The position numbers and the translations under genes are program-made. Positions 1 through 64,000 of a stretch of 64,000 nt of DNA are shown one piece after another. Position 1 is the stretch's first letter; each line of letters opens with the position of its first letter. Where the stretch lies: positions 5,208,001 through 5,272,000 of the forward strand of contig NZ_CP108352.1 in NCBI RefSeq assembly GCF_036237275.1. The letters run 5' to 3'. Source of the DNA: Streptomyces sp. NBC_01353. GTDB taxonomy: Bacteria > Actinomycetota > Actinomycetes > Streptomycetales > Streptomycetaceae. Under the pieces are notes generated by a model, which made no database searches, was not told where the DNA came from, and saw only the letters and a program-made list of their open reading frames with translations.

Positions 1-1
1 C

Positions 2-178
2 GCCGTACGGAACACCTCGCCGGGCCGGGCGAGGATCTGGCGGCTCTACATGGCCGCCTGCGCGGTCGCGTTCGAGCGCAACCGGATCGGCGTGAACCAG
101 TTCCTCGCGGTGAGGACACCGGAGTCGGGCACCTCGGGCGTGGCGCTGCGGCCGCGGGTGTGGAACGAGAAGCCGTAG
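2..178 (+). CDS. Cyclopropane-fatty-acyl-phospholipid synthase, C-terminal fragment (5' end outside window)
   Basis: Only the last 58 codons are present, read from base 2 and ending at TAG. The translation contains the tail motif RIWRLYMAACAVAFERNRIG followed by VNQFLAVRTPE. This is typical of the C-terminus of SAM-dependent cyclopropane-fatty-acid synthases, cytosolic enzymes that add a methylene bridge to unsaturated acyl chains of membrane lipids. The catalytic core and SAM site lie upstream of the window, so assignment rests on the tail alone. A perfect hairpin follows 13 bases after the stop. The gene converges on the ABC transporter to its right. Confidence 0.8.
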   Translation, partial: AVRNTSPGRARIWRLYMAACAVAFERNRIGVNQFLAVRTPESGTSGVALRPRVWNEKP

Positions 179-191
179 CCGTACGTACGCA

Positions 192-230
192 GAAGGGCCG
201 GGCTCCCGTTCAGGGGGAGCCCGGCCCTTC
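192..230. terminator. Bidirectional hairpin terminator
   Basis: A perfect 16-bp stem (192-207 pairing with 215-230) with a 7-base loop lies between two convergent genes. There is no long T-run, as is usual in Streptomyces. It can serve both the fatty-acid synthase and the ABC permease. Confidence 0.85.
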
Positions 231-254
231 CTCGTATCCGTACCGCCGGTCGAA

Positions 255-2792
255 CTACTCGGCCTTGATCGCCGTCAGCATGTTCAGCTTCGCGGCGCTG
301 CGGGCCGGCCACAGCGAGGCCAGGACACCGACCAGCGCGGCGGCGAGCAGGAAGAGCCCGATCCGGTCCCAGGGCAGCACCAGGGCGTAGCCCGGCAGGC
401 TGCTCTTGATCGTCTCGCCGATCGCCCATCCGAGGAACGAGCCGAGACCGATACCGACGACCGCGCCGAACACCGCGATGACCACGGCCTCCAGACGGAC
501 CATCCGCTTCACGCGGCGACGGTCGAGACCGATCGCCCGCAGCATCCCGATCTCCTGCTGCCGCTCGAACACCGACATGGCGAGGGTGTTCACGACACCG
601 AGCACCGCGATGATCAGGGCCATCGCCAGCAGGCCGTACATGATGTTGAGCAGGATGTTGATGGGGCCGCCGAACGAGTCGCGGATGTCCTTCTGGTCCA
701 TCACCGAGATGGCCGGGTTCTCACCGAGGGCCTTGATCAGGGCGCCCTCGCCGGCCGCCGACTCACCGCCGTCCATCTTCACCAGGATCTGCATGATGAG
801 GGGCTTCTCGGTGTGGGCGTTGACGATCTTGGCGTCGATCAGCACGGGGGAGACGAACTCGTTCTCCTCGTAGACCGCGCCGACGGTCAGCTTGCCCTTC
901 TTGTCGTCCTCGAAGGTGACCGGCAGGGAGTCGCCGACCTTCCAGCCCTGCTTGTCCGCGGTTTTCTGGGCGACCGCGATCTGGCCCTTGCCGAGCGTGT
1001 CGAGCGAGCCCTTGACGACCTTCAGGTTCAGCACCTGCTCGATGTCGCCCGGGGTGACACCGGAGGCGGCCCGGAAGTCGCCCCCGAGCTCGAGGTAGTC
1101 GGCCTGCTGAGGCGAGACCGCGACGACGCCCGGCGCCTTCTCCAGGGCGGTCAGAGCGGTCTGGTCGAGACCGGGGCCCGAGCCCTGGGCCATCGTGACC
1201 ATGTAGTCGGCCTTGAGGTAGTCGACCGTCATCCGGTCGATGGCCGAGCCCACCGTGGCACCGAGCACCGACAGTCCGGTGACGAGGGTCAGACCGATGG
1301 CCAGCGCGGACGCGGTGGCTCCGGTACGGCGGGGGTTACGGACCGCGTTCTGCCCGGCGAGCTTGCCGGAGACCCCGAAGAGCTTGACGATGAGCGGCCG
1401 GAAGAGCGCGATGACCGGGCGGGACAGCAGCGGGATCAGCACGATCACACCGATGAGCGCGAAGAACGCGCCGGCCCCGACGAGCATCCGGCCCATGTCG
1501 GCGCCCTTGGCCGCGCCGACGACGATCAGCATCGCGCCGAGCGCGGTGATCGCGCCGCCGATGGAGTTGCGGACGACCAGCGACTTGGTGGTGGCCACCG
1601 CGTGGACGCTGCTCATCGCCGCCACCGGCGGGATCTTCGCGGCCCGGCGGCCGGGCAGCCAGGCGGCGAACATCGTGATCAGGACACCCACGGCGAGCGC
1701 GGAGATCACCGGGGTGGCGCCCAGGATCAGCGGGCCGTCGGGCATCTTCAGCTCGAAGGCCGCCATGCCCGCGCGCAGTCCGATCGCGAGGCCGACACCG
1801 AGCGCGTATCCGATGACGGAGGCGACCAGACCGACCAGACCGGCCTCGGCGAGCACCGAGCGGGTGATCTGCTTGCGTGAGGCACCCACGGCCCGCATCA
1901 GGGCGAGTTCCTTGGTGCGCTGGGCGACCAGCATCGTGAAGGTGTTGGAGATCAGGAAGACGCCGACGAAGAGCGCGATGCCGGCGAAGCCGAGCAGTAC
2001 CTGCTTGAAGGCGCCGAGACCGGCCTCGATGTCACGGGCCTGCCGGTCGGCCAGCTCCTGGCCGGTCTCCGCCTGGGCCTCCTTCGGCATGACCTTCAGC
2101 ACGGCGTCGAGGAGCGTGGCGTCGTCGGTGCCCGGGGTCGCCGTGACGGTCATGTCCGAGTAGTAGCCCGGCTTCAGGTAGAGCTTCTGGGCCACGTCGG
2201 TGTCGAAGAGGATCAGGCTGCCGCCGGCGTTGACCGCGCCGTCCTCGGTGGTGAAGACACCGGAGAGGGTGAACGGCTGCACCGGGCCGTTCGTGGCGAC
2301 ACGGACACGGTCACCGACCTGGTAGCCGCCCTTGGCGGCGGTCTCCTTGTCGAGGGCGACCTGGTCGTCCTGGACAGGGCCGGTGCCGGAGGTGAAGTCG
2401 TACGCCCGGTCCTTGCCGTCCTTGCCGGGGGCGAAGTTGGTGCCCTTGTTGGACCAGCCGCCACCGATCAGCTTGCCCTCCTTGTCGGGCACGCCGGCGA
2501 AGCCGGAGACCCGGCCGGTGGCGGAGGCGACCCCGTCGACCTGTCCGACCTTCGCCAGGACCTGCTCGGAGATGCCGGGCGTCTTCTTGGCCTGGTCGGG
2601 GTTCGGGTAGAGGGTGGCGGCGACGGCGACGTCGTCGTAGCTCTTGGCCGACTGGTTGCGGAAGGCGTGGGACAGGGTGTCGGTGAAGACCAGGGTGCCG
2701 GAGACGAAGGCCACGCCGAGCATGACGGCGAGCACGGTCATCAGCAGCCGGGCCTTGTGCGCGAGTACGTTGCGCAAGGCGGTACGGAACAT
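255..2792 (-). CDS. ABC transporter permease, FtsX/MacB type
   Basis: 845 residues. The start MFRTALRNVLAHKARLLMTV has a CCAGGA ribosome site; an upstream in-frame ATG at 2864 has no such support and would add an untypical Pro-rich extension. Layout: TM1 near residues 18-38, a large extracytoplasmic MacB-like domain (about 45-250), three TM helices with an FtsX signature (RTKELALMRAVGASRKQI, about 290-430), a second extracytoplasmic domain, and a second FtsX block (FERQQEIGMLRAIGLDRRRV). This duplicated arrangement is usual for actinobacterial FtsX-family exporters. It is paired with the ATPase just upstream on the same strand. The substrate is unknown; lipid or peptide export or envelope stress functions are typical of the family. 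Confidence 0.93.
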   Translation of the reverse strand: MFRTALRNVLAHKARLLMTVLAVMLGVAFVSGTLVFTDTLSHAFRNQSAKSYDDVAVAATLYPNPDQAKKTPGISEQVLAKVGQVDGVASATGRVSGFAGVPDKEGKLIGGGWSNKGTNFAPGKDGKDRAYDFTSGTGPVQDDQVALDKETAAKGGYQVGDRVRVATNGPVQPFTLSGVFTTEDGAVNAGGSLILFDTDVAQKLYLKPGYYSDMTVTATPGTDDATLLDAVLKVMPKEAQAETGQELADRQARDIEAGLGAFKQVLLGFAGIALFVGVFLISNTFTMLVAQRTKELALMRAVGASRKQITRSVLAEAGLVGLVASVIGYALGVGLAIGLRAGMAAFELKMPDGPLILGATPVISALAVGVLITMFAAWLPGRRAAKIPPVAAMSSVHAVATTKSLVVRNSIGGAITALGAMLIVVGAAKGADMGRMLVGAGAFFALIGVIVLIPLLSRPVIALFRPLIVKLFGVSGKLAGQNAVRNPRRTGATASALAIGLTLVTGLSVLGATVGSAIDRMTVDYLKADYMVTMAQGSGPGLDQTALTALEKAPGVVAVSPQQADYLELGGDFRAASGVTPGDIEQVLNLKVVKGSLDTLGKGQIAVAQKTADKQGWKVGDSLPVTFEDDKKGKLTVGAVYEENEFVSPVLIDAKIVNAHTEKPLIMQILVKMDGGESAAGEGALIKALGENPAISVMDQKDIRDSFGGPINILLNIMYGLLAMALIIAVLGVVNTLAMSVFERQQEIGMLRAIGLDRRRVKRMVRLEAVVIAVFGAVVGIGLGSFLGWAIGETIKSSLPGYALVLPWDRIGLFLLAAALVGVLASLWPARSAAKLNMLTAIKAE

Positions 2793-2952
2793 ATGTGTGT
2801 CCTGGAGTGGGGCCGGCGCCTGCGGCGGGCCGGGAAGTGAGAGGGCGGGGAGGACGGGGCGCACCCGGCTCGTGGCCGGGCGCCGCCACGGTCCCCGCGT
2901 GGGCGGGGCTCCGGGGCCGGGCCCCGGGACGGCGCGGTGAGGCGCCGCCGCC

Positions 2953-3723
2953 TCAGCTCGTGCGGCCCTTCGCGTCGAAGGCCTTCATGCGGTCCAGCAC
3001 GCCGTCCGCCGTCGGGGCGATCATCTCGTCGACGATCCGGCCGTCCGCGAGGAAGATCACCCGGTCCGCGTAGGACGCGGCGACCGGGTCGTGGGTGACC
3101 ATGACGACCGTCTGGCCCAGCTCCCGTACCGAATTGCGCAGGAAGCCCAGCACCTCGGCGCCCGAGCGCGAGTCCAGGTTTCCGGTCGGCTCGTCACCGA
3201 AGATGATCTCGGGGCGGGAGGCCAGCGCGCGGGCCACGGCGACGCGCTGCTGCTGGCCGCCGGAGAGCTGCGCGGGACGGTGGCTCAGCCGGCCGGACAG
3301 GCCGATCATGTCGATGACCTTCTCCACCCACTGCTTGTCGGGCTTACGGCCGGCGATGTCCATCGGCAGCGTGATGTTCTCCATGGCCGTCAGTGTCGGC
3401 AGCAGGTTGAACGCCTGGAAGATGAAGCCGATCTTGTCCCGGCGCAGCTGCGTGAGCTGCTTGTCCTTCAGGGTGCTCAGCTCGGTCTCGCCGAGGCGGA
3501 CCGAACCGGAGCTGAAGGAGTCCAGGCCGGCGACGCAGTGCATCAGGGTGGACTTGCCGGAGCCGGAGGGGCCCATGATCGCGGTGAACTCGCCCTGGCG
3601 GAAGTCCACGGTGACCTGGTCGAGGGCGACCACCTGGGTCTCGCCCTGTCCGTAGACCTTCGAGAGATCCGTGGCGCGGGCGGCCACCGCGGTGGCGCGG
3701 GACACGGTGGGGGTGGTGGTCAC
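2953..3723 (-). CDS. ABC transporter ATP-binding protein (LolD/MacB type)
   Basis: 256 residues from a GTG start preceded by GGAG at good spacing. Open sequence continues much further upstream, but the homologous region begins with the Thr-rich VTTTPTVSRAT segment. Walker A is GPSGSGKST, the Q-loop lies in FIFQAFNLLPTLT, the ABC signature is LSGGQQQRVAVARAL, Walker B is IIFGDEPTGNLDS, and the switch His is in VMVTHDP. It energises the adjacent FtsX-type permease, which lies about 160 bases downstream in the same direction, so the two form one transporter operon. Confidence 0.95.
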   Translation of the reverse strand: MTTTPTVSRATAVAARATDLSKVYGQGETQVVALDQVTVDFRQGEFTAIMGPSGSGKSTLMHCVAGLDSFSSGSVRLGETELSTLKDKQLTQLRRDKIGFIFQAFNLLPTLTAMENITLPMDIAGRKPDKQWVEKVIDMIGLSGRLSHRPAQLSGGQQQRVAVARALASRPEIIFGDEPTGNLDSRSGAEVLGFLRNSVRELGQTVVMVTHDPVAASYADRVIFLADGRIVDEMIAPTADGVLDRMKAFDAKGRTS

Positions 3724-4122
3724 GAGGGAGACTCCTGTCACTGCGGACGTTTGGGAACCACTCCATCGTGTCGAGCGTTGAGGCCCGGAGCGTCCGTCCA
3801 CGTGCCCGTTCCTGGGGCAGCCTGGAGTCGGACCGGGGGGCCCGCCCCTCCTCCTGAGGTATGACAGGACCCCTGAGACGCCCTCGGAGCGCGGACCGGG
3901 CCGGGATCCCGCGGGCGATGTGACATAGATGCGGCGAGTTTTCGTCATTCCGGCGTACGCGTCTTTGCGCCTGCGACCCCTGTCACAGTTCGTCAGATGG
4001 GGCCCCACCTGCACTGACACACCCTCAGACGTCAATAAAATAAGACAACATCGGGCCGGCGTTCCGCTGAACGGGGGAAGCGTCCCGATAGGCTCATGTG
4101 CCAATGCGGAGCCGCGCGCCAT
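3724..4122. other. Intergenic region between ABC transporter operon and bldA
   Basis: About 400 bases without a convincing gene. It must hold the leftward promoter of the ABC operon and the rightward promoter of bldA. An AT-rich island (about 4031-4060, unusual for this genome) lies upstream of the tRNA. A weak candidate bldA promoter is CTGAAC (4067-4072), 16 bases, then TAGGCT (4089-4094). Open frames here lack Streptomyces codon bias and I reject them. Confidence 0.4.
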
Positions 4123-4204
4123 GCCCGGGTGGTGGAATGCAGACACGGCGAGCTTAAACCTCGCTGGCCTTCGGGCCGTACCGGTTCGAGTCCGGTTCCG
4201 GGCA
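4123..4204 (+). tRNA. bldA: tRNA-Leu(TAA), the UUA-decoding tRNA BldA
   Basis: The cloverleaf can be drawn directly. The acceptor 4123-4129 pairs with 4197-4203 (one G-T pair). The anticodon stem 4148-4152 pairs with 4160-4164, with loop CTTAAAC giving anticodon TAA at 4155-4157. A long class II variable arm (GGCC TTCG GGCC, 4166-4177) and a T-arm 4180-4196 follow. The 3' CCA is not encoded. In Streptomyces UUA is very rare and this tRNA, bldA, is needed for sporulation and antibiotic production. It is dispensable for vegetative growth because essential genes avoid TTA. The long variable arm and anticodon make the identity secure. Promoter and terminator are not clear. Confidence 0.97.
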
Positions 4205-4306
4205 CAGCTCACCCCATATAGACCGCCGGGTCTCTCTAACGATCTCGGAAAGATCCTCCCCGAGCACTAGGGAGTTTCTTTTGCTTCCGCATTACTCTTG
4301 ACGCAA

Positions 4307-4323
4307 GGCCGCGCAGTGCGGCC
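4307..4323 (+). promoter_or_regulatory. Leader hairpin just upstream of the BI-1 gene ribosome site
   Basis: GGCCGC (4307-4312) and GCGGCC (4318-4323) form a perfect 6-bp inverted repeat that ends 3-4 bases before the AAGGAG ribosome site. A TTGACG hexamer lies at 4298-4303. It may be an operator or an mRNA hairpin affecting initiation; function is inferred only. Confidence 0.4.
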
Positions 4324-4336
4324 ATGAAGGAGTGAG

Positions 4337-5221
4337 ATGAGGAGCAGCAACCCGGTCTTCTCGCGACGGGGGTTCAGCCGCGACAACGGCTACGCCGGCT
4401 TCAACGCGCAGCAGCCGCAGGCCGGGGGCCCCGCCGTCGGAACCACCCCGTACGCCGAAGGCGCGACGAACCCGTACGCGACCAACCCGTACGCGCAGGA
4501 CACCCAGCTCGGCGCCCCGCAGCAGACGCGCGGCGATGTGATGACGATCGACGACGTCGTGAGCCGTACGGCCATGACGCTCGGCACGGTCGTGGTCACC
4601 GCCGCCCTCGCGTGGTTCCTGCTGCCCGTCGACGAGGCGAACCTCGGCAAGTCCTACGGCATCGCCATCGGCGCCGCCCTGGTGGCCTTCGTCCTGGCGA
4701 TGGTGCAGTCCTTCAAGCGCAAGGCCTCGCCCGCGCTGATCCTGGCCTACGCGGCGTTCGAGGGTGTCTTCCTCGGCGTCATCTCGGCCACGGTCTCGAC
4801 CTACATCTCGCCCGGTGTGGTCGCGCAGGCGGTCCTCGGCACGATGGCGGTCTTCGCCGGCGTGCTGATCGCCTACAAGATGCGCTGGATCCGTGTGACC
4901 CGCCGCTTCTACGGCTTCGTGATGGCGGCCGCGATCGGCTTCATCCTGCTGATGGCGGTCAACGCGATCTTCTCGCTCTTCGACGGCGCCGGTGACGGCC
5001 TGGGCTTCCGCAGCGGCGGCCTCGGCATCCTCTTCGGTGTCATCGGCATCATCCTCGGTGCCTGCTTCCTCGCCCTCGACTTCAAGCAGGTCGAGGACGG
5101 CGTGACGTACGGCGCCCCGCGCGAGGAGTCCTGGCTGGCGGCCTTCGGCCTCACCCTGACCCTCGTGTGGATCTACCTGGAGATGCTGCGCCTGCTGTCG
5201 ATCCTGCAGGGCGACGACTGA
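4337..5221 (+). CDS. Bax inhibitor-1/YccA family membrane protein
   Basis: 294 residues, ATG start with AAGGAG seven bases upstream. The first ~70 residues are a cytoplasmic, Pro/Tyr/Asn-rich tail with NPYA repeats (NPYATNPYAQ). This is followed by seven predicted hydrophobic helices between about residues 80 and 290, the usual BI-1 topology. The C-terminal part carries acidic residues (DFKQVEDG) like those of the BI-1 pH-sensing core. Family members are H+/Ca2+ leak channels or stress modulators; the role in Streptomyces is not established. It is monocistronic, directly after bldA and before a convergent terminator. Confidence 0.88.
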   Translation: MRSSNPVFSRRGFSRDNGYAGFNAQQPQAGGPAVGTTPYAEGATNPYATNPYAQDTQLGAPQQTRGDVMTIDDVVSRTAMTLGTVVVTAALAWFLLPVDEANLGKSYGIAIGAALVAFVLAMVQSFKRKASPALILAYAAFEGVFLGVISATVSTYISPGVVAQAVLGTMAVFAGVLIAYKMRWIRVTRRFYGFVMAAAIGFILLMAVNAIFSLFDGAGDGLGFRSGGLGILFGVIGIILGACFLALDFKQVEDGVTYGAPREESWLAAFGLTLTLVWIYLEMLRLLSILQGDD

Positions 5222-5240
5222 CGCACCGCTCGTGTGTGAC

Positions 5241-5276
5241 GAAGGGCCCGTCCGGCTTCCGCCGGGCGGGCCCTTC
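5241..5276. terminator. Bidirectional hairpin terminator
   Basis: A 10-bp outer stem (5241-5250 with 5267-5276) plus an inner CCGGC/GCCGG stem lies between the convergent BI-1 and TetR genes. Confidence 0.85.
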
Positions 5277-5283
5277 CGCGTTC

Positions 5284-5847
5284 TCAGCCCTTGAGCGCGG
5301 CCTCCAGGAGCACCCGGGCCGCCTCCTTCGCCTGCGTGGCCGGCTCGGGGGAGCCGTTGATGCCGGCGACGGCCATGGCGCCGTTGGCGAGCAGCGCCAG
5401 CTGGTCGGCGAGCTCCGACGGCGCGCCGAGGGCGTCCGTCTGCTCGGCGAAGTAACCCCGCAGGGCCTGTTTGTGGCCGCGGGCGATGTCGGCGACGTCC
5501 GCCGAGATGCCGCCCATCTCGCCGAAGGTGTTGATGAAGGCGCAGCCCCGGAAGCCGGGGTCGGCGAACCAGTCGCCGAGGTAGTCGAAGACCGCCAGGG
5601 CGCGCTCGTACGGGGTGCCGGCGTGACTCGCTCCGTGGGCGGCGATGGCCTCCCGTACGGCCGCGTCGCGGCGGTTGAGGACGGCCCAGACCAGATGGTC
5701 CTTGGACGGATAGAGCTGGTAGAGACGCTTGAGGGAGACGCCGGACGTGGTGCGGATGGCGTCCATGCCGACCGCCTGCACGCCCCGCTCGTCGAAGAGG
5801 GCCTCGGCGGCTTCCAGGAGCCGTAGCTCGGCGGTTTCCGTGTCCAT
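5284..5847 (-). CDS. TetR/AcrR family transcriptional regulator
   Basis: 187 residues. The N-terminal HTH covers about residues 8-55 (LLEAAEALFDERGVQAVGMD, then SGVSLKRLYQLYPSKDHLVW). An all-helical ligand/dimer domain follows, with FADPGFRGCAFINTF, a motif common in TetR proteins of the LmrA/YxaF-like subgroup. Twin palindromes lie just upstream of its start, so autoregulation is likely. No divergent target gene sits immediately on the other side: the next gene upstream is transcribed in the same direction. The regulator may mainly control itself or act elsewhere. Ligand unknown. Confidence 0.92.
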   Translation of the reverse strand: MDTETAELRLLEAAEALFDERGVQAVGMDAIRTTSGVSLKRLYQLYPSKDHLVWAVLNRRDAAVREAIAAHGASHAGTPYERALAVFDYLGDWFADPGFRGCAFINTFGEMGGISADVADIARGHKQALRGYFAEQTDALGAPSELADQLALLANGAMAVAGINGSPEPATQAKEAARVLLEAALKG

Positions 5848-5867
5848 CGCCCGATCACCCCATCAGT

Positions 5868-5919
5868 GGAGAATCATCGTTCTCTCACTCTACAGGGATT
5901 GGGGAACGATGGTTCTCCC
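5868..5919. promoter_or_regulatory. Twin TetR-type operators
   Basis: Two 19-bp near-identical palindromic sites, 5868-5886 and 5901-5919, match GGRGAAYSATSGTTCTCYC. Centre-to-centre distance is 33 bp, about three helical turns. Each is an imperfect palindrome. They sit 20-70 bases upstream of the TetR gene start, where its promoter must lie. Autoregulation is inferred. Confidence 0.75.
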
Positions 5920-5972
5920 TGTCGGGGCGGGGTCGACGGGGGCCCGCACGGGCGGACCCCCGGTGCGGAGTG

Positions 5973-6203
5973 TCAGAGCAGCCGACGGGCCGCTCGCCGA
6001 AGGTCGTACTCGTGGATGATCGCCTTCGCGTGGCCGTACGCGAGGTCGTGCTCGCCCCGGAGCCAGCTCACCTTCTCCTCGAAGCGGATGAGGGAGGGGC
6101 CTTCCTCGACGGTGCGAAGCCAGTCGGAGACTTCACGACCGGTGCAATGAGGGATGCGGGCGAGCAGGTTGCGATGGGTCTCTTCGGAGAATGCGTGGGA
6201 CAT
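5973..6203 (-). CDS. DUF4287 domain small protein
   Basis: 76 residues. The sequence HAFSEETHRNLLARIPHCTG followed by EVSDWLRTV and LAYGHAKAIIHEYDLRRAAR matches the small DUF4287 family, found alone or fused to DUF5655 in actinobacteria. It has no known function. It is soluble and basic at the C-terminus, with no signal peptide. It lies just upstream of the TetR gene on the same strand, but the twin operators lie between them, so it has its own promoter or reads through into tetR. Confidence 0.8.
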   Translation of the reverse strand: MSHAFSEETHRNLLARIPHCTGREVSDWLRTVEEGPSLIRFEEKVSWLRGEHDLAYGHAKAIIHEYDLRRAARRLL

Positions 6204-6303
6204 CGGCGCCTCCGGACGCGTGTTGCCGTGTGCTCCTTCCCGTCACCGTGCCTGAGTGCCGGGCCGTTGGCAACAGTCCCCGGAGGGCGCGTAGGGTCGC
6301 GCC

Positions 6304-6633
6304 GTGCTTGATACGAGTGAACTGACCGCCGTCGTCGAACGGTTCGCCGACCGGCTGCGGGCCGCCCCGCAGAGCCGCCTCCAGCGTGGCGCGGCTGCCG
6401 AAGGGCTTGAGCTGGCCAGGGAGTTGGCGCTCCTGGCGCAGCGGATCGAGGAGCCGGAGGGCGCCGGGAGGATCATGCCGGACGCCGGTGTGTTCGCGGT
6501 CGCCGACCAACTCGTCGTGGCCGGAAACGATCTGGCGGAGATTCTGCGAACGGCCCCGGCCGGCTCCCTGGAACGGGAGCTGGGCGAGGCCGTGAGGCTG
6601 GTCCGGGAGGCCGCGGAGCGTTCGGGGCTCTGA
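6304..6633 (+). CDS. Conserved hypothetical protein, helical
   Basis: 109 residues from a GTG start (VLDTSELTAVVERFADRL). It is predicted almost entirely alpha-helical, with charged heptad-like patterning and no membrane segment or signal peptide. Codon use is typical of the chromosome, supporting a real gene. It diverges from the DUF4287 gene and converges on the next membrane-anchored protein with only 13 bases between stops. I do not recognise a domain. Confidence 0.7.
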   Translation: MLDTSELTAVVERFADRLRAAPQSRLQRGAAAEGLELARELALLAQRIEEPEGAGRIMPDAGVFAVADQLVVAGNDLAEILRTAPAGSLERELGEAVRLVREAAERSGL

Positions 6634-6646
6634 CGGCCCCTGGGGG

Positions 6647-7498
6647 CTACAGCGAGGCGATCACGCGGTCGGCGAGGATGTAGACGTTCTCGTCGTCCGC
6701 GTCCCCGAAGGAGAACGTCAGGGCGTACGCGCCCGAGACCCCCGAACCGCCGAGCAGGACCGGCGTACGGCCGGCGCGCAGGGCGTCCGCGAGACGCTCC
6801 GCGGTCTCCCGGTGGCCGGGGGTCATGCAGAGCGTGGTGCCGTCGGCGAAGACGTACACGTCCAGCGTGCCGAGCGGCCCGGGGCGCACGTCGGTCAGTG
6901 CGGTGCGCGTGTCGGCGAGCTCCTCGAGGCGGGCCACCGTGCGCTCGTGGTCGGTGACCACGGGCGTCTGGACCGGCACGAAGTCGGGGTGCGAGGGGTG
7001 GCGGCGGCGGGCCGCGGCGAGCTCCGGCGAGTCCTCGGCGTACTCGTTCAGCTCGGGGAACTCGTCCAGGACGCTGTCGACGCCGGGGCCGTCCAGCGCG
7101 GCGGCCTCGGCCTCCATCGCCTCCAGGGCCATGGCCTCCAGGCCCGCGAAGTCGGCCTGGCGCGGCACGTAGAAGGGACCGTCCTCGGCGGATCCGCCCA
7201 GGCCGCCGAGCAGGGACGGGGCATCGGCCGCGTCACGTGCCTCCTGAGCCGCCCAGAACGCCCGCGCCTCGGCGAGCTCACGCTCGCGCTCCTCGGCCAG
7301 CGCCTCGGCGACCGCGGCCCGTATCTCGGACGCGGGCGTCTGGCGTGCCTGGGGTACGGACACCCCGTGCGCGGTGGCGAGTTCGCTACGCAGAGCAGTG
7401 ACCTGCTTACGGAGACCGTGGGCGGCGTGCAGGGCGGCGGCGCCCACGGCCGTGGCGGCGGCCGTGGTCACCAGCAGGGCAAGAGACATGGCGCTCAC
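6647..7498 (-). CDS. Hypothetical membrane-anchored coiled-coil protein
   Basis: 283 residues from GTG with GGGAG seven bases upstream. An N-terminal helix (residues 4-26, [20 protein letters not shown]) anchors the protein. It is followed by a charged coiled-coil (about 28-95), an acidic Ala/Glu-rich middle, and a C-terminal globular part (about 190-283) with [19 protein letters not shown] and [15 protein letters not shown] do not recognise the family. The C-terminal half looks like a small alpha/beta domain. A long, structured 5' region precedes it. Confidence 0.75.
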
Positions 7499-7649
7499 TG
7501 ACGTACTCCCGATTCCGAGTCGATCCCCCCGACTTCCTACATCAGCTTGTCGTGGGAGTGCGCCCCCTGTCAGTGCATTACGTCACGAAATGGACAGGTA
7601 TTTGGGCCAGGTGTTTAGTCCCGATGTGGTTGTGACCTGCGGGAACGAC

Positions 7650-7684
7650 TCTCCCCCGGGACATAGGTCACATCCTGGGGGAGA
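7650..7684 (-). terminator. Possible terminator downstream of the thiolase gene
   Basis: TCTCCCCC (7650-7657) pairs with GGGGGAGA (7677-7684) across a 19-base loop. A second inverted repeat, GTGACCT (7632-7638) and AGGTCAC (7665-7671), interleaves with it. These may be a thiolase terminator and/or regulatory elements of the leftward gene at 7498. Nothing else is seen in 7499-7756. Confidence 0.45.
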
Positions 7685-7756
7685 TTCGGTCACGGCTAGG
7701 ACGCGACGGGGTTGGCCGAGGCGTCTTCTGGGCTTAGTTCAAGCGGCCCGGTGGGC

Positions 7757-8977
7757 TCAGCTCAGCCGCTCGATGACCATGGCCATGCCCTGGCCACCGC
7801 CGACGCACATGGTCTCCAGACCGAACTGCTTGTCGTGGAACTGGAGGCTGTTGATCAGCGTGCCGGTGATGCGGGCGCCGGTCATGCCGAAGGGGTGGCC
7901 GACGGCGATGGCGCCACCGTTGACGTTCACCTTGTCCAGGTCCAGACCCAGGTCCTGGTAGGACGGGATGACCTGGGCGGCGAAGGCCTCGTTGATCTCG
8001 GCGAGGTCGATGTCGCCGATGGTCAGGCCGGCGCGCTTGAGCGCCTGCTTGGACGCCTCGACCGGGCCGAGGCCCATGATCTCGGGGGAGAGGCCCGAGA
8101 CGCCGGTGGAGACGATGCGGGCGAGCGGCGTCAGGCCGAGCTCGCGGGCCTTCGTGTCCGACATGATCACGAGCGCGGCGGCGCCGTCGTTGAGCGGGCA
8201 GCAGTTGGCGGCGGTGACCAGGCCGTCGGGGCGGAAGACGGGCTTGAGGCCCTGCACGCCCTCCAGGGTGACGCCGGCGCGCGGGCCGTCGTCGGCGGAG
8301 ACGACGGTGCCGTCCGGGGTCGTCACCGGGGTGATCTCGCGCTCCCAGAAGCCGTTCTTGATGGCCTGCTCGGCGAGGTTCTGCGACCGTACGCCGAACT
8401 CGTCCATCTCCTGGCGGCTGATGCCCTTGAGGCGGGCCAGGTTCTCGGCGGTCTGACCCATGGCGATGTACGCGTCCGGGACGAGGCCGTCCTCGCGCGG
8501 GTCGTGCCAGGAGGAGCCCTCGGATGCCGCGACGGCGGCGGTACGGGCCTCGGCGTCGGCGAAGAGCGGGTTGTGCGTGTCGGGCAGGGAGTCCGAGTTG
8601 CCCTTCGCGAAGCTGGAGACCATCTCGACACCGGCCGAGATGAAGACGTCGCCCTCGCCGGCCTTGATGGCGTGCAGCGCCATGCGGGAGGTCTGGAGGG
8701 AGGAGGAGCAGTAACGGGTGATCGTGCAGCCGGGGAGGTGATCCATCCCCATCTGGACGGCGACGATCCGGCCCAGGTTGTTGCCCTGCTCGCCGCCGGG
8801 GAGGCCACAGCCGAGCATCAGGTCGTCGATGTCCCGCGGGTCCAGCTCGGGGACCTTGGCGAGCGCGGCCTGGATGATGGTCGCGGTGAGGTCGTCGGGC
8901 CGCAGGTCCTTCAGGGAGCCCTTGAAGGCCCGGCCGATCGGGGAGCGGGCGGTCGAGACGATGACGGCTTCGGGCAT
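7757..8977 (-). CDS. Acetyl-CoA C-acyltransferase (thiolase)
   Basis: 406 residues, ATG preceded by GGAG at six bases; longer in-frame starts lack homology. The thiolase nucleophile is Cys90 in [10 protein letters not shown]. The GHPFG His motif lies in [19 protein letters not shown], and the C-terminal catalytic Cys is in [11 protein letters not shown], so all three active-site elements are present. It catalyses thiolytic cleavage or condensation of acyl-CoA in the cytosol; beta-oxidation is the likely role, and substrate length cannot be told. It is monocistronic, with a TetR-type palindrome upstream. Confidence 0.95.
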
Positions 8978-9076
8978 CACGGCTCCAGGGGGATGCGGGG
9001 TGGACGGACTGAAAGCGAAGCTACCTGCACGTACGGCACGGGTCACCGCCCAGACGGTGTGACGCGGACCTCTTTT

Positions 9077-9092
9077 CTAAGCGAGCGCTCAG
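9077..9092. promoter_or_regulatory. TetR-type palindrome upstream of thiolase
   Basis: CTAAGCG-AG-CGCTCAG is a 16-bp palindrome with one mismatched pair, in the 210-base region between the thiolase start and the SGNH hydrolase stop. The GCGAGCGCTC core is like operators of TetR regulators that control fatty-acid genes. The regulator is unknown. Confidence 0.5.
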
Positions 9093-9187
9093 TTTGTGTG
9101 CGTGGCGCGCACCCTCGCACCACCGTTGTGGGCAATCGTCCCTCCCCCGGACTCCGTCCCGGGGGACCCCCAGGCGCGCCCCCGTCG

Positions 9188-10216
9188 TCAGGGGCGGTGG
9201 GCCTCCTCCGGGGACGGGGTCGGTTCCGGCGCGGCCGGGGGTGGCTCCGCGAGGCGACGACGCCGGCGGTGCTTGAGCAGCGCCCACGGCGCCCGCGCCC
9301 CCGTGACCTCCGTACCCGCCTCCTTCGCCGCCTCCGCCGCCGCCTTCGCCACCGGCAGCATGTTCTCGTGACGGTCCGGCTCCAGGCGGTCCGTTTCCGG
9401 CCACACGCCCAGCACCGCGCACACCGTCGGCAACACCGCCATCGCCGCCGTCGCGTACCCCTCCGCGGACGGGTGGTAGTTGTCCGCCCCGAACATCTCC
9501 CGCGGATTCGCCGCGAACTCGGGACCCAGCAGGTCCCCCAGCGACACCGTCCGCCCGCCCTGCTCCACCACCACGATCGTCTGCGCCGCCGCCAGCTGCC
9601 GCGACGCCCGCCGCGCCAGCCACCGCAGTGGCTGGTACACCGGCTCGATCGTCCCCAGGTCCGGGCAGGTCCCGACGACCACCTCCGCCCCCGCCGTCCG
9701 CAGCCGCCGCACCGCCGCCGCAAGAAGCCGCACCGACTCCGTCGCCGACATCCGGTGCGTGACGTCGTTCGCCCCGATCATGATCACGCACACGCCCGGC
9801 GGCCCCGCCGGAGCCGCCAGCAACAGCGACACCTGACGCTCCAGGTCGTCCGAGCGCGCTCCCGGCAGCGCCACGTTCCGCAGGATCACCGGACGCTCCG
9901 CCACCGCCGCGAGCCCCGAGGCCAGCAGTGCCCCCGGCGTCTGACCCACCCGGCGCACCCCCTGACCCGCCGCCGTCGAATCACCCAGAAGGGCCAGTCG
10001 CAGCGGGGGCGAGGCCGGGTCCGTGGCCTCGAAGGAGCGGCCGTACAGCCCGTCCGCCCCCGGTGGCAGCGGCGCCACCCCACCCCCGACCGTCCTCTTC
10101 GCCAGCTGCACCTCGGCCAGAAGCACACCCACCGCCGCCGCACCGAGCAGCCCGATGCTCCCACCGCCGTACGCCGCGCCCGCCGCGATCCGCCGTGCCA
10201 CCCTCGCCCTCGACAT
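9188..10216 (-). CDS. SGNH/GDSL hydrolase family protein
   Basis: 342 residues. The start is fixed by a full-length Shine-Dalgarno (GAAGGAGGTGA) seven bases upstream. The N-terminal Arg-rich stretch plus a hydrophobic segment (about 8-38) suggests a signal anchor. Block I is RLALLGDSTAAGQGV (catalytic Ser), block III is IMIGANDVTHR (Asn), and the Asp/His dyad is in NYHPSAEGY. All four SGNH blocks are visible. It is probably an extracytoplasmic esterase or lipase. The C-terminal ~50 residues are basic then Pro-rich and look disordered. It diverges from cystathionine beta-synthase. Confidence 0.9.
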   Translation of the reverse strand: MSRARVARRIAAGAAYGGGSIGLLGAAAVGVLLAEVQLAKRTVGGGVAPLPPGADGLYGRSFEATDPASPPLRLALLGDSTAAGQGVRRVGQTPGALLASGLAAVAERPVILRNVALPGARSDDLERQVSLLLAAPAGPPGVCVIMIGANDVTHRMSATESVRLLAAAVRRLRTAGAEVVVGTCPDLGTIEPVYQPLRWLARRASRQLAAAQTIVVVEQGGRTVSLGDLLGPEFAANPREMFGADNYHPSAEGYATAAMAVLPTVCAVLGVWPETDRLEPDRHENMLPVAKAAAEAAKEAGTEVTGARAPWALLKHRRRRRLAEPPPAAPEPTPSPEEAHRP

Positions 10217-10320
10217 GGGGGCAGTCACCTCCTTCAAGCCGTTCAGGATCTAACTGCCCCGTAACCCACTCCGACTACGCATACGCTGGCTGCACCATTA
10301 CGGAGACCCCGGAGATTACG

Positions 10321-11718
10321 GTGCAATTCCACGACTCGATGATCAGCCTCGTCGGCAACACCCCGCTGGTGAAGCTCAACAATGTGACAGCGGGCATTCA
10401 GGCCACCGTCCTGGCCAAGGTCGAGTACTTCAACCCGGGCGGGTCGGTCAAGGACCGCATCGCCCTGCGCATGATCGAGGCGGCCGAGGAGAGCGGTGCT
10501 CTCAAGCCCGGCGGAACCATCGTCGAGCCCACGTCAGGCAACACCGGCGTCGGGCTCGCCATCGTGGCCCAGCAGAAGGGCTACAAATGCATCTTCGTCT
10601 GCCCCGACAAGGTGTCCACGGACAAGATCAACGTGCTGCGGGCGTACGGCGCCGAGGTCGTGGTCTGCCCCACCGCGGTGGACCCCGAGCACCCCGACTC
10701 GTACTACAACGTCTCGGACCGGCTCGTGCGTGAGACCCCCGGCGCCTGGAAGCCCGACCAGTACTCCAACCCGAACAACCCCCGCTCGCACTACGAGACC
10801 ACCGGTCCCGAGCTGTGGGAGCAGACGGACGGGAAGATCACCCACTTCGTCGCGGGCATCGGCACCGGCGGCACCATCTCCGGCACCGGCAAGTACCTGA
10901 AGGAGGTCAGCGGCGGCACGGTCCAGATCGTCGGCGCCGACCCCGAGGGCTCGGTCTACTCCGGCGGATCCGGCCGGCCGTACCTCGTCGAGGGCGTCGG
11001 CGAGGACTTCTGGCCCACCGCCTACGACCGTGACGGCACCGACCGGATCGTCGCCGTCTCCGACAAGGACTCCTTCCAGATGACCCGCCGCCTCGCCAAG
11101 GAGGAGGGCCTCCTGGTGGGCGGCTCCTGCGGCATGGCGGTCGTCGCCGCGCTCGAGGTCGCCAAGGACCTCGGCCCGGACGACATCGTGGTCGTGATCC
11201 TGCCGGACTCCGGCCGCGGCTACCTCTCCAAGATCTTCAACGACGAGTGGATGGCCGACTACGGCTTCCTGGAGGACACCTCCTCCGCCACCGTCGCCGA
11301 CGTGCTGCGCCACAAGGAGGGCGGAATGCCCTCCCTCGTCCACATGCACCCGGAGGAGACGGTCGGTCAGGCCATCGAGGTGCTACGGGAGTACGGCGTC
11401 TCCCAGATGCCGATCGTCAAGCCGGGTGCCGGCCACCCGGACGTCATGGCCGCGGAGGTCGTCGGCTCGGTCGTCGAACGCGAGCTCCTCGACGCGCTGT
11501 TCACCAAGCGGGCCTCCCTGGAGGACCCGCTGGAGCGTCACATGAGCGCCCCGCTGCCGCAGGTCGGATCCGGCGAGCCGGTCGCCGACCTGATGTCCGT
11601 GCTCGGTGCGGCGGACGCGGCGATCGTGCTGGTCGAGGGCAAGCCGACGGGTGTGGTGAGCCGTCAGGACCTGCTCGCCTTCCTGGCGAACGGCGGATCC
11701 AAGGGCGCCGCGAAGTAG
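10321..11718 (+). CDS. Cystathionine beta-synthase
   Basis: 465 residues. The GTG start gives VQFHDSMISLVGNTPLVKL, with GGAG eight bases upstream. The PLP Lys is Lys44 in GGSVKDRIALRM. The phosphate-binding loop is EPTSGNTGVGLA and GIGTGGTISGTGKYLK is also present. A C-terminal pair of CBS motifs (about 330-460) ends in GVVSRQDLLAFL, which separates it from plain cysteine synthases. It condenses serine (or O-acetylserine) with homocysteine in the reverse transsulfuration pathway. It has no heme-binding N-terminal extension, as in most bacteria. Single gene, with a strong hairpin downstream. Confidence 0.93.
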   Translation: MQFHDSMISLVGNTPLVKLNNVTAGIQATVLAKVEYFNPGGSVKDRIALRMIEAAEESGALKPGGTIVEPTSGNTGVGLAIVAQQKGYKCIFVCPDKVSTDKINVLRAYGAEVVVCPTAVDPEHPDSYYNVSDRLVRETPGAWKPDQYSNPNNPRSHYETTGPELWEQTDGKITHFVAGIGTGGTISGTGKYLKEVSGGTVQIVGADPEGSVYSGGSGRPYLVEGVGEDFWPTAYDRDGTDRIVAVSDKDSFQMTRRLAKEEGLLVGGSCGMAVVAALEVAKDLGPDDIVVVILPDSGRGYLSKIFNDEWMADYGFLEDTSSATVADVLRHKEGGMPSLVHMHPEETVGQAIEVLREYGVSQMPIVKPGAGHPDVMAAEVVGSVVERELLDALFTKRASLEDPLERHMSAPLPQVGSGEPVADLMSVLGAADAAIVLVEGKPTGVVSRQDLLAFLANGGSKGAAK

Positions 11719-11903
11719 CTCGAACAGCTCGTCGATCGGGCGTTCGCGCAAACGGTACGAGCGCGACACGTACCCGCAGCACCCGCTTAACACGCGTCCG
11801 GCACATTGGTCGTTGTCGGCGTCAAGGACTACGGAGCGGCTCCCGGACTCCTGAAGACGCCGCCGGACGCGGAGACCGGCCCTGACCCGGGCCCGTGTCC
11901 CCC

Positions 11904-11956
11904 GCGGGGACCGCCGTCGTCCCGCCCCCCGGCAACGGGGGTGCGGCGGTCCCCGC
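11904..11956. terminator. Large hairpin terminator
   Basis: GCGGGGACCGCCG (11904-11916) pairs perfectly with 11944-11956, and an inner CCCCCG/CGGGGG stem extends it. It lies between convergent cystathionine beta-synthase and a small membrane protein. The rest of 11719-11970 holds no supportable gene. Confidence 0.75.
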
Positions 11957-11970
11957 GCCATCTCGTTCCG

Positions 11971-12387
11971 CTAGAAGTCCTCGGTGTCGTCGCGCCTCGG
12001 CAGCCGGCCCCGGAACGCGTGGACGAAGTTCACGCCCACGATGCCCAGCCAGGCCACGATCAGGCCCTCCAGGTTCGCCTGGCTGACGGCGATCGCGGAG
12101 AGCGGGATCGCCAGGATCAGCGAGATGATCCCGAAGCCGTAGCGCTCACCGAAGCCCTCCGCGCCCGAACCCGGTGGCCGGACTCCGCGGGCGGCCGCCA
12201 CCTGCTGCTCGGCCAGTCGGCGCCGCACCTGGCGGTCGACCGTGGAGTCCAGGCTCTGCTCCACCTTGCCGAGGAAGGACTCGATCAGAGCGGCCTCGTA
12301 CTCCGTGCCCAGCTCCCGCCGGGCGTGCAGGGTGGCGTCCAGCTCGCTCTTGAGCTCGGAGGTGCGGTCAGGGTCGCGCGTATCCAT
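11971..12387 (-). CDS. Small integral membrane protein, hypothetical
   Basis: 138 residues from ATG (MDTRDPDRTSELKSELDATL); another in-frame ATG lies three codons upstream. The N-terminal two-thirds is a charged, helical cytoplasmic domain (ELGTEYEAALIESFLGKVEQ). Two C-terminal hydrophobic helices follow (about 92-108 and 112-126: IISLILAIPLSAIAV, LIVAWLGIVGVNFVHAF). This layout, a long helix plus a two-TM hairpin, is common among conserved actinobacterial proteins of unknown function. It diverges from the RpiR regulator and shares its promoter region. Confidence 0.8.
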   Translation of the reverse strand: MDTRDPDRTSELKSELDATLHARRELGTEYEAALIESFLGKVEQSLDSTVDRQVRRRLAEQQVAAARGVRPPGSGAEGFGERYGFGIISLILAIPLSAIAVSQANLEGLIVAWLGIVGVNFVHAFRGRLPRRDDTEDF

Positions 12388-12454
12388 GCTCGCCACGGTA
12401 GAGAGCCCCGGCCCCTCACGTCGGTAGGGCTATCCCCCGCTTTTTCTTGCCCTG

Positions 12455-12472
12455 CTGCATATCCTCATGCAG
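12455..12472. promoter_or_regulatory. Palindrome upstream of RpiR gene, candidate autoregulatory site
   Basis: CTGCAT (12455-12460) and ATGCAG (12467-12472) are separated by ATCCTC. It lies 37 bases before the chosen GTG, between divergent genes, where promoters are expected. The sequence resembles a dimeric repressor site. The assignment is an inference from position. Confidence 0.45.
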
Positions 12473-12508
12473 AGTTCGAGGAGGATGAATAGGCAAAAGG
12501 GGGACGGC

Positions 12509-13348
12509 GTGAGCGACAGCCCGGCCGGACGGCTTCAGGCGCTCTTCGAAGGGCACCGGCTGACACCGACACAGCGGCGCATCGCGCACTGCATGGTGCG
12601 CCGGGCCGGCGACGTGCCCTTCCTGTCCAGCGTGGAGCTGGCCGAGCTCGCCGGCGTCAGCCAGCCCTCCGTCACCCGCTTCGCCGTCGCCCTCGGCTTC
12701 GACGGCTACCCCGCCCTGCGCCGCCATCTGCGCGAAGTCGCGCCGGAGCGGAAGCCCGTGGGGGAGGCCAGCGAGCACAACGAGTACCAGCAGGCCGTCC
12801 TCGCCGAGATCGAGAACCTCCGCCATCTCGCCGAACTGCTCGCCGACCCCACGCCCGTCGAGCGCGCCGGGCGGCTGCTCGCCGCCTCCGGGCCGCTGCC
12901 CGTCCTCGGCCTGCGCGCCGCCTCCTCCCAGGCCCGTGGCTTCGCGTACTTCGCCGCCAAGGTCCACCCCGACATCCGCCTCCTCGACGAGGGCGGCTCG
13001 ATGCTCACGGACCGCGTCGACGCGGCCGTACGGGCCGGGGCGACGGCCCTGCTCTGCTTCGCGCTGCCGCGCCACCCCAGGGAGGTGGTGGAGGCCCTTG
13101 AGTACGCGCGGGCGGCCGGACTGACCGTCGTGACGGTCGCCGAATCGGCGTTCGCGCCCGTCGCCGCCCACAGCGACCTGCTGATCCCCGCCGCCGTCGG
13201 CACCGGGCTCGCCTTCGACACCGCCTGCGCTCCGATGCTGCTCGGCCGGGTGCTCCTGGAGGCGATGGCGGACGAGCTGCCGGACGCCCAGGCGCGGCTC
13301 GAGGAGTTCGACGCGAAGGCGGCGGAGCGGGGACTGTTCGTGGAGTAG
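12509..13348 (+). CDS. MurR/RpiR family transcriptional regulator
   Basis: 279 residues from GTG with GGGGGAC upstream. Earlier ATGs at 12467 and 12485 lie inside the palindrome or abut their GGAGG and are unlikely. The HTH-6 domain (about 5-75) has LTPTQRRIAHCMVRRAGD and SVELAELAGVSQPSVTRFAV. A SIS sugar-isomerase domain (about 115-260) has LRAASSQARGFAYFAAK and TVVTVAESAFAPVAAHSDLL. Family members sense phosphosugars or amino-sugar metabolites. The cognate ligand and target are unclear, as no sugar genes adjoin. Confidence 0.9.
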   Translation: MSDSPAGRLQALFEGHRLTPTQRRIAHCMVRRAGDVPFLSSVELAELAGVSQPSVTRFAVALGFDGYPALRRHLREVAPERKPVGEASEHNEYQQAVLAEIENLRHLAELLADPTPVERAGRLLAASGPLPVLGLRAASSQARGFAYFAAKVHPDIRLLDEGGSMLTDRVDAAVRAGATALLCFALPRHPREVVEALEYARAAGLTVVTVAESAFAPVAAHSDLLIPAAVGTGLAFDTACAPMLLGRVLLEAMADELPDAQARLEEFDAKAAERGLFVE

Positions 13349-13376
13349 GGGACTGGACCGTTCCTGCCGCCGGGGA

Positions 13377-13748
13377 TCAGATCTCCAGCTCGGCCTCGAT
13401 CCGCTTCAGCTGGTGGCGGGCCATCGCCAGGTTCGCCCGGTCCTTGTCCAGCGCCAGGTACAGGAAGAGGCCGTTGGTGCCGCGCCCCTTGAGCAGCCGG
13501 ATCATGTGGTACTGGCCGCCGAGCGTGATCAGGATGTCCTCGATCTCGTCCTTGAGACCGAGCATCTCCATCGCCCTGACCTTGGCGCGGACCACGTCCG
13601 TGTTGCCCGCCGCGGCCACGTTGAGGTCGAGCTCCTTGCTGCCGCCGATGGTGCCGAGGGCCATGCCGCTGGTGTAGTCGACCAGCGCGGAGCCGATGGC
13701 ACCCTCGATGGTCATGGTTTCCTTCAGGGAGGTCTCGGTGTTCGCCAT
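13377..13748 (-). CDS. Roadblock/LC7 domain protein
   Basis: 123 residues, ATG (MANTETSLKETMTIEGAIGS) with AAGGAAG upstream. The single roadblock/LC7-like alpha-beta fold runs from GAIGSALVDYTSGMALGTIG to RANLAMARHQLKRIEAELEI. Bacterial roadblock proteins are usually MglB-like activators or scaffolds for small Ras-like GTPases, for example in Streptomyces conservons. No GTPase gene lies nearby. It is the last of four same-strand genes and resembles the first (DYTSGMALGTIG here, DWTSGLALGTAG there), indicating duplication within the operon. Confidence 0.82.
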   Translation of the reverse strand: MANTETSLKETMTIEGAIGSALVDYTSGMALGTIGGSKELDLNVAAAGNTDVVRAKVRAMEMLGLKDEIEDILITLGGQYHMIRLLKGRGTNGLFLYLALDKDRANLAMARHQLKRIEAELEI

Positions 13749-13784
13749 GGGTGTCGCACTTCCTTTTCGCATCTGTGGTTGGGA

Positions 13785-14177
13785 TCAGTTCAGGTCTTTG
13801 CGTTCCAGGGCCCCGTCGACCAGCTCGCCTATCCGGGCACTCGACCGCCGCGCCTCCAGATGGAGCCGCCCCACGTTGATCCGGGGTTCGGCGAGCAGGG
13901 TGAGGACGGCGGAGCCGCCGGCGGCGTACGTGGCGACATAGCCGTTCTCGCCGCGCACCAGCAGCTCGCGGAAGCCGCCCTGGCCCGTGGAATCGGTCAG
14001 TCGCTGCCCGACGCCGAGCGCCGCGGCCGTGAGCGCGGCCACCGTCTCGGCCTCGGTGTCGACCGTGTCCTGGGCCAGGACCAGGCCGTCGGCGCTCGCC
14101 GCGAGCGCCCCGGTGAGCTGGGGCAGTCGGGCCCGCAGCCGTCTCAGTTCGCCGAGCACCTCGGCCTCTGCCGACAT
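13785..14177 (-). CDS. Roadblock/LC7 domain protein
   Basis: 130 residues. ATG (MSAEAEVLGELRRLRARLPQ) is chosen because GAGGAG sits about seven bases upstream; further in-frame ATGs upstream lack that. It has the conservon-type roadblock pattern: ALAASADGLVLAQDTVDTEA, AALTAAALGVGQRL, then NGYVATYAAGGSAVLTLL and NVGRLHLEARR. This copy is closer to classical conservon roadblock proteins than its two neighbours. Spacing to the upstream gene is 41 bases and to the downstream one 36 bases, consistent with one operon. Confidence 0.88.
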   Translation of the reverse strand: MSAEAEVLGELRRLRARLPQLTGALAASADGLVLAQDTVDTEAETVAALTAAALGVGQRLTDSTGQGGFRELLVRGENGYVATYAAGGSAVLTLLAEPRINVGRLHLEARRSSARIGELVDGALERKDLN

Positions 14178-14218
14178 CAGTTGTCTCCTCTCGGCGCGCA
14201 TGCGCAGGGCACGCCTCA

Positions 14219-14977
14219 TCACAGGCTTGCCTCCAGGGCGTCACGGAGCCGGCGCAGCAGGGCGATGTCCGGATCGACCGCGACCTCGCCGACCCAGGCG
14301 GGGACGGCGGGTTGGGCGGCCGGCAAGGGTTCGAGCGGGGTCTCGACGAGGCCGGCGGCCGCCAGGCGGCGGATGTCGAGCAGTGTGTGGAAGGCCGGGC
14401 GGCCGAGCAGCCGCGCGATGTCCGCCGGGGTACGGGCCCCATCGGCGGCGGCCAGCAGGGCCCGCTGACGCAGGCTCACCGTCTGTCCGGGGGCGGCGGC
14501 GCGGGGCACGACCGGGGCGGTGTCCACGGCCCCGTACGGCCAGACGCTGTCCAGCAGTTCACGGCGGCGTACGGTCTCGCGCTCGACGGCCTCGGTGGAG
14601 ACCGGCCGTACGGGGCCGAACCAGTGGGCGACGCCGTAGCGGAAGCGGGTGGGACCGCTGGCGGGGGCGAGCGCGAAGAACGCCGCGTCGAAGACGGCGC
14701 CGAGGTGGCATATCTGGAGCTCACCGTCGTGCAGCCGGCCGCTGTCCACCAGGAACCGGCCGACCTCGCGGCGCGCCCCGGCCCGATTGACGGCCTCGTC
14801 CCAGCCTTCGCGGGGCAGCCGTCCGCCGGCCGTCAGCAGGACGTCGAGGCCCGGGGCTGCGGGGCTCTCGGCGTGCACGACGTGGCCGTCGACGAGGTAG
14901 AGGGTGCCGTGGTCGCGCAGCAGGGCTCCGGTGGCGCGCTCGGCGGCGAGGCGGGTGAGCATCGGCGAGACGGTCAT
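14219..14977 (-). CDS. DUF4388-like protein with C-terminal helical region
   Basis: 252 residues. The ATG overlaps the upstream stop (ATGA), implying translational coupling. The N-terminal ~100 residues (MLTRLAAERATGALLRDHGT, then LVDGHVVHAESPAAPGLDVL) resemble the DUF4388/PatA-like beta-rich domain, often linked to roadblock or response-regulator proteins. The C-terminal part (about 150-252) carries a winged-helix-like stretch (QRALLAAADGARTPADIARL, LDIRRLAAAGLVETPL). It may bind DNA or act as an adaptor. Coupling to the TTA-containing first gene suggests its expression is indirectly bldA-sensitive. Confidence 0.65.
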   Translation of the reverse strand: MTVSPMLTRLAAERATGALLRDHGTLYLVDGHVVHAESPAAPGLDVLLTAGGRLPREGWDEAVNRAGARREVGRFLVDSGRLHDGELQICHLGAVFDAAFFALAPASGPTRFRYGVAHWFGPVRPVSTEAVERETVRRRELLDSVWPYGAVDTAPVVPRAAAPGQTVSLRQRALLAAADGARTPADIARLLGRPAFHTLLDIRRLAAAGLVETPLEPLPAAQPAVPAWVGEVAVDPDIALLRRLRDALEASL

Positions 14978-15375
14978 CCGAGGACCAGCCTTTCGGCGAG
15001 GTCGCGTAACCGGATCCGGGCGAGGGCGAGGTTTCCGGTGTCGCGGTCGATCCACACGTGCAGGAAGACGCTGCTGTCGAAGGCCGTCTCGACGAAGCGG
15101 AGGACGTGGTAGCCGCCGCGGGCTGTGACGATCAGGTCCTCGACGGGCGGCCCTTTGGGTAACGTTTCGTCGTGCAGGGGGCCGTGGGCGAAGGAGTCGT
15201 ACTCCGCTGCCGCCCGCGCCAGTTCGGCCGCCTCCGCCGCGGTCGTCTCGTGGTCGCCGACCGGCGAGTCGCCCGCCGTGCCGAGGGCGAGTCCGCTGGT
15301 CCAGTCGACCAGCCAGGCCCCGCGTGCGCCCGGCAGGCTCATGGCCTCCAGCAGGCACTCGTCGATTCCGGGCAC
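14974..15375 (-). CDS. Roadblock/LC7-like protein with two TTA codons
   Basis: 133 residues from GTG, with GGAGGGGA six bases upstream. The roadblock-like core is GARGAWLVDWTSGLALGTAG, then VEDLIVTARGGYHVLRFVET and DRDTGNLALARIRLRDLAER. It is a paralogue of the fourth gene in the operon. Two leucines are encoded by TTA: residue 72 (complement 15160-15162) and residue 123 (complement 15007-15009). I found no other in-frame TTA in the window's genes. Since bldA supplies the only UUA-reading tRNA, full-length translation should depend on it. It is first in a four-gene operon, and its stop overlaps the next start. Confidence 0.82.
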   Translation of the reverse strand: MPGIDECLLEAMSLPGARGAWLVDWTSGLALGTAGDSPVGDHETTAAEAAELARAAAEYDSFAHGPLHDETLPKGPPVEDLIVTARGGYHVLRFVETAFDSSVFLHVWIDRDTGNLALARIRLRDLAERLVLG

Positions 15376-15529
15376 GCGGATTCCCCTCCCGATGCGGCGT
15401 GCGGGTGTACGGCAGTGACGGAGACGTTACTCAACGTTCCGGTCAGGGGCAGGAGTTCTGGCATTTTCCATCGGAACATGCCGTCGGCTTGGTTGAATTC
15501 CCCCTCGGAGGTCGGCTCCCCGGGCCGGC

Positions 15530-16927
15530 TCAGTCCTCCCCGCGTGCGCGCAGGACGACCTTGTTGAGCACCCACAGCCCGATCCCGATGGCGAGCAGCA
15601 CACCGGCCCGGACGTACACGTCCGCCGAGCGGTCCGCGAGCGGGCTCGCCAGGATCAGCGCGGTGATCGCGCCGAGGACCGGGAGCGCCGTCGGCGTACG
15701 GAAGTGGGCGTGCTCCACCCTGTCCTTGCGCAGCACCAGGACGGCGATGTTGACCACCGCGAAGACGCACAGCAGCAGGAAGGCCGTGGTGTCGCCGAGG
15801 CCCTCGATCTCACCCGTGGCGACCAGGCCGATGGTGAGGAGGGTGGCGAAGGCGATCCCGGTGAGGGGCGTACGGCGGTTCTTCAGGACCTTGCCCATCA
15901 CGCGTGGCAGGACCCGCTCGTTGGCGAGGCCGTAGCAGAGCCGGGAGGCCATCATGATGTTGATGAGCGCGGAGTTCGTGACCGCGAACAGGGCGATCAG
16001 CGCGAAGAGTTTCGGCGGGAAGTCGACTCCGCCGGCCTTCACGACCTCCAGGAGCGGCCCGCTGGACCTCTCGAGCGTCTCGTGGTCGACGAGGAGGGAG
16101 GAGACAAGGGCGACCAGGACGTAGACGGTGCCGGTGACGGCGACGCCGGTGAAGATGGCCCGGGGGAAGGCGCGGACCGGGTCCTGTGTCTCCTCCGCCA
16201 TGTTGACGGAGTCCTCGAAGCCGACGAAGGCGAAGAAGCCCAGCGCGGTGGCCCCCAGCACGCTCGTCATCAGCGCGTATCCGCTGCCCGACGCCTCGAA
16301 CTCGCCGAGCCGCGACGGCTCCCCCTCGCCGCCCAGGACGGCCCAGGCGCCGATCCCGAGAATGATCAGCAGGCCGGTGAGTTCGACGAGTGTGAGGACG
16401 ACGTTCGTCTTCACCGACTCCGACACTCCGCGCAGCGCGAGGCAGGCGAGGGCGAGGACGAAGACGACAGCGATGAGCGTGGCCGGGATCGCTTCCGTGA
16501 ACTCCTGGAAGTAGTCCCCGCTGAAGGCGCGGGCCGCGGCGCTCGCGGAGGAGAGCCCCGAGCACATGACCATGAACGCGACGATGAAGGTGAGGAAGGG
16601 GACCTTGAACGCCTTCTGCGTATAGAGCGCGGCGCCCGCCGCCTTCGGGTACTTGCCGACCAGCTCCACGTACGAGGCGGCGGTCAGCAGTGCGACGACG
16701 AAACCGATCACGAAGGGCAGCCAGAGCGCGCCGCCGACCTTGCCCGCCACCTTGCCGGTCGTCGCGTAGATCCCGGTGCCCAGGATGTCGCCGATCACGA
16801 AGAGGATCAGCAGCTTGGGCCCGATGGCGCGTTTCAGCGCGGGCTGTCCGGTCTCGTCGCCCGGTGCGGGCTCTCCGGGTACGGGCTGTTCGGGTACGGG
16901 CTGTTCGGATCGTGGTGCTGTCGTCAT
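15530..16927 (-). CDS. APC-superfamily amino-acid permease
   Basis: 465 residues with twelve predicted TM helices from about residue 36 onward. The first helix carries the APC signature LLILFVIGDILGTGIYATTG. The segment FVGFEDSVNMAEETQDPVRAF is the conserved helix 6/loop motif of amino-acid permeases. The first 30 residues are hydrophilic with short PEQPVPGEPAP-type repeats, encoded by a small direct repeat (about 16877-16905). The substrate is not predictable from sequence. Monocistronic; the GC-rich tandem repeat upstream occupies its 5' region. Confidence 0.92.
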   Translation of the reverse strand: MTTAPRSEQPVPEQPVPGEPAPGDETGQPALKRAIGPKLLILFVIGDILGTGIYATTGKVAGKVGGALWLPFVIGFVVALLTAASYVELVGKYPKAAGAALYTQKAFKVPFLTFIVAFMVMCSGLSSASAAARAFSGDYFQEFTEAIPATLIAVVFVLALACLALRGVSESVKTNVVLTLVELTGLLIILGIGAWAVLGGEGEPSRLGEFEASGSGYALMTSVLGATALGFFAFVGFEDSVNMAEETQDPVRAFPRAIFTGVAVTGTVYVLVALVSSLLVDHETLERSSGPLLEVVKAGGVDFPPKLFALIALFAVTNSALINIMMASRLCYGLANERVLPRVMGKVLKNRRTPLTGIAFATLLTIGLVATGEIEGLGDTTAFLLLCVFAVVNIAVLVLRKDRVEHAHFRTPTALPVLGAITALILASPLADRSADVYVRAGVLLAIGIGLWVLNKVVLRARGED

Positions 16928-17030
16928 GAGGCGACCTCCCCTGCGGCGTCAGGAGAGTGCCTGCCCGGGCGTCCGTCACGTGATGCCCGCCGCACCATCA
17001 CTCGTACGGGCGAACAAACGTACGGGCGGG

Positions 17031-17179
17031 CGTCCGTGGCGGACGAGGCTCGGTGGCGGCGAGCGTCCGTGCGTGACGAGGCTCGGTGGCGGACGAGCGT
17101 CCGTGGCGGGCGGGCGTCCGTGGCAGACGAGCGTCAGTGGCGGACGGGCGTCCGTGGCAGACGAGCGTCAGTGGCGGCG
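17031..17179. repeat. Degenerate GC-rich tandem repeat (about 17- and 34-bp units)
   Basis: Variants of GCGTCCGTGGCRGACGAG recur through this segment. A 32-base stretch is repeated exactly at 17112 and 17146, a 34-bp period. The right-most unit runs into the stop codon and last codons of the SRPBCC gene (CGTCAGTGGCGG at 17166), so the array seems to have grown from that gene's 3' end. It lies upstream of the permease promoter region. Confidence 0.8.
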
Positions 17180-17632
17180 CTCCACCGACGCCGCCACGTC
17201 GTCCAGGTCCTTCGCGAGCGCCCGGCTCACCGCCTTGGCGCCGAGGCCGCTCAACAGCTTGGCGAGGAACCCCATGCGGCTGCCCTCGGCCGGGCTCGCC
17301 GAGAACGTCATCCGTACCGTCGTCGCACCCGTCCCGTCCGGCCGCAGCGCGATCTCCGAGACGTAGTGCATTCCGTGCGAGTCGGCCACCGTCACATAGC
17401 GGTCCGGCGGCTCGGCCTCGGTCACGGTCATCTCCTCCGTGGCCTCCTTGCCCATCATCCGCCGGGTCTCGCGCCAGCGGGTGCCCACGCCGAAGGCGCC
17501 CTCCGTCAGCACCTCGACCCGCTCCACACCGCTCAGGACCCGCTCCATGTCCTTCAGGTCCGTCAGCGCCTCCCAGACGGGCCCGGGAGACGCCGCGACC
17601 CGGCGTTCGACGACGACGCTCTTGGTAGCCAT
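17168..17632 (-). CDS. SRPBCC (polyketide cyclase/START-like) family protein
   Basis: 154 residues. The SRPBCC fold is recognised from VVVERRVAASPGPVWEALTD at the N-terminus, the central VLTEGAFGVGTRWRETRRMM, and the beta-rich ATTVRMTFSASP, with a C-terminal amphipathic helix. It is a small soluble hydrophobic-ligand-binding protein, or possibly an AHSA1-like protein; no catalytic residues can be assigned. It is on the same strand as the decarboxylase upstream, 41 bases away, so the two are probably co-transcribed. The 3' end merges into the tandem repeat. Confidence 0.85.
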   Translation of the reverse strand: MATKSVVVERRVAASPGPVWEALTDLKDMERVLSGVERVEVLTEGAFGVGTRWRETRRMMGKEATEEMTVTEAEPPDRYVTVADSHGMHYVSEIALRPDGTGATTVRMTFSASPAEGSRMGFLAKLLSGLGAKAVSRALAKDLDDVAASVERRH

Positions 17633-17673
17633 GGCTCCATCGAACCACCGGGCTCGGACAAGCGCCCGCAGTG

Positions 17674-18990
17674 CTACGGCAGCAGGGCGTCCGTCCGGTC
17701 CCCGCCCGCCTCGGCGACGATCTCGTCGAGCGTCTGCGCCCCGCGCACGGTCGCGAACACCACCCTCCCCTCATCGTCCACGGTGAAGCCGTGGACGGCG
17801 GGCCGGAGCAGGCTGTTGTACGCGTAGTGGTGGGCGAAGTAGTACGCGCCGGTGTCCGGCACAGCGACGACGTCGTCCGGCCGCAGCAGGGGCAGCGGGC
17901 GTGCGGTGGCGAGCAGATCGCCGGTGAAACAGGCGGGTCCGGCCACGTCCTGGACGGTCTCCTCCCCCTCGCGGGGCCGGCCCTCGGAGTCGTACGCGAG
18001 GATGCGCAGCGGCCACGAGGCGGGGTCGTAGACGGTACGGGTGGCCAGCTGGACCCCGGCGTGGGTGACCGCGATGGGGCGGGCGCCCGAGGTCTTGGTG
18101 TACTCGACGCGGGCCAGGACCGTGCCGTGCTTGGCGAGCAGCGAGCGCCCGAACTCGGTGACGAGCCCGTAGCGCCCGTCGAGCAGGCCGGGGGCGGTGG
18201 CGGCGAGCAGCTCGGCGTACTCCGCGTAGGTCGGCGTCTCCTCGTCGGAGGCGAAGTTCACCGGCAGTCCGCCGCCGATGTCGACGGTGTCGATCTGCTG
18301 CCTGCCGGCCTTGGCGTTGATCTCCTCGGCCAGGTCGTAGGCCGCCGCGACCCCCTCGGCCATCAAGGCGAGCGGAACGCCCTGCGAGCCGGTGTGCGTG
18401 TGCACCCGGCGCATCCAGGGCCGGTCGAGGTACGCCTGGACCACGGCCTCCCGGGCGCCCGCGTCGCGCAGCGCGACCCCGAACTTGGAGGTGGCGGTCG
18501 CGGTGGAGAGCGCGCCGATCAGACCCGCCCCGATCTGCGGGTTGACCCGCAGCCCGAGCGGGCTCGAAGTCGGTGCGGAGGCGATGAGAGCGTCGATCCT
18601 GGCCAGTTCCTGGAGGTTGTCGGCGTTGACGGCGATCCCGAGCGCCAGGGCCTGGCGCAGCTCGGCGGTCGTCTTGGCGGGCGAGTCGAGCACCGTACGG
18701 GAGGGCGGGACGCCGGCCGCGCGGGCGAGGGCCAGCTCGCCGGGGCTCGCGACCTCGACCCCCAGTCCGCAGTCGTAGAGCAGGCGCAGGACGGGTACGA
18801 GCGGGCAGGCCTTCACGGCGAAGGCGTGCAGGACGGGTGCGTCGGTGACGGCGGCGAAGGCGGAGACGAGGGCGGCGGCCGAGGCGCGGACGCCGGCGGT
18901 GTCGAGGAGGGCGACGACGGGTTCGGCGGGGGAGAGGCGGCCTTGTTCGACGGCGGCTCGGACGGCCTGATCGCGACGGTGGGAAGCCAT
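17674..18990 (-). CDS. Fold-type III PLP-dependent decarboxylase (DAP/ornithine decarboxylase-like)
   Basis: 438 residues. The PLP Lys is Lys60 in LHAFAVKACPLVPVL. The family's HTHTGSQG motif and glycine-rich phosphate loop (TVDIGGGLPVNF) are present, and the second-subunit substrate motif is CFTGDLLA, followed by DTGAYYFAHHYAYN. It therefore belongs to the alanine-racemase-fold decarboxylases acting on diaminopimelate, ornithine or arginine. Residues differ enough from LysA that it is unlikely to be the lysine-biosynthetic enzyme. It diverges from the hut operon, with about 100 bases between starts. Confidence 0.85.
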   Translation of the reverse strand: MASHRRDQAVRAAVEQGRLSPAEPVVALLDTAGVRASAAALVSAFAAVTDAPVLHAFAVKACPLVPVLRLLYDCGLGVEVASPGELALARAAGVPPSRTVLDSPAKTTAELRQALALGIAVNADNLQELARIDALIASAPTSSPLGLRVNPQIGAGLIGALSTATATSKFGVALRDAGAREAVVQAYLDRPWMRRVHTHTGSQGVPLALMAEGVAAAYDLAEEINAKAGRQQIDTVDIGGGLPVNFASDEETPTYAEYAELLAATAPGLLDGRYGLVTEFGRSLLAKHGTVLARVEYTKTSGARPIAVTHAGVQLATRTVYDPASWPLRILAYDSEGRPREGEETVQDVAGPACFTGDLLATARPLPLLRPDDVVAVPDTGAYYFAHHYAYNSLLRPAVHGFTVDDEGRVVFATVRGAQTLDEIVAEAGGDRTDALLP

Positions 18991-19029
18991 GTGTCCATGG
19001 GACCACCGGGACGGGTGGCGCCGCAGCTG

Positions 19030-19078
19030 TTGACTACAAGTATTCAGCAGTCCAGGATGTGAATAACTGATTCACATC
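19030..19078 (+). promoter_or_regulatory. hut operon promoter with palindromic operator
   Basis: TTGACT (19030-19035), 17 bases, then CAGGAT (19053-19058) fits a sigma70/HrdB promoter. A perfect 9-bp inverted repeat with 5-base spacer (GATGTGAAT 19056-19064, ATTCACATC 19070-19078) starts within the -10 element and covers the likely start site, just before the GGAGG of hutU. This position is expected of a repressor operator. The regulator is not in the window, unless it is a neighbouring RpiR or TetR protein. Confidence 0.72.
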
Positions 19079-19093
19079 GGAGGAGGCTCCCCC

Positions 19094-20758
19094 ATGTCAG
19101 GACCCCGCCCCGTACGGGCCCCGCGCGGTACGGAACTGAGCGCCCTGGGATGGCAGCAGGAGGCCGCCCTCCGGATGCTGCAGAACAACCTGGACCCCGA
19201 GGTCGCCGAGCACCCCGACAAGCTCGTCGTCTACGGCGGCACCGGCAAGGCCGCGCGCGACTGGCGCTCCTTCGACGCGATGGTCCGCACGCTGCGCACC
19301 CTCAAGCAGGACGAGACGATGCTCGTCCAGTCCGGCCGCCCGGTCGGCGTCATGCAGACCCACGAGTGGGCCCCGCGTGTCCTCATCGCCAACTCCAACC
19401 TGGTCGGCGACTGGGCGAACTGGGAGGAGTTCCGGCGCCTGGAGCAGCTGGGCCTGACCATGTACGGCCAGATGACGGCCGGCTCGTGGATCTACATCGG
19501 CACCCAGGGCATCCTCCAGGGCACCTACGAGACCTTCGCCGCCGTCGCGGCGAAGAAGTTCAACGGGACCCTGGCCGGCACGATCACCCTGACCGCCGGC
19601 CTCGGCGGCATGGGCGGCGCCCAGCCGCTCGCCGTGACGATGAACGACGGCGTCGCGATCTGTATCGACGTCGACCCGCGCGCCATCGAGCGCCGCATCG
19701 AGCACCGCTACCTCGACGTGAAGGCGGACAACCTCGCCCACGCCCTGGCGCTCGCGACCGAGGCGCGTGACGCCCGCCGGCCGCTCTCCATCGGCCTGCT
19801 CGGCAATGCGGCGGAGCTGCTGCCGCAGATGCTCGCCGAGGGCGCCCCGATCGACATCGTGACCGACCAGACCTCGGCCCACGACCCCCTCGCGTACCTG
19901 CCGGTGGGCGTCGACTTCGACGACATGGCGACGTACGCGGCCAAGGACCCGGCCGGTTTCACGACCCGCGCCCGCGAGTCGATGGCGAAGCACGTCGAGG
20001 CCATGGTCGGCTTCATGGACGCCGGCGCCGAGGTCTTCGACTACGGCAACTCCATCCGCGGCGAGGCCCAGCTGGCCGGCTACGACCGCGCGTTCGCCTT
20101 CCCCGGCTTCGTGCCGGCGTACATCCGCCCGCTGTTCTGCGAGGGCAAGGGCCCGTTCCGCTGGGCCGCCCTCTCCGGCGAGGCCTCGGACATCCACAAG
20201 ACGGACAAGGCGATCCTGGAGCTCTTCCCGGAGAACGAGTCCCTCCACCGCTGGATCAAGATGGCCGGCGAGCGCGTCCACTTCCAGGGCCTGCCCGCCC
20301 GCATCTGCTGGCTCGGCCAGGGTGAGCGCGACAAGGCGGGCGACATGTTCAACGACATGGTCGGCAACGGCACCCTCGCCGCGCCCCTCGCGATCGGCCG
20401 CGACCACCTCGACTGCGGCTCGGTGGCCTCCCCGTACCGCGAGACCGAGGCCATGCTCGACGGCTCCGACGCGATCGCCGACTGGCCCCTCCTGAATGCC
20501 ATGGTCAACGTCGCCTCCGGCGCGTCCTGGGTCTCCATCCACCACGGCGGCGGCGTCGGCATGGGCCGCTCCATCCACGCGGGCCAGGTCTCGGTCGCGG
20601 ACGGCACGGCTCTCGCGGGCGAGAAGATCCGCCGCGTCCTGACGAACGACCCGGGCATGGGCGTCATCCGCCACGTCGACGCGGGCTACGACATCGCGGA
20701 GCGGGTCGCCGACGAGAAGGGCGTCCGCGTCCCGATGCGCGAGGGTGACTCCGCGTGA
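19094..20758 (+). CDS. hutU: Urocanate hydratase
   Basis: 554 residues, the usual family length. It converts urocanate to imidazolonepropionate, the second step of histidine breakdown, using tightly bound NAD as electrophile. The NAD-binding segment is [15 protein letters not shown], and the signature Cys is Cys441 in [12 protein letters not shown]. The ATG follows GGAGG and directly trails the operator palindrome. First gene of the hut operon; the next gene overlaps its stop by four bases (GTGA). Histidine ammonia-lyase (hutH) is absent from this window, so the cluster is incomplete here. Confidence 0.97.
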
Positions 20759-21966
20759 GTGCGAGTTTCCACGCCATGTGGCGGTCGCTGCGGCCCATCG
20801 GCCGCAGCGCCGCCTCCGGCGGCTACCGCCGCTACGCCTGGACCGCCGCCGACGCCGACTGCCGGCTCTGGTTCCAGATGCAGGCCGAGGCCCGCCGGCT
20901 GAACTACGAGGTCGACCGCAACGGCAACCAGTGGGCCTGGCTCGGCGACCCCGCGGCCGGCGACGCGGTCGTCACCGGCTCGCACCTGGACTCCGTACCG
21001 GACGGTGGAGCCTTCGACGGCCCGCTCGGCGTCGTCTCCTCCTTTGCCGCGCTCGACGAACTGCGCTCCCGTGGCGTCGTGTTCAAGCGGCCCCTCGCGA
21101 TCACCAACTTCGGTGACGAGGAGGGTGCCCGCTTCGGCCTCGCCTGCGTCGGCTCCCGTCTCACCGCCGGCCGGCTGACGAAGGAGCAGGCGTACGAGCT
21201 CCGCGACGCCGACGGCATCAGCCTCCCGCAGGCCATGGAGTCGGCGGGTCACGACCCCGAGGCCATCGGCCCGGACCCGGAGCGGCTCGCCCGCATCGGC
21301 GCCTTCGTCGAGCTCCACGTCGAACAGGGCCGCGCCCTGGACCTGACCGGCGACTCCGTCGGCATCGCCTCCGCGATCTGGCCGCACGGCCGCTGGCGGT
21401 ACGACTTCGCCGGCGAGGCCAACCACGCCGGCACCACCCGGCTCGTCGACCGCCGCGACCCGATGCTCACCTACGCCGAGACCGTCCTCGCCGCCCGCCG
21501 CGAGGCCGAACTCGCGGGCGCCGTCGCCACCTTCGGCAAGATCGCGGTCGAGCCGAACGGCGTCAACGCCATCCCCTCCCTCGTCCGCGGCTGGCTCGAC
21601 GCGCGCGCCGCCGACCAGGGCGCCCTGGACACGGTCGTCGCGGGCGTCGAGACCGCCGCCCGCGACTACGCGGACCGGCACGGCATCGACCTCACTGTCG
21701 TACGGGAGTCCTTCACGCCGGTCGTGGAGTTCGCCCACGCGCTGCGGGACGAGCTCGCCGGGATCCTCGGCGAGAAGACCCCGGTCCTCGGCACCGGCGC
21801 CGGACACGACGCGGGCATTTTGTCCGAATCGATTCCGACCGCCATGCTGTTCGTACGGAACCCCACGGGCGTCTCGCACTCCCCGGCCGAATTCGCGGCC
21901 GAGGACGACTGCGTCGCCGGGGTCCTCGCACTCGCCGACGTACTGGAGGGTCTCGCGTGCAGGTGA
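20755..21966 (+). CDS. M20 family amidohydrolase (allantoate amidohydrolase/N-carbamoyl amino-acid hydrolase type)
   Basis: 403 residues, with GTG overlapping the hutU stop. Dinuclear metal site motifs: [17 protein letters not shown] (His, bridging Asp), [12 protein letters not shown] (Glu pair), ELHVEQG (His) and the C-terminal [10 protein letters not shown] (His). By homology these enzymes cleave N-carbamoyl or ureido amino acids. Its place between hutU and hutF, with no N-formylglutamate deformylase (hutG) in the operon, suggests it performs the last step, N-formyl-L-glutamate to glutamate plus formate. That is an inference; allantoate hydrolysis is the name homology alone would give. Confidence 0.88.
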
Positions 21967-23324
21967 CGTACTGGCTGGAGCACGCCTGGCTCGACACGAA
22001 CGTCGAGCCGGGCGTGGCGCTCACCGTGTCGATCAGCGGCTCCCCCGCGGGGACCGACGGTCGCATCGCGGCCGTACGCACGGGTCTGGAGACCCCGCCC
22101 CCCGGCGCCGTCGTCCTGCGCGGCCTGACGATCCCCGGCCTCGCCAACGCCCACTCGCACGCCTTCCACCGCGCCCTGCGCTCCACCGTCCAGGTCGGCT
22201 CCGGCACGTTCTGGACCTGGCGCGAGGTGATGTACCAGGTGGCGTCCCGGCTGACCCCGGAGACGTACCACGCCCTCGCACGAGCGGTGTACGCCGAGAT
22301 GGCGCTCGCCGGGATCACGGCGGTCGGCGAGTTCCACTACCTCCACCACGCGCCGGGCGGCACCCCCTATGCCGACCCCAACGCGATGGGCGAGGCGCTG
22401 ATCGAGGCAGCGGCCGAGGCCGGCATCCGGATCACCCTCCTCGACACGGCCTACCTCTCCGCCGGCTTCGGCGCCGCGCCCGACCAGCACCAGCTCCGCT
22501 TCTCCGACGGCACGGCCGACGCCTGGGCGGAGCGCGTCTCGCTGCTCAAGGAGCGTGAGGGCGGGGACGGCGTACGGATCGGGGCGGCGATCCACTCCGT
22601 ACGGGCGGTCCCGGCGGACCAGCTGTCGACGGTGGCGGACTGGGCGCGCGAGCGGGGCGCCCCGCTGCACGTCCACCTCTCGGAGCAGACGGCCGAGAAC
22701 GACGCCTGCCTCGCGGCCCACGGCCGCACCCCCACGCAGCTCCTCGCGGACCACGGGGTGCTCGGCCCGCTGACGACGGGTGTCCACAACACGCACCTCA
22801 CGGACGCGGACATCGCGCTCATCGGCTCGTCCACGACCGGCACCTGCATGTGCCCGACCACCGAACGCGACCTCGCGGACGGCATCGGCCCGGCCGTCGC
22901 CCTCCAGCGCGCGGGCTCCCCGCTCTCGCTGGGCAGCGACAGCCACGCCGTGATCGACCTCCTGGAGGAGGCCCGGGCGATGGAGCTGAACGAACGTCTC
23001 CGCTCCCGCACGCGCGGCCACTGGACGGCGGCGGCCCTGCTGCGGGCCGCGACCGCCGACGGTCATGCGTCGCTCGGTTGGGACGATGCGGGCACCCTGG
23101 AGCCGGGCGCGCTCGCCGACTTCACGACGATCGCCCTGGACTCGGTCAGGACAGCGGGACCGGTGCCGCGTCTGGCAGCCGAGACGGCGGTATTCGCAGC
23201 GTCGGCCGCGGATGTGCGGCACACGATCGTGGGTGGCCGTCATGTCGTACGGGACGGGGTCCACCAGACCGTGCCGGACGTGCCCCGTGCCCTCGCGGAA
23301 TCGATCGCCGCACTGCGCGGCTGA
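21957..23324 (+). CDS. hutF: Formimidoylglutamate deiminase
   Basis: 455 residues from GTG, overlapping the previous gene by ten bases. Amidohydrolase fold with metal motif [15 protein letters not shown], central His in [13 protein letters not shown], and Asp/His in [16 protein letters not shown]. The N-terminal [13 protein letters not shown] and [11 protein letters not shown] are typical of HutF. It deiminates N-formimino-L-glutamate to N-formylglutamate and ammonia, so the operon uses the five-step route of histidine degradation. It is coupled upstream and followed within 26 bases by hutI. Confidence 0.93.
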
Positions 23325-23350
23325 AGCGCCTGAAGGAGACACCTCTCATC

Positions 23351-24598
23351 ATGAACACGGGCCCCGCGGCGACGAACAACACGGCGGCGAGCTCCGCGCC
23401 CACGAGTGCGAACAGCGCCGTGGCGACGGCGGCCACCGCCATCGTCAACATCGCCAGTCTGGTCACCAACGACCCCTCTCTCGGTGATCGAACCCCTCTC
23501 GGCCTGATCCAGGACGCGGCCGTCGTCATGGACGGCGACCGCGTGGTCTGGGTCGGTGAATCCAGCAAAGCACCGGCCACTGACAACCGGGTCGACGCCG
23601 GTGGACGGGCGGTGATCCCCGGCTTCGTGGACTCCCACTCGCACCTCGTCTTCGCGGGGGACCGCACGGCGGAGTTCAACGCGCGGATGTCCGGCCAGGC
23701 GTACGCGGCGGGCGGCATCCGCACGACGGTGGCGGCGACGCGCGCGGCCTCCGACGAGGCCCTGTCGGCGAATGTCGCCCGCTACATGCGCGAGGCCCTC
23801 ACCCAGGGCACGACGACCTTCGAGACCAAGTCGGGCTACGGCCTCACGGTCGAGGACGAGGCCCGCGCGTTGCGCATCGCGGCCGCGCACACGGACGAGG
23901 TCACCTACCTGGGCGCCCACATCGTCTCCCCGGACTACGCCGACGACCCGGCCGCGTACGTGGCCCTGGTGACCGGCGAGATGCTCGACGCCTGCGCACC
24001 GTACGCGCGTTGGGTCGACGTCTTCTGCGAGAAGGGTGCGTTCGACGGGGACCAGGCGCGGGCGATCCTCACCGCCGGCATGGCCAAGGGCCTGCACCCG
24101 CGCGTGCACGCGAACCAGCTCTCGTACGGCCCCGGTGTCCAGCTCGCGGTGGGGCTGGACGCGGCGAGCGCCGACCACTGCACGCACCTGACGGACGCGG
24201 ACGTGGACGCCCTGGCTTCGGGCAACACCGTCGCGACGCTCCTCCCGGGCGCGGAGTTCTCCACCCGCGCCGAGTGGCCGAACGCCCGTCGCCTCCTGGA
24301 CGCGGGCGCGACGGTGGCCCTGTCGACGGACTGCAACCCGGGCTCGTCCTTCACCTCGTCCGTACCGTTCTGCATCGCACTCGCGGTACGGGACATGGGA
24401 ATGACCCCGGACGAAGCGGTCTGGTCGGCCACGGCAGGCGGTGCGGCGGCACTCCGCCGCACGGACATCGGCCGCCTCACCCCGGGCGCCACCGCCGACC
24501 TGACCTTCCTGAACGCCCCGTCCCACGTCCACCTGGCCTACCGCCCGGGCGTCCCCCTGGTGACCGAGGTCTGGCGCCGCGGGGTACGTGTGGTCTGA
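23351..24598 (+). CDS. hutI: Imidazolonepropionase with Ala/Thr/Ser-rich N-terminal extension
   Basis: 415 residues. Amidohydrolase motifs: [14 protein letters not shown] (metal His pair), [18 protein letters not shown] and [11 protein letters not shown] (metal Asp). It hydrolyses imidazolonepropionate to formiminoglutamate, third step of the pathway. The first ~30 residues ([20 protein letters not shown] and on) are low-complexity and unlike the compact N-terminus of most HutI proteins. The AAGGAG site is 12 bases before ATG, rather long. A later start is possible, but none with a better ribosome site is evident. Last gene of the hut operon. Confidence 0.94.
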
Positions 24599-24670
24599 TC
24601 GCGCCCAGGCCCCGGCGGCCCGCGGGAAATCCGTCGAGCCGCAGGGGCGGCCCGTGTCAGAATCCGGCGC

Positions 24671-25699
24671 ATGTCCGTTCGATACCCGCGTCCCCTCCGT
24701 CCCGGTGACCGCGTCGGCGTCACCTCTCCTTCGAGTGGCGTGCCGAAGGAGCTGCGTGAGCGCCTCGACGTGGCGATCCGGTTCGTCGAAGCGCGTGGAT
24801 ACGAGGTCGTCGTCGGGGCCTGTATGGACGGTGCCGGGCATGTCAGTGCGCCTGCTGCCCGGCGGGCGGGCGAGTTGATGGGGATGTTGACCGATCCCGG
24901 CATCAGGGCCGTCGTGCCGCCGTGGGGTGGGGAGACCGCGATCGATCTGCTGCCTCTGCTCGACTGGCATCGGCTGCGCGATGCCGAGCCGACCTGGCTC
25001 GTCGGGTACTCGGACATGTCGACCCTCATGACGCCGCTGACCCTCCTCACCGGCGTGGCGACCCTGCACGGCAACAACCTCATGGACACCCCGTACCGGG
25101 CGCCCGAGGGGCTGCTCTCGTGGCTCGACATCGTCTCCGCTCCGCAGGGGCGGCCGTTCACCCAGACCCCGCCGAACCGGCACCGTGCGGCGGGCTGGGA
25201 CGACTGGCAACTCCACCCCGAAATAGGCGAGTTCACGCTCGACACACCTGGCAGGTGGACCCGCCTGGACGGCAGCGGTGATGTGGATGTCGAGGGGCGC
25301 CTGATCGGGGGCTGCATCGAGACCGTCTGCAACGCCGCCGGTTCGCCGTATCTCGACGTGTCGGCCTTCGCCCGGGAGCACGCCCCGGAAGGGCTCCTCG
25401 TCTACGTCGAGGCGTGCGACGACGAAGCCCTCAGCATCTGCCGGTACCTGCACGGGATGCGACTGGCCGGCTTCTTCGACCGCGCGAACGCCGTTCTCGT
25501 CGGCCGGACCTCCGCGCCCGACGCCCCCTCGCTCACCCAGCACGAAGCGGTGCTGGACGCCCTCGGCTCCCTGAACGTGCCGATCATCGCCGACGTCGAG
25601 TGCGGCCACATTGCGCCGTACCTGCCCCTCGTCAACGGGGCGCGTGCCCGTGTCGTCCACACCCCCACGCGCAGCGAGGTCATCCAGACGCTGGACTGA
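24671..25699 (+). CDS. S66 family peptidase (LD-carboxypeptidase/MccF-like)
   Basis: 342 residues, no signal peptide, so cytoplasmic. The catalytic triad can be read as Ser114 (LVGYSDMSTLM), Glu247 (VYVEACDDEA) and His313 (DVECGHIAPYLP). The extended length and GYSD motif are closer to MccF-like microcin-immunity hydrolases than to short LdcA. It may cleave LD-peptide bonds during murein recycling or acyl-sulfamoyl/aminoacyl-nucleotide antibiotics. It overlaps the 3' end of the convergent phosphotransferase by 20 bases. Confidence 0.9.
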   Translation: MSVRYPRPLRPGDRVGVTSPSSGVPKELRERLDVAIRFVEARGYEVVVGACMDGAGHVSAPAARRAGELMGMLTDPGIRAVVPPWGGETAIDLLPLLDWHRLRDAEPTWLVGYSDMSTLMTPLTLLTGVATLHGNNLMDTPYRAPEGLLSWLDIVSAPQGRPFTQTPPNRHRAAGWDDWQLHPEIGEFTLDTPGRWTRLDGSGDVDVEGRLIGGCIETVCNAAGSPYLDVSAFAREHAPEGLLVYVEACDDEALSICRYLHGMRLAGFFDRANAVLVGRTSAPDAPSLTQHEAVLDALGSLNVPIIADVECGHIAPYLPLVNGARARVVHTPTRSEVIQTLD

Positions 25700-26324
25700 C
25701 CTCCAGCGTCGCCACCAGCGCCACCGCCTCGTCCAGACGGGCGCGTTCGGCCTCGTCCAGGTGCGGGTCCGACGCCCGGCGTTCCCGGGCCTTCGCCAAC
25801 GGCAGGGGGCCCGTGGACGCGAGGGACAACAGGGTCTCCAGTCCCGCTCGTGCGCCGTCGGCGTACGGGACCGGCGTCACCGCGACCTCCGCCAGGATCA
25901 GGGTCGACATCGCCCAGTCCAGCGCCGGATCGCCCGCCTCCGCCGTGCACCAGTCGATCACGAACGGTCCCTCGGGCGTCAGCATCACGTTGCCCGGATG
26001 CAGGTCGAGGTGGAGCAGTGGGGCCGACGCCGGGGACGGGACGGTGTGGAGGCGGTGCAGGAGGCCGGCCAGGATCGTCGCGGCCGACTCGGGGGTGACC
26101 GTGCCCGCGAGCAGGGCATCCAGCAGGGAGGGGCCGGCCAGCCGTCGCATGACGAGCTCCGGGCCCGATGCGGAACGGACCCGCGGCACCGGATAGCCGT
26201 GGCCGGCCAGGTGCTCCATGGTCGCGGCCTCGTGCGCCGCGTCCTTGCCGTCCCGGTATCGGCGCAGCACCCACTCGTCGTCCAGTGCGAACACGTCCGC
26301 CGACCGTCCCGTACCTATCAACAT
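25680..26324 (-). CDS. APH/ChoK-like phosphotransferase
   Basis: 214 residues from MLIGTGRSADVFALDDEWVL. Nucleotide-loop-like GTGRSADVF, catalytic HLDLHPGNVML and metal Asp FVIDWCTAEAGDPALDWAM match the aminoglycoside/choline kinase fold. It is shorter than canonical resistance enzymes (about 260-300), with a reduced C-terminal lobe. Substrate unknown. The start has only a weak ribosome site; an upstream in-frame GTG at 26333 is an alternative. The 3' end overlaps the S66 peptidase gene. Confidence 0.82.
   Translation of the reverse strand: MLIGTGRSADVFALDDEWVLRRYRDGKDAAHEAATMEHLAGHGYPVPRVRSASGPELVMRRLAGPSLLDALLAGTVTPESAATILAGLLHRLHTVPSPASAPLLHLDLHPGNVMLTPEGPFVIDWCTAEAGDPALDWAMSTLILAEVAVTPVPYADGARAGLETLLSLASTGPLPLAKARERRASDPHLDEAERARLDEAVALVATLEVSPASG
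25687..25710. terminator. Hairpin inside overlapping convergent 3' ends
   Basis: GACGCTGGA (25687-25695) and TCCAGCGTC (25702-25710) form a perfect 9-bp stem with a 6-base loop. It spans the S66 peptidase stop codon and lies within the last codons of the opposing phosphotransferase. With no intergenic space, this is the obvious shared terminator. Confidence 0.65.
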
Positions 26325-26496
26325 GCCACGCACCCTAGCGTCGCCTGGATGGCGCGGAGTCCGCCCCCAGCGACCTGTCAACTCCTAGGCCGACATGCCC
26401 CATTGGTCTCTTGATCACCACGAATTGCCCTCCTGCACACTCCTTCACGGATCGGTCACAGAAAGGACGAGTAGCCCTGTCCCGGAGGGTTTTCGA

Positions 26497-26516
26497 CCGG
26501 TACCGTCCTGTACCGG
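26497..26516. promoter_or_regulatory. Inverted repeat upstream of polysaccharide locus
   Basis: CCGGTAC (26497-26503) and GTACCGG (26510-26516) are separated by six bases, in the 270-base divergent region between the phosphotransferase and the GNAT-type gene. It is a candidate operator for the rightward cluster. No confident promoter hexamers are seen. Confidence 0.45.
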
Positions 26517-26596
26517 CAGGACTCAGGGGGGAAGACCGGGGGGTCGGAGAGTTGAGCGCTGTCCGTAAAAGTGCTGTCCGCACGCAGGTCGGCCGC

Positions 26597-27700
26597 ATGC
26601 CATCTCGTACGCAGGCCGCCACCTGCCTGAAGATCGTGAAACCGGGGGAACTCACCGCGCGCGAGACCGACGCCTGGCGTGAGCTGCGCGGGAAGGCCGG
26701 GGCGCCCGACAATCCCTTCATGGGGCCGGAGTTCACCCGGGCCGTCGCCGCCGTGCGGCCCCGGGCGCGGGTGGCCGTCTGGTGGGAGGGCGGCGAACCC
26801 GTCGGCTTCTTCCCGTACGAGAAAGGGCCGTTCGGGCATGGCCGGGCCATCGGGCTCGGGGTCTCCGACTGTCAAGGCGCCGTCCTCCGGTCCGGCCTGA
26901 GGCCGTCGGCCCGCGCGCTGCTGCGCGTCTGCGGGCTCTCCGCCTGGGAGTTCGACAACCTGGAGGCTGAGCAGCCGACGTTCGAGGGGGCCGCCGCCGA
27001 GGCGTTCGCCTCGCCCGTCATCGACGTCGGCGAGGGCTACGCCGCGTACGAGGCCGTGCTGCGCGCCCAGTCGCCGAAGTTCCTCAAGACCACGCTCGCC
27101 AAGGAGCGCAAGCTCGGACGGCAGGCGGGCACCACCCGATTCGTCTTCGACGAGCGCGACCCGGACGCCCTGCGCACCCTCATGGAGTGGAAGTCCGCCC
27201 AGTACCGCAGGACCGGCCGCCGCGACCGCTTCGCCAAGGAGTGGATCAACACCCTGGTCCGGCGGCTGCACGAGTTGCGCTCGCCCGGCTGCTCCGGCGT
27301 GCTGTCCGTGCTGTACGCCGGCGAGCGGCCGGTCGCCGCCCATTTCGGGCTGCGCTCGCCGACCGTCCTGTCCTGCTGGTTCCCTGCGTACGACCCCGAG
27401 TTCGCCAAGTACTCGCCGGGGCTGATCCTGCATCTGCGGATGGCGGAGGCCGCCGCGGCGGCCGGGATCGGGATGCTCGACCTCGGCCGGGGCGCAGCCG
27501 AGTACAAGGACGCCCTGAAGACCGGCGAACTGACCGTGTACGAAGGGTCGGTGGTCCGCACGGGGGTACGCGCCGGGCTCTACTGGCTGTCCCGCGAGCC
27601 GTCCCGCCGCGCCCACAGCTTCGTACGGAACCGGCCGGCGCTCGCCGCGCGGGGCCGCCGCACCCTCAACCGGCTCGCCCGTCTGCGGCCCGGTGGATAG
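26597..27700 (+). CDS. GNAT/CelD(BcsL)-like acyltransferase
   Basis: About 367 residues. Two halves carry the FemAB/BioF2-like double GNAT layout: N-terminal NPFMGPEFTRAVAAVRPRAR, and C-terminal SVLYAGERPVAAHFGLRS, with CWFPAYDPEFAKYSPGLILH and LDLGRGAAEYKDALKTGELT, which are typical of CelD/BcsL-like acetyltransferases of exopolysaccharide clusters. It probably acetylates or acylates a surface glycan or its precursor. The start is uncertain: ATG with AGGT seven bases upstream is used; TTG at 26552 is possible. First gene of the rightward polysaccharide locus. Confidence 0.8.
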   Translation: MPSRTQAATCLKIVKPGELTARETDAWRELRGKAGAPDNPFMGPEFTRAVAAVRPRARVAVWWEGGEPVGFFPYEKGPFGHGRAIGLGVSDCQGAVLRSGLRPSARALLRVCGLSAWEFDNLEAEQPTFEGAAAEAFASPVIDVGEGYAAYEAVLRAQSPKFLKTTLAKERKLGRQAGTTRFVFDERDPDALRTLMEWKSAQYRRTGRRDRFAKEWINTLVRRLHELRSPGCSGVLSVLYAGERPVAAHFGLRSPTVLSCWFPAYDPEFAKYSPGLILHLRMAEAAAAAGIGMLDLGRGAAEYKDALKTGELTVYEGSVVRTGVRAGLYWLSREPSRRAHSFVRNRPALAARGRRTLNRLARLRPGG

Positions 27701-27778
27701 CCGGCAGCCGTAGGCCGACGCGCAGCGCCACGCCGATCCACCGAGCCGTCCGCCCTCACCTCCGCCGGGGGAACCCGA

Positions 27779-29080
27779 ATGAACCGCACGCACGCCCTCT
27801 CCGTCGTCGACCTCGATCTCGGCTCGCCCGACGGACCCGTCCTCTCCTTCCGGCCCGCTCCTGGTGGCCCGCCCGCCGTCGCCGGTGACGTCTACGCGCT
27901 CGTACGCCTCCGCGGCCGGCCCGCCGCCACCGTGCTCGGGCACGTCCCCGAAGGAGCCGACGCCGCCGAGGTGCTGGCGGCGCTCGCCCGGCCCAGGCTC
28001 GCCCACCACAACGACGAGCCGGAAGCGCTGGAAGCCGTACCGCCGCGCGCCACCGTCGTCGTCGCGACCCGTGAGCGCGCCGACCAGCTCGCCCGCGCCC
28101 TCGATTCCCTCCTCGACCAGGACCATCCCGACCACGAGCTCCTCGTCGTCGACAACGCGCCCACCACGCGGGAGACCGAGGAGCTCGTCACCCGGAAGTA
28201 CGCCGACCGCGTCCGGTACGTCCGCGAGGACACCCCCGGACTCGCGGTCGCCCACAACACCGGCCTGGCCCACGCCCGCGGGGAGATCGTCGCCTTCACC
28301 GACGACGACGTCGTCGCCGATCCGCGCTGGCTGACCGCCCTCACCGCGCCCTTCGCGGCCGACCCGAGGCTCGGCTGCGTCACCGGCCTCATCCTGCCCG
28401 CCCGGCTGCGGACCCCGGCCCAGATCCTCCTCGAATCCCACGGCGGCTTCGCCAAGGGCTTCGCGCCCCGGCTGTACGACCCGCTGCGCCCGCCCGCCGA
28501 CGAACCGCTCTTTCCGTTCACCGCGGGCAGCTTCGGATCCGGCGCCAACATGGCCTTCCGAGCGCGGGCGCTGGAGGCCGTCGGCGGCTTCGACCCGGCC
28601 ACCGGCACCGGCACGGCCGCCCGCGGCGGGGACGACCTGTACGCCTTCGTCGCCGTCCTCTCCGCCGGGTTCCGGCTCCGCTACACCGCCGAGGCCCTGG
28701 TGTGGCACCACCACCGCGAGACCTGGCAGGACCTGCGGAACCAGGCGTACGGCTACGGCGCCGGCCTCACCGCGTACCTCACCGCCACCCTCGTACGCAG
28801 GCCGTCGCTGCTGCCCGCGCTCCTCGCCCGGCTGCCCCGCGGGCTCGTGTACGCGAAGAACATGACCGCTCACCGGGAAGCCGCCGAAGCGCACAGCGCC
28901 CCCGACGACCACGCCGCCCCCGACGAGCACGCCGCCCCCGACGACCACGCCGTCCCCGGCGAGCACGGCGTTCCCACCCACCCCTGGCCTCGCAGCCTCT
29001 CCCGACTGGAGCGACGCGGAATGATCTACGGACCGATCGGCTACGCCAAGGCCCGTCTCCGGATGCGAGGCGCGAGATGA
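27779..29080 (+). CDS. Family 2 glycosyltransferase
   Basis: 433 residues. The GT-A domain begins near residue 95: TVVVATRERADQLARALDSL, acidic VVDNAP, DXD-type FTDDDVVADPRW, and GGFDPATGTGTAARGGDDLY with WHHHRETW near the acceptor side. The first ~90 residues are an extra N-terminal domain. It transfers an activated sugar to a surface glycan or lipid carrier, probably at the membrane face. The C-terminal region contains a four-copy A-P-D-D/E-H-A repeat. The next gene overlaps by four bases (ATGA). Confidence 0.92.
   Translation: MNRTHALSVVDLDLGSPDGPVLSFRPAPGGPPAVAGDVYALVRLRGRPAATVLGHVPEGADAAEVLAALARPRLAHHNDEPEALEAVPPRATVVVATRERADQLARALDSLLDQDHPDHELLVVDNAPTTRETEELVTRKYADRVRYVREDTPGLAVAHNTGLAHARGEIVAFTDDDVVADPRWLTALTAPFAADPRLGCVTGLILPARLRTPAQILLESHGGFAKGFAPRLYDPLRPPADEPLFPFTAGSFGSGANMAFRARALEAVGGFDPATGTGTAARGGDDLYAFVAVLSAGFRLRYTAEALVWHHHRETWQDLRNQAYGYGAGLTAYLTATLVRRPSLLPALLARLPRGLVYAKNMTAHREAAEAHSAPDDHAAPDEHAAPDDHAVPGEHGVPTHPWPRSLSRLERRGMIYGPIGYAKARLRMRGAR
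28895..28966 (+). repeat. Four tandem 18-bp units inside the GT2 gene
   Basis: Units start at 28895, 28913, 28931 and 28949, with consensus GCCGCCCCCGACGACCAC. They encode APDDH-A/APDEH-A/APDDH-A/VPGEH. Units two and three differ by one base. Frame is preserved, giving a flexible acidic His-rich spacer before the C-terminal tail. Confidence 0.9.
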
Positions 29081-29883
29081 GCGCGCCCGCCCACACCCGG
29101 ATCCCTGTTCTGCTCTACCACGCGGTCATGGAGGACCCGCCCGCCTGGATCGCCGAATTCACCGTGACGCCCAAGGAGTTCGGGGCCCAGCTCGATGCGA
29201 TCGTCGACAGCGGACGCACCCCCGTCACCGTCGGCACTCTCGCCGACCACTTCGCCCGCCGCGCCCCGCTGCCGCCCCGACCCGTCGTCCTCACCTTCGA
29301 CGACGGCTTCGCCGATCTGCCGGGGCCGACCGCCGAGGCGCTCGCCGCGCGCGAACTGCCCGCGACCGCGTATCTGACCACCGGGGCGATCACCCCGGGC
29401 CGGGCGTGTCTGCTGCCGCCCGCGCCGATGATGACGCTGAGCCAGGCGCCGCGCCTTGAGCAGTACGGGATGGAGGTCGGCGGCCACACGGTCACCCACC
29501 CGCAGCTCGACACCCTGCGGCCGGGGGACCTCAGGCGCGAGCTGCGCGAGTCGAAGGCCGTCCTGGAGGGCGTGCTCGGGCACGAGGTCCGCCACCTGGC
29601 CTACCCGCACGGCTACAACAGCCCGGCCGTGCGCCGGGCCGCCGTCGCCGCCGGATACGTCTCGGCCGTCGCCGTCCGGCACGCCCTCAGCTCGGAGTCC
29701 GACGAGCCGTACCGGATCGCCCGGCTGATCCTGCGCCGCGGCCACACCGTCGCCGACATCGAGAACTGGATGGAGGGGCGCGGAGCCAAGGCGGCGCCGT
29801 ATCCGGACTCGCTGCCGACGGTCGGCTGGCGGATGTACCGCAGGGCCCGCGCGCTGTTCAGGGGGTCGGAGTTCGCGGGCTGA
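29077..29883 (+). CDS. Polysaccharide deacetylase (NodB/CE4 family)
   Basis: 268 residues. CE4 motifs: VVLTFDDGFAD (catalytic/metal Asp), GGHTVTHPQLD (metal His pair) and RHLAYPHGYNSP. There is no signal peptide, unlike secreted chitin or peptidoglycan deacetylases, so it probably acts on a precursor in the cytoplasm or at the inner membrane face. It is coupled to the GT2 gene by ATGA, which suggests the two modify the same N-acetylated glycan. A hairpin follows. Confidence 0.92.
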   Translation: MSAPAHTRIPVLLYHAVMEDPPAWIAEFTVTPKEFGAQLDAIVDSGRTPVTVGTLADHFARRAPLPPRPVVLTFDDGFADLPGPTAEALAARELPATAYLTTGAITPGRACLLPPAPMMTLSQAPRLEQYGMEVGGHTVTHPQLDTLRPGDLRRELRESKAVLEGVLGHEVRHLAYPHGYNSPAVRRAAVAAGYVSAVAVRHALSSESDEPYRIARLILRRGHTVADIENWMEGRGAKAAPYPDSLPTVGWRMYRRARALFRGSEFAG

Positions 29884-29893
29884 TTGTGATCAC

Positions 29894-29920
29894 CAACTCC
29901 CTTATTCGGTAAGGGAGTTG
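29894..29920 (+). terminator. Hairpin after the deacetylase gene
   Basis: A perfect 11-bp stem, CAACTCCCTTA (29894-29904) with TAAGGGAGTTG (29910-29920) and loop TTCGG, begins ten bases after the stop. It may end the first transcription unit of the locus. An operator role for the following gene cannot be excluded, since the next promoter must lie in 29921-29990. Confidence 0.7.
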
Positions 29921-30000
29921 AATACGCGTACAAAGGCGAAGTGCGTTCCTATACTTCGCTGAAGGGGACAGTTCGTGGGGTTCGTGGGGGGAGTGCCACC

Positions 30001-31884
30001 GTGCAGCAACGTGTGTCCGCACCGGCCGCTGGAAGCAGTGTGCCGTCGCCTCCCGACGCCCGGCCGCCCGAGACGGAGCCGGCCCGTTCGCTCTCCCTCC
30101 CGAGCCCGCAGACCGTCTTCAGCGTGCTGCCGCTGCTGGTGGCCGCAGCGCTCTGGCTGTACGCACTGCCCCGGATCGGCTTCCGTGACATCGCCGACTA
30201 CGGGCTCCTCGACCGGTTCCCGCTCGCGTACTACGCCTCCCTCGCCGTCCTGACCTGCGGCTTCCTGGTCACGCTCCGGCGGGCCGGGACCGCGCCGTGG
30301 TGGCCGGCGACGTACAGCGTCGCCATGCTCGTGGCGCTCAAGGCGCCGCCGGCGGTCCTCTACGACTCCGTGCGCTACGCCTGGGCGTCCAAGCACGACG
30401 CCGTGATCAGCCGGCTGCTCGTCGAGGGCACGGTGTATCCGCAGCGCGAGCTGTCCGGCGGCATGTCCGCGTACGACCAGTGGCCCGGGTTCTTCTCGCT
30501 CGACGCGGCGCTCGTACGGGCCTTCGGCGTGGACTCGGCGGCCTCGTTCATCAACTGGGCGCCGGTCGCCCTCGGCCTGCTCACCCTCCCCGTCCTGTTG
30601 CTGATCTACCGCACCTTCAGCGACGACTGGCGGCTGGTGTGGACTGGGGTGTGGATCTTCCAGCTGGCCAACTGGGTCGGCCAGGACTACCTCTCCCCGC
30701 AGGGCTTCTCGTACCTGCTCTATCTGACCGTCTTCGCCGTCGTCGTCCGGCACTTCGTCCGGCCCGGCTCGGCGGGACGGCTGCGCGACCGCACCACGCT
30801 CGACCCGGCCGCGGCCGCCGTGCCGCCGCCCACGACGCTCAAGCAGCGGGCGATCTGCGTCCTGATCATCGCCCCGCTCATCGCGACCATCAACGCCTCG
30901 CACCAGCTCACGCCGGTGATGCTCTGCGCCACCCTGTTCGCGCTCTGCCTCACCCGCCGCTACCGCAACATCGGGCTGCTCGTCGTCACCGGCCTCATCA
31001 TGCTGGCCTGGGACCTCACCATGGGCCGGGTGCTCTTCCTGGAGACCATGAGCACCCTCAAGGACTCGGCCGGCGACCTGCTCTCCAACTCCCGCGCCGG
31101 ATACGCGGGAGAGCCAACCGGGCCCGGACCCGAGCTGGTCGGCACCGCGAACATCCTGATGGTGCTCGCGCTCGCCGCACTCGCCGGCGCGGCCGTTCTG
31201 CTGCGCCGCAGACTCGTCCGCAGCGCCCTGCCGCTGCTGCTCGCCGCCGCCGCGCCCGTACCCATGTTCGCCGTCAACGACTACGGCGGCGAAATGCTCT
31301 TCCGCGTCTATCTCTTCGGGCTGCCGGGCACCGCGTTCTTCGCCGCGGCCGCCCTCGTCCCCGCGGCGGGCGCCGTCGGCGGGAAGGCCGTGTCGGCACG
31401 CCGTACCGCCGCCGTCGCGCTGCCGCTCGCCTTCACCGCGCTGCTGGCCGGCTTCCTGCCCTCCTACTACGGCAAGGAGGGGATGCACTACGCCCCGCCG
31501 GCGGAGCTCGCCCTCACCCGGCGCGCCTACGACCGGGCGCCGGACGGTGCGCTGATCCTCGCCACCACCGGCTCCTTCCCCGGCGCCTACTACCGCTACG
31601 ACCACTACGAGCGCTGGTTCTTCACCGAGCAGGAAGTGCCGGAGAACCTGAAGATGCTGAAGGACCCGGCGGGCTATCTCGCCCGGGGCATCCCCGAGGG
31701 CCGTCCCGCGTTCGTCGTCCTCACCCCGACCCAGGAGAAGGCCGTCATCGGCGAGGGCTATCTGCCGCCCGGCAGCTTCCGGACCCTGCGCGAGGACCTC
31801 AAGCGCTCTCCGCTCTTCCACGTGGTGGAGGAGAGCGAACACGGGCTCGTCCTGGAGTACCGGCCGCCGTCCACCGCGTCCTGA
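30001..31884 (+). CDS. Multi-pass membrane protein, glycosyltransferase-like (GT-C type suspected)
   Basis: 627 residues from GTG with GGGGAG eight bases upstream; an earlier GTG at 29941 lacks a site. After a Pro-rich N-terminus, about ten or more TM helices occupy residues 40-500. A soluble C-terminal region follows, with ALILATTGSFPGAYYRYDHY and RWFFTEQEVPENL. The topology and the periplasmic loop with SAYDQWPGFFSLDAA suggest a GT-C lipid-linked-sugar transferase or polymerase. I cannot name a specific family. It lies at the centre of the polysaccharide locus, with a small membrane protein 30 bases downstream. Confidence 0.7.
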   Translation: MQQRVSAPAAGSSVPSPPDARPPETEPARSLSLPSPQTVFSVLPLLVAAALWLYALPRIGFRDIADYGLLDRFPLAYYASLAVLTCGFLVTLRRAGTAPWWPATYSVAMLVALKAPPAVLYDSVRYAWASKHDAVISRLLVEGTVYPQRELSGGMSAYDQWPGFFSLDAALVRAFGVDSAASFINWAPVALGLLTLPVLLLIYRTFSDDWRLVWTGVWIFQLANWVGQDYLSPQGFSYLLYLTVFAVVVRHFVRPGSAGRLRDRTTLDPAAAAVPPPTTLKQRAICVLIIAPLIATINASHQLTPVMLCATLFALCLTRRYRNIGLLVVTGLIMLAWDLTMGRVLFLETMSTLKDSAGDLLSNSRAGYAGEPTGPGPELVGTANILMVLALAALAGAAVLLRRRLVRSALPLLLAAAAPVPMFAVNDYGGEMLFRVYLFGLPGTAFFAAAALVPAAGAVGGKAVSARRTAAVALPLAFTALLAGFLPSYYGKEGMHYAPPAELALTRRAYDRAPDGALILATTGSFPGAYYRYDHYERWFFTEQEVPENLKMLKDPAGYLARGIPEGRPAFVVLTPTQEKAVIGEGYLPPGSFRTLREDLKRSPLFHVVEESEHGLVLEYRPPSTAS

Positions 31885-31914
31885 CCGACCGCACCCGAGC
31901 ACCAGGAGTACGCC

Positions 31915-32331
31915 ATGGCCCACGCCCATCTCCAGCTCAGAGTGGCCCTGGCGGCCTCCGGCTGGCTCGCGCTCGGTGCGACCGCACTGCCGGGCGGCTC
32001 TCCGCTGCGCTGGATCCCCGTCCTCGCCTTCGTGGCCCTCGCGCCCGGTCTCGCGCTGCTCCACCCGCAGCCGGGCGGACTGCGGCCGGGGGCCCGACTC
32101 GAGGCCCTGGCCCTCGCCGCACCCGTCAGCCTCTCGCTCGCCGCGCTCGCCGCGACCTCGCTGTTCCTGGTGGAGGCGTTCTCCACCACCGCGTTCCTGG
32201 TCGCCCTCGCCGCCTTCGTGACCGTCGTCGCCGTCCTGCCGGGCGTGCCCCTGCCCGCCGCCACGCGGGGCGCGGCCGAGCGCGAGAGCAGCCGCGCCCG
32301 GGCCAAACGAAAGCCCGGTGGCGGGCGATGA
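31915..32331 (+). CDS. Small integral membrane protein, hypothetical
   Basis: 138 residues, ATG with CCAGGAG upstream. Four hydrophobic helices (about 8-25, 33-50, 67-85 and 90-110) are followed by a basic tail (RERESSRARAKRKP-like). No recognised domain; it resembles the N-terminal membrane portion of DUF1616-type proteins but is too short to be sure. It is sandwiched between the large membrane protein and the GH26-like gene, whose start overlaps its stop (ATGA), so it is part of the same assembly line. Confidence 0.75.
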   Translation: MAHAHLQLRVALAASGWLALGATALPGGSPLRWIPVLAFVALAPGLALLHPQPGGLRPGARLEALALAAPVSLSLAALAATSLFLVEAFSTTAFLVALAAFVTVVAVLPGVPLPAATRGAAERESSRARAKRKPGGGR

Positions 32332-33389
32332 GCGGACGCCATGCCGAGCCGCAGCGACGGGCCCACACCGCGATCGCCCTCGCCGCAGTCGCCGCGCTCG
32401 CCGCCGGGATAGGCGTCTGGGCCACCAACGCCGACGGCGACGACCGCTGCGCCCCCGACGCCGACCTCGTCCTGCCCTGCGGAGCCTGGTGGGGCGCCTA
32501 CATCCCGTACGACGGCGACAGCTCGCTCACCCGGCCGGTGTACGCCTTCGAGAAGAAGATCGGGCGCAGGCTAGACCTCGTCTACACGTACCACGACATG
32601 TCCGGGAACCCGGTCGACGGCGAACTCCTCACCCCCGACGAGCAGGAGCTGGGCCGCGAACGGCTGCTGATGCTGGCCTGGGAGTCCACCGTCTGGAAGG
32701 AGAAGCACCACGCCAACTGGAGCGAGAACCAGCTTGGTTGGAAGAACATCGCCTCCGGGATGTACGACGAGTCGATCATCGACCCGCAGGCGCGGCGCAT
32801 CAAGGCGTACGGCAAGCGGGTCTTCTTCTCCTTCGACCAGGAGACCGACTTCCGGATCAAGGAGGGCGCCGGGACCCCGGCCGAGTACGTCGCCGCCTAC
32901 CGCCATCTGCGCGACCGCTTCGAGAAGCTGGGGGTGCGCAACGTGGTGTGGGTGTGGACCGTCTCCGGCTATCTCGACCACAAGGAGCAGATGAAGGCGC
33001 TCTATCCGGGGGATGCGTACGTCGACTGGATCGGCATGGACCAGTACAACTACTACCAGTGCCACAGGTCGCCCAACTGGATGGACTTCGAGGCCAGTCA
33101 GCGGCCCAGCTACGAGTGGCTGCGCGAGAACATCTCCGCGAACAAGCCCGTCATGCTGTCGGAGTTCGCCACCGCACCCGATCCGCAGCGGCCGGAGCGT
33201 CAGCGCGACTGGTACAAGGAGATCCCCGAGGTGGCCCCGAAGCTGCCGAAGGTCCGGGCGTACGTCCAATGGAACCGGGCCGTACCGGGACCGAACTGCG
33301 ACCTCACCGTCAACTCCGGTGCGGCCCTTGAGGGATACAAGGCGGCGGGCTTGGATCCGTACTTCAGGCAGGGCGTCCCACGCCATTAG
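32328..33389 (+). CDS. GH26-like glycoside hydrolase, exported or membrane-anchored
   Basis: 353 residues. An uncleaved or cleaved signal segment lies at about 13-33. The (beta/alpha)8 hydrolase region starts at GAWWGAYIPYDG. Likely acid/base Glu172 is in VFFSFDQETDF and nucleophile Glu279 in KPVMLSEFAT, the placement expected for GH26 beta-mannanase-like enzymes. DWIGMDQYNYYQ is also typical. A hydrolase in a synthesis locus usually trims, releases or cyclises the polymer. The specificity (mannan or other) is not shown. Coupled to the upstream membrane gene by ATGA. Confidence 0.82.
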   Translation: MSGRHAEPQRRAHTAIALAAVAALAAGIGVWATNADGDDRCAPDADLVLPCGAWWGAYIPYDGDSSLTRPVYAFEKKIGRRLDLVYTYHDMSGNPVDGELLTPDEQELGRERLLMLAWESTVWKEKHHANWSENQLGWKNIASGMYDESIIDPQARRIKAYGKRVFFSFDQETDFRIKEGAGTPAEYVAAYRHLRDRFEKLGVRNVVWVWTVSGYLDHKEQMKALYPGDAYVDWIGMDQYNYYQCHRSPNWMDFEASQRPSYEWLRENISANKPVMLSEFATAPDPQRPERQRDWYKEIPEVAPKLPKVRAYVQWNRAVPGPNCDLTVNSGAALEGYKAAGLDPYFRQGVPRH

Positions 33390-33475
33390 CGGAGCCTATG
33401 CTTCTGCCTGGTGATCACGCGGATCGCTCCGCCGAATCACCCATTCATGCGTAACAGGCGGAAAGCAACGGGGAA

Positions 33476-34897
33476 ATGAACAAGTACACAGTGATGGCGG
33501 CAGGTCTTGTCCTGTCGCTCGGGCTCGTCGCGGGCTGCGGCTCCTCCGACGGTCCGGAAGCCGGTAACAGCTCGGAGAAGGGCGCCTCGGCGACGCCGAA
33601 GGGGGCCCCGAAGGCCGAAGGCCCGGTCTACCGTGGCCCCGCGATACCCGGCCTGGCCGACAAGCAGGCGTGGAGTCTGCCGCGCGCCGACGCCATCGAC
33701 CTCGGCGACGCCTTCCTCTTCGTCAAGACCGGCGCGGGCGAGTACGCCGCGGGCGGGCCCTACAAGGACGACCCGCTCGACGGCACGACGGGCCTCCTCC
33801 ACTCCAGCGATCAACCGGGGCCCGTCACCCTGGAGTTCCGCGATGTGAAGACCGGAGCCGTACGGAAGACCCTCAAGGTGACGGCCGACCATGTCGCCGC
33901 CACGACCTGGCGCGACGGCGTGCCGGCGTTCGAGGTCCGCACCAGCAGCACGACGGAGTCCGACGGGCTGAGCGCGGAGGGCACCACCACCACGATCACC
34001 GTCTACGGAAGCGACGGCGCCGAGCTGGGCAAGGCCGAGCACAAGGGCGACACCCCCTTCCACGTCCACGAGGGCCACCTGATCGAGCAGGCGGACCAGG
34101 CGACCCTCCAGCTCACCCCGATCGGCGGCGGGCAGCCCCGCAAGGTCACCTGCGGCGGGCTCCAGGCGAGCTGCTCGTTCGACCCCCGCAACAAGGACAT
34201 CGACGGTGGCCAGGGCCACGCCCCGCTGATCACCGGCAAGTACACCTTCCACGTGAACAACGGATCCACGTACGAGACGGATCCGGAAGAGCTCGTCATG
34301 TCCGACCTCGCCACCGGCGCGAAGGTCTGGAGCAGCGCGGACGTCACCCCGCCCAAGGGTGTGGAGCTCGACGACAAGGGCGTGCGGACGAGCGGCAGCA
34401 TCCGCGTCCTCGACGTCCGCGACGGCCGGATCCTCACCGCGTGGGGTGGCGGTGCCTTCCTGACCGACACATGGGTCACGGCGACGTACGACCTGGCGAG
34501 CGGCAAGCAGATCGGCGGCTCGACGAGGTACGCCTACGCCGACTTCCCCGGCGACACGATCAACACCGAGGGTTCGTCGGTCTTCTCCCCCGACCACCAG
34601 CTCGCCGCGGCCGCCACCGAGAAGGGCGCCGCCGTGTGGCAGGTCGCGGACGGCAAGGAGGTCTGGGTGCAGAAGGAGGGCGAGAAGCTGATGACGCCGC
34701 TGCGCCTCTCCCCGAACGGCGTGCTCTACGGCACGACGGAGGAGAGCGACGACACCGTGCTCGCGGTCGACGCCCGTACGAAGAAGGTCCTCGTGAAGGA
34801 CCTGCCGTCGGACAACGTCCCGCTGTTCTCCAAGGCGTCCGGTTACGGCTACGTCAGCACGGACGCCGGCTTCTTCGTGTTCCCCTCGGCGGGCTAG
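33476..34897 (+). CDS. Lipoprotein with beta-propeller (PQQ/WD-like) repeats
   Basis: 473 residues. The signal peptide ends in lipobox LVAGC (Cys21), followed by a Gly/Ser/Lys linker to about residue 50. The rest is beta-rich with repeating blades such as VTLEFRDVKTGAVRKTLKVT, ELVMSDLATGAKVWSSADVT, VTATYDLASGKQIGGS and AVWQVADGKEVWVQ, an outer-surface beta-propeller. It has its own leader of about 85 bases after the GH26 gene. Function unknown; a scaffold or sensor on the outer membrane face is plausible. Confidence 0.85.
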   Translation: MNKYTVMAAGLVLSLGLVAGCGSSDGPEAGNSSEKGASATPKGAPKAEGPVYRGPAIPGLADKQAWSLPRADAIDLGDAFLFVKTGAGEYAAGGPYKDDPLDGTTGLLHSSDQPGPVTLEFRDVKTGAVRKTLKVTADHVAATTWRDGVPAFEVRTSSTTESDGLSAEGTTTTITVYGSDGAELGKAEHKGDTPFHVHEGHLIEQADQATLQLTPIGGGQPRKVTCGGLQASCSFDPRNKDIDGGQGHAPLITGKYTFHVNNGSTYETDPEELVMSDLATGAKVWSSADVTPPKGVELDDKGVRTSGSIRVLDVRDGRILTAWGGGAFLTDTWVTATYDLASGKQIGGSTRYAYADFPGDTINTEGSSVFSPDHQLAAAATEKGAAVWQVADGKEVWVQKEGEKLMTPLRLSPNGVLYGTTEESDDTVLAVDARTKKVLVKDLPSDNVPLFSKASGYGYVSTDAGFFVFPSAG

Positions 34898-34905
34898 CCG
34901 TTCCT

Positions 34906-34938
34906 ACCGCCCCGGAGCCCGGTCGGCCCCGGGGCGGT
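34906..34938. terminator. Bidirectional hairpin terminator
   Basis: ACCGCCCCGG (34906-34915) pairs with CCGGGGCGGT (34929-34938), with a partial inner stem, between the convergent lipoprotein and flippase genes. Confidence 0.82.
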
Positions 34939-34951
34939 GCGGCGCTCGCGG

Positions 34952-37009
34952 TCAACGGCGCCTGAGCCCGCGCACCGCGACCGCCGCCATGGTGGCCCCG
35001 CACAGCCCCAGCAGAACGGGCAGCGGGGCCGCCGCGAAGGCGTGCTGGGCCACCCAGCCCGTCCAGACCAGCACCCAGACCGCGCAGAGCGTGATCCGCC
35101 CACCGGCGCCGAGGACACGCAGCAGCACCGCCACCAGCAGCAGGCACAGCCCCTGGGCCACGATCGGCAGCACCGGCAGCGCGGGGTCCGGGACCAGGCC
35201 GACTCCCGGCCCCGCCGCCGGGTCCGGGTGGATGCCGAGCAGCGGCGGCGCGGTGTGCAGGGCGAGGAACGTGGCGAGCAGGATCGTCGCGGCGAGCAGC
35301 GGACGGATCCGGCGCAGCGACACCACGGCCACGTGCAGCACGATCAGCAGGACGCCCGCCGTGAGGGTGACCAGGGGCAGCGCGGTGATCAGCCGCGTAC
35401 CGGACAGGTGGTCCAGGCCCAGGCTGCCCGCGCGGGCGAGCGGGATCCAGAAGAGGCCGGTGGCAAGGCCGAGGAGCAGCCACAGCCAGGTCGCGGGCCC
35501 GTCGTCCCCCACGGCCCCGGGGTCCGCAGCGAGCTCCGGCTCGCGCTGCGGACGCGGTACGTACACCGGCAGCCCGAAGGCCGGCGTCACCGTGTCCGCC
35601 GCCGCGCCCCCGCGCGTCCACTCCGCCTCGTATCCGCTCTGCTCGGCGGCGCGCCGGGCCCAGTTCGTGCCGTACTCGACCTCCTTGCGTCCGCCCTTCA
35701 GCGCGGATCGCAGGCCGGGCGCGGAGGCCGCCGCCATCAGCGTCATCGAACCGAGCATGGCGAGTCCGGCGCCGGAGATCCCGATGGGGCCGAGGAGCAG
35801 GGCCGCGCTGCCCAGGACGAGGACGCACATCGTGCCCTGGAGGACGGCGAGCGCGCCCGTACGCCCCTGGACGCGCAGCACGCCGATGTACAGCTCGACG
35901 GCGACGCGGGGGAGCGCGGCGGCGGCGAGCAGCCGCAGCACCATCGTCCCGTGGTCGGCGTAGTCCGCGCCGAACGGGGAGAGGATCTGCGGGGCGAAGA
36001 CGACCAGCACGAGCACGACGGGGACGAGTAGCAGCGCCATGCGCCGCAGCGCGCCGCGGACGCCCTCGGCGAGGGACTCCGGGCTGTGCGAGGCGTGCGC
36101 GGTGAGCGAGGAGGCCATGTTGATGGCCATGAACTCCATCGTGCCGCCGACGGTGTACGCGGTGTAGAAGAAGGCGTTGTGGGCGGCGTCGAAGCGGACG
36201 GCGACCATCACCGGCAGCAGGTTGATCATGGCGAGGCTGAACAGCGCGCCGACGGAGTCCCCGGCCATGAAGCGGCCGATCTCGTGCATGGCGGGCGGTT
36301 CGCGGTCGTGGTCGGCGCGGGCCTGCCGGGGGATGAGCCGGCGGAAGACGAGCCAGCCGAGCGGGACGACGGAGAGGGCGATCGCCGCCGACCAGGAGAC
36401 GAAGACGCCGAGGACCGGCATGGTGGTGGCGAAGGCGACGAGCAGCAGCAGCTTGCCGATGGAGAAGCCGGCGTTGCCCACGGGCACCCAGAAGGCGCGC
36501 CTGAGACCGGTGAGGACCCCGTCCTGGAGGGTGAGCAGTGCCCAGCCGACGCAGGAGGCGGTGAAGAAGAGGCCGGCGGAGAGCGTGCCGAGCGGCGCGT
36601 ACGAGGGGCCCCACCAGTCGATGGTGAGCAGGAAGACCCCGCAGGCCAGTGCGACGACGATCGAGCTGACCAGGTAGATGCGACGGACCAGGAGGCCGGT
36701 CGTCCGGCCGGCCCGGGGCACGTAGCGGACGACGGCGCCGATCATCGTGGTCGCGGTGATCGAGGCGAGCAGCCGCTGCGCGGCGATGGCGGCGGAGCCC
36801 TGCCCGACGGCCTCCTCGGTGTAGTAGCGGGCGGCGACCAGCCAGAAGCCGAGCCCGAGCGCCGCCGAGACGCCGGTGGACAGCATGAGGGCGTACGCGT
36901 TGCGGAACATGGAGTCCCCACCGGAGCCGGTCTCGGGCGGGTCGGCCTCCGACGGCTCTTGGTCCCGCTCCCCCTCCGCCGGCTTGTGCAGCCGGACTGC
37001 CTCAGCCAC
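34952..37009 (-). CDS. Wzx-like polysaccharide flippase with extra C-terminal membrane domain
   Basis: 685 residues, longer than ordinary Wzx/MATE flippases (about 420-500). Residues about 34-450 give twelve hydrophobic helices with the polysaccharide-synthesis motif of MOP flippases (FRNAYALMLSTGVSAALGLG near the first helix). A hydrophilic linker (about 450-520) is followed by roughly six more helices (about 525-680), with no recognised domain. It presumably flips a lipid-linked glycan across the membrane. Its start overlaps the DegT gene by eight bases. Confidence 0.85.
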   Translation of the reverse strand: MAEAVRLHKPAEGERDQEPSEADPPETGSGGDSMFRNAYALMLSTGVSAALGLGFWLVAARYYTEEAVGQGSAAIAAQRLLASITATTMIGAVVRYVPRAGRTTGLLVRRIYLVSSIVVALACGVFLLTIDWWGPSYAPLGTLSAGLFFTASCVGWALLTLQDGVLTGLRRAFWVPVGNAGFSIGKLLLLVAFATTMPVLGVFVSWSAAIALSVVPLGWLVFRRLIPRQARADHDREPPAMHEIGRFMAGDSVGALFSLAMINLLPVMVAVRFDAAHNAFFYTAYTVGGTMEFMAINMASSLTAHASHSPESLAEGVRGALRRMALLLVPVVLVLVVFAPQILSPFGADYADHGTMVLRLLAAAALPRVAVELYIGVLRVQGRTGALAVLQGTMCVLVLGSAALLLGPIGISGAGLAMLGSMTLMAAASAPGLRSALKGGRKEVEYGTNWARRAAEQSGYEAEWTRGGAAADTVTPAFGLPVYVPRPQREPELAADPGAVGDDGPATWLWLLLGLATGLFWIPLARAGSLGLDHLSGTRLITALPLVTLTAGVLLIVLHVAVVSLRRIRPLLAATILLATFLALHTAPPLLGIHPDPAAGPGVGLVPDPALPVLPIVAQGLCLLLVAVLLRVLGAGGRITLCAVWVLVWTGWVAQHAFAAAPLPVLLGLCGATMAAVAVRGLRRR

Positions 37010-38231
37010 GGTCGGCGCGCCGCGACCGCGCGTCGTCCGGTCCGGCGAGGCCGGCCGGGGGGCGTATCGGCCGGACGCCCGTCGCGCGCAGCACCTCGAT
37101 CACCTCGCCCGCCCGCCGCGGGTCCACCGGAAGGGCGTGGCGGGCGAACCAGGCGGCCGGCTCCGGGGCGGGGGAGGGGTCGGTGAACAGCGCGCCCGCG
37201 TAGGTGTCCAGCGGCGGGTCGTAGAGATAGCCGGTGACGATCCGGCGGCGGGCGAGCGCGGCGATGGCCGCGTCCCGGTCCTCGACGAGCAGCGGGACCC
37301 GGAAGAGCGGCTGGACGGTATCGGCGTCCGCCCCCGCACCGGCGCCCCATTCGCTCGTCTGCAGCCGCTCCGTACCGGCCCGGTGCGTGGCGAGGGTGGC
37401 GTCGAGGCGGGCCAGGAGCCGGCCGGTGCGGCGCAGCCGGCCGGGCCCCGGGCCGAGGCGGTAGTCGTGCATGTCGACGCGGACCCAGGAGTGGAAGGGC
37501 GCGAGCCCGGGCGCGGCGGCGAGGGCCTGCTTCAGCTCGCCGGCCCGCAGCGGCATCCGGATCTCCTCGCGCTCCTGCTGCCCGAGCAGCCGGAGCGTGG
37601 CGTGCGCGGCCTTGACCAGGCGCAGCCCGCGTACGGTCGCCTCGGCGTACGGCCGTACGAGATAGGCCAGTTCGGCGGTCGTACGCGACGGGTGCAGCAA
37701 CTCGTCCCGTGCGGCGGCCAGTTCCGCCCGGAGGGCGGGATCCGCGAGGGCGACGAAGCCTCCGGTCTTGGCGCCGGTGTGCTTGGAGAGGCTGAACACG
37801 GACGCCTCGCCCCAGGTGCCGACCGGTCTGCCGCCGACCTCGGACCCGATGGCGTGGGCGGCGTCCTCAAGGAGCGGGATCCCCAAGGTGTCGCAGCGGG
37901 CCCGCAGTTCGGGCGCCGGGTCGGGATTCCCGTACAGATTGGTGGTCAGGACGGCGGAGAGCCCGCGCCATACGGAATCGGGCACGGCCGCCGTGTCGAT
38001 CGAGCCGTCGCGCGGGTCGAGCGGCGCCTGGACGGGACGCAGTCCGGCGGCGAGGACCACGAAGAAGATGACGTCGTCGTTGACCGGGGACATCAGCACG
38101 CGTCCGCCGGGTCTGCACCAGTGACGCAACGCCAGATAGAGACCGAAGCGGCACGACGGCACATGGAGACACTCTCTGCCCCCGAGCCTGCCACGCATCC
38201 GCTCTTCCAGTTCCGCGTACGCAGAAACCAT
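37002..38231 (-). CDS. DegT/DnrJ/EryC1/StrS-type sugar aminotransferase
   Basis: 409 residues. Fold-type I PLP enzyme: VLTTNLYGNPDP and LEDAAHAIGSEVGG (Asp contacting the pyridine nitrogen), and SVFSLSKHTGAKTGGF with the Schiff-base Lys. Family members transaminate keto-sugar nucleotides to amino sugars for glycans or antibiotics. The C-terminus is short and Arg-rich. It overlaps the flippase gene (leftward operon), implying the exported glycan carries an amino sugar, which in turn may be N-acylated by the GNAT-like enzyme. No nucleotide-sugar dehydratase is in the locus. Confidence 0.87.
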   Translation of the reverse strand: MVSAYAELEERMRGRLGGRECLHVPSCRFGLYLALRHWCRPGGRVLMSPVNDDVIFFVVLAAGLRPVQAPLDPRDGSIDTAAVPDSVWRGLSAVLTTNLYGNPDPAPELRARCDTLGIPLLEDAAHAIGSEVGGRPVGTWGEASVFSLSKHTGAKTGGFVALADPALRAELAAARDELLHPSRTTAELAYLVRPYAEATVRGLRLVKAAHATLRLLGQQEREEIRMPLRAGELKQALAAAPGLAPFHSWVRVDMHDYRLGPGPGRLRRTGRLLARLDATLATHRAGTERLQTSEWGAGAGADADTVQPLFRVPLLVEDRDAAIAALARRRIVTGYLYDPPLDTYAGALFTDPSPAPEPAAWFARHALPVDPRRAGEVIEVLRATGVRPIRPPAGLAGPDDARSRRADRG

Positions 38232-38292
38232 GTGATTCCCCCCTGAACCCCGGGCTCAATGTGTCCCATTCCGGGTGGTCCGTCAATAACGC

Positions 38293-38327
38293 GGAAGGGC
38301 CCGTCCGGTGAAGAACAGGCCCTTTCC
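38293..38327 (-). terminator. Terminator of the sigma factor gene
   Basis: GGAAGGGCC (38293-38301) pairs with GGCCCTTTCC (38318-38327) with one bulged base, 25 bases downstream of the leftward sigma gene. It separates that gene from the DegT promoter. Confidence 0.72.
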
Positions 38328-38352
38328 ACACGTCATTCGGGGAGCGTGAAGG

Positions 38353-39258
38353 TCACTCCTCCAGGGTCAGCCCCTTGCGCAGCCTGCCCAGCGTCCGGGA
38401 GAGCAGCCGGGACACGTGCATCTGGGAGATGCCCAGCTCCTCGCCGATCTCCGACTGGGTCATGCCGGCGACGAAGCGGAGGGAGAGGATGCGCCGGTCG
38501 CGGGGCGGCAGCGAGGCGATCATCGGCTTGAGGGACTCGACGTACTCGATGCCCTCGATGCCGTGGTCCTCGTAGCCGATCCGGTCGGCGAGCGCGCCCT
38601 CGCCGTCGTCCTCGTCGGGCTGGGCGTCCAGCGAGCTCGCGGTGTACGCGTTGCTGGCGGCCATGCCCTCGACGACCTCGTCGCGGCTCAGGTCGAGCTC
38701 CTCGGCGAGTTCGCCGACGGTCGGCGCGCGGTCGAGCCGCTGGGACAGCTCGTCACCCGCCTTGGCGAGGTCGAGGCGGAGTTCCTGGAGCCTGCGCGGG
38801 ACGCGCACCGACCACGATGTGTCGCGGAAGAAGCGCTTGATCTCGCCGACGATCGTCGGCATCGCGAAGGTGGGGAACTCGACGCCGCGGGCCAGTTCGA
38901 AGCGGTCGATGGCCTTGATGAGACCGATCGTGCCGACCTGGATGATGTCCTCCATCGGCTCGCTGCGGGAGCGGAACCGGGAGGCGGCGAACTTGACCAG
39001 GGCGAGGTTGAGCTCGACCAGGGTGTTGCGGACGTACGCGTACTCGTGCGTGCCCTCTTCGAGGGCGTCGAGCCGGGCGAACAGCGTCTTCGAGAGCGCC
39101 CGAGCGTCGATCGGGTCGACCTGGGCGAGGGGCCCGATCTCGGGAAGGTCCTCGGTCAGGTCTCCGTGGAGCTGCTGGGGAAGGCTGAGGGTGGGGGGCG
39201 GAGTTGTTTCTGCCGACGGCGCGTCGGGGGTACGCGGGGCGTCGAGCCGGGGTGACAT
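38353..39258 (-). CDS. sigI: SigB/SigF/SigG-family RNA polymerase sigma factor
   Basis: 301 residues. Region 2 has NLALVKFAASRFRSRSEPME, DIIQVGTIGLIKAIDRFELA, then FPTFAMPTIVGEIKRFFRDT. Region 3 has RLQELRLDLAKAGDELSQRL. Region 4 has SLPPRDRRILSLRFVAGMTQ and SEIGEELGISQMHVSRLL. ATG 39258 has the strong GGAGG five bases upstream; ATG 39270 with AGGAAG is nearly as good. It diverges from an anti-anti-sigma and an anti-sigma gene, the arrangement of S. coelicolor sigI with ArsI and PrsI. The symbol rests on that synteny. Homologues respond to osmotic or stress signals. Confidence 0.88.
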   Translation of the reverse strand: MSPRLDAPRTPDAPSAETTPPPTLSLPQQLHGDLTEDLPEIGPLAQVDPIDARALSKTLFARLDALEEGTHEYAYVRNTLVELNLALVKFAASRFRSRSEPMEDIIQVGTIGLIKAIDRFELARGVEFPTFAMPTIVGEIKRFFRDTSWSVRVPRRLQELRLDLAKAGDELSQRLDRAPTVGELAEELDLSRDEVVEGMAASNAYTASSLDAQPDEDDGEGALADRIGYEDHGIEGIEYVESLKPMIASLPPRDRRILSLRFVAGMTQSEIGEELGISQMHVSRLLSRTLGRLRKGLTLEE

Positions 39259-39381
39259 GGTCTCCTCCATCGTTTCTTCCTGCTGCGGTTTGCGGCGCCT
39301 CCATAGCCGGCCGTTTCGAATGTTCCTTACTAGCCCTACCTGCTCGACACGCATGGTTGCAAGTGCCAATTGTCGGGTTTG

Positions 39382-39399
39382 CTCCACTATGTGGTGGAG
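39382..39399. promoter_or_regulatory. Inverted repeat in sigI-arsI divergent region
   Basis: CTCCAC (39382-39387) and GTGGAG (39394-39399) form a 6-bp inverted repeat midway between the divergent starts. A GTTTGC element lies just upstream (39377-39382), reminiscent of SigB-type -35 boxes (GTTT). Autogenous control is plausible but unproven. Confidence 0.35.
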
Positions 39400-39481
39400 T
39401 TCATGTGCAAGCCTTGGCGCGTCGCTTGTATGGTTCGTGGCACGTCAACCGGCATCCGCGAGAGCGAGAAGAGGCACGGGC

Positions 39482-39850
39482 ATGGACCGCCAGAACATCG
39501 GCAGCGCGCAGCCGGGGAGGCTGCGGGTCGAGGTCCGCACCGTGGGGGCGACCGAGATCCTCACCCCGGTGGGTGAGCTCGATCACCACACGGCCGACGT
39601 GTTGCGTACGCCACTCGACCACGCGCTCGACGCCGGCCGGTCACGGCTCGTCGTCGACTGCTCACGCCTCGACTTCTGCGACTCCACCGGACTCAACGTG
39701 CTCCTCGGAGCCCGGCTGAAGGCCGACGCCGCAGGGGGTGGGGTCCATCTCGCGGGGATGCGGCCGGTGGTGGCCCGGGTCTTCGAGATCACCGGTGCGG
39801 ACGTCGTCTTCACCGTGCACGACTCGCTCGCGGCGGCACTGTCCGACTGA
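39482..39850 (+). CDS. arsI: Anti-anti-sigma factor (STAS domain)
   Basis: 122 residues. Single STAS domain with PVGELDHHTADVLRTPLDHA and the phosphorylation segment RLDFCDSTGLNVLLGARLKA, in which Ser68 is the expected phospho-acceptor. Unphosphorylated STAS proteins bind their anti-sigma kinase and free the sigma factor. It lies opposite sigI and upstream of the anti-sigma gene. The name follows the S. coelicolor SigI-PrsI-ArsI partner-switching system, by synteny. An unusual 9-bp repeat array separates it from the next gene. Confidence 0.88.
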   Translation: MDRQNIGSAQPGRLRVEVRTVGATEILTPVGELDHHTADVLRTPLDHALDAGRSRLVVDCSRLDFCDSTGLNVLLGARLKADAAGGGVHLAGMRPVVARVFEITGADVVFTVHDSLAAALSD

Positions 39851-39911
39851 GCGACGGGTGTCGTCAGGAAAAGACCGGGCAGGAGAGCCCCGGTTTCGTC
39901 CGTTGTCTGGT

Positions 39912-39947
39912 GAATCGGTTGATTCCGTTGAGTCGGTTGAATCGGTG
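39912..39947 (+). repeat. Four tandem 9-bp repeats between arsI and prsI
   Basis: GAATCGGTT, GATTCCGTT, GAGTCGGTT and GAATCGGTG follow head to tail. The array lies in the 110-base gap between the two partner-switch genes, ending just before the GAGGTGAA ribosome site of prsI. Such multiples of three in a leader may vary copy number without frame effects. Function unknown. Confidence 0.85.
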
Positions 39948-39960
39948 AGGTGAAGCGCTG

Positions 39961-40434
39961 ATGGACACTGCTGCCGGTGGCAGGGAGATCGAGGAGTCGG
40001 TGGACCCCGTCGTGGGCGTCGTCGATCTCGACGTGCGTACGCTCGCGCTCGGCGCCACCAGCGGCACCGTTCCGCTCGCCCGCGATTTCACGAGGACGGC
40101 GCTCTACGACTGGGGCTGGCTGCCGGCCGCCACGGCCGACGCCAGGGCCGCCGCCGAGGACGTCCTGCTGGTCGTCTCCGAGCTGGTCACCAACGCCTGT
40201 CTGCACGCCGAGGGCCCCGAGGTGCTGCGCGTGCTGCGGCGGGCCAAGGTGCTGCGGCTCGAGGTCGCCGACCGTGGCGCAGGGCACCCCGCGCCGCGCA
40301 CCCCGCACCGGGCCGGGCGGCCCGGCGGGCACGGCATGTTCATCGTCCAGCGGCTCTGCCTGGACTGGGGGATCGAGCGCAGGCCCGGTGCCCCCGGCAA
40401 GACGGTCTGGGCCGAACTGGCGGCTCCCGCCTAG
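39961..40434 (+). CDS. prsI: Anti-sigma factor kinase (HATPase_c, RsbW-like)
   Basis: 157 residues, ATG with GAGGTGAA six bases upstream. GHKL ATPase fold: N-box VVSELVTNACLHAEGPEVLR, G1 box VADRGAGHPAP, G2 box RPGGHGMFIVQRLCLDWGI, ending GKTVWAELAAPA. It lacks a transmembrane segment. RsbW-like proteins bind and inhibit a sigma factor and phosphorylate the STAS antagonist. The flanking sigI and arsI are the obvious partners; the name rests on synteny with S. coelicolor prsI. Confidence 0.86.
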   Translation: MDTAAGGREIEESVDPVVGVVDLDVRTLALGATSGTVPLARDFTRTALYDWGWLPAATADARAAAEDVLLVVSELVTNACLHAEGPEVLRVLRRAKVLRLEVADRGAGHPAPRTPHRAGRPGGHGMFIVQRLCLDWGIERRPGAPGKTVWAELAAPA

Positions 40435-40524
40435 CACGTCCGTACGACGCCCGTGGCGCGCCCGGTGACGGGCGCTCACTTCGGTCCTCCCTTTGTCTTC
40501 CCTCTACAACGCCCCAGGCGTACC

Positions 40525-40554
40525 TTGACGCCCAATCTGATAAGCCGTCAGTAA
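40525..40554 (+). promoter_or_regulatory. Candidate promoter of the sortase-substrate operon
   Basis: TTGACG (40525-40530) is followed after 18 bases by CAGTAA (40549-40554), placing transcription start about 15-20 bases before the GTG. It resembles a HrdB-type promoter. Confidence 0.5.
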
Positions 40555-40577
40555 CTTCGCGGTGAGGGGTGCTTGAG

Positions 40578-41246
40578 GTGCCGTACCGGAGGAGAACAGC
40601 TTTCGCGCTGGCAGCGGCGGCGGCGGGCTCGGTGGTGCTGGCCTCCGCCCCCGCCGCGCAGGCCGCCGTCGTCGATGTGAACTACGCCTGCGAGACGAAG
40701 ATCGGCCCCAAGGGCGCGGTCTCGCCCGTCGACATCAAGGCCGTCAAGAGCGGCAGCAGCTACACGATCACCATGTCCTTCGAGAAGGGTGTCTCCGACA
40801 GCCCCATCGAATTGCCCAAGGGCGTCATGACGCCACGCGCCGAGCTGAAGCTCGGCGGTGACGACTCGGGCACCATCAAGGTCAAGGGCACGCCGAACAC
40901 GGCGGCCATCCCGCCCAACACCCCGATCAAGATCGGGCAGTTGACGGGCACGTACACGCCGAAGAAGAGCGGCAAGGTCACCTTCACCGCCGGGGTGCTC
41001 ACCGTCCACGCCCTCGGCATGGACGCGGCGGTCTGCACCCCGAAGAACAACCCCGAACCGTCGCTCGAGCTCGATGTGACGGCAGCGGGCGGCGGCTCTT
41101 CCGGGGAGACGCAGTCCACGAGCGGCGGCGAGCTGCCGAAGACCGGACCGCTCGACTCCGCGACGGCGCTCGCCACCCTCGGCGGCACGGTGCTGCTGAC
41201 CGGCGCGGCCGGCGTGCTCTGGCTCACGCGGCGCACGGCACGCTGA
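40578..41246 (+). CDS. Sortase-anchored surface protein (LPKTG)
   Basis: 222 residues from GTG with GAGGGG upstream; GTG 40569 is too close to that site. The signal peptide (about 1-29) ends PAAQAA. One ~140-residue beta-rich domain has GDDSGTIKVKGTPNTAAIPP and TGTYTPKKSGKVTFTAGVLT, a pattern repeated in the fourth gene of the operon. A Gly/Ser linker follows, then LPKTG at 186-190, a hydrophobic helix and RRTAR tail, i.e. a complete sortase sorting signal. The domain has two conserved Cys. Function unknown. Stop and next start share a base (TGATG). Confidence 0.85.
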   Translation: MPYRRRTAFALAAAAAGSVVLASAPAAQAAVVDVNYACETKIGPKGAVSPVDIKAVKSGSSYTITMSFEKGVSDSPIELPKGVMTPRAELKLGGDDSGTIKVKGTPNTAAIPPNTPIKIGQLTGTYTPKKSGKVTFTAGVLTVHALGMDAAVCTPKNNPEPSLELDVTAAGGGSSGETQSTSGGELPKTGPLDSATALATLGGTVLLTGAAGVLWLTRRTAR

Positions 41247-42115
41247 TGCGGGGGGCGTGGGCCGGTACGGCGACCGCGGCCGCCGCGCTGCTCGGGGCGG
41301 TGGCGGCGGCGCCCGCGCCGCCGGGATGGACGGCGGGCGCGGCCGAAGGGCGGCCGTACGTCTATCTGGAGGGCACGGCCGGCAGCGTTCTGGAGGACAC
41401 CCTCTCCGTGACCAACCCGGGCCCGAAGCCGCTCACGGTGCGGCTGAGCGGGCAGGGCACCCCGCTCGCCTTCGCCGCGCGGACGGTGACCGTACCGGCG
41501 CGGACCCGGGCGGACGTGCCGTTCGCCGTCACCGTCACGGCGGACACCGCCCCCGGCGAGCACCGCGGAACGGTGAGCGCGGAGGCGGGCGGGCGCGAGG
41601 TGCGGGTGCCGGTGCATCTGCGGGTCGGCGGGCCGAGCCTGGCGGCGCTCACCGTCGAGAAGGTACGCCTCGACGGCTCGGGCACCGTGCACTACACCCT
41701 GGTCAACCGCGGCAACACGGTCCTCGCCCCGAGCCTGTCCCTCCGCGCCGAGGGCCTCTACGGCACCGTCCTCGACCGACCCTCCAGGGCCCTGCCGCTC
41801 ACCCTCGGCCCCGGCGAACGCCTCACCCGCAGCGAACCCTGGCCCGGCCCGCCCGCGCTCGACTCGATCACGCTCCACGTGCGGGCCACGGCCCCGGGCG
41901 CCCCGGCGGCGACGGCCCGTGCCGAGCGGGTCTTCGTCTCCGGCGGCGCGATCGCCGGCGGAGCGGGCGCCCTGCTCGCGGCGGCCGGTGCGGCCGCCCT
42001 CGCGGCCCGAAGACGCCGCGACCGGGCCGAACGGGCCGACCGGGCCCCGGAAGGTCCCGGATTCCCCGTGGAGGAACCCCAGTTGGTGGACGCGACGGCA
42101 GGAGCGGACCGATGA
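41246..42115 (+). CDS. Exported DUF916-like membrane-anchored protein
   Basis: 289 residues. Signal peptide about 1-30 (RGAWAGTATAAAALLGAVAA). The middle contains two Ig-like beta domains: VYLEGTAGSVLEDTLSVTNP, VTVPARTRADVPFAVTVTAD, then GGREVRVPVHLRVGGPSLAA and GSGTVHYTLVNRGNTVLAPS. This resembles DUF916/NEW3-type domains of WxL-associated surface proteins. A C-terminal TM helix (about 233-255) and basic/acidic cytoplasmic tail follow. It is translationally coupled on both sides. Likely a membrane-tethered partner of the anchored proteins; that role is inferred. Confidence 0.78.
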   Translation: MRGAWAGTATAAAALLGAVAAAPAPPGWTAGAAEGRPYVYLEGTAGSVLEDTLSVTNPGPKPLTVRLSGQGTPLAFAARTVTVPARTRADVPFAVTVTADTAPGEHRGTVSAEAGGREVRVPVHLRVGGPSLAALTVEKVRLDGSGTVHYTLVNRGNTVLAPSLSLRAEGLYGTVLDRPSRALPLTLGPGERLTRSEPWPGPPALDSITLHVRATAPGAPAATARAERVFVSGGAIAGGAGALLAAAGAAALAARRRRDRAERADRAPEGPGFPVEEPQLVDATAGADR

Positions 42116-43257
42116 GTACGAGCGGTACGGAGCGGCGGGACGGGAGCGCTCTGTTCGCGGCGGGGGCCCGGGCGTCGGGCGTGCGCGCCGCGTCCGGCCC
42201 CGGCCGTGGCGCGCGTCGCAAGGCGGCGGCGGTCGTGGGGCTGGTCCTCGCCGCGCTCGCGCTCGCCCTGCCGCCCGCCGCTCAGGCGTCCGCGCCCGGG
42301 CCCACCGTCGCCCTGTCGCAGACCGAGGGCGGCAAGGGCGGCGAGATCACCGTGAGCGGCGCCGGGTGGAAGCCGGGCGCGCTGCTCATGCTGCTGATGT
42401 GCGGGCAGTCCGCGCCCGGCAAGGGCGTCATCGGCGGCACCAACTCCTGCGCCAACACCCTCGGCCGGGCCGCCACCGTCGACGCCAAGGGCGCCTTCAG
42501 CCAGAAGATGCCGGTGGCCGAGCCGCCCAAGCCGTGCCCGTGCGTCGTGCACGTGGCCGGGGTCACCGGCCAACAGGACGTCGTGGACGTCGCCTTCACC
42601 GTCGCCGGACATCCGTCCGCCCCGCTGCCCGAGGCCACCGGCGACGGCAGGCTCGCCGTCCTCGCCTCCGTACGCCTCGAAGGCTCCAGCGGGGTCCTGG
42701 TCTGGTTCGGCGCACCCGCCCGGCGCGAGATCGTCTTCACCGTCGGCAACCTCGGCCAGGCACCCGTCAAGGACCCGGTCTTCCAGGTCGGCACCGCCCA
42801 TGGCGTCTTCTCGCCGCAGTACGAGGAACGGCAGTGGCGCGGCACGATCGAGCCCGGCCGAAAGGCCCAGATCAAGCTGCCAGTCGAGCTGTCGGCGGGC
42901 GCGCACGGCGACTACGAGGTGTCGGTGAAGTACGCCGGCAAGGTCCTGGTCGACCAGCCGTGGGGCGTCGGCAGGCCCTGGGGCGTGTCGCTGTTCTGGC
43001 TGCTGCTCGCCGTCGTCGTCCCGGCCGCGCTCTTCCGGATCGGCATGGCGGTCGTTGACCGCGTCCGGCCGGGCGGCGCCGCCGGGTCCCGCGCCGGACA
43101 CCGCCGTCGCCGCGCCCTTGTGCGTACACCTGAAAACGGCCCCGCCCCCGAGCGGGACGAATCCACCAGCACGACCACGGTCCTGCCGTGGTTCACCCCG
43201 GACTCCGCACCGTCCGCACCGTCAGAGATCAGCCCGACGACGAAGGGACATCAGTGA
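42112..43257 (+). CDS. Exported protein with neocarzinostatin-like N-domain and C-terminal TM
   Basis: 381 residues, ATG overlapping the previous stop (ATGA). A long basic n-region precedes the signal helix (about 39-59). The first mature domain (PTVALSQTEGGKGGEITVSG, GWKPGALLMLLMCG, NSCANTLGRAATVDAKGAFS) resembles the neocarzinostatin/macromomycin beta-sandwich with its Cys pairs, followed by a second beta domain. A TM helix near 290-312 (LFWLLLAVVVPAALFRIGMA) leaves a Ser/Thr/Pro-rich cytoplasmic tail. No chromophore-biosynthesis genes are near, so toxin-carrier function is not implied. Next start overlaps (GTGA). Confidence 0.75.
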   Translation: MSTSGTERRDGSALFAAGARASGVRAASGPGRGARRKAAAVVGLVLAALALALPPAAQASAPGPTVALSQTEGGKGGEITVSGAGWKPGALLMLLMCGQSAPGKGVIGGTNSCANTLGRAATVDAKGAFSQKMPVAEPPKPCPCVVHVAGVTGQQDVVDVAFTVAGHPSAPLPEATGDGRLAVLASVRLEGSSGVLVWFGAPARREIVFTVGNLGQAPVKDPVFQVGTAHGVFSPQYEERQWRGTIEPGRKAQIKLPVELSAGAHGDYEVSVKYAGKVLVDQPWGVGRPWGVSLFWLLLAVVVPAALFRIGMAVVDRVRPGGAAGSRAGHRRRRALVRTPENGPAPERDESTSTTTVLPWFTPDSAPSAPSEISPTTKGHQ

Positions 43258-44582
43258 GCACGCAACGGAGGATGAGCGCGGCGGGAGTCGCGCTGATGCT
43301 CGGCGGAGCGGGGATCATGCTGGCCGCCAGCCCCGCTCAGGCCGCCGAGGTCGCGTACAAGACCGAGTGCATTCCGCCGTCCATCTCCGGCCTCCCGCCG
43401 GTACAGGGCACTACGAAGGTGCAGATCACCGCACCGGCGGAGGCGAAGGTCGGCGACGAGGTCGAGGTTGTCTGGAAGACGGTCGAGGCCGCGTCCAAGA
43501 ACCCCGACATCCTCGACCTGGAGAAGGACACGGTGAAGCCGACCGGTGTCGTCAAGGTCGGCGGAGCGGCGAGCGGCACGCTGAACATGGAGGGACCGCG
43601 GCAGAACCCGCCGATCCCGAAGAACAGCCCGATGGTGCTGCCGGACATGAAGGGCAAGCTGAAGCTGGAGAAGGCGGGCGAGATCACGCTGACGCCGGAC
43701 AAGTACAACATCAACGTCTCGAAGCCGATGTCGACGGACACGAAGTGTTCGCCGAAGGAGACGGTGGCGGTCGGGGCGACGATCAAGGTGTCGGAGGGCG
43801 GGGGCGGCAGCTCCTCGGGCGGCACGACGTCGGGCGGTACCACGTCGGGCGGCACGACGTCGGGCGGCACCACCTCCGGCGGAAGCACCACGGCCGGTGG
43901 AAGCAGCACCTCAGGAGGCACCTCCGGAGGCGGCGGCGGGCAGACCGACTTCACGGGCAAGGAGGTCTCGGTCCAGTTCTCCTGCCAGTCGCCCGGACCG
44001 GCGAACATCACCTCCAAGGTGACCATCAACGCCAAGAAGAACGGCGGCAGCTACGACCTCACGGTCAAGACCGCCAAGGGCGTCATGGACAGCCCCGCCC
44101 CGCTGCCCGCCGGGGCCCTCAAGCCCTCCATGGCGGTCAAGCTCGGCGGCGCGGACAGCGGCACGGTCAAGGTCGACGGCCCGGCGAACGCCGCCCCGCT
44201 GGAGCAGGGCAAGCCGGTCGACCTGCCGGACATGAAGGGCACGTACAAGCCCGGCGCGAGCGGCAAGGCCACGCTCAGCCCCGGCACCCTGACCATCAAC
44301 GTCTCGCTCGGCGGCTCGCCGATCGTGATCCCCTGCCAGGTCAAGGGCGCCGTCCAGGCCTCGCTGGAGCTCGACACCACCAAGCAGGAGGGCGGCGCGT
44401 CGGGCGGCGGTGACGCGACGTCCGGCGGCGGCTCCGGTTCGGCCGGCTCCGGCGGCGGCCTCGCGGAGACGGGCGCCGAGGACGACGGCGCCCTGCGCGC
44501 CCTCGCCCTGGTCGCCGGCACGGTGATCCTGCTCGGCGGCGCGGTGTTCACGTTCACCCCGTGGGCGCGCCTGCGGCGCTGA
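43254..44582 (+). CDS. Sortase-anchored surface protein (LAETG) with duplicated domain
   Basis: 442 residues from GTG overlapping the previous stop. The signal peptide ends SPAQA. Two domains like that of the first gene follow: one with SGTLNMEGPRQNPPIPKNSP, and a second with ADSGTVKVDGPANAAPLEQG and KGTYKPGASGKATLSPGTLT. They are joined by a ~50-residue Ser/Gly/Thr linker built on 15-bp DNA repeats. The end has LAETG at 403-407, a hydrophobic helix and ARLRR tail. LAXTG is the motif of actinobacterial class E sortases. Both anchored proteins of this operon probably share one partner or sortase, which is not in the window. Confidence 0.87.
   Translation: MSTQRRMSAAGVALMLGGAGIMLAASPAQAAEVAYKTECIPPSISGLPPVQGTTKVQITAPAEAKVGDEVEVVWKTVEAASKNPDILDLEKDTVKPTGVVKVGGAASGTLNMEGPRQNPPIPKNSPMVLPDMKGKLKLEKAGEITLTPDKYNINVSKPMSTDTKCSPKETVAVGATIKVSEGGGGSSSGGTTSGGTTSGGTTSGGTTSGGSTTAGGSSTSGGTSGGGGGQTDFTGKEVSVQFSCQSPGPANITSKVTINAKKNGGSYDLTVKTAKGVMDSPAPLPAGALKPSMAVKLGGADSGTVKVDGPANAAPLEQGKPVDLPDMKGTYKPGASGKATLSPGTLTINVSLGGSPIVIPCQVKGAVQASLELDTTKQEGGASGGGDATSGGGSGSAGSGGGLAETGAEDDGALRALALVAGTVILLGGAVFTFTPWARLRR
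43815..43889 (+). repeat. Five tandem 15-bp repeats encoding the Ser/Gly/Thr linker
   Basis: Units of TCGGGCGGCACGACG type begin at 43815, 43830, 43845, 43860 and 43875, each encoding SGGTT or a close variant. They form the flexible hinge between the two domains of the LAETG protein. Copy number may vary between strains. Confidence 0.88.
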
Positions 44583-44599
44583 CGCAGCGGCGGAAACGG

Positions 44600-44638
44600 C
44601 GGAGGGCCGCCGCACCGATTCGGTGCGGCGGCCCTCCG
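44600..44638. terminator. Strong bidirectional hairpin terminator
   Basis: An 18-bp uninterrupted stem (44600-44617 with 44621-44638) and 3-base loop lies between the sortase-substrate operon and the convergent peptide transporter. Confidence 0.93.
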
Positions 44639-44662
44639 TGCGTACGGCGTGGGACGTGGGCG

Positions 44663-46183
44663 TCAGTGGACCGTGCCCATGAGCGCCTGGACCTTCTTGC
44701 GGTACATGTAGATCGCGAAGCCGGCGCCGACGGCGAGCGTCGCCTGCATCGCGATGATCCCGGTTCCGTTCAGATCCACGCCCGCGATGGACAGCAGACC
44801 CGTGGTGCAGTCACCGGCGGTGACGGCGAGGAACCAGACACCCATCATCTGGGAGGCGTACTTCCGCGGCGCCATCTTCGTCGTGACGGAGAGACCCACG
44901 GGGGAGAGGCAGAGCTCACCGATGGTCTGGATCATGTAGATCGAGACGAGCCACATGGGGGAGACCATGGTGCCGTCGCCCGACATGTTCATCGGGACGA
45001 TGAAGACGAAGAAGGACGCACCGACGAGGACCAGACCCATCGCGAACTTCACGATGGTGTTCGGCTCCTGGTTCTTGCGGGCCAGCCACAGCCACAGCCA
45101 GGCGAAGATCGGGGCCAGCGCCATGACGAAGAGCGGGTTCAGGGACTGGTACCAGGTGGCGGAGAAGCCGAGGCCGAAGACGGTGTCGGCGGTCTTGTCG
45201 TCGGCGAACAGCGACAGGGTCGAACCACCCTGGTCGTAGATCATCCAGAAGATCGCGGCGGCCACGAAGAACCAGATGTAGCCGTTCATCTTCGACTGCT
45301 CACCGGCGCTGAGGTCCTTGTCGCGCTTGATGCGGGCCAGGACGGCGATCGGTATGAGCAGACCGGCGAGGGTGAGCGGGACCAGGGCCCAGTTCAGCGT
45401 GTACAGGCCGAGGGCGACGACGATGCCGTAGAAGACGGCCACGAGGGCGACGACGAGAGCGACCTTGGTGATGATCGCCTTGCGCTCGTCGACGGACAGC
45501 GGGTTCGGGACCTCGCTGCTCTTCGGGTTGAGGCTCTTGGCGAAGGTCAGGAAGACGGCCAGACCCAGGCCCATGCCCACCGCGGCGAGCGCGAAGCCGA
45601 GGTGCCAGTTGTACTCCTTGCCGATCGTTCCGATGAGCAGCGGAGCGACGAAGGCGCCGAGGTTGATGCCGATGTAGAAGAGCGTGAAGCCACCGTCACG
45701 ACGCGGGTCCTCGGGACCGTCGTAGAGGTGACCCACCATCGTCGAGATGTTGGCCTTCAGCAGACCCGAGCCGACGGCCACCAGCGCCAGGCCGACGAAG
45801 AACATCGCCGAACCGGGCAGCGCCAGGGACACATGGCCGGCCATGATCACGAAACCGGCGATGGTGACGGTCTTGCGGGCGCCCCAGACACGGTCGCCGA
45901 ACCAGCCGCCCGGCATCGCCATCAGGTAGACCATCGACACGTACACGGAGTAGATGGCCGTGGCCGTGGCGGCCTTCATCGCCAGGCCGCCACCCTGGCT
46001 GCCCACGGCGGCGTCCGCGCCACCGGAGACCAGGTAGTACACCAGCAGGGCCCGCATCCCGTAGTAGGAGAAGCGCTCCCACATCTCGGTGAAGAAGAGG
46101 GTGGTCAGGCCGCGGGGGTGGCCGAGGAACGTCTTCTGGTACCGGGGGGATCCGGTCGAAGCCGTCGTCACGCTGGACGCCAT
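44663..46183 (-). CDS. POT/PTR2 family proton-dependent oligopeptide transporter
   Basis: 506 residues, ATG with AAGGA five bases upstream; the frame stays open further but without homology. The PTR2 signature is visible: FFTEMWERFSYYGMRALLVY in helix 1 (ExxER) and GGWFGDRVWGARKTVTIAGF. FTLFYIGINLGAFVAPLLIG is the second family motif. About fourteen TM helices are predicted. It imports di- and tripeptides with protons. It is divergent from the two-component system, with a long 425-base intergenic region. Confidence 0.95.
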   Translation of the reverse strand: MASSVTTASTGSPRYQKTFLGHPRGLTTLFFTEMWERFSYYGMRALLVYYLVSGGADAAVGSQGGGLAMKAATATAIYSVYVSMVYLMAMPGGWFGDRVWGARKTVTIAGFVIMAGHVSLALPGSAMFFVGLALVAVGSGLLKANISTMVGHLYDGPEDPRRDGGFTLFYIGINLGAFVAPLLIGTIGKEYNWHLGFALAAVGMGLGLAVFLTFAKSLNPKSSEVPNPLSVDERKAIITKVALVVALVAVFYGIVVALGLYTLNWALVPLTLAGLLIPIAVLARIKRDKDLSAGEQSKMNGYIWFFVAAAIFWMIYDQGGSTLSLFADDKTADTVFGLGFSATWYQSLNPLFVMALAPIFAWLWLWLARKNQEPNTIVKFAMGLVLVGASFFVFIVPMNMSGDGTMVSPMWLVSIYMIQTIGELCLSPVGLSVTTKMAPRKYASQMMGVWFLAVTAGDCTTGLLSIAGVDLNGTGIIAMQATLAVGAGFAIYMYRKKVQALMGTVH

Positions 46184-46608
46184 GTCGATCCTTGCTCTGT
46201 CGGGACGCGCGCCTTGTGAGCGTGGTGCGCCCGGTGGGGGAGGCCGGCACCGGCGGGAGTGGTCGCACCCCGCCGGGATCCACGCCCCTGACGCCGTATC
46301 GCGTCTCGGGACCCGGCCCACAGGTCGTTCACTGTCATCGAGGTTGGCGGAGCCGACCTCACGCAGAAAGAGGACCTTGTCGCACGAAGCGAGCCAAAGG
46401 TCCCCGATTACCGCAACTGATGCCTCGCCACCATACGACACGACAGTGGCCGATATGGAAGGACTTGAGAGATGGATCACAGGTGATCTAGGAACCAACA
46501 GGCCTCATTCAAAGGTCATGTGCAGGTTACCCACCTTGATCCGCAGGAGCCCCCGCGGCCCTGTGGATCACGCCCCGAGGCGTCCGCCGTGCGGACTACC
46601 ATCACCCC
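46184..46608. promoter_or_regulatory. Long divergent promoter region, peptide transporter versus two-component system
   Basis: 425 bases without a supportable gene. The region holds a 14-bp palindrome, GATCAC-AG-GTGATC (46475-46488), and a wide GATCC/GGATC inverted repeat (46538-46566). The transporter must have a long leader or a promoter near 46250-46400. Which gene the palindrome serves cannot be told. Confidence 0.45.
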
Positions 46609-47286
46609 ATGACCCGTGTACTGCTCGCCGAGGACGACGCATCCATCTCGGAGCCGCTGGCCCGTGCGCTGCGGAGAGAGGGATACGAGGTCGAGGTGCG
46701 GGAGGACGGACCCACCGCCCTCGACGCCGGACTCCAGGGCGGAGTCGATCTCGTCGTGCTCGACCTCGGACTGCCCGGCATGGACGGCCTGGAGGTCGCC
46801 CGGCGGCTGCGCGCCGAGGGCCACACGGTTCCGATCCTGGTGCTCACCGCCCGCGCCGACGAGGTCGACACCGTCGTCGGGCTGGACGCGGGCGCCGACG
46901 ACTACGTCACCAAGCCCTTCCGTCTCGCCGAGCTCCTCGCCCGTGTCCGGGCCCTGCTCCGGCGCGGCGCCACCGAGCCGGCCGCCGCGCCCGCGACGCA
47001 CGGGGTCCGGATCGACGTCGAGTCGCACCGCGCCTGGATGGGCGACGAGGAGCTCCAGCTCACGGCGAAGGAGTTCGACCTGCTCCGGGTCCTCGTCCGG
47101 GACGCCGGCCGGGTCGTCACCCGCGACCAGCTGATGCGTGAGGTCTGGGACACCACGTGGTGGTCGTCGACCAAGACCCTCGACATGCACATCTCCTGGC
47201 TCCGCAAGAAGCTCGGCGACGACGCGGCGAACCCGCGCTACATCGCCACGGTCCGAGGCGTCGGCTTCCGCTTCGAGAAGAGCTAG
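46609..47286 (+). CDS. OmpR-family response regulator
   Basis: 225 residues. The receiver domain has acidic pair LAEDDAS, phospho-acceptor Asp52 (VVLDLGLPGMDG), Thr80 (LVLTARAD) and Lys102 (DDYVTKPF). A C-terminal winged helix (about 130-222) has LTAKEFDLLRVLVRDAGRVV and STKTLDMHISWLRKKLGDD, with RYIATVRGVGFRFE at the end. It acts with the sensor kinase 133 bases downstream. Regulon unknown; the divergent peptide transporter is a possible target. Confidence 0.95.
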   Translation: MTRVLLAEDDASISEPLARALRREGYEVEVREDGPTALDAGLQGGVDLVVLDLGLPGMDGLEVARRLRAEGHTVPILVLTARADEVDTVVGLDAGADDYVTKPFRLAELLARVRALLRRGATEPAAAPATHGVRIDVESHRAWMGDEELQLTAKEFDLLRVLVRDAGRVVTRDQLMREVWDTTWWSSTKTLDMHISWLRKKLGDDAANPRYIATVRGVGFRFEKS

Positions 47287-47419
47287 CCCCGGAAGGGGCC
47301 CTCTTCCCCGGCAGGAGCCTGCGCTCCCCGCAGGAGCCGGCAGAGTGAGCCAGGGCCCCGCGCCCCGCGCGCCGTAGGCTCGGGGGCGTGCCCCACACCC
47401 CCGCCCGGAGGACCGCCCC

Positions 47420-48685
47420 GTGCGTCGCCGTCTGATCAACTCCACGCTCGCCGTCGTCCTCGTCGTCATCGCCGTCTTCGGGGTGTCCCTCGTCATCGTC
47501 GAGACGCGGACCATCTCCTCCAGCGCCCAGGAAAGCGTGGACTCCGAGGCCGTACGCCTGGTCTCCATCGTCGACAGCCGGCTCATCGGCGGGGAGCCCG
47601 TCAACCCGGACATCCTCGCCGAGCAGAGCGGTGCCAAGCGGTACGCCCTGATCGAGATCCCCGGCCGCGCCCCCATCGAGATCGGCGCCCGCCCCGAGGG
47701 CAGCGTCATCCGCGGCACCGCCGCGGGCGAGCGCGGGGAGACCGTCACCGTCGAGGAGTCCCGCTCCACCATCACCTCCGAGGTGGGCCGCACCCTCCTG
47801 ATCATCGGCGCCGTGGCCCTGCTGGCCGTCGTGGCCGCCGTGCTGCTCGCCGTACGCCAGGCCAACCGGCTGACGTCCCCGCTCACCGACCTCGCCGAGA
47901 CCGCCGAACGCCTCGGTTCGGGCGACCCCCGCCCGCGCCACAAGCGGTACGGCGTGGCGGAGCTGGACCGGGTCGCCGACGTCCTGGACGCCTCTGCCGA
48001 GCGGATCGCCCGGATGCTCACCGCCGAGCGCCGGCTCGCCGCGGACGCCTCGCACCAGCTCCGTACGCCCCTCACGGCGCTCTCCATGCGCTTGGAGGAG
48101 GTCGCCGTCGCCGACGACCTCGACACGGTCAAGGAGGAGGCGACGATCGCGCTCACGCAGGTGGAGCGGCTCACCGACGTCGTGGAGCGGCTGCTGACCA
48201 ACTCGCGCGACCCGCGCACGGGCTCCGCCATCGCCTTCGACCTCGACGAGGTCGTCAAGCAGCAGATCGAGGAGTGGCGCCCCGCCTACCGCAGCGCGGG
48301 CCGGGCCATCGTCCACTCGGGCAAGCAGGGGATGCGCGCGGTGGGCACCCCGGGGGCCGTGGCCCAGGTCCTCGCCGCGCTGATCGAGAACTCGCTCATG
48401 CACGGCGGCGGCACCGTCGCCCTGCGCACCCGCGTCACCGGCAACCAGTCCGTGATCGAGGTCACCGACGAGGGCCCGGGCGTTCCCGCCGATCTCGGCG
48501 CGCGGATCTTCGAGCGGACCATCAGCGGCCGTAACTCCACCGGCATCGGACTCGCCGTCGCCCGGGACCTCGCGGAGGCGGACGGAGGCCGGCTCGAGCT
48601 GCTCCAGCAGCAGCCTCCGGTGTTCGCGCTCTTCCTGGGCCGCGAGGTCAGGAGCCGCAAGGACCAGGAGCGCCCGGTCCGCTAG
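47420..48685 (+). CDS. Sensor histidine kinase
   Basis: 421 residues from GTG with GGAGG eight bases upstream. Two TM helices (about 7-27 and 125-145) bracket an extracytoplasmic sensor of about 95 residues (VDSRLIGGEPVNPDILAEQS and onward). HAMP-like LTSPLTDLAETAERLGSGD follows. The phospho-acceptor is His212 (ADASHQLRTPLTALSMRL), with N-box AALIENSLMHGGG and G-box DEGPGVPADLG and STGIGLAVARDLAEADGG. It is the partner of the OmpR-type regulator upstream. Its 3' end contains half of a terminator hairpin. Confidence 0.94.
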   Translation: MRRRLINSTLAVVLVVIAVFGVSLVIVETRTISSSAQESVDSEAVRLVSIVDSRLIGGEPVNPDILAEQSGAKRYALIEIPGRAPIEIGARPEGSVIRGTAAGERGETVTVEESRSTITSEVGRTLLIIGAVALLAVVAAVLLAVRQANRLTSPLTDLAETAERLGSGDPRPRHKRYGVAELDRVADVLDASAERIARMLTAERRLAADASHQLRTPLTALSMRLEEVAVADDLDTVKEEATIALTQVERLTDVVERLLTNSRDPRTGSAIAFDLDEVVKQQIEEWRPAYRSAGRAIVHSGKQGMRAVGTPGAVAQVLAALIENSLMHGGGTVALRTRVTGNQSVIEVTDEGPGVPADLGARIFERTISGRNSTGIGLAVARDLAEADGGRLELLQQQPPVFALFLGREVRSRKDQERPVR

Positions 48686-48701
48686 CGAACGGGGCGCTCC
48701 T
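48666..48701. terminator. Terminator overlapping the end of the kinase gene
   Basis: AGGAGCGCCC (48666-48675), within the last codons, pairs perfectly with GGGCGCTCCT (48692-48701). The stop codon lies in the loop. It sits between the convergent kinase and GtrA genes. Confidence 0.75.
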
Positions 48702-48766
48702 GAGGGCGTCGGAGGGGTGTCGTAGGGGCGTCCGGGGCGTTCGGAGCGTGCCGGTGGGAAAGCCCC

Positions 48767-49288
48767 CTACAGCACCCGGTCCGGCTGCTTCCTGGTCGTC
48801 TGCGACGGCGGAGCCTGCTCCAGGAACGATTCGGCGGTCTGGACCGCCTCCCGCGCCGGCAGCGTCCGGAACACCCAGGTCCGGTACGACCAGAACCGGA
48901 ACAGCGTCGCGACGCCGATCCCCAGGAACTTGAAGACGTTGCTCTGAAGGGGGGTGTCCCAGCCGAACCCGTACGTCGCCGCGTACAGGATGCCGTTCTG
49001 GATCACCAGGCCGGCGACGCTGAACAGCAGGAAGAGCGTCAGCTCCTTCGTCCGGCTGCTCTTGTCGCGGTCCCGGTACGTGAAGTACCGGAAGCCCAGG
49101 TAGTTGAAGCCGATCGCGACGACGGTGGCGATGATGCTCGCCCGTACGACGGGGACCTCCGTGAGATGGCGTACGAGGTTGAAGACCCCGAGGTCCACCA
49201 GGAGGCCGACACCACCGACGGCACCGAACTTCGCGAACTCGCGCGTGAGCCGATCAAGCCGCACACGCAGTGCGCCGGGTTCACTCAT
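48767..49288 (-). CDS. GtrA family membrane protein
   Basis: 173 residues with four TM helices (about 20-40, 47-66, 88-108 and 120-138). GtrA features: FAKFGAVGGVGLLVDLGVFN, then ATVVAIGFNYLGFRYFTYRD and FKFLGIGVATLFRFWSYRTW. GtrA proteins take part in lipid-linked sugar flipping during polysaccharide modification (O-antigen glucosylation, arabinogalactan in actinobacteria). The polar C-terminal tail is ~30 residues. It diverges from purK, about 160 bases between starts. Confidence 0.92.
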   Translation of the reverse strand: MSEPGALRVRLDRLTREFAKFGAVGGVGLLVDLGVFNLVRHLTEVPVVRASIIATVVAIGFNYLGFRYFTYRDRDKSSRTKELTLFLLFSVAGLVIQNGILYAATYGFGWDTPLQSNVFKFLGIGVATLFRFWSYRTWVFRTLPAREAVQTAESFLEQAPPSQTTRKQPDRVL

Positions 49289-49439
49289 GGTGATTGCTCA
49301 GCCCCGTCCGTTCGGTTTCGTCGACCCAGCCATGCTAACCAGACCGTCTGGCACCTGCCCGGGGACATTGCAAACCACGGAAAAACCCCGGCGAGCTGTC
49401 GTAAAGCACAGGCGGGGGAGGCTTCGCGCATGGTGCGGA

Positions 49440-49445
49440 TACCCT
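49440..49445 (+). promoter_or_regulatory. -10 element implying a leaderless purK message
   Basis: TACCCT ends seven bases before the GTG of purK, and no ribosome site at proper spacing exists (only AGAGG directly abutting GTG). Transcription would then begin at or near the GTG. The -35 box is weak. Confidence 0.4.
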
Positions 49446-49451
49446 AAGAGG

Positions 49452-50591
49452 GTGACGTTCCCGGTAGTCGGCATGGTCGGTGGCGGTCAGCTCGCCCGTA
49501 TGACCCACGAGGCGGGTATCCCCCTCGGCATCAAGTTCAAGCTGCTCAGTGACACCCCGCAGGACTCGGCGGCCCAGGTGGTGAGCGAGGTCGTCATCGG
49601 CGACTATCGCGACCTGGCTACGCTGCGTGACTTCGCGCGCGGCTGTGACGTGATCACCTTCGATCACGAGCACGTCCCCGCCGAGCATCTGCGAGCCCTG
49701 GAGGAGGACGGCATCGTCGTCCGCCCCGGGCTCGCCGCGCTGGTGCACGCCCAGGACAAGGGGGTGATGCGCGCGAAGCTCGACGAGATCGGCGCGCCGA
49801 GCCCCCGTCACCGCATCGTCGCCGATCCGGCGGACGCGGCGGCCTTCGCGGCGGAGGTGGGCGGCTTCCCGATCATCCTCAAGACCGTGAGCGGAGGCTA
49901 CGACGGCAAGGGCGTCTGGTTCGTCCGTACGGAAGCCGACGCGCGGGACCCGTTCCTCGCGGGCGTCCAGGTGCTGGCCGAGGAGAAGGTCGACTTCGCG
50001 CGCGAGCTCGCCGCGAACATCGTCCGCTCCCCGCACGGCCAGGCCGTCGCCTACCCGGTCGTCGAGTCCCAGCAGGTCGACGGCGTCTGCGACACGGTGA
50101 TCGCGCCCGCGCCGAACCTGTCGGGCGAGCTGGCCGGCCAGGCGCAGGAGCTGGCGCTGCGGATCGCCAAGGAGCTCGACGTCGTCGGCCATCTGGCCGT
50201 GGAGCTCTTCGAGACCACCGACGGGCGGATGCTCGTCAACGAACTCGCCATGCGTCCCCACAACTCCGGCCACTGGACCCAGGACGGCGCGATCACCTCG
50301 CAGTTCGCCAACCACGTCCGGGCCGTCCTCGACCTGCCGCTGGGCGATCCGCGCCCGCGCGCCACGTGGACGGTCATGTGCAATGTGCTGGGCGGGGACT
50401 ACCCGGACATGTACTACGCCTATCTGCACTGCATGGCCCGGGATCCGCAGCTCAAGATCCACATGTACGGCAAGGACGTGAAGCCCGGCCGCAAGGTGGG
50501 GCACGTCAACACCTACGGCGACGACCTGGACGACGTGCTGGAGCGCGCCCGTCACGCCGCCGGCTATCTGCGAGGAACGATCACCGAATGA
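49452..50591 (+). CDS. purK: N5-carboxyaminoimidazole ribonucleotide synthase
   Basis: 379 residues from GTG ([20 protein letters not shown]). The ATP-grasp fold is recognisable from the opening [22 protein letters not shown], the ATP-binding [20 protein letters not shown] and the catalytic [14 protein letters not shown]. It carboxylates AIR with ATP and bicarbonate in purine synthesis. The frame remains open far upstream, but homology starts here. The start is probably leaderless. purE overlaps the stop (ATGA), so the two enzymes of this step are coupled. Confidence 0.96.
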
Positions 50592-51118
50592 GCCCTGTGA
50601 GCCCCGTCGTAGGCATCGTCATGGGATCCGACTCCGACTGGCCCGTCATGGAGGCCGCGGCGCAGGCCCTGGACGAGTTCGAGATCGCGTACGAGGTCGA
50701 CGTCGTCTCCGCGCACCGGATGCCGCGCGAGATGGTCGCGTACGGCGAGGGGGCCGCCGACCGCGGCCTGAAGGCGATCATCGCGGGCGCCGGCGGCGCC
50801 GCCCATCTGCCGGGGATGCTCGCCTCGGTGACCCCGCTCCCGGTCATCGGTGTGCCGGTCCCGCTGAAGTACCTCGACGGCATGGACTCGCTCCTCTCCA
50901 TCGTGCAGATGCCGGCCGGTGTGCCGGTGGCCACGGTCTCGGTCGGCGGAGCGCGCAACGCCGGTCTGCTCGCGGCCCGGATCCTCGCCACGCAGGACGC
51001 CGAACTGCTGGTCCGGATGCGGGAGTTCCAGCAGGAGCTGAACGACCAGGCGACCGAGAAGGGCAAGCGGCTGCGGGCCAAGGTCGAGGGCTCGGAGTCG
51101 TTCGGCTTCGCCAAGTGA
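50588..51118 (+). CDS. purE: N5-carboxyaminoimidazole ribonucleotide mutase, PurE class I
   Basis: 176 residues. Class I PurE signatures: [36 protein letters not shown] (catalytic His), [20 protein letters not shown] and [20 protein letters not shown]. It converts N5-CAIR to CAIR immediately after PurK. Its GTGA overlap with the dipeptidase gene shows that all three genes form one operon, joining purine synthesis to a peptidase for no obvious metabolic reason. Confidence 0.97.
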
Positions 51119-52329
51119 GCGGCCCGGCGAACGCGGCCGACCGCCTGGCGGAGGCGCTGGAGCTGCTGGCCTCCGCACCCGTCGTGGACGGTCACAACGA
51201 CCTGCCGTGGGCGCTGCGCAAGCACGCGGGCTACGACCTGGACCGGCTCGACATCGCGGCCGACCAGACCGGCGCGCTCCACACCGACCTGGCCCGGCTG
51301 CGGGCCGGCGGGGTCGGCGCCCAGTTCTGGTCGGTGTACGTGTCGTGCGAGCTGACCGGTGACGACGCGGTCAGCGCCACCCTGGAGCAGATCGACATCG
51401 TCGACCAGCTGCTCGACCGGTACGCCGCCGATCTCGCCCCCGCCCTGACCGCGGACGACATGGAGTCGGCGCGGAAGGAGGGTCGTATCGCCTCCCTGAA
51501 GGGCGCCGAGGGCGGCCACTCCGTCAACAACTCCCTCGCCACGCTGCGCGCGTTGCACAGCCTGGGCGTGCGCTACATGACGCTCACCCACAACGACAAC
51601 ACCGCGTGGGCGGACTCGGCGACGGACGAGCCGGGCGTCGGCGGTCTCTCCCCCTTCGGCCACGAGGTCGTCCGGGAGATGAACCGGGTCGGGATGCTCG
51701 TCGACCTCTCGCACGTCGCCGCGACGACGATGCGGGACGCGCTGGCCACCGCCGTCGCGCCGGTGATCTTCTCGCACTCCTCCGCGCGCGCGGTCTGCGA
51801 CCACCCGCGGAACATCCCCGACGACGTGCTGGCGCAGCTGCCCGCGAACGGGGGAGTGGCGATGGCGACGTTCGTGCCGAAGTTCATCCTCCCCGCGGCC
51901 GTGGAGTGGACGGCCCGGGCCGACGAGAACATGCGGGCGCACGGACTGCACCACCTCGACACGACGCCGGCGGCGATGAAGATCCACCGCGCGTTCGAGG
52001 CGGGGAACCCGCGCCCGATCGCCACCGCGGCGACCGTCGCCGACCACCTCGACCATATGCGCGAGGTCGCCGGCATCGACCACATCGGCATCGGCGGCGA
52101 CTACGACGGAACGGCGTTCACACCGGCCGGCCTCGACGATGTCGCGGGCTACCCGAACCTGATCGCGGAGCTGCTGACCCGCGGCTGGTCGCACGCCGAC
52201 CTCGCCAAGCTGACCTGGTCCAACGCGGTCCGCGCGCTGCGGGACGCGGAGGCCGTCTCGCGCGAGCTCCGGGAGACCCGGGCGCCGTCGAACGCGACGA
52301 TCGACTCGCTCGATTCCCCGCCCTCCTGA
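51115..52329 (+). CDS. Membrane dipeptidase family (renal dipeptidase-like, M19)
   Basis: 404 residues from GTG overlapping purE. M19 features: [13 protein letters not shown] (metal His/Asp), [20 protein letters not shown] (bridging Glu), [13 protein letters not shown] and [11 protein letters not shown] (metal His residues), and GIGGDYDGT. There is no signal peptide, so it is a cytoplasmic zinc dipeptidase. The S. coelicolor homologue in the same purE context, Sco3058, has been characterised as a renal-dipeptidase relative acting on L-D dipeptides. Followed by a UUCG-loop terminator, then by a decayed paralogue fragment. Confidence 0.95.
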
Positions 52330-52339
52330 CGGAGCATCG

Positions 52340-52369
52340 GCGAAGGCCCCGCTTCGGCGGGGCCTTCGC
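52340..52369 (+). terminator. UUCG-loop terminator of the purK-purE-dipeptidase operon
   Basis: A perfect 13-bp stem (52340-52352 with 52357-52369) is closed by an extra-stable C(TTCG)G loop, ten bases after the dipeptidase stop. Confidence 0.93.
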
Positions 52370-52378
52370 GCGTCCCGG

Positions 52379-52534
52379 GTGGTGGTCGGCGGCTCGATCG
52401 CCACACTGCGGGCCTACCAGGCGCTCGGGGTACGGGCCGTCAACCTGCCCCGCTTCGACGGCTTCGCCAAGGAGGCCGTACGGGAGATGAACGGTCTGGT
52501 CCCGCACCACGCGCATGCGCCGCGCGGCCTGACA
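52379..52534 (+). pseudogene. Remnant of a second M19 dipeptidase gene
   Basis: About 45 codons read GGSIATLRAYQALGVR, then FAKEAVREMNGLV. They match the intact neighbour's [19 protein letters not shown] and [15 protein letters not shown], with the metal-binding region between them deleted. A following frame change would give TRMRRAA before a stop, like the next dipeptidase segment. Both ends of the protein are missing. It lies between two terminators, so it is probably untranscribed. It reads as a decayed tandem paralogue. The match is short, and confidence is moderate. Confidence 0.6.
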
Positions 52535-52537
52535 CGA

Positions 52538-52580
52538 CGGTGCCCCGCCACCCCCGGTCGACGGGGGAGGCGGGGCACCG
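52538..52580. terminator. Long hairpin terminator of the UDP-glucose dehydrogenase gene
   Basis: CGGTGCCCCGCC (52538-52549) and CCCCCG (52551-52556) pair with CGGGGG (52562-52567) and GGCGGGGCACCG (52569-52580), with one A-A mismatch. The hairpin is 77 bases downstream of the leftward gene's stop. Confidence 0.88.
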
Positions 52581-52656
52581 GCGCACGATCTTGGTGCCAG
52601 GGGGCACCGCGCACATCTGTCCCAGGCCCGCGGTCGGCGGGCCCCGGCGTCCGTTC

Positions 52657-53985
52657 TCAGGCGCGCGGGCGGCCCATCGCGCGGTACGTCCAGCCCGCCT
52701 CGCGCCAGCGCGTCGCGTCCAGCGCGTTGCGGCCGTCCAGGATCACCCGCGAGGTCACCGCCGCCCCCAGCTCCGCCGGGTCGAGCTCGTCGCGGAACTC
52801 GCGCCACTCCGTCAGGTGCAGCACCACGTCCGCTCCGCGCACGGCGGCCTGGGCCGTGTCCGCGTACCCCAGCGTCGGGAAGAGCCGGCGAGCGTTCTCC
52901 ATGCCCTTGGGGTCGTAGACCGTGACCTGTCCGCCCTGGAGGTGGATCTGTCCGGCCACGTTCAGCGCGGGCGAGTCGCGGACGTCGTCGGAGTCCGGCT
53001 TGAACGTGGCGCCGAGCACCGCCACCCGCTTGCCCAGGAACGAGCCGCCGCCCAGCGCCTCACGCGCCATCTCGACCATCTGGCCGCGCCGCCGCATGTT
53101 GATCGAGTCGATCTCCCGCAGGAACGTCAGCGCCTGGTCCGCGCCCAGCTCGCCGGCCCGCGCCATGAAGGCGCGGATGTCCTTCGGCAGACAGCCGCCG
53201 CCGAAGCCGATCCCGGCCCGCAGGAACTTGGACCCGATCCGCTCGTCGTAGCCGATCGCCTCCGCGAGCTTCGCGACGTCGCCGCCGGCGGCCTCGCAGA
53301 CCTCGGCCATCGCGTTGATGAAGGAGATCTTGGTGGCGAGGAAGGAGTTCGCGGCGGTCTTCACCAGCTCCGCCGTCGGGAAGTCCGTCACCACGAACGG
53401 CGAGCCGTCCGCGATCGGCCCGGCGTACACCTCGCGCAGCAGCTTCTCCGCCCGCTCGCCGCGCACACCGACGACGATCCGGTCCGGGTGCAGGGTGTCC
53501 TTGACGGCGAAGCCCTCCCGGAGGAACTCCGGGTTCCAGGCCAGCTCGATGCCCTCCGGCAGCAGCGCCGCGAGCCGCTCGGCCGAGCCGACCGGCACGG
53601 TCGACTTGCCGACGACGAGCGCGCCGTCCTGCACCACGCCCGCGAGCGAGGTGAACGCGGCGTCGACGTAGCTCATGTCACACGCGTACTCGCCGTGCTT
53701 CTGCGGAGTGTTCACACAGACGAAGTGGACGTCACCGAAGGCGCCGACCTCCTCCCAGGAGGTGGTGAAGCGCAGTCGGCCCGTCGACCCCTCGATCCCG
53801 GCGACGTGCCGGGCCAGCAGCTCCTCGAGACCCGGCTCGTACATCGGTACGCGCCCGGTGGCCAGCAGCTCGATCTTCTCGGGCACGACGTCGAGGCCGA
53901 GCACTTCGAACCCGAGTTCCGCCATGGCCGCTGCGTGCGTGGCGCCGAGGTAGCCGGTGCCGATCACGGTGATCTTGAGGGCCAT
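52657..53985 (-). CDS. UDP-glucose/GDP-mannose 6-dehydrogenase family
   Basis: 442 residues, ATG with GGAG upstream. Rossmann start: KITVIGTGYLGATHAAAMAE. Catalytic Cys: GIGFGGGCLPKDIRAF. Also ELVKTAANSFLATKISFINA and the C-terminal LGATFKPDSDDVRDSPALNV. It oxidises a nucleotide sugar to the uronic acid with two NAD, supplying glucuronate for surface polymers. Whether the substrate is UDP-glucose or a related sugar cannot be read from sequence. It diverges from the acyl-CoA dehydrogenase. It could feed the surface-glycan genes in this window, though they are far apart. Confidence 0.93.
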   Translation of the reverse strand: MALKITVIGTGYLGATHAAAMAELGFEVLGLDVVPEKIELLATGRVPMYEPGLEELLARHVAGIEGSTGRLRFTTSWEEVGAFGDVHFVCVNTPQKHGEYACDMSYVDAAFTSLAGVVQDGALVVGKSTVPVGSAERLAALLPEGIELAWNPEFLREGFAVKDTLHPDRIVVGVRGERAEKLLREVYAGPIADGSPFVVTDFPTAELVKTAANSFLATKISFINAMAEVCEAAGGDVAKLAEAIGYDERIGSKFLRAGIGFGGGCLPKDIRAFMARAGELGADQALTFLREIDSINMRRRGQMVEMAREALGGGSFLGKRVAVLGATFKPDSDDVRDSPALNVAGQIHLQGGQVTVYDPKGMENARRLFPTLGYADTAQAAVRGADVVLHLTEWREFRDELDPAELGAAVTSRVILDGRNALDATRWREAGWTYRAMGRPRA

Positions 53986-54092
53986 ACGGGACTCCAGTGA
54001 CGTCGGGCGGAATGCCTGCCCGAGCATAGTCGGGCCTCGGTCCGGCCCGGGTCGGGCCTTGGTCCGGTGCCCCGTGACGCCCTACCCTTTGG

Positions 54093-54112
54093 GTTACTTA
54101 ACGGTAGTTAGC
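54093..54112. promoter_or_regulatory. Candidate operator/promoter between ugd-type and acyl-CoA dehydrogenase genes
   Basis: The AT-rich GTTACTTAACGGTAGTTAGC contains imperfect inverted repeats (CTTAAC/GTTAG) and a repeated GTTA. It lies 15 bases before the dehydrogenase start and differs strongly in composition from its surroundings. Fatty-acid genes in actinobacteria often carry such repressor sites. Unproven. Confidence 0.4.
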
Positions 54113-54127
54113 AAAGCGTGGGAGTGA

Positions 54128-55291
54128 ATGAGCATGGCGGGTTCTGCTGATTTCGACCTGTATCGCCCGTCCGAGGAGCACGACATGCTCCGGGAGACGG
54201 TCCGCGCGCTGGCGGAGGCGAAGATCACGCCGTTCGCCGCGGCGGTCGACGAGGAGGGCCGGTTCCCGCAGGAGGCACTGGACGCGCTGGTGGCGGCCGA
54301 CCTGCAGGCCGTGCACGTCCCGGAGGCCTACGGCGGCGCCGGCGCGGACGCGCTGGCGACGGTGATCGTGATCGAGGAGGTCGCCCGCGCCTGCGGCTCG
54401 TCCTCCCTGATCCCGGCCGTGAACAAGCTCGGCTCGCTCCCGGTGATCCTGTCCGGCTCGGAGGAGCTGAAGAAGAAGTACCTGGGCCCGCTGGCCAAGG
54501 GCGAGGCGATGTTCTCCTACGCCCTGTCCGAGCCGGACGCCGGCTCGGACGCGGCCGGCATGAAGACCCGTGCCGTGCGCGACGGTGACTTCTGGGTCCT
54601 CAACGGCGTCAAGCGCTGGATCACCAACGCCGGCGTCTCCGAGTACTACACCGTCATGGCCGTCACCGACCCCGACAAGCGCTCCAAGGGCATCTCCGCG
54701 TTCGTGGTGGAGAAGTCCGACGAGGGCGTCTCCTTCGGCGCGCCGGAGAAGAAGCTCGGCATCAAGGGCTCCCCGACCCGCGAGGTCTACCTCGACAACG
54801 TCCGGATCCCCGCCGACCGGATGATCGGCGCCGAAGGCACCGGCTTCGCCACCGCGATGAAGACCCTGGACCACACCCGCATCACCATCGCCGCCCAGGC
54901 CATCGGCATCGCCCAGGGCGCCCTCGACTACGCCAAGGGCTACGTCAAGGAACGCAAGCAGTTCGGCAAGCCCATCGCCGACTTCCAGGGCGTGCAGTTC
55001 ATGCTCGCCGACATGGCCATGAAGCTCGAAGCCGCCCGCCAGCTCACCTACGCCGCCGCCGCCAAGAGCGAGCGCGTCGACGGCGACCTCACCTTCTTCG
55101 GCGCCGCCGCCAAGTGCTTCGCCTCCGACGTCGCCATGGAGGTCACCACCGACGCCGTCCAGCTCCTCGGCGGCTACGGCTACACCCGCGACTACCCCGT
55201 CGAACGCATGATGCGCGACGCCAAGATCACCCAGATCTACGAAGGCACCAACCAGGTCCAGCGCATCGTCATGGCCCGCAACCTCCCGTAA
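54128..55291 (+). CDS. Acyl-CoA dehydrogenase
   Basis: 387 residues. FAD/acyl motifs: MFSYALSEPDAGSDAAGMKT, NGVKRWITNAGVSEYYTVMA, and the C-terminal catalytic base region LGGYGYTRDYPVERMMRDAK, ITQIYEGTNQVQRIVMARNL (Glu in YEGT). Full family length. It introduces the alpha-beta double bond in acyl-CoA for beta-oxidation or branched-chain acid breakdown. ATG 54128 has GGGAG just upstream; ATG 54134 is an alternative. The dense use of GCC/AAG codons near the 3' end suggests high expression. Confidence 0.96.
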   Translation: MSMAGSADFDLYRPSEEHDMLRETVRALAEAKITPFAAAVDEEGRFPQEALDALVAADLQAVHVPEAYGGAGADALATVIVIEEVARACGSSSLIPAVNKLGSLPVILSGSEELKKKYLGPLAKGEAMFSYALSEPDAGSDAAGMKTRAVRDGDFWVLNGVKRWITNAGVSEYYTVMAVTDPDKRSKGISAFVVEKSDEGVSFGAPEKKLGIKGSPTREVYLDNVRIPADRMIGAEGTGFATAMKTLDHTRITIAAQAIGIAQGALDYAKGYVKERKQFGKPIADFQGVQFMLADMAMKLEAARQLTYAAAAKSERVDGDLTFFGAAAKCFASDVAMEVTTDAVQLLGGYGYTRDYPVERMMRDAKITQIYEGTNQVQRIVMARNLP

Positions 55292-55306
55292 CCGGGGAAT
55301 CGGAAT

Positions 55307-55336
55307 CGGAAGGGCGCCCTCCGGGGCGCCCTTCCG
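55307..55336 (+). terminator. Hairpin terminator of acyl-CoA dehydrogenase gene
   Basis: A 13-bp stem (55307-55319 with 55324-55336) and a four-base loop starts 16 bases after the stop. Confidence 0.92.
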
Positions 55337-55389
55337 TGCGTTGAGTGGCCGCCGGCCACCCGAACCCGTTCGCAGGCCGAATGGTCATG

Positions 55390-55437
55390 TTCAGTCGTGG
55401 CTGATCGGTTTCAGTCAATCCTGGCTGACTTTCAGTC
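55390..55437 (+). repeat. Helically phased TTCAGTC repeats upstream of a secreted-protein gene
   Basis: TTCAGTC occurs at 55390, 55410 and 55431 (spacing 20 and 21 bp, two helical turns). A GGCTGA element accompanies the first two (55399, 55423). The array lies 130-180 bases before the I36-like gene and suggests cooperative binding of a regulator. The rest of 55337-55568 shows no gene. Confidence 0.65.
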
Positions 55438-55568
55438 AGGTGATCATGTGTTCGATGACGTGCCCATGCCGCGGTCATACCTTCGACCTGCTCATCACAG
55501 CCCCGTCCGGGGGGAGCGGCCTGGCTCGACCCAGGCCGACGTGCTGTGATTCTTCATCAGGAGGACAA

Positions 55569-55970
55569 GTGAACAGGCGTTTCGCCGGCATTCTGACCGC
55601 ACTTGCCATCGGGACCGTCAGCCCGCTCGCCATGGCGTCGGCTGCGGAGGCGTCACCGTCGTGCCCCGAGGGCGTGGTGTGTCTGCACTACAACAGCGGA
55701 TGGCAGGGTGCGTTCTTCCAGACCTGGTATTCCATCTCCGACTTCGCGGGCTACAAGTTCAAGAACTGTAGCGTCAACGGTTCGGGGTGCGCCGGCTACG
55801 AGCTGGACGTGAAGAACAACGCCGCTTCCGCCACGAACACGCGCGACGGTGGCGCCACCATCTACTTCAACTCGAACTACAAGGGCGCCTACGACGTCAT
55901 CTGGCCGAACTCGGCCGATGGGCAGCTCTCCAACACCTACAACGAGAACGCTTCGATAAAGGTCTACTAG
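55569..55970 (+). CDS. Secreted I36/beta-gamma-crystallin-like small protein
   Basis: 133 residues from GTG with CAGGAGG upstream. The signal peptide (1-28) ends AAEAS. The mature part has CPEGVVCLHYNSGWQGAFFQ, a second Cys pair (NCSVNGSGC) and TIYFNSNYKGAYDVIWPNSA. It fits the peptidase-inhibitor I36 (SMI, Streptomyces metalloproteinase inhibitor) family and its crystallin-type Greek-key fold. It may inhibit extracellular metalloproteases or be structural. Its neighbour encodes a CMKESG-family exported protein, the same pairing as at the right end of the window. Confidence 0.82.
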   Translation: MNRRFAGILTALAIGTVSPLAMASAAEASPSCPEGVVCLHYNSGWQGAFFQTWYSISDFAGYKFKNCSVNGSGCAGYELDVKNNAASATNTRDGGATIYFNSNYKGAYDVIWPNSADGQLSNTYNENASIKVY

Positions 55971-55986
55971 TCGTACGGATCTCCCC

Positions 55987-56030
55987 GCGTGCCGTTGCCT
56001 TGTTGTTCCGAGGCGGCGGCACGCTTTTCT
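55987..56030 (+). terminator. Intrinsic terminator or attenuator with T-run
   Basis: GCGTGCCG (55987-55994) pairs with CGGCACGC (56017-56024), followed directly by TTTTCTT, the only classical hairpin-plus-T-tract in the window. It sits between the I36-like gene and its CMKESG partner, 20 bases before that gene's leader, so partial read-through could set their ratio. Confidence 0.75.
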
Positions 56031-56050
56031 TGCATGTGGACGGTGGGTGT

Positions 56051-56920
56051 ATGAACAAGAAGATCCTTGTCCTCGCGGCTGCGGCGATTTCCGGCGTGGC
56101 TGCCGTGGTCGTCTGGGCCGGGGGTGCTGTCGGCACCGACGACCCCGGAGGGCCCGAAGGATCCCGAGCCGCCGGGGAGAGAGCGAAGGAGCGGGAGTCC
56201 GAAGAGGACAGATTCCGGAGCAGATCCATGCCGATTCAGCAGTACCTTCCGACGCGGAGCGACGAGCTGCTGTTCAGAGCGGCCAAGAAGACGCTGATCG
56301 AGAAATGCATGATCAGAAGCGGCGTGAAGGAGTTCGAGCTTCCTGAGCCGCAGGCCGATATGCAGAGCCCGCTCGAGCGCCGGTACGGGCTCAGCCTTTC
56401 CGCGGAAGCCGGGAAATACGGCTACGACTTGCCCCCGTCGAAGGACCCGGGGCGCCTTCAACCCAAGTTGTCCCTTTCGAAGCAGCAGAACCTGTTGTTC
56501 TTCGGGGCTCAGACCGGAGGCGACGGTGGGTGCGTCGGAGAAGCGAGTCGGAAGATCGGCGTCCCGAGGACTCCGGTCGCATCGAAGATCCAGATCGAAT
56601 CCTGGCAGAAATCCATGAAGGACCCGAGGGTCGAATCGGCGTTTCGGCGCTGGTCCTCATGCATGAAGGAGAGCGGTTTCACCTTCGCCAATCCCATGGA
56701 CACGCCCGGACGCGCCAAGACATCCGCCGCCGAGAAGAAGAAGCTGGCCGGCGCGGAGGTCGCGTGCAACTACTCGTCGGGAGTCCTGTTCACGTGGCTC
56801 ACGGCGGACAGCGAACTGCAGGAGAAGTCGATATCCGAGCACAGGACGGCTCTGCTGGCCGAGCGGCGCGAGGTGCAGGCGGCCGTGGCTCGCGCCGAAG
56901 GAGCCACGACCTCTCGGTGA
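56051..56920 (+). CDS. Exported protein of an unnamed CMKESG-motif family
   Basis: 289 residues. An N-terminal hydrophobic helix (about 4-28) with no lipobox gives a signal peptide or anchor. A charged linker (residues 30-58) follows, then a helical domain with conserved Cys: KKTLIEKCMIRSGVKEF, GGCVGEASRKIGV, DPRVESAFRRWSSCMKESGF and LAGAEVACNY. A helical tail (SEHRTALLAERREVQAAVAR) ends it. Every one of these blocks has a counterpart, in the same order, in the lipoprotein at 61825-62796. I know no function. The conserved Cys suggest disulfides in an extracytoplasmic protein. Codon use is a little less GC-biased than the neighbours. Confidence 0.75.
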   Translation: MNKKILVLAAAAISGVAAVVVWAGGAVGTDDPGGPEGSRAAGERAKERESEEDRFRSRSMPIQQYLPTRSDELLFRAAKKTLIEKCMIRSGVKEFELPEPQADMQSPLERRYGLSLSAEAGKYGYDLPPSKDPGRLQPKLSLSKQQNLLFFGAQTGGDGGCVGEASRKIGVPRTPVASKIQIESWQKSMKDPRVESAFRRWSSCMKESGFTFANPMDTPGRAKTSAAEKKKLAGAEVACNYSSGVLFTWLTADSELQEKSISEHRTALLAERREVQAAVARAEGATTSR

Positions 56921-56935
56921 TCGCCCGCCACGCGC

Positions 56936-56982
56936 GGACGAAAGGAGGGGCTCCCCGCAACGGGGAGCCCCTCCTTTCGTCC
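56936..56982. terminator. Very strong bidirectional terminator
   Basis: A perfect 22-bp stem (56936-56957 with 56961-56982) with a CAA loop, the longest in the window, lies between the CMKESG-family gene and the convergent LCP gene. Confidence 0.95.
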
Positions 56983-57001
56983 GGTCGTCGCCGGTGGGCG
57001 G

Positions 57002-58267
57002 TCAGCGGTTCGACGTCACCGTCACCGGCTCGTCGTTCTGGATCTGCTGCACCAGCTGCTTCACCTTCGGCATGTCCCACTTCAGCGAGCCCTGCGGCGC
57101 GCTGCCCGAGATCGGGATGTTCATCGACTTGCCGTCGCCGCCGCTGATGCCCTTCATCGCGAAGAACATCTTGCCGAGGTCGTACAGCGACATGTCCTTG
57201 TCGACGATCAGCGTGTCCAGGCCGGCGCTCAGCGTCGGGTACAGCCTGAACGGGTTGAGGATCGTGCCCGGCGTCGCCGCCTGGTTGGCCAGGGCGGACA
57301 GGAACTTCTGCTGGTTCTTCGTCCGCGCGAGGTCCGACTCGGCGAACGCGTACCGGGTACGGACGAACGCGAGGGCCTGCTCGCCGTTGAGGGTCTGCTC
57401 GCCCGCCTGGAAGTCGGCGCCGGACTTGTCGTCCTTGAAGCCCTTCTCGATGTTCAGGTCGACACCGCCGAGCGCGTCCACGATGTTCGCGAAGCCGGCG
57501 AAGCCGATCTCCGCGTAGTGGTCGATGCGCAGCCCGGTGTTGAACTCGACCGTGCGGACCAGGAGCTCCGGGCCGTCCATCGCGTACGCCGCGTTCAGCT
57601 TGGAGCCGCCACGAGCCCCGTACTTCTTCCCGGACTCCGAGCCGACGAACGAGGGGATCGTCACCCACGAGTCACGGGGCAGCGAGACCATCGTGTTCCC
57701 GCTGGAACAGGCGGCGAGGATCATCATCGAGTCGGTCCGCTTGCCCTGCGCGGAACCGGTGTGCAGCTTCTTCTTCTCCTCGGCCGACATGCCCTCACGG
57801 CTGTCGGAGCCGACGATCAGATACGTCGTGCAGTCGCCCTCGGCCGGCCGCTCGATGACCTTGGCCAGATCGACCTCGTTACGCATCTGGGAGCTGGCCC
57901 AGGCGTACGTGCCGATGCCCCAGGCCAGCACGGCCACGACCAGGACGATCGAGCCGACCTTGACGCGGCGGCGCCAGTCCGGTGCCGGACGGCCGGGCGA
58001 ACCGGGGTACCCCTGGCCCGGCTGCGGCGGAGCGACGGGGGGCTGCTGCCCGCCGCCGTAGTTCCGCTGCCCGTAGACCTGCCCGGTGTTGTAGCCGCTG
58101 TCGTACCCGGAGCCCTGCCGCGGCTGGCCCTGGCCGTAACCGGGGTCGTACTGCGGCGGCTGCTGGGGCACCTGCGGGCGCTGCACATGGCGCATCCGGC
58201 GGGCTCCCTCGGGCTGAGAGCTCGAGCTGCCGCGGCCGTATCCGCCGTCATCGGGCCAGTCATTCAT
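57002..58267 (-). CDS. LytR-CpsA-Psr (LCP) family glycopolymer transferase
   Basis: 421 residues from ATG (MNDWPDDGGYGRGSSSSQPE). The cytoplasmic N-terminus (~100 residues) is Gln/Gly/Tyr/Pro-rich and disordered. One TM helix (about 105-125) precedes an extracellular LCP domain: TDSMMILAACSSGNTMVSLP, RDSWVTIP, GGSKLNAAYAMDGPELLVRT, DHYAEIGFAGFANIVDALGG and ALAFVRTRYAFAESDLARTK (catalytic Arg cluster). LCP enzymes ligate polyprenyl-linked wall polymers to peptidoglycan. It has no LytR_C domain, unlike the second copy 0.8 kb away. The ribosome site is weak. Confidence 0.93.
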   Translation of the reverse strand: MNDWPDDGGYGRGSSSSQPEGARRMRHVQRPQVPQQPPQYDPGYGQGQPRQGSGYDSGYNTGQVYGQRNYGGGQQPPVAPPQPGQGYPGSPGRPAPDWRRRVKVGSIVLVVAVLAWGIGTYAWASSQMRNEVDLAKVIERPAEGDCTTYLIVGSDSREGMSAEEKKKLHTGSAQGKRTDSMMILAACSSGNTMVSLPRDSWVTIPSFVGSESGKKYGARGGSKLNAAYAMDGPELLVRTVEFNTGLRIDHYAEIGFAGFANIVDALGGVDLNIEKGFKDDKSGADFQAGEQTLNGEQALAFVRTRYAFAESDLARTKNQQKFLSALANQAATPGTILNPFRLYPTLSAGLDTLIVDKDMSLYDLGKMFFAMKGISGGDGKSMNIPISGSAPQGSLKWDMPKVKQLVQQIQNDEPVTVTSNR

Positions 58268-58386
58268 GCGGACCAGTGTGCAGGCCGCCTCCCGAGCGCC
58301 GACAGGGCGGGTGGGGAATAGGGGCGGCGCTGTTGCCAAGCTGATGCAAAGAGGACGAGACCGGGACCCGGCATAAGGTGGAGGGC

Positions 58387-58944
58387 ATGACAGATCAGGC
58401 CGAGCGCACGGACCGCCCGCAGGGTGATATTCCGGGCAAGCCCACCTCCGCGTCCCGCACCACCCTCAGTCACATCATGACCAGCCATGACACGAACCTC
58501 CTGGGTACGGTGCACGGCGGCGTGATCATGAAGCTGGTGGACGACGCGGCGGGCGCCGTCGCGGGGCGGCACTCGGGTGGTCCGGCCGTGACCGCCTCCA
58601 TGGACGAGATGGCGTTCCTGGAGCCGGTACGGGTCGGGGACCTGCTCCATGTGAAGGCCCAGGTCAACTGGACCGGCCGCTCCTCGATGGAGGTCGGCGT
58701 CCGCGTCATGGCCGAGCGCTGGAACGAGTCCACCCCCGCCCAGCAGGTCGGCTCGGCCTATCTGGTCTTCGCGGCGGTCGACGGCGACGGCAAGCCGCGC
58801 CCGGTCCCGCCGGTGCAACCGGAGACCGAGCGGGACAAGCGCCGCTACCAGGAGGCCCAGATCCGCCGCACCCACCGACTGGCCCGCCGCCGCGCGATCA
58901 TGGAGCTGCGGGAGCGCCGCGCGGCGGAGGGCTACGAGGACTGA
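58387..58944 (+). CDS. Acyl-CoA thioesterase, hotdog fold (YciA/BACH type)
   Basis: 185 residues, ATG preceded by AAGGTGGAG. Hotdog domain about 20-140: SRTTLSHIMTSHDTNLLGTV, HGGVIMKLVDDAAGAVAGRH (catalytic Asp), TASMDEMAFLEPVRVGDLLH, and SSMEVGVRVMAERW. The C-terminus is a charged Arg-rich helix. It hydrolyses acyl-CoA in the cytosol. It lies between two LCP genes transcribed on the opposite strand, and no functional link is evident. Confidence 0.92.
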   Translation: MTDQAERTDRPQGDIPGKPTSASRTTLSHIMTSHDTNLLGTVHGGVIMKLVDDAAGAVAGRHSGGPAVTASMDEMAFLEPVRVGDLLHVKAQVNWTGRSSMEVGVRVMAERWNESTPAQQVGSAYLVFAAVDGDGKPRPVPPVQPETERDKRRYQEAQIRRTHRLARRRAIMELRERRAAEGYED

Positions 58945-59017
58945 CGCCCGGGGTGGGCACAACGGAACGGCGCCGTGGCGGGCGCGTCCGCTCCGTGGCC
59001 CCCGCACCACGACGGCG

Positions 59018-60493
59018 CTACGGGCACACCACCTCGTCCCCCCTCACCGCCACGAACGGCCCCTTCGTCGGCTCCTCCGGCCGCACCGGTGCGACCCCCT
59101 TGTAGTCCGCGCCCACGAAGACCCGCAGCGTCGCACCGCGCCCCTTCACCGCCTTCAGCTCCGCCCCCGGCAGCGCCGCCGCCAGGGACTTCGCCGAGCG
59201 GTCCCAGCGCGGGTCGTACTCCACCACCGTGCGCGGGCGAGGGGCTCCGCCCCCGGTCCGCGGCGCGCGCGTCGTGTTGAAGCCCGTGGCCCGCAGCGCG
59301 TCGTCGGCCTTCCGGCCCACACCGACCGTCCGCGTCGCGTTGTAGACCTGCACCCGGATCGTCTTCGGCGCCACATCCACCACCGCCGCCTTCGGCCCGC
59401 CCTTCGCCACCGCCTTGTGCGGGGCGAGCGGCCGGTCGTCGCGCACGGCCTGGAACAGCTTCTGCGCCTTGGGCGCGTCCCACTTCACCGTCGAGCCGAT
59501 GCCCTTCACCCGGAAGCTCACATCCCCGATCGGCACCGAGACGAACTCCGAGGACGCCGGGGTGAAGCCCCGCATCGCCTTCGCGAGGGCCAGGATCTGC
59601 TCCGTACCGAATCCGCCGTCCGCCCGCACCGAGTTCAGCATCGTCGTGGCGACCTCGCGGAACCGCACCGGATTGAGCAGCACCCCGCCACTGGTCATCC
59701 GGTCGACCAGCGCCGCCAGGAACCGCTGCTGGCGCTGCATCCGGCTGATGTCGGCCGCCCCGTCGACATGGCGCGCCCGCACGTACTGGAGCGCCTGCCC
59801 GCCGTTCATCTCATGCGGTCCGGCCGGCAGGTCGAGCCCGGTGTACGAGTCCTTCAGCGGCCGCGCCGTACAGATCTGCACCCCGCCGACCGCGTCCACC
59901 GTCTTCATGAAGCTGGTGAAATCGACCTCCAGATAGTGGTCGATCTTGACGCCCGTCATCCTCTCGACGGTCCGTACCGTCAGACCGGGCCCGCCCTCGG
60001 CGTACGCGGCATTCAGCTTCACCGGATGCGCCTGGTGCCGCCGGCCGGTGGTCTCGTCGATGTGCTCGGGCATCTCGGCGTACGAGTCGCGGGGCAGACT
60101 CACCACGCTGGCCCGCTCCCGGTCCTCGGAGATGTGGACGAGCATCACGGTGTCGGTGCAGCGACAGGGTTTCCCGCCGAGGCGGAACTCCCTCCGCTCC
60201 TTCTCCGTGATCCTGTCCCGCCCGTCCGTGCCCACGACCAGCACGTTCATGCCGTTCCCGGCCTGGGGGCGGTTCTTCATGTCCCTGAAGGGATCGACCC
60301 GGGTGATCCCGGTGTCCAGACCGGTCACCATCGCGTGGCCGATGCCGCCGGCGCCGAGCACGAGAACGGAGAGGGTCGTCGCGATCCGCATCCCCCACCG
60401 TGGCCGCCGGACCCGTCGGACCCGTCTGACACGGCGGGCCGGTACGGAACGGGCGGCCGGCCGGGGACGGGGCGTGCGGGGCGGTGTGGGCAC
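59018..60493 (-). CDS. LCP family glycopolymer transferase with LytR_C domain
   Basis: 491 residues. GTG start with GGAGG nine bases upstream; GTG at 60535 is a less supported alternative. The basic N-terminus (RRVRRVRRVRRPRWG) precedes one TM helix (about 36-57). LCP domain: MNVLVVGTDGRDRITEKERR, TDTVMLVHISEDRERASVVS, LPRDSYAEMP, HPVKLNAAYAEGGPGLTVRT and ALQYVRARHVDGAADISRMQ. The C-terminal LytR_C domain (about 360-470) has IRVQVYNATRTVGVGRKADD and ALRATGF. It attaches glycopolymers to peptidoglycan outside the membrane. It diverges from a GT2 gene, suggesting shared wall-glycopolymer work. Confidence 0.93.
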   Translation of the reverse strand: MPTPPRTPRPRPAARSVPARRVRRVRRVRRPRWGMRIATTLSVLVLGAGGIGHAMVTGLDTGITRVDPFRDMKNRPQAGNGMNVLVVGTDGRDRITEKERREFRLGGKPCRCTDTVMLVHISEDRERASVVSLPRDSYAEMPEHIDETTGRRHQAHPVKLNAAYAEGGPGLTVRTVERMTGVKIDHYLEVDFTSFMKTVDAVGGVQICTARPLKDSYTGLDLPAGPHEMNGGQALQYVRARHVDGAADISRMQRQQRFLAALVDRMTSGGVLLNPVRFREVATTMLNSVRADGGFGTEQILALAKAMRGFTPASSEFVSVPIGDVSFRVKGIGSTVKWDAPKAQKLFQAVRDDRPLAPHKAVAKGGPKAAVVDVAPKTIRVQVYNATRTVGVGRKADDALRATGFNTTRAPRTGGGAPRPRTVVEYDPRWDRSAKSLAAALPGAELKAVKGRGATLRVFVGADYKGVAPVRPEEPTKGPFVAVRGDEVVCP

Positions 60494-60620
60494 CGGGGGA
60501 CACCTCCGCGGGTGGGACGAGGGGACCGTGAGCACGGTAGGCCCATACGATCAGCGACCTCGGGCACCCGCCCCCGTGACGCGCTTCGTGTCCCCCGTTC
60601 GCGGTAACGTGGCGGGCAAT

Positions 60621-61649
60621 ATGAACGCCATGCCCGCCGCCCTGCCCCCCGTCTCCGTGATCATGCCGGTCCTCAACGAGGAGCGGCATCTGCGCAACTC
60701 GGTCCGTCACATCCTCGAGCAGGAGTACGACGGCGAGATGGAGGTGGTGATCGCGCTCGGCCCGTCCACGGACCGTACGGACGAGATCGCCGCCGAACTC
60801 GTACGGGAGGACCCCCGGGTCCACACCGTGCCGAACCCCACGGGCCGCACGCCCGCCGCCCTCAACGCGGCGATCAAGGCCTCCCGTCACCCGATCGTGG
60901 TGCGCGTCGACGGTCACGGGATGCTGTCGCCCAACTACATCGCGACCGCGGTCCGCCTCCTGGAGGAGACCGGCGCGCAGAACGTCGGCGGCATCATGCA
61001 CGCCGAGGGCGAGAACGACTGGGAGCACGCGGTCGCCGCCGCGATGACCTCGAAGATCGGCGTCGGCAACGCGGCGTTCCACACCGGTGGCCAGGCGGGC
61101 CCGGCCGAGACCGTGTATCTGGGTGTCTTCCGCCGTGAGGCCCTGGAGCGGCAGGACGGGTACAACGTGGAGTTCATCCGCGCCCAGGACTGGGAGCTGA
61201 ACTTCCGTATCCGCGAGGCGGGCGGTCTGATCTGGTTCTCGCCGGAGCTGCGCGTCCAGTACCGACCCCGCCCGAGCGTCCGCGCGCTGGCGAAGCAGTA
61301 CAAGGACTACGGCCGGTGGCGCCATGTCGTGGCCCGCTACCACCAGGGCTCCATCAACCTCCGCTACCTCGCCCCGCCGACCGCCGTCTGTGCGATCGCG
61401 GCCGGCCTGGTCGTGGGCGTCGCGCTCACCCCCCTCGGCTTCGTGATCCCGGCCGGCTACCTCGCCGCGATCACCGCGGGCTCGGTCCCGGCGGGCAAGG
61501 GCCTCCCGCTGAAGGCTCGCCTCCAGATCCCGGTGGCCCTCACGACGATGCACATGTCCTGGGGCTACGGCTTCCTGACCAGCCCGCGCGCGCTGGCACG
61601 GAAGGTCATCGCGAGCCGCCGCCCGGCGGTGAAGACCGCGGAGGTCTGA
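60621..61649 (+). CDS. Family 2 glycosyltransferase (ExoA-like) with C-terminal membrane segment
   Basis: 342 residues. GT-A motifs: VSVIMPVLNEERHLRNSVRH, VVIALGPSTDRTDEIAAE, VVRVDGHGMLSPNYI (DXD-like) and FIRAQDWELNFRIREAGGLI (ED acceptor motif). Two or three hydrophobic helices occupy about 250-300. It resembles ExoA-type enzymes of exopolysaccharide synthesis. ATG 60621 has only GGCGGG upstream; ATG 60630 is an alternative. TAACGT 16 bases before the start could be a -10 box, giving a very short leader. A 20-bp terminator follows. Confidence 0.9.
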   Translation: MNAMPAALPPVSVIMPVLNEERHLRNSVRHILEQEYDGEMEVVIALGPSTDRTDEIAAELVREDPRVHTVPNPTGRTPAALNAAIKASRHPIVVRVDGHGMLSPNYIATAVRLLEETGAQNVGGIMHAEGENDWEHAVAAAMTSKIGVGNAAFHTGGQAGPAETVYLGVFRREALERQDGYNVEFIRAQDWELNFRIREAGGLIWFSPELRVQYRPRPSVRALAKQYKDYGRWRHVVARYHQGSINLRYLAPPTAVCAIAAGLVVGVALTPLGFVIPAGYLAAITAGSVPAGKGLPLKARLQIPVALTTMHMSWGYGFLTSPRALARKVIASRRPAVKTAEV

Positions 61650-61659
61650 CCTCGGACAT

Positions 61660-61703
61660 ACGACGAGACCGACCGATGCCGTCGCATCGGTCGGTCTCGT
61701 CGT
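61660..61703. terminator. Strong bidirectional hairpin terminator
   Basis: A 20-bp uninterrupted stem (61660-61679 with 61684-61703) with a CGTC loop lies between the GT2 gene and the convergent CMKESG/I36 operon. Nothing further is seen in 61704-61824. Confidence 0.93.
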
Positions 61704-61824
61704 TCGAACGGGGTCAGCCGCACACGGCCGCGGCCGCCGGAAGGCGGCCGGCCTTCTGCGGAATCACCTCTTCCTTCGGTTCGTCGCGGGGATCCGCGGA
61801 TGTCGGTCGGTGACGGACGGACCG

Positions 61825-62796
61825 TCAGCCCCTGTTCGTCAGCAGCTCGTTCGCCTTCGCGAGCGCCGACTTCCAGGTGTCACGCGCCGCCGACAGCGCC
61901 GTGACGTTCTTCTCGATGAGCTTGTTCTGGTGCTCGGCCTCGATGGTCGAGTGGACGCGGACGTAGTCCACCTTCTGCTTGCACTTCACGTCCGTGGAGG
62001 CGACGGTGATCTCCCGCGGCTTCGGGGTGCCCGCGGCGTCGCTGTCCTTGCTCCCGTCGCCCCCCTCGCCGGCCGTCCACGCCGGATCGCCGGCGGCCGC
62101 CAGCGGGTCGGTGTAGTGGTAGCCCGACTCCTTCATGCAGGCGGACCAGCGCTGGTTGAGCGTGCTGACCCGGGGGTCGTTGCCCGCCTGCTTCGACGCC
62201 TGGAGGTTCACCTTGTTGAAGGTGGCGTCGAGGCCGGCGACATCGCCGAGGCCCACCTTGCGACGCGTCTCGCCGAGACAGCCACCCTCGGGGACGCTCT
62301 TGCCGTTCACCGACGAAGGACCGTCGCCCTTGTAGAGCGTCATCGCCGCGGGCGAGACGTTCGCGTAGTGCGCGCGTTGCTTCACGGTGGCCTGCTCGGC
62401 CTGGCGGGCCGTCATCCCCTTGGGGAGCGGCGGGTGGTAGCCGAAGGCGGCGACCGACTCGAGGTCGGTCACCCCGTAGAGACGGGCGTTGGAGTTCAGG
62501 TTCCGAGGGGTCGGCGGCAGTGGTGCCGGCCAGTCGAAGCCGTACTTCTTCATGCAGTCGCCCGCGAGCGTGGCGACGGCCTGGCTGAGCGCCTCCCGCT
62601 CCTGCGCGGTGACGGTGTACGAGTCCACCGGCAGACTGATGCCGACGCCACCCCAGGTCTTGGACGCCTGCGGCTTGTACGGCTGCACGGCGGCTGCGGG
62701 ATCCTGCGGCTTCTCGTCGGACGAGCACCCCACGGCCGTCCAGGCGAGAGCGGCGACGAGCAGCAGCCCACCGGTTCTGTTGCGTGTGTTCATCAT
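61825..62796 (-). CDS. Lipoprotein of the unnamed CMKESG-motif family
   Basis: 323 residues. The signal peptide has lipobox TAVGCSS (Cys24), so it is a lipoprotein. It shares the ordered blocks of the protein at 56051-56920: AGDCMKKYGFDWPAPLPP, ARLYGVTDLESVAAFGYHPP, GGCLGETRRKVGLGD, NDPRVSTLNQRWSACMKESG, then VKCKQKVDYVRVHSTIEAEH and a helical C-terminus. Function unknown. Its ATG overlaps the stop of the upstream I36-like gene (ATGA), so the two are translationally coupled. It is the last gene of an operon of at least four. Confidence 0.82.
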   Translation of the reverse strand: MMNTRNRTGGLLLVAALAWTAVGCSSDEKPQDPAAAVQPYKPQASKTWGGVGISLPVDSYTVTAQEREALSQAVATLAGDCMKKYGFDWPAPLPPTPRNLNSNARLYGVTDLESVAAFGYHPPLPKGMTARQAEQATVKQRAHYANVSPAAMTLYKGDGPSSVNGKSVPEGGCLGETRRKVGLGDVAGLDATFNKVNLQASKQAGNDPRVSTLNQRWSACMKESGYHYTDPLAAAGDPAWTAGEGGDGSKDSDAAGTPKPREITVASTDVKCKQKVDYVRVHSTIEAEHQNKLIEKNVTALSAARDTWKSALAKANELLTNRG

Positions 62797-63206
62797 CCGG
62801 GGCAGTAGGCGTTGTTCTCGAAGCAGTGGGAGGAGATCTCGTTGTCGTCGTCCCAGACCGCCATGTCCCAGAGCGTCAGGCCGGGGTCGGCATGCGTCCT
62901 GGTGCCGGTGTAGTTCTGGCCGGTGTAGACGTCGATGGCGTTGACCGAGTCACGGTTTCTGACCGAGGAGACCGTGTTGTCTATCAGCGTCGAGGTGCCG
63001 TAGTACGTGGAGCCGTTGTAGTTGGTCTTGCTGTAGATCGTGTCGTACAGCCCGCCGGTGAAGTCGGCGAGGCGGTACAGACAGATCTCGCCGCCGGCGC
63101 TCTCGCAGGAGCCGTTGTAGCTGGCGGCGTTGGCGGTGCCGGCGGCGCCGGCGATCAGCGCGCCCGCGGCGGCGAGAGCCAGCGCGGCCTTCTTGACGTT
63201 CTTCAT
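62793..63206 (-). CDS. Secreted I36/beta-gamma-crystallin-like protein, copy 1
   Basis: 137 residues. The signal peptide (1-28, AAGALIAGAAGTANA) is almost identical to copy 2. Mature features: YNGSCESAGGEICLYRLADF, GGLYDTIYSKTNYNGSTYYG, LIDNTVSSVRNRDSVNAIDV and the C-terminal Cys pair HCFENNAYCPG. Family I36/SMI (peptidase inhibitor) or crystallin-like. GAGGA lies upstream of ATG. It is one of three tandem paralogues, coupled by ATGA to the CMKESG lipoprotein downstream. Confidence 0.88.
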   Translation of the reverse strand: MKNVKKAALALAAAGALIAGAAGTANAASYNGSCESAGGEICLYRLADFTGGLYDTIYSKTNYNGSTYYGTSTLIDNTVSSVRNRDSVNAIDVYTGQNYTGTRTHADPGLTLWDMAVWDDDNEISSHCFENNAYCPG

Positions 63207-63228
63207 GCTGGGGGGATCCTCAGGGTGA

Positions 63229-63651
63229 TCAGGAGGGGCAGTAGGCGTTGCTGCTGAAGCAGTGGGAGGAGATCGCGTCGTCGGTCTGGCCGTCCCAGAA
63301 GACCGCCATGTCCCAGAGGTTCAGACCGGGGTCGGCGTGCACGCGCAGGCCGGTGTAGTTCTGGCCGGTCCAGACCTCGATGGAGTTGACGCCGTCACGG
63401 TTCTTGACCGAGGAGACGGTGTTGTCGATCAGCACGGAGGTGCCGTAGTAGGTGGAGCCGTTGTAGTTGGTCTTGCTGTAGATCGTGTCGTACAGCCCGC
63501 CCGTGTAGTTCGCGTAGCGGTACAGACAGATCTCGCCGCCGGCGCTCTCGCAGGAGCCGTTGTAGCTGGCGGCGTTGGCGGTGCCGGCGGCGCCGGCGAT
63601 CAGCGCGCCCGCGGCGGCCAGGGCCGCGGCGGCCTTCTTGAACTTCGCCAT
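63229..63651 (-). CDS. Secreted I36/beta-gamma-crystallin-like protein, copy 2
   Basis: 140 residues, ATG with AAGGAG seven bases upstream. Mature part begins ASYNGSCESAGGEICLYRYA and ends HCFSSNAYCPS. Long runs of DNA are identical to copy 1, especially the signal-peptide half, showing recent duplication or gene conversion. Differences cluster around residues 100-130 (EVWTGQNYTGLRVHADPGLN, FWDGQTDDAISS), where a ligand- or protease-binding loop might lie. Same operon as its neighbours. Confidence 0.88.
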   Translation of the reverse strand: MAKFKKAAAALAAAGALIAGAAGTANAASYNGSCESAGGEICLYRYANYTGGLYDTIYSKTNYNGSTYYGTSVLIDNTVSSVKNRDGVNSIEVWTGQNYTGLRVHADPGLNLWDMAVFWDGQTDDAISSHCFSSNAYCPS

Positions 63652-63668
63652 GGTGGACGCTCCTTCGG

Positions 63669-64000
63669 TCAGATGGGGCAGTACGCGTTGCTGCTGAAGC
63701 AGTGCGAGGAGGCGATGTCGTCGCCATAGCGGAGCCACAGGCCGGCCGGGAGGTACTCCAGGGTTCCGGTGTAGTTCTTGCCGCTGTAGAACCCGACGTT
63801 GTTGACCATGTCCATGTTCTTGGCCGAGGACAGGGTGTTGTCGATCAGCGTCTGGGTGCCGTAGTACGTCGAGCCGTCGTAGTTGGTCTTGCTGTACAGC
63901 GTGTCGTACAGCCCACCGGCGAACTCGTAGTTGCGGTAGAGGCAGATCTCGCCGCCGCCGCTGCTCTCGCAGGAGCCGTTGTAGCTGCCGGCACTTGCCG
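63669..64000 (-). CDS. Secreted I36/beta-gamma-crystallin-like protein, copy 3 (5' end outside window)
   Basis: About 110 C-terminal residues are present, ending in TGA at 63669-63671. They begin ASAGSYNGSCESSGGGEICL, run through YEFAGGLYDTLYSKTNYDGS and TYYGTQTLIDNTLSSAKNMD, and end HCFSSNAYCPI. This is the most diverged of the three copies, in the middle section (VGFYSGKNYTGTLEYLPAGL). Its stop lies 17 bases before the start of copy 2, so the genes are co-transcribed. The signal peptide lies beyond the window. Confidence 0.87.
   Translation of the reverse strand, partial: ASAGSYNGSCESSGGGEICLYRNYEFAGGLYDTLYSKTNYDGSTYYGTQTLIDNTLSSAKNMDMVNNVGFYSGKNYTGTLEYLPAGLWLRYGDDIASSHCFSSNAYCPI

What the first reader, a model, noticed from the sequence alone, without database searches (positions are those of the whole stretch)
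55569..64000. Recurring two-component module: I36/crystallin-like protein plus CMKESG-family exported protein
Two loci 5 kb apart, on opposite strands, each pair a small secreted I36-like protein with a member of an unnamed exported family. The members share ordered blocks (DPRV...RWS-x-CMKESG, GGC-x-GE-x-x-RK-x-G, R-x-YG...GY). At the right-hand locus the pair is translationally coupled (ATGA at 62793-62796). Repeated pairing implies joint function, such as inhibitor and cognate tether, or toxin-like effector and immunity/lipoprotein receptor.
Basis: partly seen in the sequence, partly recalled or inferred. Interest (0 to 1): 0.82.

Follow-up and report, generated by a model that had tools for sequence, protein, structure and literature searches.

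The report
Crystallin-like protein paired with helical lipoprotein
A Streptomyces-like soil bacterium and its relatives carry several copies of a two-gene unit that makes a small secreted eye-lens-like protein and a membrane-attached partner of an unnamed family, sometimes beside a pump, which points to an unstudied cell-surface system.

Summary
The two "CMKESG" proteins are homologous along their length (E 3e-22). They belong to a family without a Pfam, NCBIfam or PDB sequence match. The family has four conserved cysteines, mostly a lipobox, and a confident all-helical model (pLDDT 82). The window's genome has seven such genes, each beside an I36/crystallin-like gene. Of 167 family members, 123 have an adjacent I36-like gene, 119 of these on the same strand. 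Both gene orders occur, with 4-bp overlaps in both. In named loci not used to build the profiles, 21 of 28 are paired. Partners co-diversify (r 0.72; partner-shuffled mean 0.31).

The family is also tied to a MacAB-like exporter. One lies 0.3 kb past the window edge. In 61 Streptomyces genomes all 12 close HlyD genes found have a CMK gene within about 3 kb, though only 7 of 123 I36 pairs have HlyD within two genes. Elsewhere I36 is replaced by SH3-like or ricin-lectin-like proteins. The right-hand I36 proteins carry the calcium-type crystallin motif twice.

Best reading: the CMK protein captures its cognate secreted protein at the membrane, originally for a MacAB-like machine. Binding and purpose are untested.

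The parts
55569..55970 (+). Left I36/beta-gamma-crystallin-like secreted protein (P0001, 133 aa, GTG start, signal peptide by eye, 4 Cys)
   Evidence: PF03995 27.9 bits, cut-off 21.1; one relaxed crystallin motif NNAAS, no strict motif
56051..56920 (+). Left CMK-family protein (P0002, 289 aa); N-terminal hydrophobic stretch without lipobox Cys
   Evidence: four family cysteines conserved
61825..62796 (-). Right CMK-family lipoprotein (P0003, 323 aa); lipobox AVGC at C24; family cysteines C81, C173, C220, C272; predicted all-helical
   Evidence: AlphaFold2 mean pLDDT 82.4, pTM 0.75
62793..63206 (-). Right I36/crystallin-like protein 1 (P0004, 137 aa); ATGA overlap with the CMK gene; motifs DNTVSS and DNEISS
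   Evidence: (31.9 bits)
63229..63651 (-). Right I36/crystallin-like protein 2 (P0005, 140 aa); motifs DNTVSS and DDAISS
   Evidence: (27.8 bits)
63669..64000 (-). Right I36/crystallin-like protein 3, cut by the window edge (133 aa, to 64070 in the genome); motifs DNTLSS and DDIASS

Best explanation
The module is a secreted, disulfide-containing beta-gamma-crystallin-like protein plus its own cognate membrane-anchored helical partner (CMK protein). The CMK protein sits on the outer face of the membrane and captures the small protein there. Each paralogous pair is specific, so the pairs have diversified together. The CMK family originated as, or still is, the ligand-capture lipoprotein of an actinobacterial MacAB-like machine (PG-binding HlyD adaptor, ABC ATPase, MacB/FtsX permease). 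That machine would move the bound small protein away from the membrane through the peptidoglycan. In most I36 pairs the exporter is not next door, so the pair either uses one elsewhere or now works alone as a capture/display pair. Shown: homology, secretion and lipoprotein signals (by pattern), pairing, coupling, co-diversification, exporter linkage, all-helical model. Inferred: physical binding, capture by CMK, hand-over to the exporter, direction and purpose of transport.
For: Pairing: 7 of 7 CMK genes in the own genome; 123 of 167 kept members, 119 of 123 on the same strand, 85 with I36 first and 34 with CMK first, median gap 72 bp, 12 overlaps spread over both orders. In a named set not used for the profiles, 21 of 28 loci (23 of 28 in the smaller search once its two duplicates are left out). 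Co-diversification: r 0.72 over 62 pairs, none of 5000 within-genome partner shuffles as high (maximum 0.57). Exporter: 3 of 3 HlyD matches in the own genome (E <= 1e-5) lie beside CMK-I36 pairs; 12 of 12 HlyD genes above 80 bits in 61 genomes lie within about 3 kb of a CMK gene, 9 of the 12 also near an I36-like gene; 18 of 167 CMK genes are directly upstream of HlyD, six with a 4-bp overlap. Sensor-like use of the same domain: L170.
Against: No binding or activity data. Physically linked genes co-inherit, so correlated trees do not prove contact. Only 7 of 123 I36-paired CMK genes have HlyD within two genes (stretches of about 4 kb a side, so more distant ones are missed). 128 of the 150 listed Pfam I36 genes have no CMK gene within 2.5 kb. 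44 of 167 CMK genes have no I36 neighbour, and some have no small secreted neighbour at all. P0002 lacks a lipobox. No PDB fold comparison of CMK and no model of the I36 protein or the complex could be made.
Confidence: 0.5

Rival explanations
1. Secreted antimicrobial-like protein and its immunity lipoprotein. The crystallin-like protein harms competitors; the CMK lipoprotein binds it at the producer's own membrane, and where present the MacAB-like pump expels it. This works like lantibiotic immunity (LanI lipoprotein plus LanFEG transporter, recalled).
For: Small secreted gene beside a lipoprotein gene, patchy presence (45 of 61 Streptomyces genomes, some matches leader-only), several divergent pairs per genome, co-diversification, two-component regulators and ECF sigma genes near some CMK loci. 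Beta-gamma-crystallin antifungal/killer proteins are known from Streptomyces (recalled, not tested).
Against: No toxin domain or toxicity evidence; the small proteins are slightly acidic (median charge -3). The 128 of 150 listed I36 genes without a near CMK gene would lack a linked immunity gene.
Confidence: 0.25
2. Protease inhibitor and cell-surface tether: the I36 protein inhibits an extracellular metalloprotease and CMK holds it at the surface.
For: Pfam I36 match above cut-off for P0001, P0004, P0005; lipobox in P0003.
Against: The partner profile hits beta-gamma-crystallins in the PDB; calcium-type motifs in the right-hand proteins. At other CMK genes the small neighbour is SH3-like or ricin-lectin-like, which makes protease inhibition an unlikely common purpose.
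Confidence: 0.1
3. Envelope sensor: the small secreted protein is a calcium- or glycan-binding probe and CMK reports its state to regulators or to the exporter.
For: CMK domain on an anti-sigma-like protein next to an ECF sigma gene (L170); ECF genes in L247, L255, L312, L313 and OmpR-type regulators in L204, L207, L221, L243. Partner folds (crystallin, SH3, ricin lectin) are surface-binding types.
Against: In the listed neighbourhoods most I36 pairs show no regulator next door (by eye); CMK proteins are mostly plain lipoproteins without a cytoplasmic part.
Confidence: 0.12
4. Linkage without interaction: two exported proteins co-transcribed and moved together as a mobile cassette.
For: Patchy distribution; 35 of 72,556 plasmid records carry a match to P0003.
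Against: Adjacency is kept although the gene order changes six times on the tree as built, and coupling exists in both orders; cassette inheritance alone would not restore adjacency after rearrangement.
Confidence: 0.08

Closest known systems
Peptidase inhibitor family I36 (PF03995; founder Streptomyces metalloproteinase inhibitor SMPI, recalled)
   Same: P0001, P0004 and P0005 score above the Pfam cut-off
   Different: Inhibition untested; the L031, L032 and L034 partners are below the cut-off or unmatched
Microbial beta-gamma-crystallins (PDB 2k1w, 3hz2, spherulin 3a, Protein S)
   Same: Profile match, best E 2.6e-8; double calcium-type motif in the right-hand proteins
   Different: Secreted, with cysteines, and paired with a CMK gene in these loci
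MacAB-type ABC machines (E. coli MacAB-TolC; Gram-positive MacAB-like pump of Streptococcus pneumoniae, PMC10094684, passages seen)
   Same: MacB_PCD plus FtsX permease, ABC ATPase, HlyD-like adaptor
   Different: Adaptor carries a peptidoglycan-binding domain; extra CMK lipoprotein and small secreted partner; no outer membrane
LanI/LanFEG lantibiotic immunity (recalled)
   Same: Lipoprotein plus ABC transporter plus small secreted product, two-component regulators nearby in some loci
   Different: Folded protein with a Sec-type leader instead of a modified peptide; MacB/FtsX permease with HlyD; no toxicity known
Actinobacterial 'CMRxxG...FPDP' lipoproteins of HlyD-MacB operons (no family name found)
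   Same: Same operon place, four cysteines, two CM-x-x-x-G-like motifs
   Different: Shorter; profile comparison weak (85.9% probability, mostly leader), so kinship is only suggested

Membership tests
Peptidase inhibitor family I36 | PF03995 domain above gathering score | tested here: met
   P0001 27.9, P0004 31.9, P0005 27.8 bits against cut-off 21.1
Peptidase inhibitor family I36 | Inhibits a metalloprotease | not testable with these tools
   No assay; none of the PDB sequence hits is named SMPI
Beta-gamma-crystallin | Sequence-profile kinship to solved beta-gamma-crystallins | tested here: met
   profile of 25 partners, E 2.6e-8 to 2k1w/3hz2; single-sequence searches found none
Beta-gamma-crystallin, calcium-binding type | Two [ND][ND]xx[ST]S motifs (pattern recalled) in the right-hand proteins | tested here: met
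   two each in the three right-hand proteins; 29 of 123 partners have two or more, 47 of 123 at least one; mean 0.63 against 0.05 in shuffles
Beta-gamma-crystallin, calcium-binding type | Same motif in the left-hand protein P0001 | tested here: not met
   no strict motif, one relaxed
MacAB-type exporter (outside the window, 64311-67683) | HlyD-like adaptor, ABC ATPase, MacB_PCD/FtsX permease | tested here: met
   PG_binding_1, ABC_tran, FtsX and MacB_PCD over cut-off; HlyD_3 at 16.8 bits is under its cut-off 22.2
LanI-type immunity lipoprotein | Lipoprotein signal | tested here: inconclusive
   Lipobox met by P0003, not by P0002; 118 of 167 family members by pattern, with gene-start errors among the rest
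LanI-type immunity system | LanFEG-type transporter | tested here: not met
   The permease beside the right locus is MacB/FtsX type with a HlyD partner
Toxin-immunity pair | Toxicity of one partner neutralised by the other | not testable with these tools
   No assay
Any Pfam/NCBIfam/PDB family (for CMK) | Significant match | tested here: not met
   nothing above a curated cut-off or below E 0.04; viral fold library no match with E <= 0.001; PDB fold search not run

The most novel reading that the evidence does not exclude
An undescribed actinobacterial envelope system: a four-cysteine helical lipoprotein is the constant receptor that presents interchangeable small secreted beta proteins (calcium-binding crystallin, SH3-like, ricin-lectin-like) to a peptidoglycan-anchored MacAB-like machine, which moves them through the thick wall; the receptor-ligand pair has been duplicated into seven cognate pairs in the window's genome.
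Probability: 0.3. Interest if true: 0.85.

Novelty: new variant of a known kind. Interest (0 to 1): 0.6.

Why it matters
In 59 of 61 Streptomyces genomes Pfam finds I36 genes whose role is inferred only from the name. This work gives a subset of them, plus relatives that Pfam misses, a cognate partner family without a name and a link to an exporter, and so a testable role. If the MacAB link is functional, it would show how a folded small protein is received and moved at a single-membrane cell surface with a thick wall, a question that I take to be open for Gram-positive MacAB-like machines (recalled).

Tried and rejected
Chance: rejected. Internal duplication of CMK halves: hhalign finds only the 14-column CM...G...P motif (83.6% probability), not enough. 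Kinship with the short CMRxxG lipoproteins: suggestive only. Lactococcin-972-like partner in L176: no Pfam match, dropped. Phage origin: tblastn of P0003 alone found no hit in 50,697 phage records. Charge complementarity between partners: r -0.25 over phylogenetically linked pairs, not used. A match at 2759225 in the own genome covers only the leader (46 columns) and was not counted. Literature: ten searches showed no paper on the pair; of these, 87 and 88 listed only 12 of 305 and 10 of 214,796 papers, the library lacks most subscription journals, and apart from passages of PMC10094684 only listings with abstract starts were seen. A PDB fold search of the CMK model and a model of the I36 protein could not be run.

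Caveats on counts: the gene calls come from my own simple caller. The I36-like profile was grown from eight seed proteins chosen by hand beside CMK genes of the own genome. Of the seven own pairs, four have an I36 gene over the Pfam cut-off (two window loci, L033, L037); L031, L032 and L034 rest on weaker likeness. CMK rows outside 220-400 aa and two duplicate loci (L258, L259) were dropped before the count of 167; 158 and 34 genes were found before that. Three of 33 named loci gave no CMK call (L269, L277, L285). The tree is a FastTree tree with 54 of 164 inner branches weak; of its 12 changes of I36 presence, starred branches force 5. Of 12 HlyD genes above 80 bits, two (L312, L313) have a CMK gene that the first profile had not listed and no I36 neighbour.
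Full report
WHAT IS THERE. The window lies in an 8.6 Mb two-contig genome; its closest named relative at the right locus is a Streptomyces (L253, 90% identity in CMK). At the left locus a GTG-started I36-like gene (55569-55970) is followed by a CMK-family gene (56051-56920). At the right locus three I36-like genes (63669 to about 64070, 63229-63651, 62793-63206) lead into a CMK gene (62796-61825) with a 4-bp ATGA overlap. The two CMK proteins align over 316 columns, E 3e-22. Among 59 aligned members four cysteines are invariant (C81, C173, C220, C272 of P0003) and M82, G86, G119, G157, G172, W217, M221, G225, P231, A266 nearly so; in a second set of 31, C81 is kept in 90% or more and the other three in all. 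No Pfam, NCBIfam or PDB sequence family matches CMK. AlphaFold2 gives an all-helical fold with mean pLDDT 82.4 and pTM 0.75, with the first 50 residues and 244-254 poor; a search of predicted viral structures found nothing at E <= 0.001. A PDB fold search could not be run.

THE WINDOW SHOWS TWO OF SEVEN PAIRS. The own genome has CMK genes at 0.27, 0.72, 2.24, 3.53, 4.52, 5.264 and 5.270 Mb. All seven have an adjacent small I36-like gene; four of the seven loci have one above the Pfam cut-off, the others are weaker. At 0.27 Mb the order is CMK first. I36 genes without CMK exist at 0.99 and 5.99 Mb.

CO-OCCURRENCE. The family was found in 45 of 61 Streptomyces genomes (E <= 1e-3, some leader-only matches included), 96 of 394 genomes of the class (E <= 1e-5) and 23 of 396 of the phylum (E <= 1e-5), five candidates scored per genome in the last two. 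I fetched neighbourhoods and called genes. Of 167 kept CMK genes 123 have an immediately adjacent I36-like gene. Of these 119 are co-directional, 85 with I36 first and 34 with CMK first, median gap 72 bp, and 12 overlap, including 4-bp overlaps in both orders (five and two). On the FastTree tree the order changes six times and partner presence twelve (many weak forks). The named loci were not used to build the profiles: 21 of 28 non-duplicate loci with a CMK call are paired. A check with Pfam alone: of the 150 best I36 hits listed for 61 genomes, 22 lie within 2.5 kb of a CMK match, against 0.19 expected; 128 do not. So a CMK gene usually has an I36-like neighbour, while most listed I36 genes have no CMK neighbour.

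CO-DIVERSIFICATION. Over 62 pairs from 35 genomes the distance matrices correlate at r 0.72. Shuffling partners within each genome gives a mean of 0.31 and a maximum of 0.57 in 5000 trials. Within-genome comparisons alone (56 from 15 genomes) give r 0.66, p 0.0018. Within one gene order r is 0.69 and 0.77. The partners move as a cognate unit; linkage alone can produce part of this.

THE EXPORTER. Directly past the window edge, divergent from the three I36 genes, lie a HlyD-like protein with a peptidoglycan-binding domain (64311-65699 in window numbering), an ABC ATPase (65696-66427) and a MacB/FtsX permease (66526-67683). With this HlyD as query the own genome gives three matches and all three lie beside CMK-I36 pairs. 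In 61 Streptomyces genomes twelve HlyD genes above 80 bits were found, in nine genomes; all twelve have a CMK gene within about 3 kb and nine of them also an I36-like gene. Over the full set 18 of 167 CMK genes sit directly upstream of HlyD on the same strand, six of them with a 4-bp overlap. Against this, only 7 of the 123 I36-paired CMK genes have HlyD within two genes. In the fetched Microbacterium and Cellulomonas stretches the CMK-HlyD-ATPase-permease operon occurs without I36. Ten weaker HlyD loci in Streptomyces: four carry a shorter lipoprotein with two CM-x-x-x-G-like motifs, four cysteines and an FPDP or NPT motif, and seven give a weak CMK-profile match, nine of ten with one or the other. 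These are likely but unproven relatives.

OTHER PARTNERS AND REGULATORS. Where I36 is missing the small neighbour can be SH3-like (L166 at the Pfam cut-off; L272 with a weak SH3_3 score; L136 and L196 by likeness to it) or a ricin-type lectin-like secreted protein (both L227 copies above cut-off). One CMK domain is the outer part of a membrane protein (topology by eye) whose gene overlaps an ECF sigma factor gene (L170), as is usual for anti-sigma factors. OmpR-type regulators (L204, L207, L221, L243), histidine kinases (L204, L221) or ECF factors (L170, L247, L255, L312, L313) lie near CMK loci; other loci were not scanned for regulators.

THE I36 PARTNERS. By profile they match solved beta-gamma-crystallins. 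The strict calcium-type motif is found at least once in 47 and at least twice in 29 of 123 partners, mean 0.63 against 0.05 in shuffled sequences; each of the three right-hand proteins has two, P0001 none. 104 of 123 have two or four cysteines, and the median charge is -3. The inhibitor label is therefore only a name here.

HOW IT MOST LIKELY WORKS. I commit to capture of a cognate secreted small protein by the membrane-held CMK protein, with the MacAB-like machine as the original downstream device. MacAB of E. coli is involved in secretion of a heat-stable enterotoxin, its substrates leave from the periplasm, and MacAB-like pumps exist in Gram-positive bacteria (PMC10094684, passages and reference list). 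Whether the purpose here is secretion through the wall, self-protection, display or sensing is open. The immunity reading is the strongest rival. Binding itself is inferred.

NOVELTY. The parts are of known kinds (crystallin-like proteins, lipoproteins, MacAB-like exporters), but CMK is in no family library searched and the ten literature searches named under Tried and rejected showed no description of the pair (two of them saw only the top of long lists). I rate it a new variant of a known kind, with a bolder reading left open.

Noticed in passing
window 57002-58195 (-), 59018-60391 (-), 60621-61649 (+): Between the two pair loci lie two proteins that look like LytR-CpsA-Psr cell-wall ligases and a glycosyltransferase (by eye, recalled; no family search run). 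The Streptomyces sp. Je 1-79 locus L253 has similar neighbours.
   Followed up: no
L227 3215-4819 and 9577-11285: Two tandem pairs of ricin-lectin-like secreted protein plus CMK protein flanking a 1367-aa protein.
   Followed up: partly
L170 3992-5466: CMK domain carried by a membrane protein with a cytoplasmic N-terminus (by eye), gene overlapping an ECF sigma factor gene.
   Followed up: partly
L316, L319, L320, L324: Short lipoproteins with CMRxxG...FPDP and CMRDNG motifs upstream of HlyD-MacB operons; no Pfam family above cut-off for L316, L319, L320 and no NCBIfam family for L316, L320.
   Followed up: partly
L252 1-14684: One short contig of a distant actinobacterial genome carries four CMK-like genes and an I36-like gene among genes that look like transposase genes by eye.
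   Followed up: no
L036 5425-5868 and L038 5200-5691: I36-like genes of the own genome without a CMK neighbour.
   Followed up: partly
L253 7043-7486: In the closest relative an extra small secreted gene, also caught by the I36-like profile, follows the CMK gene at the right-locus counterpart.
   Followed up: no
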